Source: Bacillota bacterium (GTDB lineage Bacteria > Bacillota > Clostridia > Ch29). Taken from it: DNA of 64,000 nt. The stretch is from positions 62,001 through 126,000 of the forward strand of contig JABVCK010000028.1 of the NCBI GenBank assembly GCA_013540605.1. Reading direction: 5' to 3'. A program made the translations under genes and the position numbers. This document shows positions 1 to 64,000 of the stretch, piece after piece. The first letter of the stretch is position 1, and each line of letters starts with the position of its first letter. The notes beneath the pieces are model-generated. The model worked only from the letters and a program-made list of their open reading frames with translations. It was not told the origin of the DNA and searched no databases.

Positions 1-1353
1 ACTGGGCGTTATACAGGCGCGAGTATAAGCCTCCCTTTGCCAGCAATGCCTCATGGCTGCCCTTTTCCTCTATGCCCTTCTCGGACATCACTATGATTTC
101 CCTGGCGTGCTGTATGGTGCTCAGCCTGTGGGCAATAACAAAGGTGGTCCTGTTTTTGGAAAGCCTCTCAAGGGAATCCTGTATAATCCTTTCACTCTCG
201 TTGTCCAGCGACGAAGTTGCCTCGTCAAGTATCAGTATCGGCGGATTCTTCAGGAACACCCGGGCTATGGAGATCCTCTGCTTCTGCCCGCCCGAGAGCT
301 TGACGCCCTTTTCCCCTACATTGGTGTCGTACCCGTTGGGCAGCTGCATTATAAAGTCATGGGCGTTTGCGTCCTTTGCCGCCTCGATTATCTCTTCATC
401 GGATGCACCCGGCCTTCCATAGGCGATATTTTCCCTTACCGTTCCGGTAAACAGGAACACGTCCTGCTGCACTATGCCCACTTTTTCCCTCAAGGATTTC
501 AGCCGGATATCCCGGACATCCATCCCGTCCACAAGTATAGCCCCTTCCTGCACATCATAGAACCTGGGTATAAGGCTGCACAGCGTTGACTTCCCCACGC
601 CGGAGGGGCCTACAAGGGCAGATGCAATAACCAGCAGTATTGTGAAGTCCTCCGCAAAAATGGTCGCGGACATGAACGCTGCCAGGTACTTCAGCACGCC
701 GGCATAGGATTCATAATAATAGTCGTTGTCCTTGTCGAATCTTTCTTTTTCATAACCTTCCCTGGTGAACGACTGTACAACCCTGATCCCCGCTATCGTA
801 TTCTCAAGCCGGTGGTTTATTTCGGCTACTGCCCTGTTCACCCTTCTGAAACCGCTGAACATCCTGGCTCCGAATTTTATAGAAAACCAAAAAAGAACCG
901 GGACGGGCAAAAAGGTTATCAATGCCAGTTTCAGATTGAGGGATACGAGGAAAATAAAAGAACCGCCTATCATCAGTACGGAAGAGAAAATATCTTCAGG
1001 CGCGTGGTTGGACATATCGTTAACCTTTGAAATATCGTTCGTCACCCTTGACATGATATCCCCGGTCTTCCGGTCGTCAAAAAACGCAAAGGAAAGCTTT
1101 TGTAGATGATAAAAAAACTCTCTTCTCATGTCCCGTTCCAGTTTCTGCGCCAAAATATGCCCGTAGTATGACTGCCCAAACCGGAAAACAGCTTTCAGCG
1201 CAAAAAGCAGGGAAAGGACAGCCGATACCAGCATAATACCCCGCAGGTCCCTTTGAGGGATTATGTCGTCTATCAATCTCTGCAAAATGACCGGCAGTAT
1301 CAGAGACAGCGCCGAAAAGGCCAAAACCGAAACGATATCAATGGCAAGCAGCT
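1..1353 (-). pseudogene. ABC exporter (permease-ATPase fusion), truncated at 5' end and internally deleted
   Basis: The minus strand encodes a half-size ABC exporter that runs off the left edge. The membrane part reads RKLLAIDIVSVLAF and onward through several hydrophobic helices to about 640. The ATPase part has Walker A GPSGVGKST (about 588-614), signature LSGGQ (about 283-300) and Walker B ILILDEATS (about 214-238). Between them the frame passes directly from FTILLVIASALV to GPSGVGKST at about 611-630, so the last helices, the linker and the first NBD strands, roughly 100 or more residues in relatives, are missing although the frame stays open. No start codon or N-terminal leader precedes LPRKLL; the gene breaks at about 1353 where a CAP gene fragment begins on the other strand. 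A functional exporter is unlikely. Family assignment is secure. Confidence 0.85.
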
Positions 1354-1869
1354 TCCGTGGAAGTATTAGGAAGACTTGGAAGTTGGTATGTGGTTCATCT
1401 TAACGACGATACGGTCGGAGCTATTGCAAGCTGGTATACAAAACCTTACCAATCCCAGCAGGCAGTGTCTCCCGCACAGACAGCGGCAAGCCAGGAAGAA
1501 CTCCAAATGCTTCAGCTTATCAATAAGGAAAGAGCAAATGCGGGTTTAAAACCATTGGAAATGGACATGGAGCTTGTAAAACTGGCTAGAATGAAATCAA
1601 AGGATATGACAGACAACAATTATTTCGCCCATAATTCCCCAACCTATGGTTCACCCTTTGATATGATGAAAAATTACGGGATTAAGTACACGTATGCCGG
1701 TGAAAACCTTGCCGGCAACCAATCGGTTGAAGCAGCGCATAAATCATTGATGAACTCACCGGGTCACAGGGCGAACATCCTTAAGGCCGAATACAATTAT
1801 ATCGGTATAGGCATCGTCAACGGCGGACCATATGGGAAAATGTTCACCCAGTTGTTCGTCGGCAGATAA
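1351..1869 (+). pseudogene. CAP-domain (YkwD/SCP-like) protein, 5'-truncated
   Basis: This encodes a CAP/SCP domain of the secreted bacterial YkwD type: NKERANAGLKPLEMD, FAHNSPTYG, AGENLAG and SPGHRANIL are all present in the usual order, so the domain itself is complete (about residues 48-170). The N-terminus starts inside what looks like the last strands of an SH3b repeat (VEVLGRLGSWYVVHL). There is no signal peptide and no ribosome binding site; the sequence just upstream belongs to the ABC exporter on the opposite strand. I infer that the promoter, signal peptide and most of the SH3b repeat were lost in the event that cut the ABC gene. Proteins of this family act outside the cell or on the spore surface; this copy probably cannot be secreted. 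Confidence 0.8.
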
Positions 1870-1899
1870 CCAAAAAAGGATAACAAAAGGAGAAATGGG

Positions 1900-1925
1900 A
1901 AATCCTGCCGCTTATGGCAGGATTT
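1900..1925. terminator. Bidirectional terminator between CAP and DUF4392 genes
   Basis: A perfect 10-bp stem (AAATCCTGCC / GGCAGGATTT) with a 6-nt loop lies between two convergent genes and overlaps the 3' end of the DUF4392 gene. It is followed by CTTTA on the plus strand. Confidence 0.7.
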
Positions 1926-2784
1926 CTTTATTCACCATTTCTCTCAGCCTGTTCACAACTTCAAAGTAGTCCCTGGCTTTCAGGGAATCGACGGTTTCCT
2001 CCCTCTTCAAGGTATAGCCGTCAACGGCGCCGCATCTTACCACGGCCTGCAATAGCTCCCGCTCAACGCTTTCTTCCATCATAAGATTGTCCTTCACAAG
2101 AAGAGACAAACACGCGCAAATACCATGGGCTGCCCAGTTGGAGACCCCGCTCACTATCAGATAATCGGTAGGGGTGACACAGGCGATGCTTTCACCGTTG
2201 GGCACACTGTCGATTACAATATCGTACACCTTACCCATTCCGATTTCATTACCTCCGTCTCCGATGCCGATGGTCCTTATGCCCATATCTGCGGCAGCTG
2301 TGAAAAGCACATCAAGATGAGCCACCCTTTGGGAAATATCTGTAACTCTCATATCGTAATATTTCCCGTCGCGGGCCTGTCCGACCCTCTCCAGGGCAAT
2401 CAGATGCGATGGCCTGTATTCCCTGAGCAATTCCTTTGCAAATGCTTCACCGCCGCTTATCGGAAAAAGTACTATGGATATATCAAGGCCCACCGTATCA
2501 AGGGCGCATTCCAGCAATGGCTTGTTAGGCCCGTCGATTACCAGCACCGCTTCCTTTCCCAGTTTATCCAGCGCCAGCGCCAGCGCAATCGCGCCCAACG
2601 GACCGTCGGTCTCACCACATCCGGTCTCGTTTATGTAGAAACCCGTTGTGATGAATACCGTCGTGCCCTCCATCAGCGAGCGGGCCGACCGTTCCAGGTC
2701 ACCTCTGATTACAAGATTCTCTATACCTCTTCCAACTCTGTCCTCCGCAATTATATCTTCTATCCTGGCTACAGACTCCCTCAC
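1912..2784 (-). CDS. DUF4392 protein, D-glutamate cyclase-like
   Basis: The 290-residue product matches the DUF4392/DGLUCY C-terminal domain: TTGFYINETGCGETDGPLGA near residue 45, then GIGDGGNEIGMGKV near 172 and a conserved SNWAAHGICACLSLL near 215. In the studied family member, D-glutamate cyclase converts D-glutamate to 5-oxo-D-proline; whether this stand-alone bacterial form does so is inference. The start is GTG at 2784 with GGGGGA upstream; the nearby ATG at 2794 is in another frame. It is soluble, with no signal peptide. It sits alone between a CAP fragment and a patatin gene, both unrelated to amino-acid metabolism. Confidence 0.75.
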   Translation of the reverse strand: MRESVARIEDIIAEDRVGRGIENLVIRGDLERSARSLMEGTTVFITTGFYINETGCGETDGPLGAIALALALDKLGKEAVLVIDGPNKPLLECALDTVGLDISIVLFPISGGEAFAKELLREYRPSHLIALERVGQARDGKYYDMRVTDISQRVAHLDVLFTAAADMGIRTIGIGDGGNEIGMGKVYDIVIDSVPNGESIACVTPTDYLIVSGVSNWAAHGICACLSLLVKDNLMMEESVERELLQAVVRCGAVDGYTLKREETVDSLKARDYFEVVNRLREMVNKEILP

Positions 2785-2871
2785 AGTAACACATTCCCCC
2801 TAGTCTATGTCCTCCTTAAATTATACAGTTTTTGCATTGGCAGGACAAGCATGGGTAACTGCCATCTAGGC

Positions 2872-3810
2872 CTATATTCGCAGAATTTTACGTACCTCCG
2901 GCAGGTTTTGTTTCATTGATGTATAACCTCTTTCTATACATTCGGGAATCCTCCTGTAATCAAAGATAGAAATATCAAATATCTGAGGGTTAACAACCAC
3001 AGCCTCCTGATTTATCCTGAAAGGATAAAAAACCGGTTTACCGTTGAACACCAGCTCTATGACGTTTTCCAGCCTGTTCCTGAGTTTGGTGATATGGTAG
3101 GTCATAATATCAATCGACTGGTTGCCTATCTCAATTATGTTATCCACACCCTCCTGCCTGTCTCCGCTGTATCCAAGGTTGATGCCTATGATTTTTCTGG
3201 CGCCCATGGATTTCAACACATCTATGGGCAGGTTGTTTACTACCCCGCCATCGATAAGCCTTCTTCCCTTTCCGTTAACTTCTATCATCTTGGGCCTGAA
3301 TATCACCGGTATTGCGATACTGGCCCGTACGGCTTCCGCAATCAGGACATCGTGGTAATACGTCACGCCGGATGCATAGGGTTTGTACTTCTTGCTTGAC
3401 ACAAAAACCACCGCCCCTCCGTCTATAACATCGGTCGCTGTTATCGCAAGGGGAATGTTTGCCTGGCTCATCTTCTTCTCTTCGGTCAGTTTCCTCATGA
3501 TACTCTCAATCCGGTTGCCCTTGACCAACCCGTCTATAACCGGATAGCCCTTGAACAGCGGGCCTATCTTCATGACCGCAGCCAACATCCCCGACAGGTC
3601 GAAATCAATCATGTGCCTGGCATGCTTTAATACCGCTTCCTCCATACATCCCAAAGACATGCCGGTAGCATACAATGACGCAACAATGCTCCCGGCGCTG
3701 GTACCTGCAACCATGTCCGGTTTCAGGCCCTCCTCCTCAAGGGCCCTCAGCGCTCCTATGTGAGACATCCCCCGTACACTGCCTCCCGATAGTGCAACTC
3801 CTAAAGTCAT
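2872..3810 (-). CDS. Patatin-like phospholipase family protein
   Basis: The 312-residue product has the patatin Ser-Asp dyad architecture: the oxyanion-hole motif SGGSVRGMSHIGAL at the N-terminus, the nucleophile elbow GTSAGS near residue 37, and the catalytic Asp in the DGGVVNN motif near 190. These enzymes are acyl hydrolases acting on membrane lipids; the physiological substrate cannot be read from the sequence. It resembles the RssA/YlbK group of small bacterial patatins. The ATG at 3810 is preceded by AGAGGTGAAATAGG. Its 5' end faces the divergent EamA gene across about 150 bp. Confidence 0.88.
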   Translation of the reverse strand: MTLGVALSGGSVRGMSHIGALRALEEEGLKPDMVAGTSAGSIVASLYATGMSLGCMEEAVLKHARHMIDFDLSGMLAAVMKIGPLFKGYPVIDGLVKGNRIESIMRKLTEEKKMSQANIPLAITATDVIDGGAVVFVSSKKYKPYASGVTYYHDVLIAEAVRASIAIPVIFRPKMIEVNGKGRRLIDGGVVNNLPIDVLKSMGARKIIGINLGYSGDRQEGVDNIIEIGNQSIDIMTYHITKLRNRLENVIELVFNGKPVFYPFRINQEAVVVNPQIFDISIFDYRRIPECIERGYTSMKQNLPEVRKILRI

Positions 3811-3881
3811 CCTATTTCACCTCTCAAAATGACTTTTATTATCATAGTATTTAGGAGCCGCAGCCTGAGTGAGAAATATTT

Positions 3882-3909
3882 TTGAAACATGAGAAAATGA
3901 TGCTATAAT
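3882..3909 (+). promoter_or_regulatory. Sigma-A-type promoter of EamA gene
   Basis: TTGAAA (3882-3887) and TATAAT (3904-3909) are separated by 16 bp, 54 bp before the ATG of the EamA transporter gene. Confidence 0.6.
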
Positions 3910-3962
3910 AAGAAAAACGGCATTGTGCCGGACGAAAACAGTTATTGCCTGGAGATGATGAC

Positions 3963-4853
3963 ATGAAAAAACAACTTAAAGCCGACCTTTTGCTCCTTAC
4001 CGCTGTAATTATATGGGGCAGCACCTTTGTACTGACCAAAAACGCTCTGCTGGAAATACCTACATACAACTTCCTTGCCCTTAGATTTGGAGTTGCAGCT
4101 TTATTGCTGGTGGCAATATTCTTCAAAAAGCTGCTGAAAATAGAAAAAGCCGCATTAACGGGCGGCCTGCTCCTTGGCCTTCTCCTGTTCATCGGCTACG
4201 CCTTTCAGACCGTTGGGCTAAATTATACGACAGCTTCCAAATCCGCCTTTATCACGGGCTTCAATGCCGTTCTGGTGCCTGTGCTCTCGGTCTTCGTACT
4301 GAGAAAAAAACCCGAGTTTATGGCTGTGCTGGGAGTGTTCTGTGCGGTAATAGGCCTCGGATTCCTGACTCTGGGAGACAATTTCATGCTCAACATAGGC
4401 GATTTCTACACCCTTGTCTCCACCTTTGCCTATGCAATGCAGATAATCCTGGTGGACAGGTACACCGCAGGAAGCGATTCCGCAACAATAGCTACCGTAG
4501 AGATAAGTGTAGTGGCAATTCTCAGCGTGCTCTTTTCCTTCATCCTCGAAAGCCCGGTTGTCCCGTCAACGGCCAATGTATGGATAGCCGTATTCATAAC
4601 ATCGGTATTTGCAACCACTTATGCGTTCCTGGTACAGAGCATGGTGCAGAAATATACGACACCGACCCATACAGCGCTTCTGTTTGTAGGAGAGCCCGTC
4701 TATGCCCTGTTCTTTGCCTACATACTGCTGGGTGAACTTCTATCTCTTAAACAGCTTACCGGGTGCATGCTCATCCTGTGCGGGATGCTCCTTTCCGAGC
4801 TGAAACTTTCGGTGAAAAAAGAAAAAAGCGGCAGGACCGCCTCCGATTGCTGA
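3963..4853 (+). CDS. EamA/DMT-superfamily transporter
   Basis: This 296-residue membrane protein has ten predicted hydrophobic segments in two EamA repeats. The first repeat opens with LLTAVIIWGSTFVLTKNAL and includes the TLRFG-like LALRFGVAALLLV; the second covers the C-terminal half and ends with a basic lysine-rich tail. Members export amino acids, metabolites or drugs with proton coupling; the substrate is unknown. I place the start at ATG 3963 rather than the in-frame ATG 18 bp upstream because GGAGATGATGAC sits directly before it. It has its own promoter and no obvious operon partner. Confidence 0.88.
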   Translation: MKKQLKADLLLLTAVIIWGSTFVLTKNALLEIPTYNFLALRFGVAALLLVAIFFKKLLKIEKAALTGGLLLGLLLFIGYAFQTVGLNYTTASKSAFITGFNAVLVPVLSVFVLRKKPEFMAVLGVFCAVIGLGFLTLGDNFMLNIGDFYTLVSTFAYAMQIILVDRYTAGSDSATIATVEISVVAILSVLFSFILESPVVPSTANVWIAVFITSVFATTYAFLVQSMVQKYTTPTHTALLFVGEPVYALFFAYILLGELLSLKQLTGCMLILCGMLLSELKLSVKKEKSGRTASDC

Positions 4854-4861
4854 AAAAAACA

Positions 4862-5198
4862 TCGATGACCAGTTGCCAGTTGACAGATGTCAGTCGGCAG
4901 TCGGCAGTTGGCAGAAATCAGCTATCAGATGCCAGTTCCCAGTGGTCAGGATGAAGACTCCAGAGATCTACCTTGACGCCTGTGATCTGATAACTGATAA
5001 CTGAATTATTGCACCTGATACCTGCGATCTGCGATCTACTAACTAGGACTTAGTACTTGTGAACTGTGATCTGTAATCTGTAAACTATCAACTACGAACT
5101 ACCAACTACGAACTACGAACTAAATCTATCACCTGCGATCTAGCACCTGGCACCTGGCACCTGGCACCTGTGATCTGTGATCTGTGAATTAGCATCTG
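4862..5198. repeat. Intergenic array of degenerate short repeats
   Basis: About 340 bp with no gene. It is built from 7-11-nt words that recur with small changes: CAGTTGGCAGT, TATCAGATGCCAGT, GATAACTGATAACTG, TGATCTGTAATCTG, AACTACCAACTACGAACT and CACCTGGCACCTGG. Similar text recurs at 8.25-8.48, 13.56-13.62, 18.45-18.50, 29.63-29.83 and 34.28-34.37 kb. There is no constant repeat-spacer structure. Confidence 0.8.
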
Positions 5199-5792
5199 CT
5201 ACCCGTCCAGCCCACACAGCTGGCTTATAACATGCCAGACCTCTTCCCTGCCCTCATTCTTTTGAGATGAAAAGGGAATAAGTATGTCCCCCTGTTCCAT
5301 GCCCAGGGTCTCTCCGATATCCCGGTAATGGCCGGGTCTTTTTGCTCTGGCTATCTTGTCGGACTTAGTCGCAACGACTATCCCGGGCAATCCGGCATCC
5401 CTGATCCAGTTAAACATCATCACATCAAGCTCTGTGGGTTTGTGCCTTATGTCCACGAGCTGCAGCACCCCGTTGAGAGTGGTGCGTGTGTTCAGGTATT
5501 CGTCCATCATTTTTCCCCATTTCAGCTGTTCCTGCCTCGGGGTCCTGGCGAAGCCGTAACCCGGAAGGTCCACCAGAAAGAATTCTCCATTGATCCTGTA
5601 AAAATTGATGGTCCTGGTCTTTCCCGGCTGGGAACTGACCCGTGCAAAATTGTTCCTATTGAGAAGGGTATTAATCAAAGAGGATTTTCCCACGTTCGAA
5701 CGCCCGGCAAAAGCAATCTCCGGGAGGCCTTCTCCCGGATATTGCTTACGGGATACCGCACTGATCACCATCTCAACCTTTCTTATCTTCAT
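5199..5792 (-). CDS. ysxC: Ribosome biogenesis GTP-binding protein YsxC/EngB
   Basis: TRAFAC-class GTPase required for large-subunit ribosome assembly in Bacillota. The motifs are all there: G1 [11 protein letters not shown]3 DLPGYGFA, G4 TKSDK and G5 SSQK, in a product of about 197 residues, normal for the family. The start overlaps the 3' end of lonA: GTG at 5801 and ATG at 5792 are both possible, and I prefer ATG 5792 because AAGGGTG lies six bases upstream. The overlap with lonA implies translational coupling, and this is the usual gene order in clostridia. The 3' end runs straight into the short-repeat array. Confidence 0.95.
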
Positions 5793-8124
5793 CTTTTTCA
5801 CCCTTCACCAGTGCATGTTCAAGCACCTGATCCATATGATCCACCAGTATAAACTCCATCTTCCTCTTAACGTTGGCAGGAATCTCCTCCAGGTCCTTTC
5901 CGTTGTCCGCAGGGAGGATTACTTTGGAAATCCCCGCCCGGCTTGCGGCAAGAACCTTCTCCTTTATGCCGCCGACAGGAAGCACTCTGCCGCGGAGGGT
6001 GATTTCCCCGGTCATCGCTACGCTTTTGCTGACCGGTACCTTAGACAGGGCGGATATAACCGCAGTTGCCATGGTGATACCGGCAGACGGTCCATCCTTG
6101 GGTATAGCACCTTCCGGGATGTGTATATGAATATCAAGGTTCTGGTAGAAATCGGCATCGATACCGAGCCCTTCTGTGCGAGACCGTATATAACTGATAC
6201 CCGCCCTGGCGGATTCCTTCATCACGTCCCCCAGCTGCCCAGTAAGAACCAGTTTGCCGTCTCCTTTCATGGTAGTAACTTCTATGGACAGGGTATCCCC
6301 GCCGACGGGAGTCCATGCAAGACCTGTAACCATACCTATTTCCACGCCTTCATTAACCTTTTCATATCTATATTGGGGAATGCCCAGGTACTTTGCAAGA
6401 TTGCCCTGGGTAATCCTGACACGGGTCCTGTTTTCTTCGACCACGTGTTTAGCTGCTTTACGGCATACGTCCGCGAGTTTCCTTTCCAGGTTCCTGACAC
6501 CGGCTTCCCTTGTATAATAATTGATTATGTCCCTGACCGTGTCCTCGGAGATTATTATGCTGTCCTCTGTAAGCCCGTGCTCTTTCAGCTGCTTCGGCAG
6601 GAGATATTTTATAGCAATGTTGAGTTTTTCTTCTTCGGTATACCCTGAGATATAGATCACTTCCATCCTGTCCAGCAGGGGTCTTGGTATGCTATCCACG
6701 CTGTTGGCCGTAGTTATGAATACCACCTTCGACAGGTCAAAGGGCACCTCAAGAAAATGGTCCCTGAAAGTATTGTTCTGTTCCGCGTCCAGGACCTCAA
6801 GCATTGCAGAAGCAGGATCTCCCCGGAAATCGTGGCTCATTTTGTCGATCTCGTCAAGCAGGAAAACCGGGTTCTTGGAACCGGCCTGTCTCATCGAGTA
6901 TATGATCCTTCCCGGTATGGCGCCAACATAGGTTCTCCTATGGCCCCTTATTTCAGCCTCGTCCCTCACCCCGCCCAGGGACATCCTTACAAAGTTCCTG
7001 TTTAATGCCCTGGCAATGGAACGTCCTATTGAGGTTTTTCCTACGCCGGGAGGGCCTACAAGGCATAGTATGGGACCCTTCATACCCTTAGCCAGCTGCC
7101 TTATTGCAAGGTATTCCAGGACTCTTTCCTTAACCTTCTTGAGCCCGTAATGGTCCTCCTCCAAAACCTCCCTCGCATATTTCAGGTCCAGATTATCCTC
7201 GGTCTCCGTATTCCACGGCAAATCGAGTATCCAGTCAAGATAACCTCTGATAACACCGGTTTCAGGCGACCCCGGAGACAGCTTGAGGAGTCTCTCAGCT
7301 TCCTTCATCATCTTTTCTTCAGTATCCTTCGGCAGCCCCGCCTTTTTGATCTTTTCCTTATACTCTTCAACCTCGGAAAGAACTCCTTCTTCTTCCCCCA
7401 ATTCTTTCTGTATTGCTTTTAGCTGCTCCTTAAGATAGTATTCCCTCTGCATCTTGTCGATCTGCCTTTTAACCCTAAGGTTGATCTTCTTTTCCACCCT
7501 CAGGATATCCAGCTCCCTGGCAAGGATAGTGTGGAGCCTTTCCAGCCTTTTCAACGGGTCAAAGGCTTCAAGGATTTGCTGCTTCTGGGCGATTTTCAGG
7601 GTGAGGTTTGAAGCCACTATATCAGCAAACCTTGACGGCTCTTCAATATTGGATACGGTCACAAGGGTGTCCACAGTGGCCCGGTTGGTCAGCTTGACAT
7701 ACTCCTCAAAGCTGTCAAAAACGCTGCGCATCAGCGCTTCAATCTCGGTATCCTTCTCTATATTATCCTCATCAGGCATTTCCTCAACCTTTACCTCAAA
7801 AAAAGGGTCGTCTTTGACAATCTCTATGATTCTCCCCCTGTGGAGGCCCTCCACCAAAACCCTGATGGTATCTCCGGGAAGCTTCAGCAGCTGCTTTATC
7901 CTTGATACCGTTCCGACGTGATAAAAATCTCCGCTATCCGGATCATCGGTGGAAGCATCTTTTTGGCTGACCAGAAATATCAGCTGGTCCTTTACCATGG
8001 ATTCGTCCAGCGCATTAATAGATTTGTCCCGCCCCACGTCAAAATGAAGCATCATGTATGGAAAAACGGATATACCCCTAAGCGGCAGAAGAGGTAAAAC
8101 CTGCACATTTTTCATCTCTACCAC
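5773..8124 (-). CDS. lon: ATP-dependent protease LonA
   Basis: Full-length (783 residues) cytosolic Lon: N-terminal substrate-binding LAN domain starting [16 protein letters not shown], a coiled-coil helical region near residues 190-260, AAA+ module with Walker [10 protein letters not shown] and Walker [11 protein letters not shown], and a C-terminal protease domain with catalytic Ser in KDGPSAGIT and Lys in [10 protein letters not shown]. It degrades misfolded and regulatory proteins. The start is GTG at 8124 behind AGGGAG. It lies downstream of lonB and upstream of ysxC in the standard clostridial block; a 355-bp gap with short repeats separates it from lonB, so it probably has its own promoter (TATAAT-like sequence near 8200). 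Confidence 0.97.
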
Positions 8125-8224
8125 GGTCCAATCACTCCCTGTCGGTTTTGTCTGATTATCGATATTGTTCCCTATCTTTGCATAAAATGAAATTACTACT
8201 ATAATATAATAACCATAAGATAAG

Positions 8225-8479
8225 CAATTTGCAATATAGTTACCGGTTAACAGATGACAGGCGTCAGTTATCAGTTACTAGTTGTTAGTTGTTAGACATC
8301 AGGAAAAAGCTAGAGGGTAAAAAACAATACATGACCCCAATGCCTAAGAACTAGGATCTAGGATCTAGGATCTAGCACCTGTGCCCTGTGAACTGTGATC
8401 TGGTATCTGTGATCTACCAACTACGAACTACGAACTATAATCTAGCACCTGCGATCTGCGATCTACCGACTGCGATCTG
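8225..8479. repeat. Intergenic short-repeat array between lonA and lonB
   Basis: The same degenerate words as at 4.86-5.20 kb appear here: TTACTAGTTGTTAGTTGTTAG, CTAGGATCTAGGATCTAGGA, CTACGAACTACGAACTA and GATCTGCGATCTACC. The lonA promoter region lies at its left side (about 8125-8225). I see no gene. Confidence 0.75.
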
Positions 8480-10198
8480 TTACTTAAGCGGTGACGCACT
8501 CAGGTACTCAATTCCCCGGGGAGGTGCCGGCCCGTTCAATTCACCGCCTTTAACGATGGCCCTGTCGATTACATGCTCGATTCTTTCCACTGTAATAATC
8601 TCGAAGTTATAATCCCTGAAGGAATCCTGCCAGTTCTCCCGCGGGATTATTACGCATTTGACCCCTGCCTGGTACGCTGCTTCTATCTTGACGGGAACCC
8701 CTCCGACGGGCTTCACTTCCCCCCTGATTGATACTTCACCGGTCATTGCAATCATGTTGTCTATGGGCTTTTCAACTATAGCCGAGTATATTGCCGTAGC
8801 TATCGTTATACCCGCTGAAGGCCCGTCGATGGGTATCCCCCCGGGAAAGTTCAGGTGTATATCATAATCCCTTGGATCAACACCAAGGTATTTCCTGATT
8901 ACGGTAATAACATTGTCAACCGAGCTCTTTGCCGTACTCCTTCTTTTCAGCTTTCTTGCACCCGCTCCGGTTTCCTCTTCATCCACGATCCCGGTAACTA
9001 TTATACTTCCCTTTCCCTTTTCGACGGGTATAGCCGACGCTTCTATCTCCATCAAAGCACCGCTGCTGGGACTGTAAACCGCCAGGCCGTTCGCATAACC
9101 TACCTGAGGCCTGTCCTTGGGATGGTTGTCTATCCGCGGAGAGTAATGGCTGCAGTTGATGACCCATTCGATGTCAACCGCGGTTATTTTCTTTCGCCCC
9201 TCTGTTATACATACGCCGCCGGCGGTCTGCACCATATTTACGGCTTCCCTGCCGTTGGCGGAAAACCTGCCTATGAGCTCCACCGCTCTGTCCTCTATAT
9301 CCAGACCGCTTTTCCTGGCTGCATTTGCCGCTATCCTCTTTATATGCTCCGGTTTCAAGGGTTTAAAATATATCTCGATACACCTTGACCGTAAGGCCGG
9401 AGGTATATCTTCAGCCAGCCTGGTTGTCGCCCCCACCAGCCGGAAATCAGCAGGCAGGCCGTTCTTGAATATTTCATGGATATGCTCGGGTATGCCGTTA
9501 TCCTCGGAATTATAATAAGCGCTTTCAAAATATACCTTCCTGTCTTCCAGCACCTTAAGCAGTTTGTTCATCTGTATGGGGTGGAGTTCGCCTATCTCGT
9601 CAATGAACAGGATGCCTCCATGGGCTTTGGTGACCGCTCCCGGCTTAGGCTGGGGAATGCCCGCAACGCCCATTGCCCCTGCTCCCTGGTATATGGGGTC
9701 ATGGACAGAACCCATCAGAGGGTCGGCAATTCCCCTCTCGTCAAACCTTACCGTTGTGGCATCGACCTCTATGAAGCTCGCTCCCTCCTTAAAGGGTGAA
9801 ATACTGCTTTTCTTTGCCTCTTCCAGGATTAGCCTTGCCGCAGCCGTCTTTCCTACGCCGGGAGGTCCATAAATAATTACGTGCTGTGGATTGGGGCTGC
9901 ACAGCGCAGCTCTCAACGCCCTGATACCGTCATCCTGTCCTTCTATCTCATCAAAGGTGGTAGGCCGTGTTTTTTCCGACAGGGGTTGCGTGAGCGAAAC
10001 CCTCCTCAGTTTTTGAAGCTTTTCCATTTCTTTTTTTGACTCCCTGTCTATAGCCACCTTGTTCCCTTGCTGGTTTTTTAACAGATTTAAAAAATACAGC
10101 CCAATTACGATTGCAAAAAAGAATTGGACCATAAATAGAATATCCGACACCTGATCTTTCTGCCTCCCTTCCTGCTCTTCTGTTAATATTATTTGCAT
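8480..10198 (-). CDS. lonB: ATP-dependent protease LonB, membrane-linked
   Basis: The 572-residue product is LonB of spore formers. An N-terminal hydrophobic segment (ILFMVQFFFAIVIGLYFL, about residues 20-37) anchors it to a membrane; then follow AAA+ Walker [12 protein letters not shown], Walker B GGILFIDEIGEL, and a Lon protease domain with Ser in [10 protein letters not shown] and Lys in GGVPVKIEAA. In Bacillus subtilis LonB localises to the forespore and degrades sporulation regulators; the same role here is inference. The C-terminus ends a few bases from the short-repeat array. It is the fourth gene of tig-clpP-clpX-lonB-lonA-ysxC. Confidence 0.95.
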   Translation of the reverse strand: MQIILTEEQEGRQKDQVSDILFMVQFFFAIVIGLYFLNLLKNQQGNKVAIDRESKKEMEKLQKLRRVSLTQPLSEKTRPTTFDEIEGQDDGIRALRAALCSPNPQHVIIYGPPGVGKTAAARLILEEAKKSSISPFKEGASFIEVDATTVRFDERGIADPLMGSVHDPIYQGAGAMGVAGIPQPKPGAVTKAHGGILFIDEIGELHPIQMNKLLKVLEDRKVYFESAYYNSEDNGIPEHIHEIFKNGLPADFRLVGATTRLAEDIPPALRSRCIEIYFKPLKPEHIKRIAANAARKSGLDIEDRAVELIGRFSANGREAVNMVQTAGGVCITEGRKKITAVDIEWVINCSHYSPRIDNHPKDRPQVGYANGLAVYSPSSGALMEIEASAIPVEKGKGSIIVTGIVDEEETGAGARKLKRRSTAKSSVDNVITVIRKYLGVDPRDYDIHLNFPGGIPIDGPSAGITIATAIYSAIVEKPIDNMIAMTGEVSIRGEVKPVGGVPVKIEAAYQAGVKCVIIPRENWQDSFRDYNFEIITVERIEHVIDRAIVKGGELNGPAPPRGIEYLSASPLK

Positions 10199-10273
10199 AC
10201 TGATTTTTTTTAGCAGGGATGCAGGGTCAACATTATTTCCATTCGGGGAAACAAATGGGACAGGAGAACTAGA

Positions 10274-10296
10274 AAAGGAGCGCTTAACGCTCCTTT
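10274..10296 (-). terminator. Rho-independent terminator after clpX
   Basis: A perfect 9-bp stem (AAAGGAGCG / CGCTCCTTT) with a 5-nt loop follows the clpX stop on the minus strand and ends in TTTT. It separates the clp genes from lonB. Confidence 0.8.
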
Positions 10297-10299
10297 GGT

Positions 10300-11598
10300 T
10301 TATGCTGTTTCGTCGGTTTTATCCGAACTTCTTCTGCTCACTTTTTGTCTGGGCTTTTTCTTCCTTGCAGGGTCTATGAAAACCAGTGTGGGCTCGGAAT
10401 TGTTTTCAACGGTTTCTTTGGTTACAACGCATTTTTCGATGTCTTCCCTGGAGGGTATTTCATACATAACGTTTTTCATGATACCTTCCAGGATGGCCCG
10501 TAAGCCTCTGGCCCCGGTCTTCCTATCCAGGGCCCTCTGAGCGATAATCTCAAGGGCTTCCTGTTCAAAATCAAGCTCCACATCATCCAGCTGGAACAGC
10601 TTCTTGTATTGCTTGACCAGGGAATTCTTCGGTTCGGTCAGGATGGACACAAGGTCTTCCTTATTGAGCGGGTCCAGAGTTACAATTATCGGTACGCGTC
10701 CCACAAACTCTGGGATGAGGCCGTACTTCAGAAGATCCTCAGGAAGTATATGCTTAAGAATCTCCCCGATGTCCCCATCGACCTTGCTTCTTATCTCCGC
10801 ACCAAATCCTATCGCCTTCTGACCGATTCTCTTTTGTATTATCTTTTCAAGCCCATCAAAGGCTCCACCGCATATGAACAGTATATTGGTTGTATCTATC
10901 TGAATGAACTCCTGATGGGGATGCTTTCTTCCCCCCTGCGGAGGTACGCTTGCCACCGTGCCTTCGAGTATCTTCAGCAAAGCCTGCTGAACACCTTCAC
11001 CGCTTACATCCCTTGTTATTGAAGGGTTATCGGATTTCCTTGCTATTTTATCTATCTCATCAATATAGATGATACCCTTCTCTGCCCTTTCTATATCAAA
11101 ATCCGCCGCCTGTATAAGCTTAAGAAGAATATTCTCCACATCTTCCCCGACATATCCGGCCTCGGTCAGGGAAGTGGCATCGGCGATTGCAAAGGGCACA
11201 TTAAGCATTCTGGCAAGGGTTTGGGCTAACAGCGTTTTACCGGAACCCGTAGGCCCTATCAAAACTATGTTGCTCTTCTGGAGTTCCACGTCATCATCCT
11301 TGCTGGCTTTGTTTATTCTCTTGTAATGGTTGTAAACTGCAACTGCCAGCGACCTCTTGGATTCCTCCTGGCCTATGACATACTGGTCGAGGAAGCCCTT
11401 TATCTCCCGCGGTTTTGGAATATCCTTAAGAACCTCATCCAGATCCTCTTCAAATTCTTCCTCAATGATTTCCTGGCAAAGCTCTATACATTCATCACAA
11501 ATATAGACCCCCGGCCCTGCAATCAGCCTTTTAACCTGTTCCTGGGTCTTACCGCAGAAAGAACACCTTAGCTGCTTCTTATCGTCAAATCTTGACAT
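10300..11598 (-). CDS. clpX: ATP-dependent Clp protease ATP-binding subunit ClpX
   Basis: Unfoldase of the ClpXP protease. The 432-residue protein has the N-terminal C4 zinc-binding domain ([14 protein letters not shown] ... CDECIELC), AAA+ Walker [16 protein letters not shown], Walker [12 protein letters not shown], the sensor region, and the IGF-type ClpP-binding loop ([10 protein letters not shown]) near residue 265. All are intact and length is normal. It lies 20 bp downstream of clpP on the same strand, so the pair should be co-transcribed. The C-terminal tail is rich in Lys/Arg ([11 protein letters not shown]). Confidence 0.97.
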
Positions 11599-11618
11599 TG
11601 TTCCACCTCTCTCAATTG

Positions 11619-12209
11619 TTATTTCCTCGAGGTAATTACTTTGTCTATAATTCCGTATCCGACTGCTTCATCCGCTGTCATGAAGAAATCCCTGTCGGTG
11701 TCCTTTTCTATCTTTTCCAGCGGCTGTCCTGTTCTTTCGCTTAATATCCTGTTGAGCGTTTCCTTTAATTTAAGTATCCTCTCAGCGTGAATTTTTATCT
11801 CCACCGCCTGACCTCTCGTACCACCGATTGGCTGGTGTATCATAATCTCGCTGTTAGGCAGGGCAAACCTTTTGCCTTTGGCTCCTGCCGCCAGCAGAAA
11901 AGCGCCCATCGAAGCCGCCATTCCCACGCATATTGTGGAAACATCGGGCTTGACATACTGCATTGTATCATAGATAGCCATACCCGAGGTTATGGACCCA
12001 CCGGGGCTGTTGATATACAGATGGATGTCCTTGTCGGGGTCTTCGGACTCCAAGAACAGAAGCTGCGCTACGATAAGGCTTGCAGTGATGTCGTTTACCT
12101 CGTCTCCTAAAAATATTATCCTATCCTTCAAAAGTCTCGAATAAATGTCGTATGACCTTTCTCCTCTACTCGTTTGTTCTACAACAATAGGAACAAGCGA
12201 CATAATCAT
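11619..12209 (-). CDS. clpP: ATP-dependent Clp protease proteolytic subunit ClpP
   Basis: Serine protease subunit that forms the tetradecameric barrel capped by ClpX. The product of 194-196 residues contains the catalytic Ser in [11 protein letters not shown], His in MIHQPIGG and Asp in the [11 protein letters not shown] segment. Start choice is between MIMSLVP and MSLVP; both lie behind a GGAGGT-type site 10 bp from the tig stop. The position between tig and clpX is standard. Confidence 0.97.
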
Positions 12210-12218
12210 TACCTCCAG

Positions 12219-13508
12219 TTAGCTTATTTTTGCGTTTTCAACCAGATAATCAATGGTTTTTCTTACTATTATACTATTTTTAAGATAGTTTAGTTCGTCT
12301 TCGCCAAGGGACTCTCTGAATTTCTCCAGATCCTTTTGCCTGTACTGTTTTGCCATTTTCTCTATCTCTTCATTTAATTCTTCCTGGGTCTCGGTGATTC
12401 CTTCAACTTCGGAAATTTTCTCTAAAGTTAGCTGAGTTCTCACCCTTTCCTCCGCATCCTGCTTTAGATTGTTTCTCAGGTCATCCACCGAACCCTGGAT
12501 ATGATTAAGGTAATCATCCAGTTTTAAACCCTGGTACATGAGCTGAAGCTCAAAATCCCTTATCATAGAGTCGATCTGCTTTTCAATCATGACTTCCGGG
12601 ACTTCAATTTCTGCTAACCCGGTCACCTTCTTGATTACCTCGTTTTCCATTTCATTCCTGGCCCTTGCCCCGGCTCTTTGTTCCAACCTATCCTTAATGT
12701 CCTTTTTCAGATCTTCCAGTGTGTCAAATTCGCTCACATCCTTGGCAAATTCATCATCCAGGACCGGAAGCTCCTTTTCTTTTATCTCCTTCACTTTCAC
12801 CTGGAACACTGCATCTTTGCCGGCCAGACCTTCCGAGTGATACTCCTCCGGAAACTTAACCTTTACCTCAACATCGTCTCCTGCGTTTGCTCCGACCAGC
12901 TGCTCTTCAAAACCGGGTATAAAGCGGCCCGAACCCAATACCACCGACTGATTCTCTGCAGTGCTGCCTTCAAACTGCTCATCTTCTACAAAGCCTTTGT
13001 AGTCCAGTATCAGCATATCCCCTTCCTTGGCGGGTCTTCCCTCTACCGTAACCATTCTTGCATTGCCGTCTCTCATCTTTGACAGCTCTTTTTCCACATC
13101 TTCATCACTAACAGGATATTCTTTCTTCTCTATTTCTATTCCCTTGTATTCCCCCAGCTTGACCTCCGGCTTTACCACTACAACAGCTTTAAATATGAAG
13201 CTTTTTCCTTTTTCGATTTGTACTATGTCTATCTGGGGTTTATCAACCGGATGAAGGCCATGTTCCTCAATAGCCGCATCGTAGGCATCGGGACACAGCA
13301 TGTTGATGGCGTCTTCGTAGAATATGCCTTCTCCGTAGTGTCTTTCGATTATGATCCTCGGCGCTTTTCCTTTTCTGAACCCAGGTATGTTGAATTTCGA
13401 TACATTCTTCTTATATGCTTTCTGCAAGCCCCTTTCAAATTGCTCCGCATCAATCTCTATTTCCAAAGTCGCCGTATTCTTTTCTATTTTCTCCAGTTTG
13501 GAATTCAT
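12219..13508 (-). CDS. tig: Trigger factor
   Basis: Ribosome-bound chaperone and prolyl isomerase. The 429-residue protein has the ribosome-binding N-domain with the signature FNIPGFRKGKAPR near residue 38, the FKBP-type isomerase domain (about 160-245, LILDYKGFVEDEQFEGSTAE ... FIPGFEEQL) and the long helical C-terminal chaperone domain. It is the first gene of the tig-clpP-clpX block. The ATG at 13508 is preceded by AAGGAGGAGC. Confidence 0.96.
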   Translation of the reverse strand: MNSKLEKIEKNTATLEIEIDAEQFERGLQKAYKKNVSKFNIPGFRKGKAPRIIIERHYGEGIFYEDAINMLCPDAYDAAIEEHGLHPVDKPQIDIVQIEKGKSFIFKAVVVVKPEVKLGEYKGIEIEKKEYPVSDEDVEKELSKMRDGNARMVTVEGRPAKEGDMLILDYKGFVEDEQFEGSTAENQSVVLGSGRFIPGFEEQLVGANAGDDVEVKVKFPEEYHSEGLAGKDAVFQVKVKEIKEKELPVLDDEFAKDVSEFDTLEDLKKDIKDRLEQRAGARARNEMENEVIKKVTGLAEIEVPEVMIEKQIDSMIRDFELQLMYQGLKLDDYLNHIQGSVDDLRNNLKQDAEERVRTQLTLEKISEVEGITETQEELNEEIEKMAKQYRQKDLEKFRESLGEDELNYLKNSIIVRKTIDYLVENAKIS

Positions 13509-13559
13509 ATATGCTCCTCCTTGTTAATGATAGTCCTCAGTATGTATTTTTGGATCACG

Positions 13560-13615
13560 GTTCACAGGTGCTAGGTGCCAGTTCGTAGTTGGTAGTTCGT
13601 AGTTCGTAGTATGAC
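13560..13615. repeat. Short-repeat tract upstream of tig
   Basis: AGGTGCTAGGTGCCAGT followed by several GTAGTT/CGTAGTT units lies between the tRNA-Gly gene and tig. It belongs to the same degenerate family as the other intergenic arrays. Confidence 0.65.
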
Positions 13616-13665
13616 TAAAACATTATAACACAACAATATTTATATAACAAGTCACTGACATTAAT

Positions 13666-13693
13666 ACAAAAACAGACCTCCCCAGGGTCTGTT
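13666..13693 (-). terminator. Terminator of tRNA-Gly
   Basis: The stem AACAGACC / GGTCTGTT lies immediately 3' of the tRNA on the minus strand and is followed by a run of T. Confidence 0.75.
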
Positions 13694-13696
13694 TTT

Positions 13697-13771
13697 TGGA
13701 GCGGAAGACGGGATTCGAACCCGCGACATTCGCCTTGGCAAGGCGACGCTCTACCACTGAGCCACTCCCGC
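13697..13771 (-). tRNA. tRNA-Gly (anticodon GCC)
   Basis: The minus strand folds as a cloverleaf: acceptor GCGGGAG pairs with CTTCCGC (one G-U), D arm begins TGGCTCAGTGGTAGAGC, anticodon loop TTGCCAA, T arm GCGGGTTCGAATCCCGT. The 3' CCA is encoded in the genome. 75 nt including CCA. Confidence 0.97.
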
Positions 13772-13848
13772 GCATTATTGTCGAGCCACATAATGTATGA
13801 TAGCATATTTAACCCTTCATTTCAATACCAAATCGAGGCAAAAATCGG

Positions 13849-13880
13849 AGATATAAAGGACCGGGCGGTCCTTTATATCT
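13849..13880 (-). terminator. Terminator of the DUF1540 gene
   Basis: A perfect 14-bp stem (AGATATAAAGGACC and its complement) with a GGGC loop starts directly after the TAG stop of the DUF1540 gene. Confidence 0.75.
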
Positions 13881-14060
13881 CTACCTCATAGTGTTATTAT
13901 TTCCCTTTGCTACGAAGGTTGTACAGCATGTGCCGTCGCTCGTATCGGCATGTCCGTCGCCCATTGCATTAACCTCCAGGGCGCTGGCTGTGCAATAATG
14001 GTTATGCCAGTAATGGCAGTTGTCAACGCCGCATTTAACCTGCATCTTCGGTGCTGTCAA
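13881..14060 (-). CDS. Small Cys-rich DUF1540 protein
   Basis: A 59-residue protein missed by long-ORF searches. It starts at TTG (14058-14060) behind GGGAGGTGAAGA and contains the DUF1540 pattern: CGVDNCHYWHNHYCTASALEV followed by a CC pair near the C-terminus, giving five cysteines and a His-rich centre that probably bind metal. Members are common in sporulating clostridia, often in one or more copies; no activity has been established. A strong terminator follows. It is monocistronic. Confidence 0.82.
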   Translation of the reverse strand: MTAPKMQVKCGVDNCHYWHNHYCTASALEVNAMGDGHADTSDGTCCTTFVAKGNNNTMR

Positions 14061-14129
14061 ATCTTCACCTCCCGGTTAGCCCGATTTATTTGTTGCTTCT
14101 ATTAGTATCTGTAAAACAAGTTTTTTTAT

Positions 14130-14371
14130 TTACTGCCACAATGAATTAAAAACTTCTTCATCATACTTCTTTATTGATAGTTTATGCAGCAGGTAAATCC
14201 CAACGGCAAGGGCTATTATACCCGGAATTACAACAACTGAATTTTCAATAAACCCTGCTACTGCAAAAAGTACGGCTGAAACACAGGCTACTGTAACTGC
14301 ATACGGGAACTGAGTTCTGAAATGGTCTATATGGTCAGAAGCCGCGCCCATAGAAGCAAGTATTGTGGTAT
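14130..14371 (-). pseudogene. NhaC-type Na+/H+ antiporter, C-terminal fragment
   Basis: The minus strand preserves only the C-terminus of an NhaC-family antiporter: SDTTILASMGAASDHIDH is the typical conserved motif, followed by two hydrophobic helices and a soluble tail. All N-terminal helices (about 350-400 residues in relatives) are missing. Upstream, at about 14371, the sequence switches to a sigma-54 activator fragment on the plus strand. There is no start codon in a suitable context, so I call it a remnant. Confidence 0.8.
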
Positions 14372-14947
14372 CCGAATATGGCAGGAAATCTAATAACCGT
14401 AAACAAAAAAATGAAAGAAATTGTAAAACTCAGCAAAAGGGTGGCATTGACCGAAGCGCCGGTACTTATATCCGGTTCATCGGGAGTAGGAAAAGAAGTC
14501 CTCGCTGAGCTCATACATAGAAACAGCAAAAGAAGTTCAAAGCCCTTTATAAAACTCAACTGCGCAGCAATTCCGGAAAACCTTATCGAATCTGAATTCT
14601 TCGGATATGAGGCCGGCGCTTTTACCGGGGCGCTAAAGAATGGCAAAAAAGGGGTTATAGAACTGGCTGAAAACGGAACACTTTTTCTTGATGAAATCGG
14701 GGAAATGGCCCTGCCGCTCCAAGCAAAACTGCTGAGGGTACTGCAGGACGGAAGATATAGAAAGGTTGGCGGAGAAAGGCAGCTTCAAGCTGATATAAGA
14801 ATTATTGCAGCAACTAACAAAAGCCTGGAAAAGATGATAGAAAAGGGAACGTTCAGGGAAGACCTATATTTCAGGTTAAATGTAATCCTTATCCATATAC
14901 CTGCGTTAAAAGACAGGAAAGAGGATATTCCTATACTATCTCTATAG
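14372..14947 (+). pseudogene. Sigma-54-interacting AAA+ activator, central-domain fragment
   Basis: The fragment of about 190 residues holds the first two thirds of a sigma-54 activator AAA+ domain: Walker A GSSGVGKEVLA (usual form GETGTGKE), the GAFTGA loop that contacts sigma-54, Walker B LFLDEIGEM and AATNKSLEKM. The N-terminal sensory domain, the end of the AAA+ module and the Fis-type HTH are absent; translation stops after RKEDIPILSL where relatives continue for about 200 residues. Both ends are therefore truncated. It cannot activate transcription as it stands. Confidence 0.85.
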
Positions 14948-14951
14948 ACTT

Positions 14952-14977
14952 AAGCCAGGGATTGACCCTGGCTTTTT
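14952..14977 (+). terminator. Rho-independent terminator
   Basis: AAGCCAGGG / CCCTGGCTT with a 5-nt loop and a following T run, directly after the sigma-54 activator fragment. It was probably that gene's terminator. Confidence 0.8.
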
Positions 14978-14996
14978 GATAAATATGTTCGTCCCT

Positions 14997-15098
14997 CTAA
15001 TAATCTGTCCCACCGCCGGCAAAGAATAGGATTATTATAATCAGCAGCAGAAAAGTCATATCAAATCCGCCACCAAACAGACCTTTACCTTCCACCAA
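14997..15098 (-). CDS. Small hydrophobic protein (YjcZ-like, 33 aa)
   Basis: A candidate microprotein starting at TTG (15096-15098; GTG at 15095 is the alternative) behind GGGGTGG. The sequence has a Gly-rich N-terminus (GLFGGGFDM), one membrane helix (FLLLIIIILFFAGG) and a short tail. This layout resembles the YjcZ family of tiny sporulation proteins of Bacillota, a similarity I infer from composition, not from a search. It lies next to a Spo0E-like gene on the same strand. Confidence 0.6.
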   Translation of the reverse strand: MVEGKGLFGGGFDMTFLLLIIIILFFAGGGTDY

Positions 15099-15142
15099 AT
15101 TCCACCCCCTGTTTCTTACACTATATAGTATGAAAAAAACAT

Positions 15143-15322
15143 CTATTTGGTGAATGGTGGAAGGAACACATATTCATTAATAAGCGCATCGAGTTCAATA
15201 CTCATCTCAAGAATTTTATGAGATTTCAGGTTTCCTTTGCTAATCATAATTTCATTGTTCAGTTCCTTTTTAAGCATGTCAATCCTTAGCTGCAGGTCGT
15301 TTCGTTCTTCCAATGCTTTCAT
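15143..15322 (-). CDS. Spo0E-like aspartyl-phosphate phosphatase
   Basis: A 59-residue protein that fits the Spo0E family in size and pattern: a first helix (LQLRIDMLKKELNNE), a lysine-glycine turn, and the signature MSIELDALINEY in the second helix (family SxxLDxLI). Spo0E proteins remove phosphate from Spo0A~P and so delay sporulation. The start is ATG at 15322 with GGGGGAAAG upstream. The region between this gene and the HD-GYP gene (15323-15600) is a divergent promoter region. Confidence 0.82.
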   Translation of the reverse strand: MKALEERNDLQLRIDMLKKELNNEIMISKGNLKSHKILEMSIELDALINEYVFLPPFTK

Positions 15323-15600
15323 ACTGCTTTCCCCCTACCAACAGAGCTTGAAAGTAACCTGTGCAACGTTCAGGCCCTTCCCCTCTTGCTTTTCATCTAT
15401 GCCTGTCCAAATATAACAAACAACAGTTTATCTATTGGATGAATCTTTGCTTTTTCCTTCAAGAAAATATCGATAAATTAATACAATTTTGGACAATATG
15501 CTATGTATTTTAATTTTTTGAAGGAAATTGTAAAATAATGTCGAAATAATATCCTGGTCATATCAGTTACTCGTAACAGAACGGAGGAAGAAGACAGCTA

Positions 15601-16854
15601 ATGATTAGGAGAACACAGATACCCCTTTCCCAGTTAGTTATGGCATTGTCGAAAGCAATTGATCTAATCAGTCCGGATGTAGCAAATCATCAACTGCAGG
15701 TGTCCTATATAGCCCTGGCGCTGGGGACTGAAATCGCTTTACCATCCAAAATTAAAAACGATGTAGTAATTGCCGGGGCTCTGCATGATATAGGCGCCCT
15801 TTCGCTAAAGAACAGGCTGAGCACTCTGGCGTTTGAGATTGAAAACCCCCATGAACATGCAGAAACCGGATACCTCCTGCTCAAAGATTTTGAACCCTTT
15901 TCTAGCGCAGCATCCCTTGTCCGGCATCACCATACATACTGGGAAAACGCCGGAAACCATGATATCGCTATCGGCAGTCACATCCTTCACCTTGCTGACC
16001 GTATTTCCGTTCTGATTGATAAGAAACAGGAGATTCTCGGGCAGACAGGCAGGATATTCAGCACAATTTCGCGATATTCAGGAAAGATGTTCATGCCGGA
16101 ATTGGTGGATGCTTTCGAGCAGATTTCAAAACGGGAATACTTCTGGCTTGAAGTTACGTCTCCTTTGCTCGAGACAATCTTAACCCAGAGAGTTAGTTTT
16201 CCCGCTGTCAGTCTTGATATAGATGAGCTGATTGATCTTGCAAGACTTTTCTCCAAGGTCATAGACTTCAGAAGCAATTTTACCGCTACCCATTCAAGCG
16301 GTGTTGCAGCCGTCTGCGAAAAATTGGCGGAACTGTCCGGGTTTTCCGTACTGGAATGCAAGATGATGAGGATAGCGGGGTATCTCCACGATTTGGGGAA
16401 AATCGCTGTTCCCGAAGACATACTTAATAAACCCGGGGCACTGACGGAACAAGAGTTTGATGTCATCAGAAAGCATACCTATTTTACTTATCAGATACTA
16501 TCTAAGGTCAGCGGTCTGGAGCAGATCACCACATGGGCTTCGTTCCACCATGAACAGCTTGACGGAAGTGGGTATCCTTTTCATTTAGAGGGTGAAGACC
16601 TTCCGATTTTCTCAAGGATTCTGGCGGTAGCAGATATCTTCACCGCATTAACCGAAGACAGGCCTTACCGTGAAGGTATGGCTTACGGAAGCGTGCTTGA
16701 AATCCTGCATGATAAAGCCGCGAGGCTGAAGCTTGATCCAAATATTGTGTCTATACTTGAAAACAACTTCGATGAGATCAACTTGATCAGAAAAGCAGCG
16801 CAGGCAGATTCAGCCAATGAATATAAAGATCTCGTTAAAACATACAATAAATAA
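15601..16854 (+). CDS. Tandem HD / HD-GYP domain phosphodiesterase
   Basis: The 417-residue cytoplasmic protein has an N-terminal HD domain (VIAGALHDIGALS, about residues 59-71, with HHHTYW later) and a complete C-terminal HD-GYP domain: AGYLHDLGKIAVPEDILNK near 256, and the diagnostic HHEQLDGSGYP near 316, then ILAVADIFTALTEDRPYR. HD-GYP enzymes hydrolyse c-di-GMP; the first, non-GYP, HD may be regulatory. There is no membrane or receiver domain. The ATG at 15601 follows AACGGAGGAAGAAGACAGCTA. A c-di-GMP riboswitch lies 4 kb downstream, so this window holds both an effector and an eraser of the same signal. Confidence 0.88.
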   Translation: MIRRTQIPLSQLVMALSKAIDLISPDVANHQLQVSYIALALGTEIALPSKIKNDVVIAGALHDIGALSLKNRLSTLAFEIENPHEHAETGYLLLKDFEPFSSAASLVRHHHTYWENAGNHDIAIGSHILHLADRISVLIDKKQEILGQTGRIFSTISRYSGKMFMPELVDAFEQISKREYFWLEVTSPLLETILTQRVSFPAVSLDIDELIDLARLFSKVIDFRSNFTATHSSGVAAVCEKLAELSGFSVLECKMMRIAGYLHDLGKIAVPEDILNKPGALTEQEFDVIRKHTYFTYQILSKVSGLEQITTWASFHHEQLDGSGYPFHLEGEDLPIFSRILAVADIFTALTEDRPYREGMAYGSVLEILHDKAARLKLDPNIVSILENNFDEINLIRKAAQADSANEYKDLVKTYNK

Positions 16855-16883
16855 TCCACAATGCATATCTATACATTGTGGAT
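16854..16883. terminator. Hairpin between HD-GYP gene and tRNA-Leu
   Basis: A perfect 10-bp stem (ATCCACAATG / CATTGTGGAT) lies between convergent genes. It lacks a long T run, so terminator activity is likely but not certain. Confidence 0.55.
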
Positions 16884-16888
16884 ATTAC

Positions 16889-16973
16889 TGGTGCGGGAGA
16901 AGGGACTTGAACCCCCACGGCGTTTGCCACTAGATCCTAAGTCTAGCGCGTCTGCCAATTCCGCCACTCCCGC
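16889..16973 (-). tRNA. tRNA-Leu (anticodon TAG)
   Basis: Class II tRNA on the minus strand: acceptor GCGGGAG/CTCCCGC, D arm TGGCGGAATTGGCAGACGC, anticodon loop CTTAGGA, long variable arm, T arm GTGGGGGTTCAAGTCCC, encoded CCA. 85 nt. Confidence 0.97.
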
Positions 16974-17083
16974 ATATTAATTTGTTCTTTGCGTCACAAA
17001 AGATATAATAACATATCGAAATGCCATTTTCAATAGCAAATTCTGTTCGGTGTATTAGAAATTAACTGTTTCAATCCCATTCC

Positions 17084-17878
17084 CTATTTTGATAACGATA
17101 AAAGGAAATCTCTGGCTTCCGAAACCTCGTCATATTCAAAAAAATTGTTCCGGTATACTTCTATAATATACGGACCTTTATATCCGGTTTTCTCTAAAAT
17201 ATCAAACAAAGCTCTGTAATCAACACCTCCCTTTCCGGGAAGCAGACACATATTACCCAACGAATAGTCGTTTATATGCACGTTTACCAGTCTGTTGCCC
17301 ATAACCTCTAAATAGCGCTCTATGTCCACTCCGCTCCTGTTGGCCTGCTTCAGATCAAGGGTAAAGTTTATATTTGCGCTTGTGATCATACCCATTATTT
17401 TTTCCATCAGCTCAGGACTGTGTGAAAGGCACCAATACACGTTTTCCCATGCCAGCGAAACACCGTATTCTCCTGCCTCGGCAGCAAGCCCATCCATGGT
17501 GCGGGCTATTTCCTTCACCGCGACGTCCTCATTGCCCAGCCATTTCCTCCCCGGTCCATGGAAGGTTATGTGCTTTGCGCCCAAAATGCCGGCACCTTTA
17601 ACCACTTTGCTGAAAAGCTTGTGCGCATCTTCTCTTCTCGGACGGTACTTATCAAACAGGAAAGGCTCATGTTGGGCCGCAAAGGAATGAACCGAATAAA
17701 CCTCTAAGCCTTCTTTCTTTACTATTTCATTTAGTTTCTCACAGTAGTCCGGCTCATATTCCGATGCAGTTTCAAGGAATACTTCAATCTTTTCGAAACC
17801 CATTCCGGAAATCACCTCAATGGTTTCCTCGGTTAGTAACTCGGGATAAAAACACGCCGTTGAGACTCCAATTTCCAT
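17084..17878 (-). CDS. Sugar phosphate isomerase/epimerase (AP endonuclease 2-like TIM barrel)
   Basis: A 264-residue xylose-isomerase-like TIM barrel: MEIGVSTACFYPELL at the start, HSFAAQHEPF, HITFHGPGRKW, LAWENVYW (metal-binding Glu), FTLDLKQANRSG, VNVHINDYSLGN, and the C-terminal GPYIIEVYR carrying another metal-ligand Glu. The substrate cannot be told; relatives act on keto sugars, inositols or as endonuclease IV-like enzymes. I choose ATG 17878 over an upstream in-frame ATG since GAAGGAGAGGGACGG precedes it. It stands alone after tRNA-Leu. Confidence 0.85.
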   Translation of the reverse strand: MEIGVSTACFYPELLTEETIEVISGMGFEKIEVFLETASEYEPDYCEKLNEIVKKEGLEVYSVHSFAAQHEPFLFDKYRPRREDAHKLFSKVVKGAGILGAKHITFHGPGRKWLGNEDVAVKEIARTMDGLAAEAGEYGVSLAWENVYWCLSHSPELMEKIMGMITSANINFTLDLKQANRSGVDIERYLEVMGNRLVNVHINDYSLGNMCLLPGKGGVDYRALFDILEKTGYKGPYIIEVYRNNFFEYDEVSEARDFLLSLSK

Positions 17879-18037
17879 CCGTCCCTCTCCTTCCGTCATC
17901 AACTTGCTATCCTATATTAAACTATTCTATTTAACCCTGTATATTCCGCTCAATTGAATCATCCCATTATACTCTATCATAGAATAATAAAAAAAGCTTT
18001 AGGTAATATAAATTTGCAAATCCTGGAGGTATTATCA

Positions 18038-18450
18038 TTGGTGGTAGGACAAAATCTATTGGTACCTACACCGGAAGACGGGGTCATATTCAGATATGTT
18101 GTGCAGCCCGGCGACACGCTTTTCTCCATATCCAGATTATTCAACGTCAGCGTTGAAAGTATTGCTGTTGCCAGCGGCCTGAGTACGCCCTACACAATAT
18201 TTCCCGGGCAGATATTGAATATACCCCTGAGAAATCTCAGGCAGTATACGGTTCGCCGTATTTCACTTACACGGACGAGCAGGGACGGATGCACGAGGTA
18301 TGGTTTGAGGATGTACGGAGCCACAACCAAAAATATGCCCTTGCAAGGGAACTCAGGATAAGGGGAGTAGGATACCGGCAGCTGAACAACATTTTTATTT
18401 CAACCCGGTACCTGCTGAACAACCTGTTTAACGTCAGGCATAGTTCGTAG
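18038..18450 (+). pseudogene. LysM / GH18 spore cortex-lytic-type protein, centre deleted
   Basis: The 5' part, from a TTG at 18038 behind TGGAGGT, encodes a LysM repeat (RYVVQPGDTLFSISRLFNVS ... IFPGQILNIP) and the first residues of a second (RQYTVR). The sequence then jumps, one frame off, to the C-terminus of a GH18 glucosidase of the YaaH/YdhD type: YGSPYFTYTDEQGRMHEVWF, then VRSHNQKYALARELRIRGVGYRQLN. The whole catalytic core, about 250-300 residues in relatives, is gone. The junction lies in TACGGTTCGCC (about 18248-18258), which fits both the LysM codons (YTVR) and the GH18 codons (YGSP), so deletion between 11-bp direct repeats is likely. Confidence 0.85.
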
Positions 18451-18500
18451 GTACTAGGTGCTAGATACTGGCCACTGACCACTAGCCACTGATTACTATC
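18445..18500. repeat. Short-repeat tract
   Basis: TAGTTCGTAGGTACTAGGTGC, then CTGGCCACTGACCACTAGCC: same degenerate family as the other intergenic arrays. It begins exactly at the stop codon of the GH18 pseudogene. Confidence 0.65.
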
Positions 18501-18571
18501 GCTCGCAATCACAGTTTGCCGGGGAAATAATATAATACTAGTATAACGTATACTGCAAAGGTGTGATACAG

Positions 18572-18703
18572 ATGTCATTTCAGGAGGATTGTCAACATGA
18601 TCTGCTGCTGATAATAGCCACAGCGGTGTTTATTCTTTTTGCCACCGGTCTTGCCGCACCCGTTGAAATCCCAGGGCAAACTATAGTCATTCCTCCTGCC
18701 TAG
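18572..18703 (+). CDS. Small single-pass membrane protein (43 aa)
   Basis: The ATG at 18572 follows AAAGGTGTG and opens a 43-codon frame: a short polar N-terminus with one Cys, a hydrophobic helix LLLIIATAVFILFATGLA, and a Pro-rich tail ending VIPPA. A promoter-like TATAAT lies at about 18529. It is followed closely by another gene on the same strand, so the pair may form an operon. I do not recognise the family. Confidence 0.5.
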   Translation: MSFQEDCQHDLLLIIATAVFILFATGLAAPVEIPGQTIVIPPA

Positions 18704-18728
18704 TCTGATATGACGTGGAGGGAGAACT

Positions 18729-19055
18729 TTGGCCTTTTCATCCGATGATATGAATTCCCTTTTAAAAGAAGCTGTGAAGCGGCTGGGTATAGGTAGCCAG
18801 GATGGGGATAAAGATGATAATAAAGACAGCAAGAACAAAAAGAATGCAATAAATCCGTCCAGCGCCCTGGTAATAATTGGCTTGCTGAGTGGAGCCCTGC
18901 AGGTTGACTCGGTGTTGGTGGACAGGGATCAAAACGTTCAATTCGTCCTTACCGGTTCGTTGAAACAAAAGACCCAGCTGGAAAAGATCATGGACCAGAT
19001 AGGCGCTATGCCCTTCGACGAAGTAATGAAAGCCTTTTTAGACAGGCTTGTATAA
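18729..19055 (+). CDS. Hypothetical 108-residue protein
   Basis: It starts at TTG 18729 behind a strong GTGGAGGGAG site. The N-terminus is an amphipathic helix, followed by a charged linker rich in Asp and Lys (QDGDKDDNKDSKNKKN, about residues 24-39), a hydrophobic stretch SALVIIGLLSGALQV and a C-terminal part LTGSLKQKTQLEKIMDQIG. It lies 25 bp after the 43-residue membrane protein. I do not recognise it; the position close to a decayed germination-type hydrolase hints at, but does not show, a sporulation role. Confidence 0.6.
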   Translation: MAFSSDDMNSLLKEAVKRLGIGSQDGDKDDNKDSKNKKNAINPSSALVIIGLLSGALQVDSVLVDRDQNVQFVLTGSLKQKTQLEKIMDQIGAMPFDEVMKAFLDRLV

Positions 19056-19151
19056 GCATGCAGCGGTGTCAAAATATCTCATATCAGAAGGAAAATTGTC
19101 CCCCGGCTAGAAAATATTAATAATCATATCTTTATAACTGGGGGTATAAAT

Positions 19152-19733
19152 TTGGCTAAACTATATTTCAAGTATTCGTCTATGAATGCAGGCAAATCCT
19201 TGGACCTGATTAAATCAAATTTCAACTATGTGGAAAGAAATCTAAGAACAATAATATTCACCTCCGCCATTGACGACAGATGGGGAAAAGACAAGATATA
19301 TTCAAGGGCTGAGCTGAGCCTGGATGCAATATCGGTAAACCCCGCCTTCGACATGTTTGATTATGTAAAGCAAAGGCTGGAAAGCGAAAGCATCCACTGC
19401 GTTTTTGTAGATGAAGCGCAATTTCTGACAAAACAGCAGGTTTATCAGCTAACCGAGATTGTGGACCGGTTCAACATTCCCACTATCGCATACGGCCTGA
19501 GAACGGATTTTTTAGGAAACTTGTTCGAAGGCAGCCAGTGGCTGCTGGCATGGGCCGATGTACTGGATGAGATAAGGACTATATGCTGGTGTGAGAAAAA
19601 GGCTACTTTTAATATGAGGGTACAGGACGGAAAAAAAGTAATGGAGGGTGAGCAAATACTGGTTGGAGGAAACGACCTTTACCTGTCGGTATGCCGCAAA
19701 CACTGGAAGGATGGCAAGACTAAGCCGGAATAG
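19152..19733 (+). CDS. tdk: Thymidine kinase
   Basis: Type II thymidine kinase of 193 residues that phosphorylates thymidine for salvage. The P-loop reads SSMNAGKSLDLIK (residues 9-21), the DExQ-like Walker B is VFVDEAQFL near 83, followed by the lasso loop. The zinc site is CWCEKKATFNMR near 144 and CRKHW near 181 (the usual CxxC appears as C-W-C). The start is TTG at 19152 after GGGGGTATAAA, as TTG starts recur in this window. Confidence 0.93.
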   Translation: MAKLYFKYSSMNAGKSLDLIKSNFNYVERNLRTIIFTSAIDDRWGKDKIYSRAELSLDAISVNPAFDMFDYVKQRLESESIHCVFVDEAQFLTKQQVYQLTEIVDRFNIPTIAYGLRTDFLGNLFEGSQWLLAWADVLDEIRTICWCEKKATFNMRVQDGKKVMEGEQILVGGNDLYLSVCRKHWKDGKTKPE

Positions 19734-19737
19734 GACC

Positions 19738-20004
19738 TCATAGCAGCCCTTTAATCCCGCCGATTATCACAAACAGGTGAAATATAATAAATGCTGTGAT
19801 GGATATGGTGATTATTAAGCTGATAAGGGGTATTGCCCTGTTGATGTCCCTGCGGTAAAGCACGATTACAGCCAGAAGCATATTCACCAGGCTCAGGGCG
19901 AAAAATATCAGCACTAAATACAGCTCCGCGCCGCGGTAGACAAGAAAGGACGTTGCGATGATCAATAAAACCAGGACCAGGAGTATCATGTTATTCCTGT
20001 GCAT
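19738..20004 (-). CDS. Small membrane protein, three predicted helices
   Basis: About 88 residues with three hydrophobic segments (MILLVLVLLIIATSFLVY, LYLVLIFFALSLVNMLLAVIVL, PLISLIITISITAFIIFHLFV). The start at ATG 20004 has GGGGGTG about 10 bases upstream; an upstream in-frame ATG at 20022 lacks spacing. Function unknown. It converges on tdk, with 4 bp between the stops. Confidence 0.6.
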   Translation of the reverse strand: MHRNNMILLVLVLLIIATSFLVYRGAELYLVLIFFALSLVNMLLAVIVLYRRDINRAIPLISLIITISITAFIIFHLFVIIGGIKGLL

Positions 20005-20171
20005 AAAAAACGTCACCCCCATTTTTGATTCTATTATACAATACTTAAAAGGGCATTATCCCGGGAAATTAACGGGCAGAGGCAAAAACACAAAATAAAA
20101 TTAGAAAATTTTTCTACACAATATTGCAATATTTTCTATTATAATATAGAATATAAACAAAAATAAACAAA

Positions 20172-20264
20172 AACTCGATAAAGGCAAACCCGTCGAAAGA
20201 CGGTGACGCAAAGCTAAAGGGGCTACAGCGCCGTGAGCGCTATGCCAGCCAGTTGCCGGAAATA
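20172..20264 (+). promoter_or_regulatory. c-di-GMP-I (GEMM) riboswitch
   Basis: The leader carries the conserved GEMM-I elements in order: GGCAAACC, a hairpin CCGTC-GAAA-GACGG with GNRA tetraloop, GACGCAAAGC, a second hairpin capped with GTGAGC, and GCCAGCCAGTTGCC closing the P1 stem (GGCAA/TTGCC). A promoter-like TATAAT stands near 20140-20150. A terminator follows at 20281-20304, so c-di-GMP probably controls termination ahead of the transglutaminase gene. Confidence 0.93.
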
Positions 20265-20280
20265 TGAGTACTGTATATTA

Positions 20281-20304
20281 CCCGCACTGGCGTGCGGGTT
20301 TTTG
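20281..20304 (+). terminator. Riboswitch expression-platform terminator
   Basis: CCCGCA / TGCGGG stem followed by TTTTT, 16 bp after the riboswitch P1 stem and 50 bp before the coding region. Confidence 0.85.
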
Positions 20305-20311
20305 TATTATT

Positions 20312-20331
20312 GGGGACAGCGGTGTGTCCCC
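20312..20331. repeat. GGGGACA...TGTCCCC palindromic element (short form)
   Basis: On the minus strand this reads GGGGACACACCGCTGTCCCC. The first 15 bases are identical to the start of each 57-bp tandem repeat unit at 29.4 kb, which carries the same TCCCC end with an inserted middle. Confidence 0.6.
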
Positions 20332-20353
20332 TGACATTAAAGGGTCGTAACAA

Positions 20354-21172
20354 ATGATGAGGAGAGGGAACACTTACAGGAAAATTCTGATACTGGTGAT
20401 ATGTACAAGCATACTGCTGAGCGCGGGCGTTTCGGCACAGGCTGCATACAGTGTCAGCTTCAAATCGTCCGGCATTGAGATAACCTCTCCAAAATCCAGC
20501 GACCAGTCCTTTGACGGCAGCCTCTGTATGTAGAAGGAAGGTCCGATCTCTCTGAAGTATGGCTTTGCGTGAGAGGACCGGGAGGCGAAGTGGTAACCTA
20601 CCCGGCGGAAGTTTCGGACGGTGAGTTTCAGGTCAAGTTGTATCTGCGGTTCGGGAAGGGCACCTGCACCATATGGGCGGGGGATAACTCCACTAAATTC
20701 GAGCGAAAACGAACAGATTTCCAGTCTCGCTAGCTCAATCGTCAAGCCCTCCATGACCGACATGGAAAAAATCCAGGCGATACATAGCTGGGTAACTGAA
20801 AACATAGAGTATGATTAGAAAGCTTATTTAGCCGGCATCAGCCAGGTAAACAAAGCAAGCACAGTACTTGAAGAAGGCCAGGGCATCTGTCGTGATTATG
20901 CTTACTTGGTTGCAGCACTGGCAAGGTCATTGGATATCCCGGCAAGAGTTGTATACGGCTCAGTGGTGGACAGAAACAACGGGTGGGAACCTCAACTGCA
21001 CGCATGGAATGAACTGCAGGTTGACGGCCGCTGGGTCATAGTAGATGCAACCTGGGATGCCGGCTATATAAAAAATGGGAAGTTCGTAAGCTCCCCCTCA
21101 AACAAGTATTTTGACCCCGATAATGAAGAATTTGCAGCAACCCACAAGGATGCCAAAGTTACTCTTCATTAA
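20354..21172 (+). pseudogene. Secreted transglutaminase-like protein, multiply disrupted
   Basis: The start (MRRGNTYRKILILVICTSILLSAGVSA) is a clear signal peptide. A 2-nt insertion near 20528 ends the first frame at TAG; the next frame continues LYVEGRSDLSEVWLCVRGPG. A second break near 20700 joins KFE to SSENEQISSL, skipping residues. A TAG at about 20815 replaces a residue in IEYD*KAYL. After it comes the transglutaminase core: GQGICRDYAYLVAALARSLDIPARVVYG with the catalytic Cys, LHAWNELQVDGRW with the His, and DATWD with the Asp. The gene therefore had an intact triad but carries at least three lesions. It is governed by the c-di-GMP riboswitch, suggesting a former cell-surface or biofilm role. 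Confidence 0.85.
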
Positions 21173-21251
21173 AGCCTCCTTTATCTTCTAAACCCCAGTT
21201 TGGCCCTGACGGCAAGCCTCTGTCTCGCGCTTCCGGCCGAATGGCATGTTG

Positions 21252-24200
21252 TCAGGGTTTAATCTGGGCAACTGCAGCTTTATAAGCTACAGGTATTACT
21301 ACAAGGGTCAGCAGCGTGGATAGGGTCAGTCCGAACATAAGGGAAATCGCCATGGGTCTGAACATCTCACTCCCCGAAAGGACAAGGGGTATGAGCCCGG
21401 TGACGGTTGTGACGGTGCTAAGCATTATGGGCCTGAACCTCTTATCCGCAGCCTGGATGCAGGCCTCACTTATGCCTTTGCCGAGCTTCCTTTCATTGTT
21501 TATATAGTCGACCAGAACAATCGCGTTATTCACGACTATGCCCATTAAGCTGACCATACCGAACAGGGCAGTAAAGGAAAGGGGCTGCCGGAATATGTAA
21601 AGGCCTAAAACCGAACCTACCACCGACAGCGGTATGGTTATGAGTATAACAAGCGACTGGATGAATGATTTGAACTCAAAAAGCAGCACTGCGAATACGA
21701 GCATCACCGCAAAAATAGCAGAGGTACCGATATTTCCGAAGTTCTCGGCTATTTTTTCCTTCTCACCATCAAACATTATCTCAACGCCCTTCATATCCAT
21801 TTTATCAAGCTGCCGGGTCAGTCTCTTCTGAATACGGATCGGATTATACCCCGACCTGACATCGGATGTTACCATAACAGCCAAGTTCCTGTCGTACTTT
21901 TTTATGGTCTGGATTTGGGGCTCCAGGACAATTTCAGCTATCTCCCTCAGCGTTATTTTATCCGACGTAATGGAGGACTTAATAGCCAGGTTATCCAGGT
22001 CTTCCTTGCGTTTGATGCTGCTTTTCACTATTATGTCCAGGTCATCCCCCGCCTCCCTGTACACCGAAGCCGTGAGCCCGTGAACAGCGATGCTTACCTC
22101 CCTCTGGACGTCAAGTTTGGAGATCCCGAAATAACTGGCTTTGTCATTGTCTATGTTTATCCTGTATTCGTATGCCTTCTCGCTGTAATCGTCCTCAACG
22201 TTCACAGTACCATTTATTGCGCTGAGGATCCCCTTGATGTTTTGGCTTGCTTCCCTCAGTTCCTGCATACTCCGGCCTGTTATCCTGACCCTTATGGGGG
22301 ACCCTATTGGTTCGGCGATTTCCAGCTGTTTTACACTGACAGTACCACCGGTTATACGGGAATCAAATATTTCCTGCAGATAGTCGGTTATCTCAGAATT
22401 TTTCCTGAACCGGCCTCCCTTTTTCAAGTCCAGTGTGACCATTATTTGGCCGGTATCCGGTGATGCGGTGACAACCGGGGTGGTATTATAGAATTTCGGC
22501 AGCCCTCCGCCGATTGCAGCGGTAAAGCCGGTAACTTCCGGCTGCTCCCCTAGTATCTCCGATACCCTGTCTACAATACCTTCGGTAGTGTCTATGCCGG
22601 AGTTTCTCTCGGTCTTCACGTCTATATATATTATATTTTTGTCCGCCCTGGGAAAAAACTGGAGGCCCAGCTGGCTTACCATAAGGGCTGTCAGCAGTAT
22701 CACCGGTACAGCGTATTTCAGCATGGTTCTTTCTCTTTCCATTCCTGTTTCCAGCATGCTCCTGAAATAACCGCGGATTCTATATTCCCTGCGGCTTTTT
22801 TCGCCCTGCCGGAAAAAGATGAACGCCAGTGTAGGGGTCACAAACAGGGCTATCATGTACGATGAAAAAAGGGCTGTCATTACAATCTTCGGCAGGCTGG
22901 ATATATACTCCCCTGCTATGGACGAAAGAAACAGCAGGGGCATAAAGGCACATATAGTAGTAAGAGTCGATGTGAATACCGGAGCAGCCACCTCCCTTAC
23001 CCCTTCAACGCAGGCGTCCATCCTCCCATCTCCCCTGTCCATTCTATTCTGTATGGCATCGCTTATTACGATAGCGTTATCCACCAGCATGCCCAGGGCA
23101 ACGATAAGGGCTGCTATGGATATCTGGTGAATCTTTATCCCCAGCAAATACATGGCAATAAGGGTGATCAGTATTGACACAGGTATTGCCGTGGAAACCA
23201 CGATGGCATTCCTTAAGCCCATGCCTGCAAAGACCACAATTATTACAAATATCATTCCTTCCAGGAGATTCAGGGCAAAGCTATTGACCGATTTTCTGAC
23301 ATCCTCCGGCTGAAACAACACCTTTTCCACATCCACGCCTTCCGGCAGTTCTTTCGCAAGCTGTATTATCCTGTTCTCCACTTTCTTTCCCGACAGCACT
23401 ATATTTTCATCCTGCTTAAAGTATCCGCTCAGCAGAACTGCATTTCTGCCATTGTGTTTTGTCCTGACATTCTTTTCACCGGGTTTAATAGTCACCGAAG
23501 CAATGTCGCCCAACCGGAGCACCGAACCGTTCTCCACCGAAACATCGACAATAGTGTTTTCTATCTCACCAATTGACGTGAACGCTCCCGGCACCGTCAC
23601 GTTTATGCGTGTTCCGCCTTCGCCAATGCTTCCTGCCGGTATTTCAGCGTTCTGCACCTTTATTATATTTGCGATATCCTCGAGGGACAGCCCGCAATAA
23701 TTGAGCCGGCCGACATCGACCTCAACCACTACTTCCTCATCCTGTGCTCCCAGGATATCTATCCTGGATACCCCCTGCACCCTCCCAAGCTCTTTCTTTA
23801 TATCCCTGGCGTATTCTTCCAGCTGCTTGCCGGTATATCCGTCACCCGAGACACTGAGTATAAAACCGGCGGTATCAACCAGGTTGGTATTCACCTGTAT
23901 CTCCGTGCATTCATCGGGCAGGTGTACCTGCAGGTCATTCATCCTCCGCCTAAGCTCGGTCCATGCGCTATCTATATCCGTCCCGTATTCCAGCCTCATT
24001 ATCACTGTGGATATGCTGTTGCCCGAATATGAATGGGCATAGCCGTATCCGCTTATCTCCACAATCTCGTCTTCTATTTTGCTTGTCACGCACTTTTCCA
24101 CGTCCTCCGGGGATGCCCCGGGATACACCACGGTAATCACTGCAACCGGAGCATCTAAATCAGGGGCCTCCTGCTTCGGTGTGGCATAATAACTGTAGAG

Positions 24201-24281
24201 ACCGAAGATTATAGAGAGCCCCACCACGAACAGGGTCAGTTTTCTGTTTTTTATAGCTGAGTAAACCAACGCCTTCAGCAT
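21252..24281 (-). CDS. RND-family efflux permease (AcrB/HAE1-like)
   Basis: A 1009-residue inner-membrane RND transporter: first helix LTLFVVGLSIIFGLYSYYA, large periplasmic-type porter loops, TM4 with the proton-relay LGMLVDNAIVISDAI and the mirror MGIVVNNAIVLVDYI in the second half, and 12 predicted helices. Such pumps use the proton gradient to expel hydrophobic compounds; in Bacillota they act across one membrane with an adaptor. I choose ATG 24281, which has GGGGTGACGGT in front, over the upstream in-frame start. It lies 16 bp downstream of the adaptor gene; together with tetR they form one unit. Confidence 0.94.
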   Translation of the reverse strand: MLKALVYSAIKNRKLTLFVVGLSIIFGLYSYYATPKQEAPDLDAPVAVITVVYPGASPEDVEKCVTSKIEDEIVEISGYGYAHSYSGNSISTVIMRLEYGTDIDSAWTELRRRMNDLQVHLPDECTEIQVNTNLVDTAGFILSVSGDGYTGKQLEEYARDIKKELGRVQGVSRIDILGAQDEEVVVEVDVGRLNYCGLSLEDIANIIKVQNAEIPAGSIGEGGTRINVTVPGAFTSIGEIENTIVDVSVENGSVLRLGDIASVTIKPGEKNVRTKHNGRNAVLLSGYFKQDENIVLSGKKVENRIIQLAKELPEGVDVEKVLFQPEDVRKSVNSFALNLLEGMIFVIIVVFAGMGLRNAIVVSTAIPVSILITLIAMYLLGIKIHQISIAALIVALGMLVDNAIVISDAIQNRMDRGDGRMDACVEGVREVAAPVFTSTLTTICAFMPLLFLSSIAGEYISSLPKIVMTALFSSYMIALFVTPTLAFIFFRQGEKSRREYRIRGYFRSMLETGMERERTMLKYAVPVILLTALMVSQLGLQFFPRADKNIIYIDVKTERNSGIDTTEGIVDRVSEILGEQPEVTGFTAAIGGGLPKFYNTTPVVTASPDTGQIMVTLDLKKGGRFRKNSEITDYLQEIFDSRITGGTVSVKQLEIAEPIGSPIRVRITGRSMQELREASQNIKGILSAINGTVNVEDDYSEKAYEYRINIDNDKASYFGISKLDVQREVSIAVHGLTASVYREAGDDLDIIVKSSIKRKEDLDNLAIKSSITSDKITLREIAEIVLEPQIQTIKKYDRNLAVMVTSDVRSGYNPIRIQKRLTRQLDKMDMKGVEIMFDGEKEKIAENFGNIGTSAIFAVMLVFAVLLFEFKSFIQSLVILITIPLSVVGSVLGLYIFRQPLSFTALFGMVSLMGIVVNNAIVLVDYINNERKLGKGISEACIQAADKRFRPIMLSTVTTVTGLIPLVLSGSEMFRPMAISLMFGLTLSTLLTLVVIPVAYKAAVAQIKP

Positions 24282-24297
24282 ACCGTCACCCCTGCAC

Positions 24298-25491
24298 TCA
24301 CTCAATAATCGTTACCCCATCGCCGGGCCTGACCTGCCTGGCATTCTCTATTACCAGTTTATCTCCGCGATTCAGCCCTTCCACCATTACACTGCTTTCC
24401 CGTATCTCTCCCAGCCTGATTCCCTTTCTCACAATGGTATCTTCCTCAACAACAAACACATAGTCTTCCCCGTCGTTCATCACCGAGGTTATTGGTATCC
24501 ATATGCCCGTTTCATATCCCAGGACTATCTTAACCTTCACAACCGACCCGATTTCAAACCTGCTCCCATCCAATAGGATTTCGGTTTCATAGGTCCTTGT
24601 CCTGGTGTCGGGCACCTGCGAGATCTCCGTTACCTGCCCGGTTTCAATAATCCCGTCCGCACTCAAAACAGCCCTGGCCCCTTCGCCAAAGCTGCCCATG
24701 TCTTTCTGGGAAATACCCACCCTGACGACCTGGCCTTCACCCCTTATCACTACCACAGGGTACCCCGCCGCCACCAGCTCCCCTTCATCGTACAGAACGT
24801 CCACGACATAGCCGTCCAGATCCGAAGTAATTACTGCGTCCTCAAGCATTTTCTTCTTCTGCTCATAGTCTGTTTTTGCCTGTTCCCAACTGGCATAGGC
24901 CATCTTCTTATCCTCTTCCCGGGTCCCCCCCGCAACCTGGCTGTATACTTCCTTTGCCTGTTCCAGTTCCGTCTGGCTGACATCCAGCTCCAGCTTTGCC
25001 TTATCCAGGTCCAGTTTGGATATAGCGCCTTCACCGTAGAGCTTATCCAGCTTCGTGAAGTTTTCCAGGGCAAAGTCATAGGCATCCTGCGCTTTTTTTA
25101 CATTCAGCGCAGCATTGTTCACTTCCTCGCTCCTAGCACCCTTCAGCGCCTTATCGAGCTGTGCCCTGGCCGCTTCCATCCCGGCTTTGGCCGCATCGCA
25201 GGCAAACTCAAGGTCCTGGGCATCCAGTTCCACCAGTACGGTCCCCTTCTCTATGCTTTCACCTTTTTTGACGTGGACCCTCTTAATCCTTCCGCCGCTT
25301 TTGAAAGCAATCTTCTTGAAGACCTCGGCCTCAACCACTCCTATATAGTCAAGGGTTTTTTCCATTGTTTCCTCCTGAACCTCCAGCACCTTTACGGGCT
25401 TTGCCCTTGCATTTTCACTGCCGCCGGGTGTGCAGGCCACAGTGATTATAGATATTAATACCAGGAACAACACGAGTATTCTCCTGTTCAT
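24298..25491 (-). CDS. RND efflux periplasmic-adaptor-type lipoprotein (HlyD-like)
   Basis: The 397-residue membrane-fusion protein begins with a lipoprotein signal (LFLVLISIITVACTPGG; lipobox Cys near residue 21). Then follow the first half-lipoyl motif (VEAEVFKKIAFKSGGRIKRV), a long alpha-hairpin of about 130 residues, the second half-lipoyl and beta-barrel (ITSDLDGYVVDVLYDEGE) and the membrane-proximal domain. No outer membrane factor is encoded nearby, as expected in a single-membrane cell. ATG 25491 is preceded by GAGAGGGATTGAA. Confidence 0.92.
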   Translation of the reverse strand: MNRRILVLFLVLISIITVACTPGGSENARAKPVKVLEVQEETMEKTLDYIGVVEAEVFKKIAFKSGGRIKRVHVKKGESIEKGTVLVELDAQDLEFACDAAKAGMEAARAQLDKALKGARSEEVNNAALNVKKAQDAYDFALENFTKLDKLYGEGAISKLDLDKAKLELDVSQTELEQAKEVYSQVAGGTREEDKKMAYASWEQAKTDYEQKKKMLEDAVITSDLDGYVVDVLYDEGELVAAGYPVVVIRGEGQVVRVGISQKDMGSFGEGARAVLSADGIIETGQVTEISQVPDTRTRTYETEILLDGSRFEIGSVVKVKIVLGYETGIWIPITSVMNDGEDYVFVVEEDTIVRKGIRLGEIRESSVMVEGLNRGDKLVIENARQVRPGDGVTIIE

Positions 25492-25536
25492 TTCAATCCC
25501 TCTCAATCCTTGTCAGTTTTAAAATGGTTGGTTCTG

Positions 25537-25617
25537 GTGTAAAAACCCAACAAAGGTGGTAAGTGACGGTCTAAGACACCGGATCCTCACTACCGCCGAT
25601 GGAGACTTTTTACACCG
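25537..25617 (-). promoter_or_regulatory. Nested palindromic leader upstream of the RND operon
   Basis: The outer arms GGTGTAAAAA / TTTTTACACC (about 25537-25546 and 25607-25616) enclose imperfect inner arms GGTGGTAAGTGA / TCACTACCGCC. The whole folds into one 80-nt rod between tetR and the adaptor gene. It could be an attenuator, an RNA leader or a tiny MITE-like insertion; the sequence alone does not decide. Confidence 0.45.
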
Positions 25618-25625
25618 GAATCACT

Positions 25626-25657
25626 GCCTAAAAATGTACATACGTTCATTTTTAGGC
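25626..25657. promoter_or_regulatory. Palindrome between tetR and RND genes, possible TetR operator
   Basis: A 32-bp inverted repeat, GCCTAAAAATG...CATTTTTAGGC with centre AACGTATGTACA on the minus strand, nine bases after the tetR stop. A related half-site, AAAAATGAACG, occurs at about 26281-26291 just upstream of tetR. Both placements suit an autoregulating TetR repressor, although the palindrome could also terminate tetR. Confidence 0.5.
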
Positions 25658-25665
25658 CAAATAAT

Positions 25666-26265
25666 CTAACCGGATATTCTTTCGGTAAAATCTTTGAAGA
25701 TAAACCCTATGAACTGCCGGACCATTTCCCTGACCTTCTCATCTTCCTTATATTGTTTCAGTATCAGTATTACTCCCTCAATAACGCTGGCCGACAGCAC
25801 ATGGATAAAATGGGGGTCCGGCATTGCCAGCCCATCCGTTTCAGACCTGAGCTTCAATATATTAGTAATCATATTCTCAACCAGCCGGATTATGTCATCT
25901 TTCGCCCTCTCATACCTGGTGCCCTTGCTTCCATCTATGATGACCAGCAACTCTTTCTTGTGTTCGAGATATATGCTGACGATCCCGTCGGTCTGTTTAT
26001 CAACGTTCATGTTCTCCCATTCACGGTCGTTTCCCCGGGGAAGCTCCTGCTCTACTATGAACCTCACTATCTCGTCATAGGCCGGGCTTGTTACCGTATA
26101 GAACAAATCATCCTTGTTTTTAAAATACCTGTACATGTTTCCTGCTGTGATACCCGCTCTTTTTGCTATATTCCTCATGGAGGCCTTTTCGTAGCCTTTC
26201 TCGCTGAACTCCGTCAAAGCGGCCTGGTAAATGCTCTCCCTGATCTCGTCCTTCAGCACCTGCAC
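25666..26265 (-). CDS. TetR/AcrR-family transcriptional regulator
   Basis: A 199-residue TetR repressor with the N-terminal HTH SMRNIAKRAGITAGNMYRYFKNKDDLF (residues 29-55) and an all-helical ligand-binding domain without a recognisable specific family. It sits first in the RND cluster, so it most likely represses the pump and itself in the absence of a hydrophobic ligand. The ATG at 26265 is followed by QVLKDEIRESIYQAAL; the ribosome binding site GGGGG stands about 8-13 bases upstream. Confidence 0.92.
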   Translation of the reverse strand: MQVLKDEIRESIYQAALTEFSEKGYEKASMRNIAKRAGITAGNMYRYFKNKDDLFYTVTSPAYDEIVRFIVEQELPRGNDREWENMNVDKQTDGIVSIYLEHKKELLVIIDGSKGTRYERAKDDIIRLVENMITNILKLRSETDGLAMPDPHFIHVLSASVIEGVILILKQYKEDEKVREMVRQFIGFIFKDFTERISG

Positions 26266-26337
26266 ATTAATAAACCCCCGTTCATTTTTAATCCTGCTTC
26301 AATGTTAGCAAAACTTTCTAAATACGTCAACAACAAA

Positions 26338-26365
26338 AAAGCAAAGGGATGGTTCTCCCTTGCTT
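26338..26365 (-). terminator. Terminator of the sortase operon
   Basis: GCAAAGGGA / TCCCTTGC stem right after the sortase stop; on the minus strand it is followed by TTTTTT. Confidence 0.7.
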
Positions 26366-26367
26366 CC

Positions 26368-26816
26368 TCAGTTTTCCACGAGTTTACCCCGTACTATCAG
26401 GCGGAGCGTAGGTTTGCTGCTGTAGTCGCAGGTTACCAGGGTTATCAGCCTATCCCTGCCCTGGGGAGCCAATACCCATGTCTCTTCAGGTTTTACGATA
26501 ATTTTTCGAATACCTCGTACACATATGAGACATCCTTTTTTATTACCTCTTTCAGCATGCCCTCCATATTTTCTTCAATATACCGCATGCGTTCCAGCAT
26601 CTTCTCCGCAGTTTCTGCCTGCTCATTATCCTCGACAACGCCTTCTTCATCCTCCCCGGCTTCCCCTGTGTCCTGTAATTCCGGCAGAGCCATACTGTTT
26701 TCCCATTCCCGCAAGAGCTGCTCCTGCTTATGGTCGTAATATGCTTCTCTGAGTTTTGGGTATGCTATCAACGCAATACCTGTAATGATGAGAATAACCG
26801 CGACTACCTTTTTCAT
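26368..26816 (-). pseudogene. Class D-like sortase, catalytic core deleted and frameshifted
   Basis: The N-terminus is a sortase membrane anchor (KKVVAVILIITGIALIAYP) with a Glu-rich linker. The sequence then passes from MEGMLKEV to DVSYVYEVFEK, skipping the beta-barrel portion with the catalytic His (about 100 residues). After EVFEK the frame shifts: GAAAAATTATCG stops after four codons, but adding one A gives EKIIVKPEETWVLAPQG and then TLVTCDYSSKPTLRLIVRGKL, which holds the catalytic Cys and Arg. Thus two lesions, one large deletion and one single-A contraction near 26502. The enzyme would have anchored surface proteins. Confidence 0.82.
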
Positions 26817-26819
26817 ATG

Positions 26820-27029
26820 CTATGCCCCCGTACTGGTTTCCTCTGGAGTAACAATCGTAATATCTCCGCCCGTTATCTTTTCAACTTTTATATCCACTGT
26901 GCCAAATACAAATTCCGGCGAAGAACGGGGAGATGTTTCATCTGTGAAGTAAGCCGTTGCAGCCCCTCCCATGAGAAAGCCCAGCAGAACTATTAACATA
27001 AAATCCGCTAAAACATGCCTTTTCATCAT
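26820..27029 (-). pseudogene. TasA/CalY-like (camelysin family) protein, probably shortened
   Basis: A 69-residue frame with the N-terminal pattern of TasA/camelysin proteins: signal FMLIVLLGFLMGGAATAYFTDE followed by FGTVDIKVE. Family members have 180-260 residues; here the rest is only EKITGGDITIVTPEETSTGA. Since both neighbours have internal deletions, I infer the same here, but the reading frame is intact and a short native product cannot be excluded. It overlaps the sipW stop by 4 bp (ATGA) and ends 3 bp before the sortase start. Confidence 0.6.
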
Positions 27030-27515
27030 CTTTCATCCTTCCTCACAGCTTGTTTGAGCAAATAAGGATCCTTTTTTTCTTTCCTTAACTTCGAAATATT
27101 TATGTATAATTTATGCGCTTCAGAAATTATCAGCAATGCCCCAGGTATGATTATTAATACTAAAGTCTGGCCAAAACTCATGAGATACCCGAAATACGGG
27201 ATGGCCAGGGTAACTTTGCCTATTAAAGGTAATTATATCTCCTTCTTTAATTTGTTCCGGCTTCACAGGTTTGACAAAGGTCAGGCTGCCGGTATCAAAT
27301 GCCGGGGCCATACTGCCGCTTAAAACCATATACATATGGTGCCCCGCAACCTTTGGCGGACCTCCGGATAGTTTATTCTGTATCACGAAGAACACCATCA
27401 TAACAACCATCAACACCATTACTCCAAAAAACGCATTCCCCACAATTTTTATTAGTCTATTAGCACTCTTTAATAAGCTGCTTTGTACCGGATTGTCAGT
27501 AGGCTTTGCTTCCAC
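27026..27515 (-). pseudogene. sipW: SipW-type signal peptidase I, internal deletion with frameshift
   Basis: The GTG at 27515, behind AAGGAGG, starts a protein with a membrane helix (FFGVMVLMVVMMVFFVIQ) and the catalytic Ser motif HMYMVLSGSMAPAFDTGSL. After EGDIITFN the sequence jumps into another frame, which reads KVTLAIPYFGYLMSFGQTLVLIIIPGALLIISEAHKL, the typical C-terminal helix of SipW-type (ER-type) peptidases. The catalytic His/Asp segment and about 50 residues are missing. SipW processes TasA-like proteins, matching its neighbour; all three genes are damaged. Confidence 0.85.
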
Positions 27516-27612
27516 TCTCCAGATGCCTCCTTAGTACTGACCTATTTTATTAATCTATCCCATCACTTGGGATTTCCTCTTCGTCTGCTTCCTCTTCTAT
27601 GAAACTGTATCG

Positions 27613-27720
27613 TGGGCTTTCTACCAACTGCGTCAAATGTTAGAGTATAAAGCTCTATTATATGGTTCTAAGGTGATTGCAGTTGACCCGCGGTATACTT
27701 CTCAAAGTTGTAATGGCTTA
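27613..27720 (+). pseudogene. TnpB (IS200/IS605-type) remnant
   Basis: About 36 codons (WAFYQLRQMLEYKALLYGSK, VIAVDPRYTSQSC) match the region before the zinc ribbon of TnpB/OrfB proteins. No other parts, IS ends or tnpA are visible. Confidence 0.75.
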
Positions 27721-27857
27721 GCGCATTTTTATACTCCTTCAAATCCAAAAGGGCTTCTAAAAAATATATGTTTTTTTCAGAAAGGGCTATATCCACCAGA
27801 CAGTTTTCCCCGACATTGAAAACATAAAATCCATTTTCAAAAGCTACATCAAGGTGC

Positions 27858-28202
27858 GGCTATGATTACTTTCTTGTTGTGAACTATGGTCAGCTGAATG
27901 AACACGGCGCTCCCGGCGATGCTGTCGATATAACCTATACGCCGCACAACAAGGAGCTTCAGGTGGTAAGGCAGGGGCAGACAGTTTATCGTAGGAGCAT
28001 AGAGGATATTGCCATAAAAATTCATGAAAAGAACAAAGGCAAGAATAGCCTGAACCAGGCGGAGATGACCTTTTCGGAAGAGAATGAAAGCGTCCGGGTT
28101 CTTTATATATTTAAGCATATCAGCGGTTCGGAGGGGAAGGCGGCGGGAGAGATCAACATAGACCAGCCTGAGCTATATCTATTTGTTAAGTTGATCAAAT
28201 AA
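27858..28202 (+). pseudogene. C-terminal fragment of an unrecognised protein
   Basis: The frame GYDYFLVVNYGQLNEHGAPG continues for 114 residues to the stop at 28202 and ends INIDQPELYLFVKLIK, with good codon use and no internal stop. The best in-frame ATG (27879) lacks a ribosome binding site. Just upstream another frame reads VFPDIENIKSIFKSYIKVR, which may be the same protein one base out of phase. I do not recognise the family. I treat it as the 3' end of a broken gene. Confidence 0.5.
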
Positions 28203-28225
28203 TTCAGCAAAAGTCAATAGCAAAA

Positions 28226-28260
28226 AGCAAGGGGAAGCGAGGGAACCCCGTCCCCTTGCT
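28226..28260. terminator. Bidirectional terminator
   Basis: AGCAAGGGGA / TCCCCTTGCT, a perfect 10-bp stem between the convergent 27.9-28.2 kb fragment and the glycosyltransferase gene. Confidence 0.7.
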
Positions 28261-28262
28261 TC

Positions 28263-29399
28263 CTAGATTTTTTCAAACAGTTCCAACAGCTGGTATGCGG
28301 TTCTGTCCAGGTTGTATTTTTCTTCGGCAAGCTGTCTGCCCGTCCGTCCCATGTCCATCGCAGCATCCGGATGCTCTATGAGATAAATGATATTGTCCGC
28401 CAGAGCCTCCGGGTTATTATAATCTTCAATGACAAGGCCGTTAACGCCATGCGTGATTACTTCGGCGTTGCCCCCACGGTTGGTGGTTATTATAGGCAGG
28501 CCGGCAGCCATGGCTTCATAGTGCACCCTTGCCAGGGGCTCCTTCCACTGGGAAACGCATGTGAATATGTCGCCAAGGTTGTAGTATCTGGGAATTTCCC
28601 TGGGGGGTAGAAATCCGGTGAATATCACCAAATCCTTCAATTCTTCCGCCGCCAGCTGCAGCTGCCTCACATAGTCATCGGTCGCGTTGGTACCGTACCA
28701 TTTGCTGCCTACGAACACTACCGCTGTCCGGGGATGCTTTTCCGTCACCCGCTTCATCGCCTGCAGCAGTATATGCGCGCCCTTTTTACTGCTCAACCTT
28801 CCCACGTAAAGTATAACCTTATGGTCATTGATGCCAAACCTTGTGCGCATGGCATTCCTCTCTTCAATCGCCTCCTGGGACCAGAACGGTTTATACTGGC
28901 TTATATCGGCACCGGAATACACAACATTTAACTTATTTTCAGCAGACGGATACAGGTTTTTCACGCCGTCCGCTATGAACCTGCTCACAGTTGTGATGAA
29001 GCTTACCCTATCTATGCAGTTCTGCGCTTTTTCAGGATCGATCTTCTTGGGCAGGAACATCTCATTGTGAAGGCTGAGGCTGAAAGCGCTGTCCGGCGCA
29101 AGCGGGCTCAGGGAAGGAATCCACACCGGCCTGTTGAAAACATGGATCAACCGGTACTCACCGGAAATCACGCGTTTAAGGCTGTTGAGATATTCGTGCC
29201 TGGTTCTTCCCTGTATCCGGACGTGCCGGACATTTCCCGCAGTCTCTGTTGCGGGCAGTTTGCTGCTTTGAAGGCTGAACACGGTTATATCATGGTACAT
29301 GGAAAGAACAGGCAGTATTCCGTCAATATATATTTGAATAGCTCCTCCGGATATTGCCGGAACGGGCAGTTTTTCAGTGCAGATAAGCGCAATTTTCAT
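28263..29399 (-). CDS. GT4-family glycosyltransferase, CotSA-like
   Basis: A 378-residue GT-B enzyme: N-terminal Rossmann-like MKIALICTEKLPVPAISGGA, C-terminal GT4 domain with LYVGRLSSKKGAHILL, FTGFLPPREIPRYYNLGD and the EX7E-like EPLARVHYEAMAAGLPIITT. It probably adds sugar to a surface polymer. Two cotS-like kinases lie just upstream on the same strand, matching the cotS-cotSA arrangement of spore coat loci. The longer open frame that reaches 29705 is only the 57-bp repeat being read through; the ATG at 29399 has AGGAGGAAATT in front and begins the conserved domain. Confidence 0.9.
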   Translation of the reverse strand: MKIALICTEKLPVPAISGGAIQIYIDGILPVLSMYHDITVFSLQSSKLPATETAGNVRHVRIQGRTRHEYLNSLKRVISGEYRLIHVFNRPVWIPSLSPLAPDSAFSLSLHNEMFLPKKIDPEKAQNCIDRVSFITTVSRFIADGVKNLYPSAENKLNVVYSGADISQYKPFWSQEAIEERNAMRTRFGINDHKVILYVGRLSSKKGAHILLQAMKRVTEKHPRTAVVFVGSKWYGTNATDDYVRQLQLAAEELKDLVIFTGFLPPREIPRYYNLGDIFTCVSQWKEPLARVHYEAMAAGLPIITTNRGGNAEVITHGVNGLVIEDYNNPEALADNIIYLIEHPDAAMDMGRTGRQLAEEKYNLDRTAYQLLELFEKI

Positions 29400-29414
29400 A
29401 ATTTCCTCCTTTAA

Positions 29415-29608
29415 GGTATGGGGACACACCGCTGCTACGCGAGTATTCCTTGCCGCGGAATGTCCCCGATCGGTATGGGGACACACCGCTGCTACGCAAG
29501 TATTCCTTGCCGCGGAATGTCCCCGATCGGTATGGGGACACACCGCTGCTACGCGAGTATTCCTTGCCGCGGAATGTCCCCGATCGGTATGGAGACAAAC
29601 CGCCGCTT
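29415..29608. repeat. 57-bp tandem repeat, three full units plus a partial
   Basis: Units begin with GGTATGGGGACACACCGCTG at 29415, 29472 and 29529; a diverged partial unit starts at 29586, and a last GGTATGGGGACACA lies at 29612. Each unit contains GGGGACA and TGTCCCC arms around a CCGCGG-containing middle, so each can form a hairpin. The units differ at one base (GCGAGT or GCAAGT). There are no spacers, so it is not a CRISPR. Confidence 0.9.
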
Positions 29609-29629
29609 TAAGGTATGGGGACACACTTT

Positions 29630-29830
29630 GTGTTAGTTCGTAGTTCGTAGTTGGTAGTTCGTAGCTCTCAGATCGCAGTCGACAGATCGCAGGCACTAGG
29701 TGCAATAATTCAGTTTCTAGTTCTCAGTTATCAGTTCTCAGCCTCAAAGGTTAGTCTTACAGGCCTTTTCCCTTAAGCTTTACCCTATGCACTGGCAACT
29801 GAGAACTGGCATCTGATAGCTAATAATTAG
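29630..29830. repeat. Intergenic short-repeat array
   Basis: GTAGTTCGTAGTTGGTAGTTC, CAGTTATCAGTTCTCAG and ACTGAGAACTGGCATCTGAT tracts belong to the same family as at 4.9 and 8.3 kb. They fill the gap between the 57-bp repeats and the end of the first cotS-like gene. Confidence 0.7.
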
Positions 29831-30861
29831 CCACTGATCACTATAATGTCCCCGATATTATGCTGTAGCATGGTAAATTTGGCCTGTTCCATTCTTGCAG
29901 CCCTCTCAATTTTGCTGTCCTCTACCGGTTTGTTTTTCTTGAACAGGTTCTTTACCTCGGCAAAAAACCAGTGCGGAAACAAAAGGTCGATTTTTAATAT
30001 TTCCTTTTCCTGTTTTGACAGGCCGTTGTTCTTTTCATAGCTTCCCAGTATCTGCGATGCAATGCTCTTATCCGTCCAGCCGTTGTCTTCCATCTGCTTC
30101 CCTATAAGCTTTCGCAGATCCCTGGCAGGCAAGTCATAGGTTACCCCGTCCAGGTCCAATACAAATACTCCCTTTTCCGATAGAAGGGCGTTGCCTTCAC
30201 CGTAGTCCTGGTGGCATAAGGGGCATTGTTCGTTGTCAACCGATGCAGCAGCACTGTACGGCGACGCATCCAGAGCCTTTATGGCAATGTCTGCCATTTC
30301 AATTACAGAGTCAACATGTTTGAGGTAGGAGCGGTACCCCTGCTGCCCGGCTTTGGACATGGACAGGTTCTTCCACTTAGCCATATTGTCTCTCATGGAG
30401 CGGTACTGTCCCGGCCACTTTCCGAGCTTTGAGGAGGTCCTCGCTTCAGCCGGGGGCCGGTACCCTACAGAGGCTTTGTGAAAACGGGCCAGGCCCTCCA
30501 TCGCCAGACGCAGGTCAAAAGCATCGCTGAAGTTCAAATCCCTGCCTTCAATCCACTCGTATAATACGAAGAGGTGATCCATATATTGAGTTATTGCATT
30601 GTTTTCACGGTTTAAGTGCACCGCCGGAACGTTGCCTCCGTTATTATAGATATAAACCTGGGCATAGACCGAAAACATAGCTTTATCCACCGAATGCCTG
30701 AGCCTTTTCAGGCACATCCGCCGGCCTTTAAAGGCCACTTCCCATAGCGTCTTCAGCCCTTTGTTCTGTATAAGCCTTATCTGATCGGGAGCAATATTAT
30801 AATTAGCCAGGACATTTTCAGCCATCTGCGTCAGGCCGGTGTCATTCTGCTTTATGCTCAC
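29827..30861 (-). CDS. CotS-family spore coat kinase-like protein (1)
   Basis: A product of about 344 residues with the CotS/YutH/YsxE aminoglycoside-phosphotransferase fold: N-lobe KGLKTLWEVAFKGRRMCLKRL, hinge FVLYEWIEGRDLNF near 100, catalytic loop CPLCHQDYGEGNALL near 218 (HxD replaces the usual HGD), and VFVLDLDGVTYDLPARDL with the metal-binding Asp. CotS proteins are coat components of Bacillus spores; a kinase activity is not established. I choose GTG 30861, spaced 7 bases from GGGAGGA. It is followed by the CotSA-like gene and preceded by a second cotS-like gene. Confidence 0.88.
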   Translation of the reverse strand: MSIKQNDTGLTQMAENVLANYNIAPDQIRLIQNKGLKTLWEVAFKGRRMCLKRLRHSVDKAMFSVYAQVYIYNNGGNVPAVHLNRENNAITQYMDHLFVLYEWIEGRDLNFSDAFDLRLAMEGLARFHKASVGYRPPAEARTSSKLGKWPGQYRSMRDNMAKWKNLSMSKAGQQGYRSYLKHVDSVIEMADIAIKALDASPYSAAASVDNEQCPLCHQDYGEGNALLSEKGVFVLDLDGVTYDLPARDLRKLIGKQMEDNGWTDKSIASQILGSYEKNNGLSKQEKEILKIDLLFPHWFFAEVKNLFKKNKPVEDSKIERAARMEQAKFTMLQHNIGDIIVISG

Positions 30862-30883
30862 GTGCAATCCTCCCTTTCATTGG

Positions 30884-31915
30884 TTACCGCGGAATTACGG
30901 TGTCAAAATCCTGTATGACAGGTTCAACCGTCTTTTCTATATGCACCATTTCCTTCAAGCGTTTCAGATACTTTTCTTCGGTCCAGCTTTTTTCCCGTTT
31001 TTCATAATATTTGCCCATGATGCCTGCGAACAGATGGGGGTAAAGCAGTTCCCATTTCAGGACCTGCCACTGGCAGAGGTCCAGGGGGTTTTTCTCCTGG
31101 TACCAGGCGAGGATGTCTCTGGCCAGGCCCACGTCCCAACCGCCTCTTTTTTTCATGATCTTCAACAGAAGTTTCCTGACATCTCTTATGGGTATATCCA
31201 TAGTTACGGAATCCGTATCCAGCACAAAAAACTCGCCGGATTCAGTCAGAACAAGATTCCCTGCAGCAAAATCCTGGTGGCACAAACATCCCGTATCGAT
31301 GCAGCTGTTCACCCAACTGGAATAGCAAGACCCTTCCAGACCATCGATCGAATTTTCAATCCTCTTCAGGAAATGCGGAAATTCTTTTAATATGATACTG
31401 CCAAAAGCGCTGTGCTGTGGCTGCGAGCCTTCAGCAGCATAAAAATTCTTGAGCTTATCCACATCCGCCCTGTATTTTTCCGGCCACTTCCCGAGATGTA
31501 CCCTCGGCTTACAGTCTGCAGGAGGAGTAAAGCCAATGGATGATTTGTGAAACCTGGCCATTTCCTGCGCTGTTCTTTTAAGCTCCCCTGGATTGCTGTA
31601 ATCCGGATTTTTACCATAAACGGCTTCACTTAATATATAGCAATTATTGCCGGAATAGGCATAGTTTCCTCCATCAACGGTTCTTATTATTTGTGGAATG
31701 CGGATACCCCTGCGCTGCAAATATTCTACTGCAGCAATTATAAAGCCCACGGTTTCTTTAGAATTGGACTGTTTTTTAAGGATTTTGTAGCCATCCGGGG
31801 CCTTGATCCACCATACACCCTTTTTCCCTTTATAGGATTCAACCTTTATATCGATAACATCGATATCGTACTGCGCCAGCACGCCTTCCAGCGCTTCTCC
31901 GTAAATCTCCCGCAT
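30884..31915 (-). CDS. CotS-family spore coat kinase-like protein (2)
   Basis: A 343-residue paralogue of the next gene: GKKGVWWIKAPDGYKILKK at the ATP lobe, catalytic loop CLCHQDFAAGNLVLTESGEF, and FVLDTDSVTMDIPIRDVRKLL, the same order as its neighbour. The two share little beyond these motifs, so the duplication is old. ATG 31915 follows GAGGAGGAGAAATT, and the gene ends 22 bp before the second copy, so they are probably one operon. The IS110 element sits directly upstream and may have cut this operon from its promoter. Confidence 0.88.
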   Translation of the reverse strand: MREIYGEALEGVLAQYDIDVIDIKVESYKGKKGVWWIKAPDGYKILKKQSNSKETVGFIIAAVEYLQRRGIRIPQIIRTVDGGNYAYSGNNCYILSEAVYGKNPDYSNPGELKRTAQEMARFHKSSIGFTPPADCKPRVHLGKWPEKYRADVDKLKNFYAAEGSQPQHSAFGSIILKEFPHFLKRIENSIDGLEGSCYSSWVNSCIDTGCLCHQDFAAGNLVLTESGEFFVLDTDSVTMDIPIRDVRKLLLKIMKKRGGWDVGLARDILAWYQEKNPLDLCQWQVLKWELLYPHLFAGIMGKYYEKREKSWTEEKYLKRLKEMVHIEKTVEPVIQDFDTVIPR

Positions 31916-31959
31916 AATTTCTCCTCCTCGTATAAAATTAAATTAGCGTCAATTTGAGA

Positions 31960-32269
31960 GCCCAAAGCCCTGTAATTCCAGGGATTGAGAGCTTCTCAAA
32001 AAAAGTTTGAGTTTTGCTCTTTGAAAAATCAAAAGTGTTTACAAGTTTAGGGCTTTCCAGCATAATCAACTATGGTATAGGGGAAGTACGCCTCCTCCTT
32101 GTTGCGCCTTTTAGGTGACTTCTTTTTAAGAGTGTACCCCCTCCCCTGGCAGGTACTTCTAACGCGCAGTTTGTTTCTTTGAATTCTGATTCTGGCGAGG
32201 ATGTTGAGCTTGCCAGGGATGCTGGGACCCCTATTCCAATTTCAATTTCTTTCTAAGGTGGTGATCTTA
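31960..32269 (+). ncRNA. IS110 left end and upstream noncoding region, candidate bridge RNA
   Basis: About 300 bp without a gene precede the IS110 transposase. In IS110-group elements this 5' noncoding end encodes the structured bridge (seek) RNA that pairs with target and donor DNA. Here CCAAAGCCCTGTAATTCCAGG and the GGAAGTACGCC / GGCAGGTACTTC segments (near 32083 and 32147) could form loops, but I cannot fold it or fix the element's boundary. Confidence 0.45.
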
Positions 32270-33763
32270 ATGAGTAAAAGACTTTTTGCCGGTATTGATG
32301 TCAGTCTGGAAAACAATCAGCTTTGTCTAATGGACTATGACGGCAATACTGTCGGAAAGTCCCTAAGCTTCGCTAACAACCTGCCTGGTGCCCTGGCCAT
32401 GGTTGAATATCTCAATTCCCTCATGGATGCAGGGGATTTCGAGAAGTTGATCATCGGCATGGAAGCTACCGCTTTGTACTGGTTCCCCCTGTTCAATTTC
32501 TTGGCTTCCAGTGCTTCATTTGGCGATAAGGACGCCGAGGTTTTACCTCTCAATCCCAAGGTTGTTAGCAATTTTCGTGGTTCTTATCCCGATATGGATA
32601 AGACTGATATCAAGGATTCTTTTGTCATTGCTGACCGCTTGCGTTTTGGCAGGATACCTCAAGGCCAGGTCCCTAATGTTGATTTCTTGGCGCTACAAAG
32701 ACTTACAAGGTTCCGCTATCATCTGACACAGCATGTATCACAGCTAAAAAACTATGCCAAATCCTTCTTGTTCCTCACTTTCAGTGAATGGAGCAGGACC
32801 AAGCCTTTTTCGGACATGTTTGGTGCCACGCCAAGGAAGCTGCTGAAGAAGTTTCATTCGGCTGAAGACATTGCGGAGGTTTCCACTGGTGAACTCAGAA
32901 AGTTGCTTCATGAATTCAGCAAAGGGCACTTCCGCGATGTGGATGAAAAGGCCAACCTGGTCTATCAGACTGCCAGGGATTCTTTTCCCATCCCAAAAGA
33001 ACTGGCAGATCAGGTACATATGCTGATTAAGCAGACTTTGCAGCAGCTTGAGCTTTTAGAAAAGCATATTGCCCGTTTGGATAAGAAGATTGCCAAGAAA
33101 ATGCGGAAGTTTAGCACTGTGCTGGAATCCATTCCGGGCATCGGACCTGTGTTGGCTGCCGGTATCCTTGCTGAAATTGGTGATATCTCTCGCTTTCCCG
33201 GTCAGGCTCAGTTGGCTAAGTATGCCGGGCTTACCTGGAGGAAAAACCAGTCCGGCAACTTTAGCGGTAATGTTACTCCCTTGACTAAAACAGGCAATTC
33301 CTACCTTCGCTACTACTTGATCCAGGCTGCTCAGTGTATGGTTAACCACAATGCTGAGTACAGGGAGTACTTTAACCGCAAGTTCAAGGAAACCGCTCGC
33401 CATCCCTACAAACGAGCGCTGTCGCTCACAGCACGCAAGCTTGTGCGTTTGGTCTATGCTCTCCTATCCAGGAACCAGTTGTACATGGCTCCGGAAATAC
33501 GTGAGCACCGCAAGCTTGTTCATAAGGAGGTGTCCAGGACCTCTGTTCCCAAGGTGCAGTCAGAGGACTCTCAGGCGTCGCAAAAGCCAAAGGAAACGGC
33601 AACAAAAAAAGTGAAGACACTAACAGTTGCCGCACGCCCTAAAAGAACTCTGCCTCGCCAGCAGGAAATGCGCGGGGTCGAGCAGTCAACACGTAGGTCT
33701 TCACTTACCCTAAATCTAGCATCTTTGGGGCGAATAGTCAAGACCTACGGAGTGTTAAATTGA
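32270..33763 (+). CDS. IS110-family DEDD transposase
   Basis: Recombinase of IS110. The N-terminal RuvC-like DEDD domain shows FAGIDVSLENN (first Asp), IGMEATALYW (Glu) and DKTDIKDSFVIADRLRFG (two Asp); a coiled linker follows, and then the Tnp20 domain with ESIPGIGPVLAAGILAEIGD and the SGNFSGNVTPLTKTGNSYLR motif carrying the catalytic Ser. The 497 residues from ATG 32270 (behind AAGGTGGTGATCTTA) include a long basic tail after residue 420. The frame is complete, so the element may be active. The 235 bp after the stop hold no gene and probably contain its right end. Confidence 0.93.
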   Translation: MSKRLFAGIDVSLENNQLCLMDYDGNTVGKSLSFANNLPGALAMVEYLNSLMDAGDFEKLIIGMEATALYWFPLFNFLASSASFGDKDAEVLPLNPKVVSNFRGSYPDMDKTDIKDSFVIADRLRFGRIPQGQVPNVDFLALQRLTRFRYHLTQHVSQLKNYAKSFLFLTFSEWSRTKPFSDMFGATPRKLLKKFHSAEDIAEVSTGELRKLLHEFSKGHFRDVDEKANLVYQTARDSFPIPKELADQVHMLIKQTLQQLELLEKHIARLDKKIAKKMRKFSTVLESIPGIGPVLAAGILAEIGDISRFPGQAQLAKYAGLTWRKNQSGNFSGNVTPLTKTGNSYLRYYLIQAAQCMVNHNAEYREYFNRKFKETARHPYKRALSLTARKLVRLVYALLSRNQLYMAPEIREHRKLVHKEVSRTSVPKVQSEDSQASQKPKETATKKVKTLTVAARPKRTLPRQQEMRGVEQSTRRSSLTLNLASLGRIVKTYGVLN

Positions 33764-33969
33764 TTGAGTAATTTCCAGTTGCTTACATCTGCCATCTCTC
33801 CTGTGTAGGCTTAGTTTTCTATACCCTTTTTCCTGAAAACTTACAGTTTGTGCCATCAAAAACTCCAAATTTTTTTCAGCAATTTACTTGACTTTTACCG
33901 CAGTCTTGAATTATGCATGAATACCCTTGCTGCTACGGTTCCATTAAAGAAGTCCGACCTCATCTAACT

Positions 33970-34000
33970 AACAAATAGGGAGAATATCTCCCTATTTGTT
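33970..34000 (-). terminator. Terminator of the amphi-Trp-like gene
   Basis: A perfect 14-bp stem AACAAATAGGGAGA with complement TCTCCCTATTTGTT overlaps the stop codon of the gene. Confidence 0.7.
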
Positions 34001-34256
34001 AATCTTCCTCTTCTTCTTGCTCTTCGGGCTCTTCCTCTTCTTCTATTTCAGCGTTCATCCATGAAATCTTTACTGCTAATTGCCCCTCCATCTCATCGTT
34101 TTCATACTTGACTTTGTAATCCAGCTCTTTGTCTTCAGGGATTTCTACCTGAACGTCTTCCACTGTCAGCTGGCCCTTAAATAATTTGGTAAATAGCTCA
34201 CCCATGAAACCGATGCACTCTTTTCTGGTACCGACATACCCTTCTTTGTATTTCAT
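33999..34256 (-). CDS. Small acidic protein, amphi-Trp-like
   Basis: An 85-residue protein with the pattern of amphi-Trp domain proteins (alternating charged and hydrophobic residues, ELDYKVKYENDEMEGQLAVKISW) and a tail of almost only Glu (EEEEEPEEQEEEED). ATG 34256 follows GAAAGGAGAGGAAAT. Members of this small family have no established function. It stands alone between the IS110 right flank and a short-repeat tract. Confidence 0.6.
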   Translation of the reverse strand: MKYKEGYVGTRKECIGFMGELFTKLFKGQLTVEDVQVEIPEDKELDYKVKYENDEMEGQLAVKISWMNAEIEEEEEPEEQEEEED

Positions 34257-34274
34257 ATTTCCTCTCCTTTCTAC

Positions 34275-34370
34275 TTTTCAGATCACAGTTCACAGATCAC
34301 AGATCACAGGTGCTAGGTCCTAGCCACTGGTCACTAGCCACTGAATTTCTGGCCACTAAAATGTCCCTGT
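34275..34370. repeat. Short-repeat tract
   Basis: GATCACAGTTCACAGATCACAG, then GGTGCTAGGTCCTAGCCACTGG: same degenerate repeat family. Confidence 0.65.
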
Positions 34371-34419
34371 CAGAATGGCCCTTTCTGTAAATATAGTATT
34401 CACCGGTTAGAGATTTGTT

Positions 34420-35373
34420 TCATAATGCACAGTTCTTATCTAAAAAATATTCAATCTGGCTGGCCAGACCTGCTTCAAGCTCAACGGAAGGATTGAAGCC
34501 TAACATCCGGTTTATCTTGGTGATGTCGGCAAAGGTATCCTTTACATCTCCCCTTTGGACGCTTATGAATTCCAGACAGGCTTTTTCTCCTAGTATTCTT
34601 TCAATCATATTTATCACCTCGATAAGCCTTACGGGCTGTCCCCTTCCTACATTGAAAACCTCGCCGGCAACCGTAGACCCGGCAGCCAGTATATTAGCCT
34701 GCACTATATCATCTACATACGTGAAATCCCTTTTTTGATTGCCGTCTCCATATATGGTGATGGGCCTTCCCGATGCAATCGAGCTTATGAAATTGCTTAT
34801 GGCCATATCAGGACGCTGCCGCGGACCATAGACCGTAAAATACCTCAATGATATAACCGGAACATTGTAGTTTTCATGGTAGAGATGGCACAAATTCTCT
34901 GCCGCCATCTTCGTAACGCCGTAAGGCGAAAAGGGTTTAGGCAAATGATGCTCACTCATGGGCAGGATATTGTTATTGCCGTAGACCGAGGAAGACGATG
35001 CGTATACAAACTTTTTTATATCGCAGCCTTTCGCCGCCTCCAGGAGCCTCTGGGTTGCTAAAACATTATTCGCTATATAGGTGTCGAAGCGTTTTCCCCA
35101 ACTGCCCCGCACGCCGGGCTGGCTCGCCAGGTGAAAGATTGTGTCGGCTTCTCTGAGGTATGGTTCCAGCCGTACCTTCGTAAGGTCCTCCCCGACAAGA
35201 ACGAAGTCCGGGCAATCCAGCAGCGAGGACAGGTTTTTTTCTTTAATGCCTCTGCTGTAGTTATCCAGAAAGCAATCTATTCCCGTAACCTGCCACCCTT
35301 TGTCAACAAGGGCCTCACATAGATGAGAGCCTATGAAGCCTGCGCAGCCGGTCACAATCGCTGTTTTTGGCAT
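34420..35373 (-). CDS. NAD-dependent sugar nucleotide epimerase/dehydratase
   Basis: A 317-residue extended SDR: NAD-binding GCAGFIGSH at the N-terminus, IFHLASQPGVRGSWG, SSSSVYGNN, and the catalytic YxxxK in SPYGVTKMAAE with Ser upstream. It is closest in layout to the UDP-glucose/UDP-GlcNAc 4-epimerase and UDP-glucuronate epimerase group; the exact substrate cannot be called. It may supply sugars for the surface glycosyltransferase nearby, but there is no shared operon. ATG 35373 has AGGAGAG in front. Confidence 0.88.
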   Translation of the reverse strand: MPKTAIVTGCAGFIGSHLCEALVDKGWQVTGIDCFLDNYSRGIKEKNLSSLLDCPDFVLVGEDLTKVRLEPYLREADTIFHLASQPGVRGSWGKRFDTYIANNVLATQRLLEAAKGCDIKKFVYASSSSVYGNNNILPMSEHHLPKPFSPYGVTKMAAENLCHLYHENYNVPVISLRYFTVYGPRQRPDMAISNFISSIASGRPITIYGDGNQKRDFTYVDDIVQANILAAGSTVAGEVFNVGRGQPVRLIEVINMIERILGEKACLEFISVQRGDVKDTFADITKINRMLGFNPSVELEAGLASQIEYFLDKNCAL

Positions 35374-35539
35374 ATCTACTCTCCTTCCTGTCCGGAATAA
35401 TACTTTCTAGAACATTTTATTTTTCTGTATTGCAAAACGTGAATTATCTGTGAAATTTGCGGTCCAAATATCACACATATATTGCTGAAGAATACTATAG
35501 TAAATATAAGGTGTAAATTTGCCAAAAGGGGTGAAATGA

Positions 35540-36130
35540 ATGGAAGAAGACATCATGATGAGTGCGGATGCGGGCAGGGTAAGAACTATTATAACCAATG
35601 CAGTTTACGGTAGCGCCACTCAGATATGTAATACCACTATATATATAAGTCCCGTTGATAATAAAAAACCTGCACAGATTCTCGGCTGCACCGTAAAAGA
35701 CGCCCAGATTAAAGAGTGCAGCTTCGAAGAGATCGGGGATAATAAAGTAAACGTCAGGGTAAACGGGATGTTTGAAGTACATGTATGGTATGAAGCAAAT
35801 GGGGATACTTTTGTAGCAAAAACCAACGGAAAGTTCTCGGATGTTATACCGGTAGAGTGTCTCGGTGGGGAAAGCTACCGCAATAAGCAGATACTGGCAT
35901 GGATTTCTCAAAAGCCCATCTCCCTGGGAACGATGATTGTCAGCAAGTCGGGCTCCCCTGCAGTTTCGGTCCAGGTTGAGTACGGCCTGGGCGTAGAAGT
36001 TATAGGCGAAGCTATGCTGAACGTATTAGCCTATAAACTGGACAATGAACTTATAAAGAAGGATGAAGAGGTAATCACGAATTCTCTTACTATGTTCAAC
36101 GTTGATGCTGACAGCGAAGACGAAGATTAA
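35540..36130 (+). CDS. cotE: Outer spore coat protein CotE family
   Basis: A 196-residue protein with the CotE pattern: IITNAVYGSATQICNTTIYI, then PAQILGCTVKDAQI, VNGMFEVHVWYEANGDTFVA and the acidic C-terminal tail (NVDADSEDED). CotE is the morphogenetic protein around which the outer coat assembles in Bacillus. The start is behind AAGGGGTGAAATGA. A promoter-like TACTATAGTAAATAT lies near 35495. It is followed by a classical terminator. Confidence 0.9.
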   Translation: MEEDIMMSADAGRVRTIITNAVYGSATQICNTTIYISPVDNKKPAQILGCTVKDAQIKECSFEEIGDNKVNVRVNGMFEVHVWYEANGDTFVAKTNGKFSDVIPVECLGGESYRNKQILAWISQKPISLGTMIVSKSGSPAVSVQVEYGLGVEVIGEAMLNVLAYKLDNELIKKDEEVITNSLTMFNVDADSEDED

Positions 36131-36147
36131 AGACATATATAACAAAA

Positions 36148-36176
36148 TGGGAGTATTGAACATGCTCTCATTTTTT
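36148..36176 (+). terminator. Terminator of cotE
   Basis: A nine-pair stem (TGGGAGTAT / ATGCTCTCA, two G-T pairs), 5-nt loop and TTTTTT, 17 bp after the cotE stop. Confidence 0.85.
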
Positions 36177-36202
36177 ATTGGGATGGCATTCATGGGTCTT
36201 GC

Positions 36203-38128
36203 CTATGTGTTATTTCCCTCTAAACTTTTTAACTTCCTCCAAAGCGTTGTAACACTTATTCCTAATTTTTCTGCTGCAAGAGTTTTATTTCCTTTAGTTT
36301 CTTCCAAGACCTTCTTAATCATTTCACCTTCAACATGCTTTAAAAGGCCCTCATTTGATACATCCCCTACGCAAGTATTTTGCTTCTCTTCTATTGAAAA
36401 ATTAGGGGCTCCATTCATAACTTCAAAAATTATATCGACATCAATTTCTTCGTCTTTGCACAAAACTACGGATCTTTCAATAATATTCTCTAGCTGTCGC
36501 ACATTCCCCGGCCAATAATAATTTATCAGTTTGGTCAATGCCTCAGGAGAGACATTTTTTATCGTTTTGCCTAATCTTTTACCTTTCTCTTCAATAAAAT
36601 AACTAACAAGCGCCGGGATATCCTCCATTCTTTTTCTCAGAGAAGGTATTTCCAATCTAAGTACACATAAGCGGTAATACAGATCTTCCCTGAACTTACC
36701 TTTTTCCACCTGGCTATAAAGATCCCGATTGGTAGCAGCAATAATTCTTATATCTATGGGGATAACTCTATCATCACCTAATCTTACTACTTCTTTTTCC
36801 TGTAGCACTCTTAAAAATCTTGCCTGCAGCATTGGCGACATCTCGCTTATCTCATCGAGAAAAATTGTTCCCTCATGCGCCAGCTCAAATAATCCAGCCT
36901 TGCCTCCTTTTCTTGCACCTGTAAAAGCTCCTTCAACATAGCCAAAAAGCTCGCTTTCCAAAAGATTTTCAGGAAGAGCTGCACAATTCACCGCCACAAA
37001 GGGTTTATCATAACGAGAACTTGCGTTGTGTATGCTTTGTGCAAATAGTTCTTTTCCCGTTCCTGTTTCACCAAAAATCAATACCGTACTGTCTACTTCA
37101 GCATATTGTCTTGCTTTCTCTTTAGCTTGTATTATTGCCCTGCTGTTCCCAATAATATCCTCAAATCTTGCTTTAGCTACATGTCCTTTATATAGTAGCT
37201 TTTTTCGGATTTTGCTTTCCATCTTCTGTATTTTATCTAGTTCCTGGAAGGTGGCAACGGCTCCTAACACTTCACCTTCGACCAATATAGGCACTCTATT
37301 AGTTACAATCGATATTTCACCTATACGTTGAATCTCACCCAGTTCTGCTTCTCCTGTTTTAAGCACATAATCCATTCTAGTATTTTCCACTACGTCATCT
37401 GCAGGCTTGCCTATAGCCGTTTCAGCCTTAACACCGATTATCTTTTCTGCCACTGGGTTAAATACGGTTATGATTCCGTCTCTATCTACCCCCAAAATCC
37501 CATCATAGGCAAAATCAATTATGGATTTCAATATTTCTGTTTTTTCCTTTTCCCTCAACTGAACTTCAAGTATGTTTTTCGCATGTCTTATTGCCTCAAC
37601 TATAGTTTCATTTCCAGATTCTATAAGAACTCCATGGAATCCTAATTTTTGTGTTGCATCAATTACTGTATATCCACCAATAAATACCCTTATACCTAAT
37701 CGGTACAACTGCTTAATCTTTCTATCAGCTTCTTTTCCATCCGTAATAACGGCTGTAGTTATTTGCGTGGAGAAAGTATTTTGCATTATTTTATTGACTC
37801 TTTCATAGGCAGAAATCAAATTTTGAAAGCCAACTATGCCGATGTTATTTGAATAGGTCACAGCTTTATTAATTGTATTAATAATGTCAAAGCCGCTCGT
37901 CTCCAAACTAACTACAGGTATCTGCAAATTCCTTTTTATTAGATTTCCCGTTCCACCCCTACTGATTATTATATTAGCCCCGTTTTTAACCACCTGTTTG
38001 GCAATTTTTAAACCTTCATCTAACGAACCTTGATAAACTTCTATTTCATCACCAAGACCGGAGATTACTTGTTTTGCCCTATCAGCTAAATTCTTATCTG
38101 GTGCGATAAACACAATTTTTCCAGTCAT
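36203..38128 (-). CDS. PrpR-type sigma-54-dependent activator
   Basis: The protein of 641 residues has an N-terminal PrpR_N sensory domain (about 1-190, IIISRGGTGNLIKRNLQIPVV), a PAS domain (about 205-300, IIDFAYDGILGVDRDGIITVFN), an AAA+ domain with Walker A GETGTGKELFAQ, the sigma-54 loop GAFTGA and Walker B TIFLDEISEM, and a Fis-type HTH (NKTLAAEKLGISVTTLWRKL). PrpR_N regulators typically sense a carboxylic acid or CoA-linked metabolite. I choose ATG 38128 behind GGGGTGG. It is likely the regulator of the following catabolic genes on the same strand. Confidence 0.93.
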   Translation of the reverse strand: MTGKIVFIAPDKNLADRAKQVISGLGDEIEVYQGSLDEGLKIAKQVVKNGANIIISRGGTGNLIKRNLQIPVVSLETSGFDIINTINKAVTYSNNIGIVGFQNLISAYERVNKIMQNTFSTQITTAVITDGKEADRKIKQLYRLGIRVFIGGYTVIDATQKLGFHGVLIESGNETIVEAIRHAKNILEVQLREKEKTEILKSIIDFAYDGILGVDRDGIITVFNPVAEKIIGVKAETAIGKPADDVVENTRMDYVLKTGEAELGEIQRIGEISIVTNRVPILVEGEVLGAVATFQELDKIQKMESKIRKKLLYKGHVAKARFEDIIGNSRAIIQAKEKARQYAEVDSTVLIFGETGTGKELFAQSIHNASSRYDKPFVAVNCAALPENLLESELFGYVEGAFTGARKGGKAGLFELAHEGTIFLDEISEMSPMLQARFLRVLQEKEVVRLGDDRVIPIDIRIIAATNRDLYSQVEKGKFREDLYYRLCVLRLEIPSLRKRMEDIPALVSYFIEEKGKRLGKTIKNVSPEALTKLINYYWPGNVRQLENIIERSVVLCKDEEIDVDIIFEVMNGAPNFSIEEKQNTCVGDVSNEGLLKHVEGEMIKKVLEETKGNKTLAAEKLGISVTTLWRKLKSLEGNNT

Positions 38129-38398
38129 AATTTTATCCACCCCAATAAATTTCAGCAAGTATACTTAATAATAGCATATTTAAGCCAATATTTTGTTAAT
38201 ACTATTATAGCATCTTTATTCAATAATCAAAGTTACTTTTAAAGATACCTATATAATTTAGGATTTATCGTATCCAATTACCATGATTTACATTTATCCT
38301 ACTCTTGTATGTCTAACAAATCAGGTATGATTCAAAGTGTCACAAAACTCATTATGATCTTTTTTTCATAATACTCAGTTAATGGTAATAGCGCTATC

Positions 38399-39601
38399 CT
38401 AAGCAAAAATCAAATAATCAAAAACCGCGCATGCAATTATAAATGTTTGACCTATTGCAACTCTTATCAGCACTTTATTAAAATCCGCTTTAAAATATTC
38501 AATAGTAAGAGTAAAGCACAAATGCATTGGTGACATCATCATACCGGCTGCTCCAGAAACATATGCTAAAGTAATCAAATTAAAGTCCAAATTGCCACTT
38601 AAATTCATAACTATTGGAAAAGTAATTCCAACAACTGCTGACATCATACCAGTAAGAATCCCAATAACAAGAGGTAAAAAAAGGGCAACATAAACATCAT
38701 CTATACCCATTGAATAAAATATGAAAGGCATCTTTTCTATAACCGCTGACTCAACAAACATGTTTTTAAAATAAATTATACCAATAACCGTCACTATTAT
38801 AGTTAAAGAATTATCTTTTTTTATTATGTCCCAGAACTCTAAAATATCAATTTTCTCCACTGCTAAGAGTGAAAACAGAGCAATCAATACAGTAATAACA
38901 ATATCAATTTTAAGTATAAAAAATAGTACTAAAATAAGTGTTATTGGATATGAGTTTGATATAAACTTGACTAAGTTTTTGCATATATCTCTTGGTCTGT
39001 CTTTGACCCCTTTAGGGAAATAATGATATGCAATTGGAATTCCTATAATTATATTTAATATTGTATATGGATAAAAAAAACTAACTAATTTTTCAATTGT
39101 AACGTCTAGTATTGCTGAGGCTAGTATTAGTGCGGAATAAACAGGAAACACATACTCCCATACATGTCTGTACCAAAAATTAATAAAACTTTTGTTGTCA
39201 TTTTCTACTATTATTCCACTACAAACTTCCTCTATCATTGGTGCTGAAAATACTGCTCCTCCAGCTGAAGGAAGAAAACCTATAATCGCAGGCAATATAA
39301 GTGATGCTATTTTATAATCTCCAACAACATTCTTCAAGGAAATAACCATTTTGCTCATAAGTCGTCTATTTGACATTACCTTTTCAAGATTCATTATCAA
39401 TACAAGAAGTATAATTAGTTTAATTGTATCTTTATCAATAATTGTGTAAAACGCTACTTTTATTGTATTTTTGATTCCAATATTAAATATAATTGATATT
39501 ACTAATGCTGCAATTAGCATGACATAGCCAAGCTTTACTTTTTTCTGTAGCATAACTACCATCAGAGCAAAAATTCCAATTAACTTTACTAGCATAGCCA
39601 C
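38399..39601 (-). CDS. DUF401-family membrane transporter
   Basis: A 400-residue protein with about 11 hydrophobic helices; the family feature is PAIIGFLPSAGGAVFSAPMIEE near residue 105, repeated later in the second half as VIGILTGMMSAVVG. DUF401 is related to the ArsB/NhaD-type ion transporter superfamily; no substrate is known. The start is GTG behind AGAGGGTG. It lies between the sigma-54 regulator and the pxp operon and probably belongs to the island's transport genes. The gap to the regulator (38129-38398) holds no gene. Confidence 0.8.
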   Translation of the reverse strand: MAMLVKLIGIFALMVVMLQKKVKLGYVMLIAALVISIIFNIGIKNTIKVAFYTIIDKDTIKLIILLVLIMNLEKVMSNRRLMSKMVISLKNVVGDYKIASLILPAIIGFLPSAGGAVFSAPMIEEVCSGIIVENDNKSFINFWYRHVWEYVFPVYSALILASAILDVTIEKLVSFFYPYTILNIIIGIPIAYHYFPKGVKDRPRDICKNLVKFISNSYPITLILVLFFILKIDIVITVLIALFSLLAVEKIDILEFWDIIKKDNSLTIIVTVIGIIYFKNMFVESAVIEKMPFIFYSMGIDDVYVALFLPLVIGILTGMMSAVVGITFPIVMNLSGNLDFNLITLAYVSGAAGMMMSPMHLCFTLTIEYFKADFNKVLIRVAIGQTFIIACAVFDYLIFA

Positions 39602-39695
39602 CTATCTTCACCCTCTTATATACTTACAAGTCAGAGTAGATGAGAACTGAATACTTTGATTTAACCCATTTCCCGTTTTTTCTGCACTGTTTCGC

Positions 39696-39742
39696 AATAT
39701 ATATAACGTGCTAGTGTAATTCACTAGCACGTTATATATATT
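39696..39742. terminator. Perfect 21-bp inverted repeat after pxpA
   Basis: Arms AATATATATAACGTGCTAGTG and its exact complement flank a 5-nt loop. It lies between pxpA (upstream) and the DUF401 gene and likely terminates the pxp transcript; the exact symmetry also allows a protein-binding role. Confidence 0.65.
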
Positions 39743-39798
39743 CGTTAGGGTCATGAGACACGCTATTTACTACAGCATAACTTATTGGAATCTAAACT

Positions 39799-40566
39799 TT
39801 ATATGAAATCTTCCATCTTGGTAATGATGACCCCGTGCTGAGTCAAGGCCTCACGGATGCTTCTGACGATTTCAATGGATCCGGGGGTGTCCCCGTGGGT
39901 GAGGATGGTATCCACCTTCACCGATAGATCCACCCCTTCGAAGGAGGTCACTTTTCCTTCGAGGACGGCTCGGAGTACCCTTTCTACGATGAGATCCTTG
40001 TCGTGGATCACCGAACCGGGGACGGAGCGAGGAACGAGACGTCCGTCGTTCTGGAGTTGACGATCGGCAAAAAACTCACTGGCCACTCTCAATCCCAACT
40101 CCTGTGCAGCCTGCTGACGGTAGCCGCCCGCGATCGCTTTAACGATGATGTTCTTGTCGTACTTTGCTAGAGCTCGAACGTACTTTCTGGAGTACTCGAG
40201 GTCCTTTTCGAGCCAGTTTCCCCAGGCACCATGGGTATTACAATGCTGAATCTTCTTTCCCACCATTTTTGCAAAGGCTTCCAAGGCTCCAATCTGATAG
40301 TAAAGATAGTTCTCGAGTTCTTCATCCTTGCACTGCATAAACCGTCTGCCAAAACCCATGAGATCGGGAAACCCGGGATGGGCGCCGATTCCCACGTTGT
40401 TATCGGCACAAAGCTGGGTCACTCTTCTCATAATGTTCGGGTCGCCGGCGTGAAAACCGCAGGCGATGTTAGCGGAGGTGAGGAGCGGGATCAACTCCTC
40501 TTCGTTGCATATTGAGTAAGCGCCAAAACCCTCGCCTAAGTCTGCATTCAAATCCACACGTATCAT
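39799..40566 (-). CDS. pxpA: 5-oxoprolinase subunit PxpA (LamB/YcsF family)
   Basis: A 255-residue subunit of the ATP-dependent 5-oxoprolinase PxpABC, which opens 5-oxo-L-proline to glutamate. Motifs are those of the LamB/YcsF family: VDLNADLGEGFGAY at the start, ANIACGFHAGDP with metal His, GAHPGFPDLMGFGRR and HGDTPGS near the C-terminus. It is the third gene of pxpB-pxpC-pxpA on the minus strand, 14 bp after pxpC. The base composition is clearly higher in G+C than that of both neighbours. Confidence 0.94.
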   Translation of the reverse strand: MIRVDLNADLGEGFGAYSICNEEELIPLLTSANIACGFHAGDPNIMRRVTQLCADNNVGIGAHPGFPDLMGFGRRFMQCKDEELENYLYYQIGALEAFAKMVGKKIQHCNTHGAWGNWLEKDLEYSRKYVRALAKYDKNIIVKAIAGGYRQQAAQELGLRVASEFFADRQLQNDGRLVPRSVPGSVIHDKDLIVERVLRAVLEGKVTSFEGVDLSVKVDTILTHGDTPGSIEIVRSIREALTQHGVIITKMEDFI

Positions 40567-40580
40567 ATTGTTTTCACTCC

Positions 40581-41615
40581 TTAAAAAAATTCATTATAAA
40601 GTTGGTAATATTGATTGTCTACCATATCAGGAAGATGCATCAGAACTTCTTCAGGCTCAATGGCCTCCATCGTAGAATCATCGTGCAGGAGATTCTCCCG
40701 TTCTTTTAAAAGCCTGTGGGCCTCTTCCAGAGAGACCTTGACGAAGCGGATCTTGTCGCCTGGTCGGCACTGGGCAACCTTCGACATGTCCACCGATATA
40801 ACTGTGGCAATAACAGGATATCCCCCGTGGGTCCTCCGCTCGGCGCAGAGGATGATGGGCATTCCGCCCCCCGGCACTTGGATACTGCCCGTGGTCATAC
40901 TGAGCGATATCAGCCGCCCCGCCTCGCCTTCGTACTCGATAGGCTGTCCCTCGAGGCGGTATCCCACCCGGCTGATCTCGTGCCCGACGGTGTACTCTGA
41001 GTCGTAAAAGGTCTGAATTCCCTTCTGCGTGAAAGAATCCTCAAAGGGGCCTCCTATGACCCGGATCTCCTTGCGGTTTTCATGGTAATAGGCCGGGATG
41101 AGGCTGGCTTTCATCTTTTTCGGAGCGTAATCATCCGGGATGTCGCTGAATGATATGGGGAGAGTGCTCCCTTTCTGCAGCGCCTGCCCTGCGTTGCTCC
41201 CCGATTTTTCCTGCAGAGAGGTAGATTTGCTCCCCAGAAAAGGTTTGAAAGCAAAGCCCCCCTTGACGCTCAGATAGGTCCTCAGTCCCGCTTGAGCCAC
41301 CCCGAGCTTGAGCACGTCTCCAGAGTTGACCAGGTAAGAGGCCCACATTTCAAGAGGTTTTCCGTTGAGGCTGGGCTTCATATCCGCTCCGGTGACTGCG
41401 ATCACGGCCCTGCAGGGGAAAGTGACCTCAACACCCTTAAATGTCATCTCGAGACAGGCTTCACCCGGATCGTTGCCGATGAGAATGTTTGCTGCCTTCA
41501 GAGCGAAGTGATCCATGGCTCCACCTACGGAATAGCCTTTGGACTGATACCCCCAGCGTCCGAGATCCTGAATGGTGGACTGCAATCCGGGATCATTTAC
41601 GGTTATCTCGTACAT
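40581..41615 (-). CDS. pxpC: 5-oxoprolinase subunit PxpC (KipA-like carboxyltransferase fold)
   Basis: A 344-residue protein with the AHS2/KipA domain: DLGRWGYQSKGYSVGGAMDH at the N-terminus, VTGADMKPSLNGK, and HGGYPVIATVISVDM near the C-terminus. It forms the PxpBC complex that activates 5-oxoproline with ATP. It overlaps closely with pxpB (5-bp gap) and pxpA (14-bp gap), so the three are one transcription unit. Alternative name: biotin-dependent carboxyltransferase family, as the fold is shared with urea amidolyase; the linkage to pxpA makes 5-oxoprolinase the likely function. Confidence 0.93.
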   Translation of the reverse strand: MYEITVNDPGLQSTIQDLGRWGYQSKGYSVGGAMDHFALKAANILIGNDPGEACLEMTFKGVEVTFPCRAVIAVTGADMKPSLNGKPLEMWASYLVNSGDVLKLGVAQAGLRTYLSVKGGFAFKPFLGSKSTSLQEKSGSNAGQALQKGSTLPISFSDIPDDYAPKKMKASLIPAYYHENRKEIRVIGGPFEDSFTQKGIQTFYDSEYTVGHEISRVGYRLEGQPIEYEGEAGRLISLSMTTGSIQVPGGGMPIILCAERRTHGGYPVIATVISVDMSKVAQCRPGDKIRFVKVSLEEAHRLLKERENLLHDDSTMEAIEPEEVLMHLPDMVDNQYYQLYNEFF

Positions 41616-41621
41616 CGTCCA

Positions 41622-42377
41622 TCACTCCTTCACATACTCCGTTCGGACTTGGTACTCCATGGCCTCGACCTGTGCCGAAATCTCCGAGAACTCCTCTGGG
41701 GAAATGGGGAAAAAGCGGAGTAGATCTCCCATTTGGAGAAGCGTAGGATCCTCTTTTCGGATGTCGTAGATCAGGATGGGTGAGCGACCGATGCAGTTAG
41801 CTCCACTGGGTTGTTCGGTGCCGAAGATGGCCGCCTGCTTGCCGTAGATGACGACGGTCCCAGAAGGAAGTTTAAATCGCGGGACATCCAATCGTGGCGT
41901 CTCCAGAATTTCAGGCAACCCTCCAAGATAGGGTTTCCCCGGCATGAATCCGATGAAGTAGTTCAAGTAGTCCTGAGCACAGAAGATATCAACGACTTCC
42001 TGCTCGGAAAGATTGTGAAACTCCGCCACGCGGTGGAGATCGGGGCCGAACTCTCCTCCGAAGCACACAGGAATGTACAGTCTTCTGACGCTATCATTCG
42101 ATGCGTCGGGCAGAACCATGTCGTCGACTTCCTGTAACCACGCAAGAACCTGCGTTGATGAGACTGCAAGGGGATCGTAATAAACCGATATTGAACGGTA
42201 AGCCGGAACCACCTCCACGACTCCCGGAATCTTATGGTCATTGAGGTAGTGGTACAAGCTTTTGACCCGTTCATGCATCTCCCTGGAGATTTCGTTCCCC
42301 AACATCATCAGCATACAGGAATCTCCTGCGTCTAAATATTTGGTCTCATAGCGCTGACCTTTTTGATTTATATACAT
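41622..42377 (-). CDS. pxpB: 5-oxoprolinase subunit PxpB (KipI-like)
   Basis: A 251-residue AHS1/KipI protein: VEVVPAYRSISVYYDP, then the diagnostic GFMPGKPYLGGLPEIL near residue 140, and IYGKQAAIFGTEQPSGANCIGRSP with the Gly-rich loop. First gene of the pxpBCA operon. In B. subtilis KipI also inhibits the sporulation kinase KinA, but linkage here points to 5-oxoprolinase. The 183 bp before the gene contain the end of the TRAP gene spacer and no clear sigma-54 promoter. Confidence 0.93.
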   Translation of the reverse strand: MYINQKGQRYETKYLDAGDSCMLMMLGNEISREMHERVKSLYHYLNDHKIPGVVEVVPAYRSISVYYDPLAVSSTQVLAWLQEVDDMVLPDASNDSVRRLYIPVCFGGEFGPDLHRVAEFHNLSEQEVVDIFCAQDYLNYFIGFMPGKPYLGGLPEILETPRLDVPRFKLPSGTVVIYGKQAAIFGTEQPSGANCIGRSPILIYDIRKEDPTLLQMGDLLRFFPISPEEFSEISAQVEAMEYQVRTEYVKE

Positions 42378-42560
42378 TCGATAATCGCCTCACTTTCTAA
42401 TCCAAAATACAATTCAGCAAGAGGCTTGTTAAACCTAATATTTCTTCTTAATTGCTTTCAACTTGGCATAGTTGAAAATATTTATATCTAGGATAATATA
42501 AGCTATTATCTTATGCCAAACACAAGTCTTTACCACTCTTTCAAAATAAACACTTCTAAA

Positions 42561-44495
42561 TTAGCGCAGAATATAACCTTTTTGATTGCTGCTTTTAGCC
42601 ATTTTCAATGCTATTAGATATCCAACTGCCATTAATCCAAAACCTATAAGATCAGTCTTAAGACTGGATTGTATAAGAAGTAATGAAGCTGCTAAAAATA
42701 CAAGTCTGTTAATTATATTTATTTTACTCTTACACCAGCCGAGGTTGAATATTGTAAATGCATAAACACCCAAAGAAGCGGTAATTATAGAAACAATGAT
42801 TTTAATATATTCACCTTCAAAGAGTAATAAAGGGTTGTAAATAAAGAAATAAGGAATTACAAACAGGATTATCCCCATTCTGAACGCTGTAAAACCAACT
42901 TTCATGGGTGGATCTTTACTTAACCCTGCTGCTGCATATGAAGCTAAAGCTACCGGGGGAGTAATGTTGGAAATAATACCAAAGTAAAAAATAAACAAAT
43001 GTGCAGCCATAGGTGAAACACCCATTTCTATTATGGCGGGAGCAGCTAATACTGCCAACACTATATAACAAGCTGTAGTAGGTAGCCCCATACCCAGTAT
43101 GATTGAAGCAATCATGGTATAGAAAAGAGCTAACGGCAGAATACCACCTGCTAAAGACAGAATAATGCTTGAAAGCCTCAAACCTAACCCTGTAAGACTA
43201 ACTACACCTACAACGATACCTGCACAGGCACAAGCTATTGAAACTGTAATTGAACCTCTAGCTGTTCTTTCAAAAAGTATTACAATATCTTTTAAACTAA
43301 TTCTGTTCTGTTTTCTAAAAAAACTCACGACATAAATAATAACCATTGAAATAAATACACAGCGCGCTGCTGACCATTGTAGCGATAACATATAGATTAA
43401 AACAATTATGGGAATAATAAATTCAAAGCCGCTTTTCAAAACTGAATGCAAAGGCGTTAATTCACTCCTAGGTATTCCCTGGATATTATTCCTATCCGCT
43501 TCCATATGTACCATGAAAATCAGAGATAAATAATATAAGAAAGCAGGAATGCATGCCGCCTTTACAACTTCAAAATAAGGTACACCTAGAAACTCAGACA
43601 TTACAAAGGCTGCTGCACCCATAACGGGGGGTGCTAACTGGCCCCCGGTAGAACCTAATGCTAATACTGATGCTGCAGTAATACTCTTATACCCACTTTT
43701 TTTCATCAAAGGAAGTGTAAAATTCCCTGTTGTAACAACATTTGCCACTGCACTTCCCGAAATCATACCAAACAAACCACTTCCCAAAACCGCTGTTTTA
43801 GCCGCCCCTCCTTTTGCCCAAGCTGTTAAAGTATAAGCAAACTTGAGAAAAAAATCTCCACCACCAGTCAGGGTTAAGAGATTACCAAAAAGGATAAAAA
43901 GGATGATAAAAGTAGAAGCAGCACTCATAGGTGAACTAAATATCCCCTCTGTTGTCAAATATTGATGAGACGCGATCCTGCTTAAAGAGTAACCTCGATG
44001 TTTTAAAATCCCCGGCATATAAGGACCAATAAAAGCATATAGAAGCATAATTGAAGCGAGAATTGCCATAGGATTACCTACTGCTCTTCGAGTACCTTCT
44101 AATACTAACAAGATACACATTACTCCAAAAACCACATCTATTTGATTAGGTGCTCCCATCCTAAAAACTATTGCTTCATAATTTACAACTAAATACATAC
44201 CAATAACCACACTAATAATGGCTAAAAATCCATCTATAATCCATCTTATTAATCGGTGCCTTGGATTCTTTGTTAAAGGAAATACAATGAATAATAAAGC
44301 CATTATCCAAGCAAGATGAATAGGTCTTTGTTGATATGCAGGCAATATACCTGTCGCCGCAGTATAAAGATGGAAAATGCAGGCAATCGCCGATATCCCC
44401 AGAATAATCCACTTTACTATCTTAGACTCATTAGAAATATCCGATTTAGATTCCTGTCTGGTTAATTCCTTTAATGTCGGTTCATCTTTCTTCAA
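42561..44495 (-). CDS. TRAP transporter, fused DctQ-DctM permease (TAXI type)
   Basis: A 644-residue membrane protein of the fused type found with TAXI solute-binding proteins: an N-terminal four-helix DctQ-like part (about 30-180) and the DctM-like large permease with GSAVANVVTTGNFTLPLM and ILGMGLPTTACYIVLAVLAAP. Such systems use the sodium gradient to import carboxylates or amino acids. The partner TAXI protein gene lies 690 bp upstream, separated by a transposase fragment. ATG 44495 is preceded by GGAGGTGTAATAATT. Confidence 0.93.
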   Translation of the reverse strand: MKKDEPTLKELTRQESKSDISNESKIVKWIILGISAIACIFHLYTAATGILPAYQQRPIHLAWIMALLFIVFPLTKNPRHRLIRWIIDGFLAIISVVIGMYLVVNYEAIVFRMGAPNQIDVVFGVMCILLVLEGTRRAVGNPMAILASIMLLYAFIGPYMPGILKHRGYSLSRIASHQYLTTEGIFSSPMSAASTFIILFILFGNLLTLTGGGDFFLKFAYTLTAWAKGGAAKTAVLGSGLFGMISGSAVANVVTTGNFTLPLMKKSGYKSITAASVLALGSTGGQLAPPVMGAAAFVMSEFLGVPYFEVVKAACIPAFLYYLSLIFMVHMEADRNNIQGIPRSELTPLHSVLKSGFEFIIPIIVLIYMLSLQWSAARCVFISMVIIYVVSFFRKQNRISLKDIVILFERTARGSITVSIACACAGIVVGVVSLTGLGLRLSSIILSLAGGILPLALFYTMIASIILGMGLPTTACYIVLAVLAAPAIIEMGVSPMAAHLFIFYFGIISNITPPVALASYAAAGLSKDPPMKVGFTAFRMGIILFVIPYFFIYNPLLLFEGEYIKIIVSIITASLGVYAFTIFNLGWCKSKINIINRLVFLAASLLLIQSSLKTDLIGFGLMAVGYLIALKMAKSSNQKGYILR

Positions 44496-44661
44496 TTATT
44501 ACACCTCCATTTTCTGTGAAAGCCGGCATTTAGCAAAGCTTAACTTCTTGATTTCGCTTGATTTGTAGTAATTGGAAACAAGTAACTCCACATACTAGTC
44601 TCCGAACCTACTAAAATAATAGTATAGAAAGTGGATAAGATCATTTGTTCTCATTAAATCA

Positions 44662-44898
44662 GTGGACTTTATTTATGTAATCTTGGATTTAAGATATGAT
44701 GCACGGTATATCTATTGGTGGATTTGCCTCCTAGGTAGAAAGCCTATCATTGCTGCAAACCCTGGAAACTCGCAAACCCTTACACCAGATAATGAATACG
44801 GGTTGCCTGTTTGCCCTGCCGGTCATGTTTACTATAACCGGGGAGTTGATAGGAATAAACGCGGGTATAAATGGCGATGCCCTAAAAAAGCCGTTTAA
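44662..44898 (+). pseudogene. Transposase fragment
   Basis: The frame carries LDLRYDARYIYWWICLLGRKPIIAANPGN and DNEYGLPVCPAGHVYYNRGVDRNKRGYKWRCP, a pattern I recognise from the central part of DDE transposases of the same broad group as the one at 46.4 kb. N- and C-terminal parts are missing. It sits inside the otherwise empty gap between TRAP permease and TAXI gene; nothing else is visible from 44899 to 45183. Confidence 0.65.
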
Positions 44899-45183
44899 CC
44901 CATAGGGAATTTACTCCTGTTCTTGGGCTTGGGACATCTTTGCCTTTTTAGCCTGAATAATTATTCCTATCAACTGCACCATGTTAAGTTTTCAATGTTC
45001 AATACTGAAACTATTTTCAATTTGGTGCTATTTCCTATTTGCTTGGCTTTTGTGACCAATATTAATCAGTTTGCTGAACATCTACCTATGAAAAGTAATT
45101 CGTTTACACCCTCTCAATACAACAGTCGTTCTATGTGAAAAATTGATTTCTATATTATAATCTTCGAAATATAACCATATAAT

Positions 45184-46161
45184 TTATTTTAACAGTCCTT
45201 TTTCCTTTAACCACTTCTCTGCTCCTGGATGATAATCAATCGGTACGCCTAACGTAGCATTTTCTAGTGTCATAAATCTACACATAGGATGAGCTGCTTT
45301 GAAAAGGTCTAGATTATTGTAAAACAATTCCAGCATCTCATATACAAAATCATCAGGCAAGTCTTTATGACAAATGAGAAGGTTCCATACTGTATTAGAT
45401 TTAACATCATATGTCAGACCATTATATGTACCCGCTTCAATGATACCAGGTGTATAGTAAGGATGTTCATCTGACAACTTCTTTAATATAGCCTCATCAA
45501 TTGATAGCATAACCACATTACGAGATGCATAAAGATCAATCAAAGCTGACATTGGATATCCCGAGAGCATAAATGCAGCATCTATAGAACCATCTTTAAA
45601 AGCCTCAACTACTTCTGATAAATTTAACGTAGTTGCAATTATGTCTCCTCTCTTAAAGCCATATGCCTCCATTATATGCCAAGCCATAACGTCAGTTGCT
45701 CCACCAGGAGCACCAACATTGACTCTTTTCCCTTTTAGGTCTTCTACACTTTTTATGCCTGTTTCCTCCAAAGTGACCAATTGCATTGTACTTGGATGAT
45801 GAGCAACTATAGCACGAACGTTAGTATAGGGCTTCTCAAAAGGTGGTTCACCTTTAACTGCGTAATAAGGAGCATTTGCATTGGCTAAGGCAAGTTCTGC
45901 CTCCTTGTTTTCTATAAGACGTACGTTTTCAATAGATGCACCGGTAACCTCTGCAGTTGCTGACCATCCATCCATTTTGCTATTGATCAATTCCGCCATT
46001 ACGCCTCCAATAGGATAGTATGTTCCAGCCGTCCCGCCAGTTGCAATTGAAATTACCCCCCCTTTCGATGCACTTTTAGACGAACAACCTATACTCATGA
46101 AACCTAAGCTTGATATTAATAATATCAAGAAAACAGTTTTTAACACATAATTCTTTTTCAT
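45184..46161 (-). CDS. TAXI-family TRAP transporter solute-binding lipoprotein
   Basis: A 325-residue extracytoplasmic binding protein: lipoprotein signal LLISSLGFMSIGCSSKSAS with Cys near residue 26, the family motif SIATGGTAGTYYPIGGVMAE (about 41-60), then VNVGAPGGATDVMAWHIMEA and PVDYHPGAEKW-like C-terminus (PIDYHPGAEKWLKE). It captures the substrate for the fused TRAP permease downstream. TAXI proteins bind glutamate or dicarboxylates in studied cases. It is separated from the next upstream gene by an insertion sequence. Confidence 0.94.
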   Translation of the reverse strand: MKKNYVLKTVFLILLISSLGFMSIGCSSKSASKGGVISIATGGTAGTYYPIGGVMAELINSKMDGWSATAEVTGASIENVRLIENKEAELALANANAPYYAVKGEPPFEKPYTNVRAIVAHHPSTMQLVTLEETGIKSVEDLKGKRVNVGAPGGATDVMAWHIMEAYGFKRGDIIATTLNLSEVVEAFKDGSIDAAFMLSGYPMSALIDLYASRNVVMLSIDEAILKKLSDEHPYYTPGIIEAGTYNGLTYDVKSNTVWNLLICHKDLPDDFVYEMLELFYNNLDLFKAAHPMCRFMTLENATLGVPIDYHPGAEKWLKEKGLLK

Positions 46162-46434
46162 TTAAAGTTAACCTCCTAATCTAAATTTAATGCTCTCGAA
46201 AACTCGTAACGCTTTCGAGGTCTATGTTTAGAGGCGAGAGTTCTTTCTCATACCTCCAACATTCTCCACATATTCACAATAAATTTTCCAGCATAAATTC
46301 CCACATAAATCCATATATGGTTTGATTCTACCTTGATTTTCTCGAAACAGCACCATAATCAATAGGATTATCAGAAGAGACTCCTGGAAAATTTGATTTT
46401 GATCTCAGAAACGGAGAAGAGCAGGGTGGTCTCC

Positions 46435-47556
46435 ATGGATAAGCCTCTCTCCAAGCTCTACCTTTTCAACCTTGATAACCTGCTCCTCGTAATCAAGCAT
46501 TTGTATTCTGATACCGGCTGCCCCGCTAAGAACCAGCAAGGTATCATAAGATCTCTTGTCTTAATGCTTGATTGTGATGAACATTCTATCACAAAATGGG
46601 CTCCAAAGGTAGCTTCTGACAGATTGCTTTGTGCCGCGTGCGGGTTTGAGTTCGGAAAAGCTCCTTCTTACTCTTCATACTACGATTTTATCAATCGCAT
46701 CTGGCTTGCATCTCACAAACAGCATGTAAAGAAAAAACTCAAACCCAAATCCTTTTACGCCAAACCACGCAAGAAGTTAAAAGCGGGTCAAAAACTGCCA
46801 CCCAAACATGCCGGGGTAATAACCAAACTGGCGTCTCTGGCGTATCGGGGCAAACTCCGGGAGGAAAGACCGGAAAAAATCTTTCAGGAGTTCCTCGCTC
46901 GCTGCATCGTTGATCAGTCTGCTCAAATGGGTATCCTGGGTAACATCAATAGGTTTTCCATCGCGATGGATGGATCCTGCTACAATTCTGGTGCTAGCCA
47001 CACAGGGGTTAAAATCTGCGACTGCCAAAGCAAAGGAATTTACAAATGCCAGTGTCCCAGACGTTATTCCGACCCCGATGCTACTTGGGGTTGGGATAGC
47101 TATCATGAGGAATATTTCTATGGAGATACACTATTCAGTGTTACAGCCTCTGATAGTCCCTATGATCTTCCCATCTATTTGAGGATTGCTCAGGCACCCA
47201 GGCACGATAGTATCTTGACTATATTTGCCTTGAATGAGGTCCGCAAGCTCTACCCGGATATCACCTTTAAAAATTTCCTTGCCGATGGTGCCATGGACAA
47301 CTATCCTACCTATCGGTTATTCCACCAGTGGGACATGATTCCTTTTATCCCTCTGGATTCTAATGCCCGGGTGGACTACTCAAAGCCGCATCCAGGTATC
47401 CTGTGCTTTGATAACGCGGGTAAGTGCAGAAGCTCAAAGCAGAGATTTGCCAGGGCTACTTTTGCGGCCGTTAATATCCACCTAGACGCCTGGGTAAAGC
47501 ATACTGGCTTCAGCATAATAGATTTACTTGATCAAAATTCCGGTATTGCTGCTTAA
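46435..47556 (+). pseudogene. DDE transposase of an uncertain IS family, internally shortened
   Basis: The 373-residue frame starts at ATG 46435 behind AGGGTGG. It has a basic N-terminal part, then a RNase H-like core (INRFSIAMDGSCYNSG with the first Asp, ITFKNFLADGAMDNYPTYRL with the second) and ends RARATFAAVNIHLDAWVKH-like (RFARATFAAVNIHLDAW). Related proteins carry a cysteine-rich section and the last catalytic acid between the LCFDN and RSSKQRF segments; here these lie almost adjacent, suggesting a deletion of about 100 residues near 47430. Flanks 46162-46434 and 47557-47855 should hold the IS ends; I could not define them. Confidence 0.6.
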
Positions 47557-47855
47557 TATGTAATCAGTTAATCTCTCACAAACCTGCGTCCCGGGACATA
47601 GGCTTGTTTCGCCATGCTCATTTTTTGCCTCTCCAGTAACACAACTCATAAGTTTTCAAGGTACAGTGCCTGAATGGGCTCGAAAATGCCGGTCGATTGG
47701 CTGCTTCCTGCTAAAACTGAGCTGGAATGCCTAATTACCAATTACTTTTCGAGATCATTCTCTTATGTGTTCAATTAAAATTCAAACATGTAACAAATGT
47801 GTTTTTATTTATGCTTAATCGTTTTATAGGGGAATATTCTGATGCAAAGAATAAT

Positions 47856-49262
47856 TCAACGTCGCAATATAGAGATGAAATCACTAACATTATTAATTTG
47901 CTCAATATTAAATATTTGCTTTATAATTTCTTCTCTCTTTTCGTCAGTGAAATAACTATCTGTACAATAAGTAAACTTTCTTATCAACTCATCATGAGAA
48001 ACTGGGTTTTCAACCTCTCCCTTGGGCAGATTAATTCTTTTGTATAATTTACGGCCATCATTTAAATTAATATAAACTTCAGCCCCCTTTGTTTTGGGAT
48101 ATGAACTTTCCAAATTTGGATCAGATTCTATCCTTACTTTATCAGTTAGAGCACGTATAGATGGACTATATAAACAATCTGGCTCTAACTCCTTTAATCC
48201 AAACTTTCTTTTTACCAGTGCGGCGCACGCGCAATATGCTATGCTGAATTTTGCTTCTTCAGGGGTTTCAGGTTTGAATATCTCTCCGGCAAAGCTTATT
48301 GCTGTAGGATATGTCTTTATCAATATATCATTAATATCCGAATGGCTAAAATTATTTTCAGTAAGCAAGTCGAGGACTGCATCTACTGGTGAATGTGTAT
48401 GTCTGCAAGAAGGATAAAGTTTTATATAGCAATCATTAATATGAAATGCTGCATTTAAATCTTTGAACATTAAGTCATAATCGCATTCATCTGACATGGT
48501 TTTGGCAAAACCCTTTGTTCCTTCAATGATAGTTTTAGGGCCCTGTACTCCATCTTTAGCCAAAAGCGCTGACAGGACACCAGCTTGGGCGGATTTACCC
48601 GGGTGTAATACCTTTGCCATTTGACCATCTACAGTAACCTCAAGAAGTCCAGCTGCTTGTATACCGGCAAGGCCTAATGCGTTTGCAGTCTTTTCAGCGC
48701 TCAACCTAAATAGTTTAGCTGCTGCCGCAGCCGCTGCCAATGCTCCACAGGTGCCAGTCGTATGATATCCGCGCTTTAAATGAGATGGGTTTATAGAAGA
48801 AGCAACCCTAACAAATATGTCATATCCTGCTACAATCGAAGTTATTAGTTCCTTCCCACTGGACCCCAAATATTCTGCTGTGGCTAAGGCAGAAGAGACT
48901 ACAGTGACTCCCGGATGTCCTCTTGCAATTCTGTGGCCATCATCCAACTCAACCACATGACTTAATGCACCATTGCAAAGGGCTGCATTAATAACAGGCA
49001 CTTTGACTGCAGGGCCGATTATGGTTGCTTCTTCTGCGCCTCCGTTTTGTATTATCAATTCAGTAAGTTTCTCACTCAGCAAACTCCCTTTGTTGTAACC
49101 GGCTAACAGGGCGCCAATATAATCAAGGATGGCCTCTTTAGCCTTATCAGTCGCACTTTGGGGCAGCCTTTCAAATTCTAATTCATGTATGAAGTTTGCA
49201 AGCTTGATCGTTGCCCCATGCTTTAAATCCTTACCTTCTCTCGAGTTAATTCCGTGCCCCAT
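47856..49262 (-). CDS. MmgE/PrpD family protein (2-methylcitrate dehydratase-like)
   Basis: A 468-residue protein of the MmgE/PrpD fold: KEAILDYIGALLAGY, NGALSHVVELDDGHRIARGHPG, HTTGTCGALAAAAAAAKL and LYPSCRHTHSPVDAVL are the conserved segments. Members dehydrate 2-methylcitrate, or in clostridia iminodisuccinate and other substituted dicarboxylates (cis-aconitate decarboxylase is also related). Which substrate applies here is open. ATG 49262 has AGGGGGTGAAATA in front. It is next to malic enzyme and fumarase genes on the same strand. Confidence 0.9.
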   Translation of the reverse strand: MGHGINSREGKDLKHGATIKLANFIHELEFERLPQSATDKAKEAILDYIGALLAGYNKGSLLSEKLTELIIQNGGAEEATIIGPAVKVPVINAALCNGALSHVVELDDGHRIARGHPGVTVVSSALATAEYLGSSGKELITSIVAGYDIFVRVASSINPSHLKRGYHTTGTCGALAAAAAAAKLFRLSAEKTANALGLAGIQAAGLLEVTVDGQMAKVLHPGKSAQAGVLSALLAKDGVQGPKTIIEGTKGFAKTMSDECDYDLMFKDLNAAFHINDCYIKLYPSCRHTHSPVDAVLDLLTENNFSHSDINDILIKTYPTAISFAGEIFKPETPEEAKFSIAYCACAALVKRKFGLKELEPDCLYSPSIRALTDKVRIESDPNLESSYPKTKGAEVYINLNDGRKLYKRINLPKGEVENPVSHDELIRKFTYCTDSYFTDEKREEIIKQIFNIEQINNVSDFISILRR

Positions 49263-49379
49263 TATTTCACCCCCTGCATCTTAAAAAACATAGACTGTTG
49301 GAAAATTGTACCGATAAACTATATATAACACCCTTTGGGCTTGCTATAATGCGATCATATTTATATGCTTATCGATGGT

Positions 49380-50560
49380 TTATACCTTAACCCTGGCAAC
49401 CCCGCTTTCGATAGCCGCGCGGGCTACTGCTTGTGCCACAGCCGGCGCCACCCTTGGGTCAAAGGCTTTAGGGATGATATAATCTTCTGTAAGCTCGTTT
49501 TCGGGTATTATACCTGCCAACGCATAGGCCGCTGCCAATTTCATCGCTTCGTTTATGTCGGTAGCTCTTACATCAAGGGCTCCCCTGAAGACCCCCGGGA
49601 AAGCCAATACATTATTTATCTGGTTTGGATAGTCCGACCTTCCGGTTCCGACTATGCGAGCACCCGCTTCTTTAGCAAGATCCGGGTCTATTTCAGGCAC
49701 GGGATTTGCCATGGCAAGATGATGGCATCTTTATTCATGCTTTGAACCATCTCTTTAGTAACTATATTTGCCGACGACACTCCTATAAAAACATCGGCTC
49801 CAACCAATGCATCCGCTAAAAGGCCCTTTTTATTCTCCCTATTTGTAACCTGTGCCATCTCCTCTTTTGCCCAGTTCATGCCTTCTTTTCTGCCTCTGTA
49901 TATGATTCCGTTTCTGTCACAGAGAATTATGTCTTTTACGCCTGTCTCAAGCAGTATCTTGGTAATTGCTACGCCGGCTGCCCCTGCCCCGTTGATGGCG
50001 ATGACCACGTCCTTGAGCTCTTTACCCGTAAGCTTTAGGGCGTTTATCAAGGCACCGAGCACAATAATGGCAGTCCCATGCTGGTCATCGTGGAACACCG
50101 GAATGGACAGCCTTTCTTTCAGTTTTCTCTCAATCTCGAAACATGCCGGTGCGGCTATATCCTCCAAATTCACTCCGCCAAAGGTCGGCTCCATAAGGGT
50201 TACTATATCGACAATCTTATCTATGTCGGAAGTATTAAGACATATGGGAAAGGCATCAACCCCTGCAAAGCTTTTGAACAGTACCGCTTTACCCTCCATT
50301 ACAGGCAGCGAGGCTGGAGCGCCTATATTGCCAAGACCCAGAACCGCAGTGCCATCCGACACAACCGCTACCATATTGCCTTTAGAAGTATATTCGTAGA
50401 TCTTCTCAGGATCTTTATGAATCTCCTTGCAGGGCTCGGCCACCCCGGGAGTATAGGCCAGGCTTAAACTTTCCTTATCCTTTACCGGAACTTTGCTTTT
50501 TACCTCCAATTTGCCCTTGTTGTCGCGATGTAGTTTCAATGCATCTTCCCTTAATGACAT
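49380..50560 (-). pseudogene. NAD(P)-dependent malic enzyme, one-base frameshift
   Basis: Oxidatively decarboxylates malate to pyruvate. The 5' part (49.7-50.56 kb) holds SLAYTPGVAEPCKEI, FHDDQHGTAI and the nucleotide-binding INGAGAAGVAIT. After SMNKDAII the frame fails: ATCATCTTGCCATGG should read ATCATCTTTGCCATGG to continue as [15 protein letters not shown]. One T of TTT is missing (plus-strand position about 49716-49717). The remaining 110 residues to 49380 are intact and conserved, so the gene was whole very recently or the base is an assembly error. ATG 50560 follows GGAAGGAGAAATAGTC; the gene overlaps the fumarase beta region by spacing of 2 bp. Confidence 0.9.
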
Positions 50561-50562
50561 GA

Positions 50563-51126
50563 CTATTTCTCCTTCCCTTTTACTTTGTATTGTTCTTTGC
50601 CAATTTTATATAGATCGTTCCCTTGGCTATCAATTATTACAGTCACAGGAAAGTTCTCCACTCTCAATTTGTAAATTGCTTCGGGTCCCAGGTCACTAAA
50701 AGCCAAAATTTGCGCCTCTTTAATTGCTTCGGCAAGAAGAGCGCCGGCACCTCCGATTGCTGCAAAATATACGGATTTGTTCTTCACGATTGAATCAACT
50801 ACTTCCCTGCTGCGTATACCTTTACCTATCATGCCCTTAAGGCCTTTTTCCATTAATACGGGTGCATATGCATCCATTCTTCCGCTTGTAGTGGGACCTG
50901 CAGAACCAATTACTTTCCCGGGTTTGGCCGGACAGGGACCAACATAATAGATGGTTTGGCCCTGAAGCTCCAACGGAAGTTTTTCGCCCTTCTCCATCAT
51001 CTCGACCAACCTTTTGTGAGCAGCATCACGTCCGGTATATATAATGCCATTAAGCAGCACCCTATCCCCGGCTTTTAAATCCTTTACAGATTCATCTGTT
51101 AAAGGTGTACTAACTGTCTTGGTCAC
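50563..51126 (-). CDS. Class I fumarate hydratase/tartrate dehydratase beta subunit
   Basis: A 187-residue C-terminal-type subunit: AGDRVLLNGIIYTGRDAAHKR, VGPCPAKPGKVIGSAGPTTSGRMDAYAP and AAIGGAGALLAEAIK. Together with the alpha subunit it forms the iron-sulfur hydro-lyase that converts fumarate and malate. It lies 23 bp after the alpha gene and 2 bp before malic enzyme, so the three form an operon converting fumarate to pyruvate. Confidence 0.94.
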   Translation of the reverse strand: MTKTVSTPLTDESVKDLKAGDRVLLNGIIYTGRDAAHKRLVEMMEKGEKLPLELQGQTIYYVGPCPAKPGKVIGSAGPTTSGRMDAYAPVLMEKGLKGMIGKGIRSREVVDSIVKNKSVYFAAIGGAGALLAEAIKEAQILAFSDLGPEAIYKLRVENFPVTVIIDSQGNDLYKIGKEQYKVKGKEK

Positions 51127-51149
51127 TTTTGTGCACCTCCGGTCTATTG

Positions 51150-51995
51150 TTAAATAATTGCTTCCTTATGCCTTGCAGCATGGCACTGAATGTTAATGGC
51201 TACAGGCATACTGGCTATGTGGGCAGGGAATGTTTCGATATTAACGGCCAGGGCTGTTATCCTGCCGCCGAAGCCCTGAGGTCCTATCCCCAGATTGTTT
51301 ATCTCCTCAAGAAGTTCTTTCTCCAGTTTGGCTACTTCGGGATTTTGGTTATGCTCTCCGATAGTACGTAAAAGGGCTTTTTTGGCTATTAATGTGGTCA
51401 TCTCAATAGTGCCGCCAATACCTACTCCTACTATTATTGGCGGACAGGGGTTGGAGCCTGCCTTATCCACCGCGTCAACCACAAACTTCTTTATACCTTT
51501 GATCCCGTCGGAGGGCTTGAGCATGGCCAGGGCGCTCATGTTTTCGCTTCCGCCGCCCTTGGGCGCAACAATTATCTTAACCTTATCCCCAGGGACAATT
51601 GTAGTATGGATTATAGCCGGAGTATTGTCATTGGTATTCTTTCTTACCAGAAATGGATCGTCGACACTTGATTTGCGCAGGTATCCATTCTTGTAGCCCC
51701 GCCTTACGCCCTCATTGATGGCCTCATTAAGGTCTCCTCCTACAAGCCTTACATCCTGGCCCAATTCCAGAAATATAACAGCTAACCCGGTATCCTGGCA
51801 TATGGGAACCTGATCGCGTCCGGCAATTTCCGCATTCTTCAGGATATCCAGGAGAATTTCCTTGCCAAGTGGTGATTCTTCCATTTTAACCGCTTCTTCC
51901 AGTGCTCCCTTCACATCCGGTGGAAGATTATAATTTGCATCAATACATAGCTCTTCAATGGTTTTTGTGACAACATCTACGTTTATTTCTCTCAT
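51150..51995 (-). CDS. Class I fumarate hydratase/tartrate dehydratase alpha subunit
   Basis: A 281-residue iron-sulfur subunit: VPICQDTGLAVIFLELG with the first Fe-S Cys, RKSSVDDPFLVRKNTNDN, VAPKGGGSENMSALAML, SNPCPPIIVGVGIGG with the second Cys and NIQCHAARH with the third. Start at ATG 51995 behind AGGGAGAGC; the open frame extends upstream but has no better site. Alternative substrates (tartrate, 2,3-dimethylmalate) cannot be excluded. Confidence 0.94.
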   Translation of the reverse strand: MREINVDVVTKTIEELCIDANYNLPPDVKGALEEAVKMEESPLGKEILLDILKNAEIAGRDQVPICQDTGLAVIFLELGQDVRLVGGDLNEAINEGVRRGYKNGYLRKSSVDDPFLVRKNTNDNTPAIIHTTIVPGDKVKIIVAPKGGGSENMSALAMLKPSDGIKGIKKFVVDAVDKAGSNPCPPIIVGVGIGGTIEMTTLIAKKALLRTIGEHNQNPEVAKLEKELLEEINNLGIGPQGFGGRITALAVNIETFPAHIASMPVAINIQCHAARHKEAII

Positions 51996-52080
51996 CTGTT
52001 GCTCTCCCTTCAGACTTTGTATGGATAATAACTCTCCTGCGGGGAAGAGACTTCCCCACAGGAGACGGAATTTGGGTATT

Positions 52081-52992
52081 TTATTCGGGTACATGCATGT
52101 CTGCTTGCCCAGGTCCGCTCTGCACTGCTTCCGGATAATATCTCTTAACCATTTCTACGACTATAGAAGCTTGTCTTGCCATATCGATACCATTCTGCGC
52201 TGTGGTCAACTGTCCATGACCTGACACACAGGAGTTACCGGTCTTTAGGTATACAGGGGCAGCAACACGTACTATTTCCGGAGCTTCATAAACACGGATA
52301 AATCCGCCTGACCCTGGAGGATTGTCAGTATGAAGGTCCAATGGAACATCAACAGTTTGTCGTAATGCTGCCAGCATAGGAAGACTCAAATCTCTAACAG
52401 GATTTATTGAGTCAGCGCCAAGTCTTTCTAATAACTTAAAGCTTGCAGGATTTCCTTGTCCGTTATGTGCTGAGTTTTTAAACTTCATATTTGCGGGCAG
52501 TTCTCCGGCTTTTCTCATCTCATCCAGAACCCAAAGAAGACCTTCATCATAAACAAGCACTCCGCGGCAGCCAATTTCAGCAATACGCTTTACATCCTCT
52601 ATTGCTCTTACAACCTGCTCTTCTCCCCTTAATCTATAGGCAATTACTCTTCCCTGTTCACTCATACGGGTTGCACTGGTGTCATAAGCTGCCCTTGGAC
52701 CAACCGAAAGGTTAAGTGCAACACCGTAATGTTTGCAAATAGCAACATATTCTTTCAACTCTTCTAAGGTATGTCGGAATGCACCGTATGTCTCATCTAT
52801 ACGGTTAATAGTTACGCCGATCCTGTCAGCTTCTTCTAAAAGAGCTTTACATGCCAGTGCAGTGTTGACTGTTGGAACCTCAATGCGGAAATGAGCCCCA
52901 TCAGGGAATCTTTTATCAGATGTAGGCAAATCATATGCGTCACCAGCCGGCAAACCTAACTTTACTAAAAATTCTCTTGTCTTATCGAACAT
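52081..52992 (-). CDS. TIM-barrel protein, U32-peptidase-like
   Basis: A 303-residue protein that opens MFDKTREFLVKLGLPAGD; core segments are FRIEVPTVNTALACKALLEEA, VALNLSVGPRAAYDTSATR, EIGCRGVLVYDEGLLWVLDEM, MKFKNSAHNGQGNP, and DVPLDLHTDNPPGSGGFIRV. The repeating strand-helix layout suggests a TIM barrel, remotely like U32 peptidase N-domains, but I do not know an experimentally studied member. I choose ATG 52992 with GGGAGGTATCAGCAA before it. It leads the minus-strand catabolic run and has a sigma-54-type promoter 270 bp upstream. Confidence 0.7.
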   Translation of the reverse strand: MFDKTREFLVKLGLPAGDAYDLPTSDKRFPDGAHFRIEVPTVNTALACKALLEEADRIGVTINRIDETYGAFRHTLEELKEYVAICKHYGVALNLSVGPRAAYDTSATRMSEQGRVIAYRLRGEEQVVRAIEDVKRIAEIGCRGVLVYDEGLLWVLDEMRKAGELPANMKFKNSAHNGQGNPASFKLLERLGADSINPVRDLSLPMLAALRQTVDVPLDLHTDNPPGSGGFIRVYEAPEIVRVAAPVYLKTGNSCVSGHGQLTTAQNGIDMARQASIVVEMVKRYYPEAVQSGPGQADMHVPE

Positions 52993-53261
52993 TTGCTGAT
53001 ACCTCCCGAAAAAATTAGCTTTCTTTTTGGCCTGACCACAATAACAGTTGCAACACTTCCCTGGCACATGGCCAATCCAATGCTCTGCAGAGTTTGTAAC
53101 CAGGTATTTGATAACAACACCAAGCCGTTGCATACTATAGGACAAAGGATAAATTTGGCCAACTATCGGTAGAAAAACCCAATAGTCAAAACACGAGTTC
53201 AGATAAACATATACCGTTTCCGGAATTGGTATATTTGATTTAGCACTCGGTGATATATATT

Positions 53262-53277
53262 AGCAAAACACATGCCA
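53262..53277 (-). promoter_or_regulatory. Sigma-54 (-24/-12) promoter
   Basis: The minus strand reads TGGCATGTGTTTTGCT: GG and GC separated by exactly 10 bp, as in the TGGCAC-N5-TTGC consensus. It lies upstream of the TIM-barrel gene that leads the fumarase/malic enzyme genes. A PrpR-type activator is encoded 15 kb downstream. Confidence 0.7.
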
Positions 53278-53389
53278 ATAATAGCATCTTATCGACCTAA
53301 CAAAACAAATGGATTTGTTCCTTCTTCTATAATGCTTTAAAAGGTGCATTTTCAGTAAAAGAAAGGCTTGACAATTATTTAAATTAAAA

Positions 53390-53426
53390 TGCCTCAAAAA
53401 TGCTTGTCAAAAGCATTTTTGAGGCA
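53390..53426. repeat. Perfect 16-bp inverted repeat in the divergent region
   Basis: TGCCTCAAAAATGCTT and its exact complement flank GTCAA, about 113 bp upstream of the sigma-54 promoter and 260 bp before the GyrI-like gene. No gene ends here. It is a candidate activator binding site (PrpR-type activators bind far upstream) or a structured RNA. The rest of 52993-53687 shows no gene. Confidence 0.55.
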
Positions 53427-53687
53427 CGAAAACATTGTTTTGCTTTTCATATTGAAAATCTCATTAACCACATTTTCATTTTGAAATACAATTGTCTATT
53501 TGAATAAGGTTTTACCCTCACCCTCTCGAATAATATTGATAGCTGCCAGATTTAAGTATTTCATCTAATGATCTGGAAATATAAAAGCTTCTTAATATTT
53601 AAAATGAATCAACCCTACATAATTGTGCACAAAATGTCGGATAGATACATTCAATTTCTGCTATTATATTGGTGAGGAGGAAGTGAA

Positions 53688-54179
53688 ATGAAATATCGGA
53701 TTGTAGAAAAAGAGGCATTTCGCATAGTTGGTATCACGAAAAGGGTCCCCATAATTTTCCGTGGGGTTAATCCGGAGATTGCCTCTATGTGGGAAACTTT
53801 AAATGATGAGACGATAAATAAACTTAAGAAGCTTTCTAATGTCGAGCCTTTGGGGCTGCTTCAAACATCCACGAACTTTTCCGAAGGCCGAATGGAGGAA
53901 AAAGGGGAGCTTGACCATTATATAGGCGTGGCGACAACTAATGAGTGTCCGGATAACCTGGCACAGCTTGAAGTTCCTGCCTCAACATGGGCTGTATTCG
54001 AATCAGTCGGGCCATTTCCCGATACGCTGCAAAATATCTGGGGACGCATCTACTCCGAATGGTTTCCATCCTCAAACTATGAACAGACAAAAGGGCCGGA
54101 GATATTGTGGAATGAGCATAAAGACGTAACTTCACCAACTTTTAAAAGTGAAATATGGATACCGGTTTTGAAAAAGTAA
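53688..54179 (+). CDS. GyrI-like effector-binding domain protein
   Basis: A 163-residue protein made of a single SOUL/GyrI-like domain: [21 protein letters not shown], then [54 protein letters not shown] and EIWIPVLKK. In AraC/MerR regulators this domain binds small ligands; alone, it may bind a toxin or act as a ligand sink. No DNA-binding domain is present. ATG 53688 has GGTGAGGAGGAAGTGAA in front. Confidence 0.88.
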
Positions 54180-54468
54180 TAATAATTAATTCCTAGTAAA
54201 TGACAAAGAGGTATTCACATCCTGCTTCAAGCATTATGATGCTCCCCATTGTCAAGACAATTTTTTTGCCGGGCTAAGTTAGGTCTCCTTTCTTTTATTT
54301 TAGATACTTACATCAATACACTCTGTTGGTGGATGTCAAGGGCGAGCGTATGCGAGTTCATCTTGGCCCTTGACATCCAATCCGCATACATCCTTTTGCT
54401 TTCCGGTCTGTTATGACAGACCGGCTGCCTTCCGACGAGGACGGGGTTTGGGGCAGAGCCCCAAGGTT

Positions 54469-55368
54469 TTATACAACTGCCGGAAGTTGCTGACAGCCTC
54501 CAAAATAGTATTCTGCCGGTGTTTTGTAGCCCAATGACTGATGTGGTCGCCTGTTGTTATAGTATTCAACATATTCCTGAGTTATTTGCCTTAGCTGATG
54601 CCCGGTTTCGTATTCTTCCAAATATAGCTTCTCCCATTTGTAAGACCTGAAGAACCTCTCTATCCTTTGATTGTCCAATGCTCTGCCTTTTCCGTCCATT
54701 GATATCTTGATATGCTTCTCCTTTAGCAGGTTTATGTAATCGTCACAAGTAAACTGACAGCCTTGATCACTGTTAATGATTTCAGGGGCCCCATACCTCT
54801 TTATTGCCTTCTTGATTGCTTGTATAACAAATGACCTCTCAAGCGTATTTGACAAGGCATAGCCAACAATATAACGGGAATACCAGTCTATGATAGCTAC
54901 CATATACATGAAACCTCTCTTCATCCGGCAATATGTTATATCCACAGACCATACCTGGTTCGGATGGTTAATATTCAAGTCTCTGAGAAGGTAGGGGTAT
55001 ACATATTTGCTGTGCAGCCGCTTGCTGAGGTTGGGACCAGGGCAAAACCCATGTATGCCCATCTCTCGCATATAGCGGCGGGTTCTCTTCCGGTTGATAA
55101 GAATCCCATAATCTCTGTTCAGTATCACCGTCATCCTACGATAGCCGTATTCCGGATGCGCTGTATACACCTCGTCAATGATACGCTTGATACGGTACTC
55201 TTCATCGCTTATCTGGACAGGCTTGTAATAAAGGCTTGACCGGTTAATGCTCAGGAGTTTTGCCTGCCTGCTGATACTAAGCCTTTTGTTATCCCTATCA
55301 ATCATTTTCATGCGGTCTTCACGGGAGTTAGATTCGGCCAGATTTTTTTTTAAGCCAGGTAACCTCAT
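54469..55368 (-). CDS. IS3-family transposase OrfB (DDE integrase)
   Basis: The 299-residue catalytic part: HTH_21 domain, then rve core with VWSVDITYCRMKRGFMYMVAIIDWYSR (first Asp), IINSDQGCQFTCDDYINLL (second Asp) and GRALDNQRIERFFRSYKWEKLY (Glu). It is normally made as an OrfAB fusion by -1 frameshifting at nine A residues (55343-55351), where LKKK of OrfA changes to LKKNLAES of OrfB. All catalytic residues are present. Confidence 0.93.
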   Translation of the reverse strand: MRLPGLKKNLAESNSREDRMKMIDRDNKRLSISRQAKLLSINRSSLYYKPVQISDEEYRIKRIIDEVYTAHPEYGYRRMTVILNRDYGILINRKRTRRYMREMGIHGFCPGPNLSKRLHSKYVYPYLLRDLNINHPNQVWSVDITYCRMKRGFMYMVAIIDWYSRYIVGYALSNTLERSFVIQAIKKAIKRYGAPEIINSDQGCQFTCDDYINLLKEKHIKISMDGKGRALDNQRIERFFRSYKWEKLYLEEYETGHQLRQITQEYVEYYNNRRPHQSLGYKTPAEYYFGGCQQLPAVV

Positions 55369-55621
55369 ATGAAAGTTGACCTATTTGCCTAAGCAGTTCG
55401 TCCTTCTCCTTTTCATACGACTGTCTGACCTTCTCTACTTCTTCAGCTTCCTTGCTGAATGCTCTTGCTGCATTGTTTAAGAATTCCGCCTTCCAGCGGC
55501 TTACCAAATTAGGGTGTACCTCATGCTCTACTGCAATTTCATTCAGCGTTTTTTCTTCCCTCAAGACCTCAATCACTATTTTCGCTTTTTCTTCCGGTGT
55601 GAAATGTCTTCTCTTTTCCAT
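55328..55621 (-). CDS. IS3-family transposase OrfA
   Basis: A 97-residue HTH protein (RRHFTPEEKAKIVIEVLREEKT, EIAVEHEVHPNLVSRWKAEFL) with a leucine zipper-like helix (EKVRQSYEKEKDELLRQIGQL). The end overlaps OrfB by 41 bp, with the slippery A9 run inside the overlap. Confidence 0.92.
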   Translation of the reverse strand: MEKRRHFTPEEKAKIVIEVLREEKTLNEIAVEHEVHPNLVSRWKAEFLNNAARAFSKEAEEVEKVRQSYEKEKDELLRQIGQLSYEVTWLKKKSGRI

Positions 55622-55717
55622 AGTCTCATTCTAACTTATTTTAGCCGTTTTGTCTGTCTTGTTTTTTGGTATCATTATACATACTGTGAAAAATTTTAGG
55701 AATGTATCGACATTCGA

Positions 55718-55743
55718 GGTAGTGTCAAGAATCCTGTGTTTTT
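55718..55743 (+). repeat. Solo IS256-type terminal repeat
   Basis: GGTAGTGTCAAGAAT (55718-55732) is identical to the inward-reading right end of the IS256 element at 59434-59448, but no transposase follows directly. The remainder of 55733-56005 has no gene except a short remnant ending KQKYNPDGLRRKGNAIA (about 55905-55993). Confidence 0.7.
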
Positions 55744-56005
55744 ACCTTTTACCACCTGGTTTTAGGGCAGATATGCCTCTTTTTTTTTGTATTTACGTAT
55801 AAATCGAACTTAGCAGTCGTTTACATATAGTCCCAATTCTACTATAATTAAAATAAGTTCGTTATTTACGAACAATCTTAACGCCGAAGGCCTATAGGAG
55901 GAAGATATCAAGAAGGTTGAAGAATGCATAGAACTGTTGAAGCAGAAGTATAACCCGGACGGTCTTAGAAGAAAGGGTAATGCCATAGCGTAGGGGGTAT
56001 TAACA

Positions 56006-56641
56006 GTGATTTATTGTGCTATTATTGGAGATATCGTACAATCACGGAAAATTGAAGATAGGCAATTAATACAAGATAGGTTTATTGGTACTATTGATAG
56101 GATAAACCAAAATTACAATAACTTCATTGCCTCAAATTTTACAATAACATTAGGTGATGAATTCGAAGGGCTCTTATTTAGTCCTTCAAAGAGTTATGAA
56201 ATTATTGAAGCAGTAAAAAAACAAATGGCTCCAACGCAGTTGGTATTCGGAGTTGGGATCGGAACTATGAGTACCCAGTTTTCTAAAAACACTTCTTTAG
56301 GTTCAGATGGACCAGCATTCCATTACGCCAGAAAAATGGTTAATAGAGCAAAAAAGAAAAAACCTTCTATATGCTATTATTCAAACTCACCAGAAGATGA
56401 GTTGATTAATTCATTAATATATTTTATTGAATCTTGCACTTTTGAACAGACAAAAAGACAGAAACAAATAATAGATTTATATGAGGCCGGACATTCTCAA
56501 GAAGATATAGCAAATCTAGTTAAAATCAAGCAGCCAAGTGTATCAGAACATATTAATAACGGATTTTATCATGAAATTAAAGCTGCTAAATTGAGTATTT
56601 TTAGCTTCCTTAAAGATAAATATGAGGAATATGGGTCTTAG
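56006..56641 (+). CDS. SatD-family protein
   Basis: A 211-residue protein of the SatD family: YCAIIGDIVQSRKIEDRQLIQD at the N-terminus, FTITLGDEFEGLLFSP, VFGVGIGTMST, and a C-terminal winged-helix-like segment (RQKQIIDLYEAGHSQEDIANLVKIKQPSVSEHINNG). The GD and GDEF motifs recall nucleotidyl-cyclase-like folds, but no activity is known. GTG 56006 follows AGGGGGTATTAACA. It precedes a DUF3307 gene, the usual partner (SatE-like). Confidence 0.85.
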   Translation: MIYCAIIGDIVQSRKIEDRQLIQDRFIGTIDRINQNYNNFIASNFTITLGDEFEGLLFSPSKSYEIIEAVKKQMAPTQLVFGVGIGTMSTQFSKNTSLGSDGPAFHYARKMVNRAKKKKPSICYYSNSPEDELINSLIYFIESCTFEQTKRQKQIIDLYEAGHSQEDIANLVKIKQPSVSEHINNGFYHEIKAAKLSIFSFLKDKYEEYGS

Positions 56642-56652
56642 GGTGTACAAGC

Positions 56653-56724
56653 TATACCCATGAATATAGGGTTTACAACCTATATTCATGGGTATAGGGT
56701 TTACAACCTATATTCATGGGTATA
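56653..56724. repeat. Compound inverted and 28-bp tandem repeat
   Basis: TATACCCATGAATATAGG (56653-56670) pairs with CCTATATTCATGGGTATA (56679-56696) across GTTTACAA. The second arm plus spacer is then duplicated as a tandem unit of 28 bp (56679-56706 and 56707-56724). A hairpin can form with either copy. It separates the SatD and DUF3307 genes. Confidence 0.85.
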
Positions 56725-56788
56725 GGGTCTATATCTGTTATTGGGGAAGTACAAATTTAATGATTTGGGCCTGTAGGGGGGTAATCTT

Positions 56789-57565
56789 TTGTATTTAAAT
56801 TATTGTATTTCGGTACTTCTATTAGCCCACGTTCTTACGGATTTCTATTTTCAAAGCGATAATATGACAGACTCAAAACAAACCGATAAACATGTACTTG
56901 CTATCCATAGTGCCATATTCTTCATTACTAGTTTAATACTGTTAATTCCTGTAATTAGTATGAAGATACTAGTTCTTATATCTCTTCTATCAATTTCCCA
57001 CTTTGCCCTAGACTTTGCCAAGATAAAACTTTGTAACAAGGCCAATAATTTCTCTATTCCTCTATTCACATTAGATCAAGTGTGTCATGTGCTTGCTGTT
57101 ATCGGTTTAACCCCATTTTTTAGTTCAGCAGGTTTAAACATAACTTCTATTAATTTTTGGACTTTCATTGTTAAGTACTACCCTTTTCTCAAATATATAA
57201 CCCTTATCAAACTAATCAATTATATAGTGCTATTAATCTTCTATCTGTTTATTGTTAATGGTGGATCAATAATAGTAAAATTGTTTCTTAATACATACAA
57301 CAGTTTAAAGAATGAACCTGAAGAAATAAATATAAATGCGGGAAGTCTTATTGGCAAACTCGAAAGAATAATTATATTAACTCTTGTAATTAATGGCTAC
57401 TACAATGCTATTGGATACGTAATTGCTGCAAAATCTATAGCCAGATATAAGAAACTCGAGGATGATAAACAATTCGGAGAATATTATCTAGTTGGTACTC
57501 TTTTAAGTGTGCTAATTGCTTTAGTATTTGGACTGATTTATAACTTCATTTACAAATTCATGTAA
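56789..57565 (+). CDS. DUF3307 membrane protein (SatE-like)
   Basis: A 258-residue integral membrane protein with about seven helices; LLLAHVLTDFYFQSDNMTDSK and LLSISHFALDFAKIKLCNK are the DUF3307 hallmarks with polar residues inside helices. Start is TTG at 56789 behind AGGGGGG. It pairs with the SatD gene. Function unknown; the pair is known near phage or stress genes in other Bacillota. Confidence 0.82.
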   Translation: MYLNYCISVLLLAHVLTDFYFQSDNMTDSKQTDKHVLAIHSAIFFITSLILLIPVISMKILVLISLLSISHFALDFAKIKLCNKANNFSIPLFTLDQVCHVLAVIGLTPFFSSAGLNITSINFWTFIVKYYPFLKYITLIKLINYIVLLIFYLFIVNGGSIIVKLFLNTYNSLKNEPEEININAGSLIGKLERIIILTLVINGYYNAIGYVIAAKSIARYKKLEDDKQFGEYYLVGTLLSVLIALVFGLIYNFIYKFM

Positions 57566-57937
57566 GCTAAATTGTAAAAATAAGTTATTTAATGCATAGT
57601 GCTAATTGGAACATCATAATTAGAATGAGGCGGAAAAAATTGTAGAAGCGGCGGAAAAGATAAATGAGTTATTGAGGCACTATAAGCAATTAACACCCCC
57701 GCCTCGGCAGCCTCTATCGTTCCGTTCGTATGTTAACTTCAATTCCATACTCTTCAAATATTTTTATTAATCTATTATAATATGGTCAATTACAAACAAT
57801 CTTCTAACTACGAGGCTAACGATATTACTTTTACCAAAGTTGGTGAACACACAGAAAGGATAGTATAATTAAAGACTTGGAAAAGTATAAGTATCAAATA
57901 ATTTCCCGTTCGACATGAATGGGTATAACCCTGTCGA

Positions 57938-57971
57938 TAAACTGGTGGATACTATTGAACACCAGTTTATT
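57938..57971. repeat. Hairpin in a gene-free spacer
   Basis: ATAAACTGGTG / CACCAGTTTAT around a 12-nt loop. It lies in the 510-bp gap 57566-58075, which otherwise carries only a short coding-like remnant (EAEKIVEAAEKINELLRHYK, about 57625-57690). Confidence 0.5.
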
Positions 57972-57984
57972 TTCGTGATAACGT

Positions 57985-59448
57985 ATAATATTTTTCACAC
58001 AATTGCATAAAGGCAACTCCTAGTGTAAATTGGAGATGACAAATAACCAAAAACACCGAAAAGGAGAATGCCTTTATGTCTGAGAAAATTATACACCTAA
58101 ATGAGGAAGCTTTAAAGCAGGACCTAAGTGAAATTATAAGAGGAACAGTGGAAGAAACACTTAATCATCTGCTGGATGCAGAAGCAGAACGGATCATAGG
58201 AGCTGGGAAATATGAAAGAAGCTCAGAGAGAATGGACACCCGTGCCGGACACTACAAGAGAAAGCTTCATACAAAAGCTGGAGAAGTAGAATTAAAGGTA
58301 CCAAAACTGAGGCACTTGCCGTTTGAAACAGCTATCATAGAAAGGTATAAACGCCGGGAAAGCAGTATAGAAGAAGCCTTGATAGAAATGTACCTTGCAG
58401 GAGTTTCGGTGCGCAGGGTTGAAGATATAACCGAAGCCTTGCGGGGGACAAAAGTCTCAGCAGGAACCATAAGCAATCTTAATCAAAAAGTATACGAGCA
58501 TATAGAAGCATGGCGTAACCGGAGATTAAAAGGGAGTTATCCATATGTCTACCTGGATGGTATATACCTCAAAAGGAACTGGGGTGGGCAGGTGGAAAAT
58601 GTGTCTGTCCTGGTAGCATTGGCAGTAGATCAAGATGGATATAGAGAAATCATAGGAGCATCCGAAGGTTCCAAAGAGGACACAGAAAGCTGGCTTGGGT
58701 TTCTAAGGAGCTTGAAAGAAAGAGGACTAAACGGTACAAAGCTCTTCGTAGGGGACAAATGCCTTGGGCTTGCAGATGCGATAAACGAGGTATTTCCCCA
58801 GGCTAAATATCAGCGCTGTGTAGTACATTTTTACAGGAACGTATTCTCAGTCACACCCCATAGCAAAATGGCAGATGTGGCAGCGATGCTTAAAGCCATA
58901 CACGCCCAGGAAGACATAGAAAGTGCTCTTGAAAAAGCAAATCAGTTATAGAAAAGCTAAAATCCATGAAGCTTCCTGAAGCAGCAAAAAAGATAGAAAC
59001 CGGTATAAAAGAAACCTTAACATACATGAACTTTCCAAGAAAGCACTGGACAAGGATAAGAACAAACAACGGAATAGAACGCGTCATGAAGGAGATACGC
59101 CGGCGTACCAGATTTGTAGGAAGCTTTCCAGACGGTCATTCGGCATTGATGCTGGTATGCGCAAGGCTCAGGCATATTTGCAGCACTTCATGGGGAGAAA
59201 AAATGTATTTGAATGTAGGCTTATTGGAAACAGCCGATATCAATGCCGAGCAGGATGTAGGATAATCATTCCGGCAATTATGGTAAACCAGCTGTCTGTA
59301 CCTGTCAAGGCAAGGTGAACCGCGCCCGGAGGTCGCGGCCTTGACAGCCACAGCCTAGCTGGTTTTAGGGATAGCCAACGGAATGATTCCCATAATGTCA
59401 CTCCACGGGAGTGCCATAACAAATGTGCGAAAAATTCTTGACACTACC
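57985..59448 (+). mobile_element. IS256-family insertion sequence
   Basis: The right end, read inward, is GGTAGTGTCAAGAATTTTTCGCACA...GGCACTCC; the left side at 57987 onward reads AATATTTTTCACACA...GGCAACTCC. The similarity of the two inner parts defines the element, though the outermost 14 bp of the left end have diverged. The right spacer carries a TGTCAAGGC / GCCTTGACA stem (about 59308-59353). Confidence 0.7.
58076..59265 (+). pseudogene. IS256-family transposase, one-base frameshift
   Basis: A mutator-type DDE transposase of about 396 residues. The N-terminal part (292 codons) includes YVYLDGIYLK (first Asp), FVGDKCLGLADAI (second Asp) and YQRCVVHFYRNV. After ALEKANQ the frame ends; GCAAATCAGTTATAG needs one more G (CAGGTTATAG) to continue as VIEKLKSMKLPEAAKK, and the second part (from about 58948) holds IERVMKEIRRRTRFVGSFPDG with the catalytic Glu. 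One-base contraction of GG at about 58947. Otherwise intact. Confidence 0.88.
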
Positions 59449-59488
59449 CAAAAAACGGTGACACGTTAAAGATGTACATAGCAACGGT

Positions 59489-60393
59489 TTACCCTTTCGT
59501 TCTCAGGTATTCATAGGATACCCGCTGCAATGCGGTAATAAAAAGTTTGAAATAGTCGCCGATAAAATCAGGATAAAAATAACAAAGTGTATTGAGGAAA
59601 CTATCTATGTATTCCTTTGACACATCCTGTATACGCGTAAATGGGTCGAGAAAAGGTTTTATACATTCGTTGCCGTAGCGTGTTACCAGCATTTCAAGGT
59701 TTCTTCAAAATCTCTGTATTGCCAGCAAGAATCATAAGACCGCGAAAGCATCTCTTGCTTTATTGTTTCTTTGACGTTATGACTACCAATTACTATGTTT
59801 ATTCCCGCCATTGCAAGTGTGTGATCATGATAGGGGAAAGCATCCGTGGTGTCTACCCGATAGATGCATCTGTCGGAAGCCAATAATACCTCAAAGCTGT
59901 CTCCTTCTATGAACATATCATACATTGCGCGGTATCGGAAATAATCCTGCCAGTTAAGAGCTTGTTCGCGTATGATCTGATAGGACGGATTTTCATCTAT
60001 CAAATCGAGAAATCTAGTGGCCAATATGTACTCAGTTTTGAAATAGTTGCGCTTTTCACCATCTGATATTTGGAATAGTTTGGCTTCTGGCATTTTAACA
60101 TCCATCGCTTGTGCGAGTTTCGTATAAACAAATTCATTAGCAGCACAATCGCAAAAGGCATGCTTAACAAGATATCGCTTCGTCCGATCGGTTTCTAGTT
60201 TTGCAAGAAGTAGTACTCCACTATCTCCAATACGGTCAAGGGGCTTAATGGATGAAAAGACAAAATCTTTTGTTTGGAGTACATCAGGTGACGCAAGAGG
60301 AGGCTTGATACGGTTCTCCTTTTCTTTGTCCTCCATTCGAGATCGCTTCATACCCCGTTTGATTACTTGCGCTTGCCACTTTGAAAGCTCCAT
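59489..60393 (-). pseudogene. HipA-like kinase, one-base frameshift near the C-terminus
   Basis: The 5' part (60393-59683) encodes 236 residues of a HipA/CtkA-like kinase: SIKPLDRIGDSGVLLLAKLE, RYLVKHAFCDCAANEFVYTKLAQAM and MPEAKLFQI form a HipA-like N-lobe with Lys and Glu; DRCIYRVDTTDAFPYHD contributes a catalytic-type Asp. It stops after DFEETLKCW. Adding one A to the AAA run near 59693 (GAAAATGCTGGTA) joins DFEETLK to MLVTRYGNECIKPFLDPFTR, a 67-residue C-terminus that ends the domain. The gene lies 42 bp after the SIR2-NACHT reading frame on the same strand. Family call is by motif only. Confidence 0.65.
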
Positions 60394-60435
60394 AGACGAG
60401 TCCTCCTGTTGATACTGGATTGCCTGTTCGCTATT

Positions 60436-62241
60436 TTATCGGCTTATGTAACGAGTACCTTGCTTTTCTCCCGCTTTTTCGAGAATACGATGCACATTGT
60501 TCTGCAACACTGCGTTGTCTTCCGCAAAAAGTGGCATTAATGTTGATGTAATAAACTCTTTGTCAGCGATGTTGGCAAGAAGAATTTCGTCATCAAAAGA
60601 AACATCTTCCACATAACGGTATACTCGTAGATTCTCTATCATAAACGCCAACTCTAGCGGTGTAAAATTTTTCAAGGTCAAGTCTTCCATACGATTGAGT
60701 ACATACAGATTAAAAAAGCATTGCGCCTCCTTGTTGGCAGTATGATAAAATGCCAAAAGATCATCCTTTCTCAGGTATTGTGCTATAAACATCCCGATAC
60801 GATATTTATCATATGCCACATCATCTGGCCTGTCTGTAAAGCTGTCCACAGAGATAACATTGCTAATAAGCTTTATGAAAACTGACAAGGATGGTTCGTA
60901 TAAAATATCTTTATTGTTTAAGTTGCCATCCACAAATTCAGCTAGTGCTCCAAGTCTTTGTTGATCCAATAAATTAGCTATTATATTATCTGCATATTCC
61001 GCCCAATCGAATTCATCAAAGACTCCTATCAGATCGAAAGGCAGTTTATTAAAGTAAAGCATCTCTCCATATAAACTGCGGAAAGACTTTTTTCTATTTT
61101 TTCCTATAGTATAAAGGTACGTCAACCGCACGATCCCATCGCTACATTTCAGAGATGCGCGAACCTCTTTTGCAAATTGAGGGCATTTCTGATAAAGCGT
61201 ATAGATTAAATTAATTACCCATTTATGATCTTGTTTCAGATTATCATCTTCCAACATGTTTGATAGATAAGACAAAAACACTCCGTCAACTTTGCTAAAT
61301 TGAAAGTTTTTAGAATGATACTCAGCGAGAGAAAATGCAGGACAAACTGCTTCGGCAAAGCCATTTTTTATCAAATCAAGACATTGATCAAACGCTTCTT
61401 GCGATTGATCATTAGAAAGGATATCGATAAATATATTTCTTTGCAACGTGTTCAATTGATTGAGCGACTTAAAAATCGCAATAATATCATCTAGTTGAAA
61501 GTTCTGCGCTAGTGTATCAAAACCATAAGATAAACCCTTTTCATTTTCTTCAAACTCAATCTCTACATCTCCTAGTCTGACTAATATTTGTTTGTATTCC
61601 TCAAGAGTTATATAATCGCTCAATGCAGCTCCAAGTTGTTCCGAGTAATTGTAGTCCTGGATTGAAAGGTTGCTGAACATTTCTTCTAGCAGTTCTGCTT
61701 TCACATTGTATTTACAGGCACGAAGCAAACCTTCGGCTGCCAATCCGCCGATAATATCTTTGCAGGCCATCAGTTTGCGTAGCAAGGGTTCATGTACTGG
61801 CATGACGGGGATCTCTCTAAAATGTTCTGCTAGTTCCATCCAATAATCCCAACTTGCCTGCAGTGCACATGATATCAAACGCCAAAGAATTGTCGCCACA
61901 ATTTGTTCTAAGGAATGTTTAAGGTAGGCTGACGCCCGTATGGCGAGGATGCTGTCAATCTGTAGCAGCGTATCAAAATAACTTACCGTGTGCTCTTTAT
62001 CCAAAAAAACTGGAACATATAGCAGCACATAGTCCCAGCGTGCAGAGAGTAGTTGTTCATTCAATATCGTCTTGTCCTGTTCATATTGAATGGCTAGATA
62101 GCGTGCAGCTAAAAATTCTGTTATCGACTGATGGAAAAAGGAGAGGTCCTGCATAGAAATCGGAGCCATAAAGTACTGTGATTCAATTAGCCAATTAATT
62201 ATTACATCTGCATCAAACTCATAGCTATCATTTTTTATCAT
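60436..62241 (-). CDS. SIR2-NACHT protein, C-terminal part (separate frame)
   Basis: A 601-residue frame that completes the upstream SIR2-NACHT protein: DLSFFHQSITEFLAARYLAIQ (residues 28-48) is the conserved end of NACHT modules, and the remainder is a long helical, repeat-like sensor region of the type used by STAND NTPases to detect phage proteins. It begins at ATG 62241, inside the 10-bp repeat and overlapping the previous frame by 14 bp, without a clear ribosome binding site. I read it as the 3' half of one gene displaced by one frame; translational coupling of two proteins is the alternative. Confidence 0.8.
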   Translation of the reverse strand: MIKNDSYEFDADVIINWLIESQYFMAPISMQDLSFFHQSITEFLAARYLAIQYEQDKTILNEQLLSARWDYVLLYVPVFLDKEHTVSYFDTLLQIDSILAIRASAYLKHSLEQIVATILWRLISCALQASWDYWMELAEHFREIPVMPVHEPLLRKLMACKDIIGGLAAEGLLRACKYNVKAELLEEMFSNLSIQDYNYSEQLGAALSDYITLEEYKQILVRLGDVEIEFEENEKGLSYGFDTLAQNFQLDDIIAIFKSLNQLNTLQRNIFIDILSNDQSQEAFDQCLDLIKNGFAEAVCPAFSLAEYHSKNFQFSKVDGVFLSYLSNMLEDDNLKQDHKWVINLIYTLYQKCPQFAKEVRASLKCSDGIVRLTYLYTIGKNRKKSFRSLYGEMLYFNKLPFDLIGVFDEFDWAEYADNIIANLLDQQRLGALAEFVDGNLNNKDILYEPSLSVFIKLISNVISVDSFTDRPDDVAYDKYRIGMFIAQYLRKDDLLAFYHTANKEAQCFFNLYVLNRMEDLTLKNFTPLELAFMIENLRVYRYVEDVSFDDEILLANIADKEFITSTLMPLFAEDNAVLQNNVHRILEKAGEKQGTRYISR

Positions 62242-62254
62242 TTTTTATCATTTT
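62227..62254 (-). repeat. 10-bp tandem repeat (ATGATAAAAA) at the frame break
   Basis: On the minus strand GAAAATGATAAAAAATGATAAAAAATGATAGC contains the unit ATGATAAAAA twice plus a partial third copy. With one unit less, codons run VKMIKNDSYEF through the junction without a break. Confidence 0.9.
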
Positions 62255-64000
62255 CACTGCAAGTAATTCATATAACTCGACAACCCGAAATCTCTCTGTG
62301 CCCTTTTTGCAAAGATTGTATGCGAGTTCTTGGAAAACATCTTCCCAGACAAGACAATACTCAAAACTATCATTAAAAGCAGTGTTCAAGTAGTTAAAAT
62401 ACGACCAGAGAGGGCTGATAGGATTGGGATCGCTGTAAAATGTCAGCTTACCTTGTTTAAGTAGATTAAAAAACAGCGGCTTTTGAAAATGCGCAAAGAA
62501 TTCTTCTTGGTTGCGATCCGGCATTGTATAGCCGCGTTGCTCCAAGAATTCTCCCACATAGTCCTTTTCTATTTCTAATAAATGGTATTCAGGGAGATAA
62601 AGATTATCCAGAGGTTCTTTGAAGCGCGACGCAATAACAACAGTATTTTCGTAGTTATACTTTTTTAATTCATGTAAACATGCGTGATTATCGAGAAACT
62701 TCTTATCAACTTCGTTAAATGAGTCTAGAAGTAAAATTATTTTATTGTTTTCTATCCAATCCATGATGGGTATCCCTTCCGGCAACTGCGACTCGATCAT
62801 GGTACGAAGGGTACCCTTGCCGGAATAGCCCTTTAAATCTATGTAAATTGGAATTTTAGGAAACGTATTCTCTTTAGGGTTTATGCACCATTTTTGTAGC
62901 TTCTCGGCAATTTTAGTGCAATATTGTCTAAGAAAGAATGTCTTTCCAGCCCCGGGATTCCCTGTTAAAATAAAACTTTGAGACGTTGTATTTTGCACAT
63001 CTAAAGAAGAAACATGATCAAAATAAGAACCATCTGCTTTATACCTCTTGAGCATAAGAGGAAACACTATGTCTCCAGGAGTTTTAAATTGCTGTATTAG
63101 ATACCTGGCATAACGCTCTAACTTAAGTTTTTGATTCGAAGTAATCCAAGCGCCTTTCCTTTGTAGTTTCTGCGGAAAGGCCTTTTGAAGGTTTTTCTTA
63201 TTTTTTGTTATAAGGCTCCTCAATAATGGTAGTAAAGAACTATAATCACGCCCATTTTCTGTATGGAGGGTCTCGTAGCTTAAAATCTGAATTCCATAGT
63301 TTAAAAACCAGTAATCTCTCTCGATATTAGAAACATCTGCGACGATGGCGAAGTGATCGCGTGGATTATGCTTGAACTCATTTTTGATTTTACCAATAAT
63401 ATGGAGGAAATCCGGATCAGTCAAACCAAAGCCGATAAAAACGATTGTGCGAGTGAGCAATAGCGTTTCAAGAGTTCTATATACATATGCTTTATCGCCA
63501 TTTTCATATAGACGTTGATATTGCTCAGCGGAAAGAATAATACTTTCACAGTTTCCAACATCTCCGTGTGGCTTGAAAATAAAGTTCTTTTTTCTAATGT
63601 GAACTATTGCCGCACAATCCATTGCCTTTCGATTGCTTACTACCTCGTATTGCTCTAACAGTCCGCGTTGTTGTAATGTTTGCTCTAAAAGCGAATCATA
63701 GTTTGTCGTGATATAGCAAGATGAACCCAAGTCAGCTATGAGTTCATGGATCAAATGCGGCTTTGCAGCATCAACTCGGCAAGATGAACGTATGAAATTG
63801 GCAAATTCGTCTTCATTGAGTATATTACGACCAATTCCAGCCGCAATAAGGGGCTGGGTATCTTTGTAAAAACGAACATCTGCCGAGCTAATACCCTTAT
63901 TTTCTATGAATGCAACCAGTTCATCTAAAAGTCTCTGCCAACTCGGCAATCCTGACCAAGCGGAAACCCCGGAACCAATAAATAAAACAGTCCCCTCGTT
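62228..64000 (-). CDS. SIR2-NACHT NTPase, N-terminal part (runs off right edge)
   Basis: The N-terminal SIR2_2 NADase domain shows TVLFIGSGVSAWSGLPSW (nucleotide loop), SCYITTNYDSLLEQ, FIFKPHGDV with the catalytic-type His and FIGFGLTDPDF. After about residue 290 comes a NACHT NTPase: SFILTGNPGAGKTFFLRQYC (Walker A) and KIILLLDSFNEV (Walker B), then winged-helix and helical parts to the stop AVKMIKNDKK. In known defence proteins (SIR2-STAND, Avs5-like; SIR2-NACHT), sensing by the NTPase triggers NAD+ depletion and cell death. The initiation codon lies beyond position 64000. The frame ends within a 10-bp repeat where the C-terminal half continues in another frame. Confidence 0.9.
   Translation of the reverse strand, partial: NEGTVLFIGSGVSAWSGLPSWQRLLDELVAFIENKGISSADVRFYKDTQPLIAAGIGRNILNEDEFANFIRSSCRVDAAKPHLIHELIADLGSSCYITTNYDSLLEQTLQQRGLLEQYEVVSNRKAMDCAAIVHIRKKNFIFKPHGDVGNCESIILSAEQYQRLYENGDKAYVYRTLETLLLTRTIVFIGFGLTDPDFLHIIGKIKNEFKHNPRDHFAIVADVSNIERDYWFLNYGIQILSYETLHTENGRDYSSLLPLLRSLITKNKKNLQKAFPQKLQRKGAWITSNQKLKLERYARYLIQQFKTPGDIVFPLMLKRYKADGSYFDHVSSLDVQNTTSQSFILTGNPGAGKTFFLRQYCTKIAEKLQKWCINPKENTFPKIPIYIDLKGYSGKGTLRTMIESQLPEGIPIMDWIENNKIILLLDSFNEVDKKFLDNHACLHELKKYNYENTVVIASRFKEPLDNLYLPEYHLLEIEKDYVGEFLEQRGYTMPDRNQEEFFAHFQKPLFFNLLKQGKLTFYSDPNPISPLWSYFNYLNTAFNDSFEYCLVWEDVFQELAYNLCKKGTERFRVVELYELLAVKMIKNDKK

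Follow-up and report, generated by a model that had tools for sequence, protein, structure and literature searches.

The 64-kb stretch of DNA analysed here (the window) carries, directly ahead of a gene for a spore-coat glycosyltransferase, a tandem array of 57-bp units, which raises the question of what kind of sequence this is, how it came to be repeated, and whether it contributes to the gene beside it. TRF detected the array at 29415-29607 as 3.4 copies as assembled, with 96% matches and a score of 358, the highest of any tandem in the window, confirming the three near-identical units described in an initial annotation of this DNA. Each unit comprises a 48-bp hairpin and the spacer GATCGGTAT, and the region is laid out as follows:

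28263-29399, minus strand: GT4 glycosyltransferase gene (CotSA-like; Pfam PF00534, 2e-42), with its ATG at 29397-29399
29405-29411, minus strand: SD sequence of the glycosyltransferase gene, AAGGAGG, read in the sequence about 5 nt from the ATG
29410-29419, plus strand: 5' tag TTTAAGGTAT belonging to the first copy and present on that side only, with conservation across 96 left ends in the genome
29420-29467, plus strand: hairpin unit 1
29468-29476 and again 29525-29533, plus strand: spacer, which repeats the left flank GGTAT
29477-29524, plus strand: hairpin unit 2, with a private base (CGCAAG)
29534-29581, plus strand: hairpin unit 3
29586-29607, plus strand: fourth left half, decayed (GGTATGGAGACAAACCGCCGCT), from the sequence and TRF
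29617-29856, plus strand: outer member of the composite, with left end GGGGACACAC at 29617 and right end AATGTCCCCGAT
29827-30867, minus strand: CotS-family gene (TIGR02906, 1.1e-81)

Unit 3 leads into the decayed fourth unit GGAGACAAACCGCCG and from there to the further left end at 29617, with a new copy of the tag lying between the decayed fourth half and this left end. The loop of the outer member is filled with a satellite of 7-bp period (about 29631-29830), and the right end of the composite, TAATGTCCCCGAT, falls at about 29845-29856. The array itself was found where the initial annotation had placed it (29415-29625), but the composite continues as far as this right end. Satellites of 7-bp period also occur elsewhere in the window, at 4851-5170, 8221-8465, 13531-13620 and 34241-34340, with units such as AACTACG, GATCTGC, CACCTGG and AGTTCGT, and a heptamer satellite lies inside the loop of many hairpin copies genome-wide; a literature search for heptamer satellites in this group gave nothing relevant.

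The genes at this locus are ordered CotS-family, CotS-family, GT4 glycosyltransferase. In two relatives the second of these CotS genes lies 12 bp from the glycosyltransferase gene (G001) or overlaps it by 4 bp (G003); here a composite of ~445 bp stands between them, and the last CotS codons (IGDIIVISG) come from its right end. The earlier description of the repeat as an element of the glycosyltransferase 5' leader is therefore too narrow, since the composite stands between genes that are adjoining or overlapping in these two relatives. As predicted from this arrangement, it probably uncouples translation of the glycosyltransferase from that of CotS and adds several hairpins to their shared mRNA.

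Searches of the organism's own genome (3.35 Mb, assembled in 36 contigs) revealed that the hairpin is present far beyond this locus. The 15-mer GGGGACACACCGCTG has 59 exact matches (30 forward and 29 reverse), against none for its reversed control and a chance expectation of about 0.006, our own estimate from base count alone. Exact matches number 154 for the left end GGGGACACACC and 153 for the right end GGAATGTCCCC, compared with 2 and 4 for the respective controls. With about 150 copies in the genome and a local 57-bp array, these counts support the proposal of a dispersed element that has expanded here. The relative that had been pointed out near 20.3 kb was likewise borne out, as an exact minus-strand match to the 20-mer GGGGACACACCGCTGTCCCC and a shortened form of the element:

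20312-20331, minus strand: minimal 20-bp copy with both arms and a 6-nt loop, an exact match

The stretch preceding this copy (GGCAAACCCGTCGAAAGACGGTGACGCAAAGCTA..., window 20170-20303) has what we take to be a resemblance to a cyclic-di-GMP-I (GEMM) riboswitch, and is followed by a hairpin with a run of T.

To describe the surroundings of the copies, about 130 clusters were fetched as stretches, and genes were called with a simple ORF script. In terms of left (L) and right (R) ends, 38 of the 130 clusters are simple (LR) and 14 are nested pairs (LLRR), with more elaborate forms reaching LLLLRRR or the tandem LRLRLR; 58 show one end alone under the criteria used, in some cases because a heptamer satellite occupies the loop. 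Almost all of the copies lie between genes, 11 of 120 clusters being within ORFs of at least 100 aa. Arrays of 57-bp units were found at four loci, namely the window and C8, C9 and C11. Units differ at 0-1 positions within an array and at 0-3 between arrays; those of C9 and C11 are identical to one another, and the window and C8 arrays have their own variants. Since units agree better within than between arrays, each 57-bp array most likely grew in place. The spacer consists of GATC followed by GGTAT, or of GATC followed by GGAAA where the left flank is GGAAA, so that it echoes the copy's own flank, and the flanks fall into paired classes (GTAT/GAT, GTCA/AAT and GTAA/TTTTGA).

In each copy the tag TTAAKGWMW precedes an imperfect hairpin of the form 5'-GGGGACA-CA-CC...GG-AA-TGTCCCC-3' with variable inner sequence. 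Folded as a single strand, this gives a stem of 7 bp, then a 2x2 internal loop (CA/AA), a second stem of 4 bp topped by a mismatch, and finally a variable loop. When the search pattern left the inner dinucleotides free, the CA/AA mismatch was kept in 58 of 64 distinct palindromes of the own genome, and few palindromes were fully paired at this point. We then compared 108 distinct simple copies from this and other genomes with shuffled pairings, which ignore relatedness. The first inner pair varies between G-C, T-A, C-G and A-T and is paired in 105 of the 108 copies, against a shuffled mean of 50 and maximum of 65, while the second is paired in 97 of 108, against 78 in shuffles. These inner-pair changes are covariation of the kind that belongs to a folded strand, and one of the two strands is marked by the polarity of CA/AA. 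In addition, the 10 nt to the left of the hairpin are conserved across 96 left ends as TTTAAKGWMW (the G at position -4 reaching 1.67 bits), and conservation ends beyond them. The right flank is less conserved than the left. The one-sided tag is also seen in other genomes, but more weakly.

The GGGGACAC of the element matches exactly the motif GGGGWSAS described for the TIRs of the enzymes named TIRYT (Di Nocera et al. 2013, PMC3733652; TnpAREP subclass 2.1 in Quentin et al. 2018, PMC6006769). The own genome holds one RAYT-like Y1 gene (L036:1375-2278; 263 aa; Y1_Tnp, 6.2e-18), which scores 77.8 bits against REP_Tyr_transpos, for which the NCBIfam cut-off is 80. Of the 391 genomes of the class, 17 contain the strict element pattern. 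Counted by hand, strong RAYT hits (E no higher than 1e-15) occur in 16 of these 17 carriers, compared with 104 of the 374 other genomes (Fisher p 3.7e-8, a value that is overstated, the carriers being related and spread over 12 genera). The own RAYT gene is flanked by palindromic ends ATATATCAAGGGGACGGTTCTCTTGATATAT, whose core is GGGGACGGTTCT rather than GGGGACACACC, and among 80 relatives of RAYT genes in other genomes, 48 are flanked on either side by an inverted repeat of 12 bp or more, in most cases with variable arms enclosing this same core. One copy of the element (L057) bears TCAAGGGGAC, like the RAYT ends. In an incomplete sample of more than 120 loci (own genome, family, carriers and 80 loci from named genomes), no RAYT or TIRYT gene had exactly the ends of the element, a point on which the element differs both from TIRYT TIRs and from GTAG REPs, and it is for this reason that the mechanism class is one that we only infer. 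Nor did inspection by eye of the own-genome ends listed as far as C25 give a convincing case of a gene-sized pair of element ends. As a separate matter, Firmicutes RAYT-like genes (L036 and L149-L228) have terminal palindromes with the constant GGGGACGGTTCT core and gene-specific arms. The genome also contains four near-identical, apparently recently active IS200-type copies (G000:C12:7369, C34:18321, C35:44790 and C35:159402); these were rejected as mobilisers, their ends (TTTTAGTATCAATG... and ...GTGGTAGTTTAGT) being unlike those of the element.

Taken together, we favour with moderate confidence the reading of the array as a head-to-tail local expansion of a short, non-autonomous, REP-like hairpin mobilised by an enzyme of the RAYT/TIRYT type. 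Copies would move as single-stranded DNA through the action in trans of a Y1 (HUH) transposase, which would recognise the hairpin together with its tag and insert it at TAA-like sites. Such sites would include stop codons, positions ahead of SD sequences, and the loop or flank of the element itself, and because targets of this kind occur within the element, copies would come to be nested and stacked. The 57-bp tandem would then have been enlarged in place, by unequal exchange or by slippage between direct repeats. The boundaries given for the element are approximate, and its movement is putative.

An alternative is that the element is a MITE: a shortened descendant of a DDE-type IS, bounded by terminal inverted repeats, that moves as double-stranded DNA and generates target duplications. 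Like the MITEs RUP, NEMIS and bcr1 (named in PMC3733652), it is short, non-coding and intergenic, lies near genes and has inverted ends; its insertions are nested, and the left-flank bases GTAT or GGAAA recur after GATC at several copies. However, simple copies show no evident target duplication of fixed length when their flanks are compared by eye, and the conserved flank is one-sided. The element is also smaller (48-57 bp, versus 70-300 bp for MITEs), and its conserved internal mismatch and polarity would be needless for perfect TIRs. We therefore regard a MITE as unlikely.

The placement of the copies relative to genes bears on a further alternative, that the hairpin is a cis-acting RNA, a regulatory 5' leader (an attenuator, a protein-binding site or a stabiliser of the mRNA) retained because it acts on the adjoining gene. 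An SD sequence and the start codon of a leftward gene lie near 42 of 97 left ends, as against 9 of 98 right ends and 3.7% of random positions. In other genomes, the same is true of 9 of 46 left ends and 0 of 40 right ends (random, 3.6%). Start codons concentrate 20-30 nt from the hairpin, and the stop codons of rightward genes are often 5-7 nt away. A hairpin so close upstream of start codons would suit a regulatory leader, as would the covariation of its stem and the stability of the leader RNA fold (z -5.0). Yet family searches identified the adjoining downstream genes as unrelated (metG, argF, dnaA, trpS, metK, glnA, fhs, pyk and buk), and numerous copies are located behind stop codons; such a role is also opposed by the nesting and tandem growth, and the region 29300-29950 has no Rfam match up to E=1. 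Moreover, the flanking genes read the element on both strands, yet the polarity of its mismatch is fixed, which makes a conserved RNA function of fixed polarity unlikely. A cis-acting RNA is thus a distinctly improbable explanation of the element, which may nevertheless have acquired an effect on expression later.

The initial annotation had also suggested that the array might add blocks of 19 residues to the glycosyltransferase. Such blocks would be comparable to the in-frame Rickettsia palindromic elements (RPE; see PMC3733652). It is true that 57 is three times 19 and that the array frame is open as far as a TTG at 29705, but a stop is absent from five of the unit's six frames, so the open frame is uninformative. 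A strong SD sequence and ATG lie directly downstream of the array, and in four full-length orthologues the alignment begins at residue 1 of the protein starting at this ATG. Upstream of the script-chosen starts, there is an in-frame stop at the C9 and C11 arrays, and none in the 70 codons checked at C8. The likeness to RPE lies in a single 48-bp copy that is in frame within the ORF of a UvrD-like helicase and has the same position in two genera (L064:1501-1548 and L135:1559-1606), where the flanks are about 85% identical, the element ends identical and the interiors wholly different. The only orthologue of this helicase, in G001, likewise bears the element, and other UvrD/PcrA proteins are too distant for an empty-site comparison. 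Unlike RPE, the element is nearly always intergenic. Most probably, then, the spore-coat glycosyltransferase gains no residues from the array, and the coding explanation is very improbable. It is just as improbable that the array is a repeat collapsed or expanded during assembly: near-identical short tandems do assemble poorly, and the genome is in 36 contigs, but the CGCAAG of unit 2, where units 1 and 3 have CGCGAG, disfavours the duplication of a single unit by the assembler, and 57-bp arrays stand at four separate loci, two of which (the window and C8) have private variants.

How does the proposed RAYT/TIRYT-mobilised hairpin compare with known systems? Like the TIR repeats of TIRYT enzymes, it is dispersed, forms dimers and clusters, and occurs in genomes that hold RAYT/TIRYT-like genes; unlike them, it nests, builds 57-bp tandems, and keeps an internal mismatch and a one-sided tag. 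With the REP and REPIN sequences associated with RAYTs (the GTAG superfamily; PMC2817692, PMC3116915), it shares the form of a short, intergenic, imperfect palindrome of high copy number, arranged in clusters and with a one-sided tag 5' of the hairpin foot. Its tag is TAAKG followed by 3 nt, however, and not GTAG or GTGG placed 0-2 nt 5' of the hairpin, and its copies lie head-to-tail and nested rather than in head-to-head pairs. Di Nocera et al. (2013, PMC3733652) report repeats of the GTAG kind from Proteobacteria, Cyanobacteria, Chloroflexi and the PVC group. Quentin et al. (2018, PMC6006769) state that searches near subclass 2.1 tnpAREP genes gave no REP-like sequences. On the available sequences, the element appears to behave as a REP/TIR repeat, in a variant whose unusual features are self-nesting and abutment on coding ends.

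A tentative and somewhat doubtful extension is that the element is a self-targeting single-strand transposon, with a TAA-type target within its own tag and loop, so that new copies enter old ones. If this were true, onion-like nested palindromes and tandem arrays would result, genic insertions would be steered to the A-rich stretch before SD sequences and to stop codons, where they would do little harm, and the paired flank classes would represent guide and cleavage sequences changing together.

Our analysis points to a family of hairpins, abundant and conserved in structure, in a lineage of spore formers; its nested copies keep a record of the order in which they were inserted. Given its fit to the TIRYT motif and its correlation with RAYT-like genes, the idea that this family is a substrate of the RAYT/TIRYT class becomes testable. 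Finally, copies of the element directly precede the ribosome binding sites of core genes that include dnaA, metG, metK and glnA, so that it could influence many genes simultaneously.
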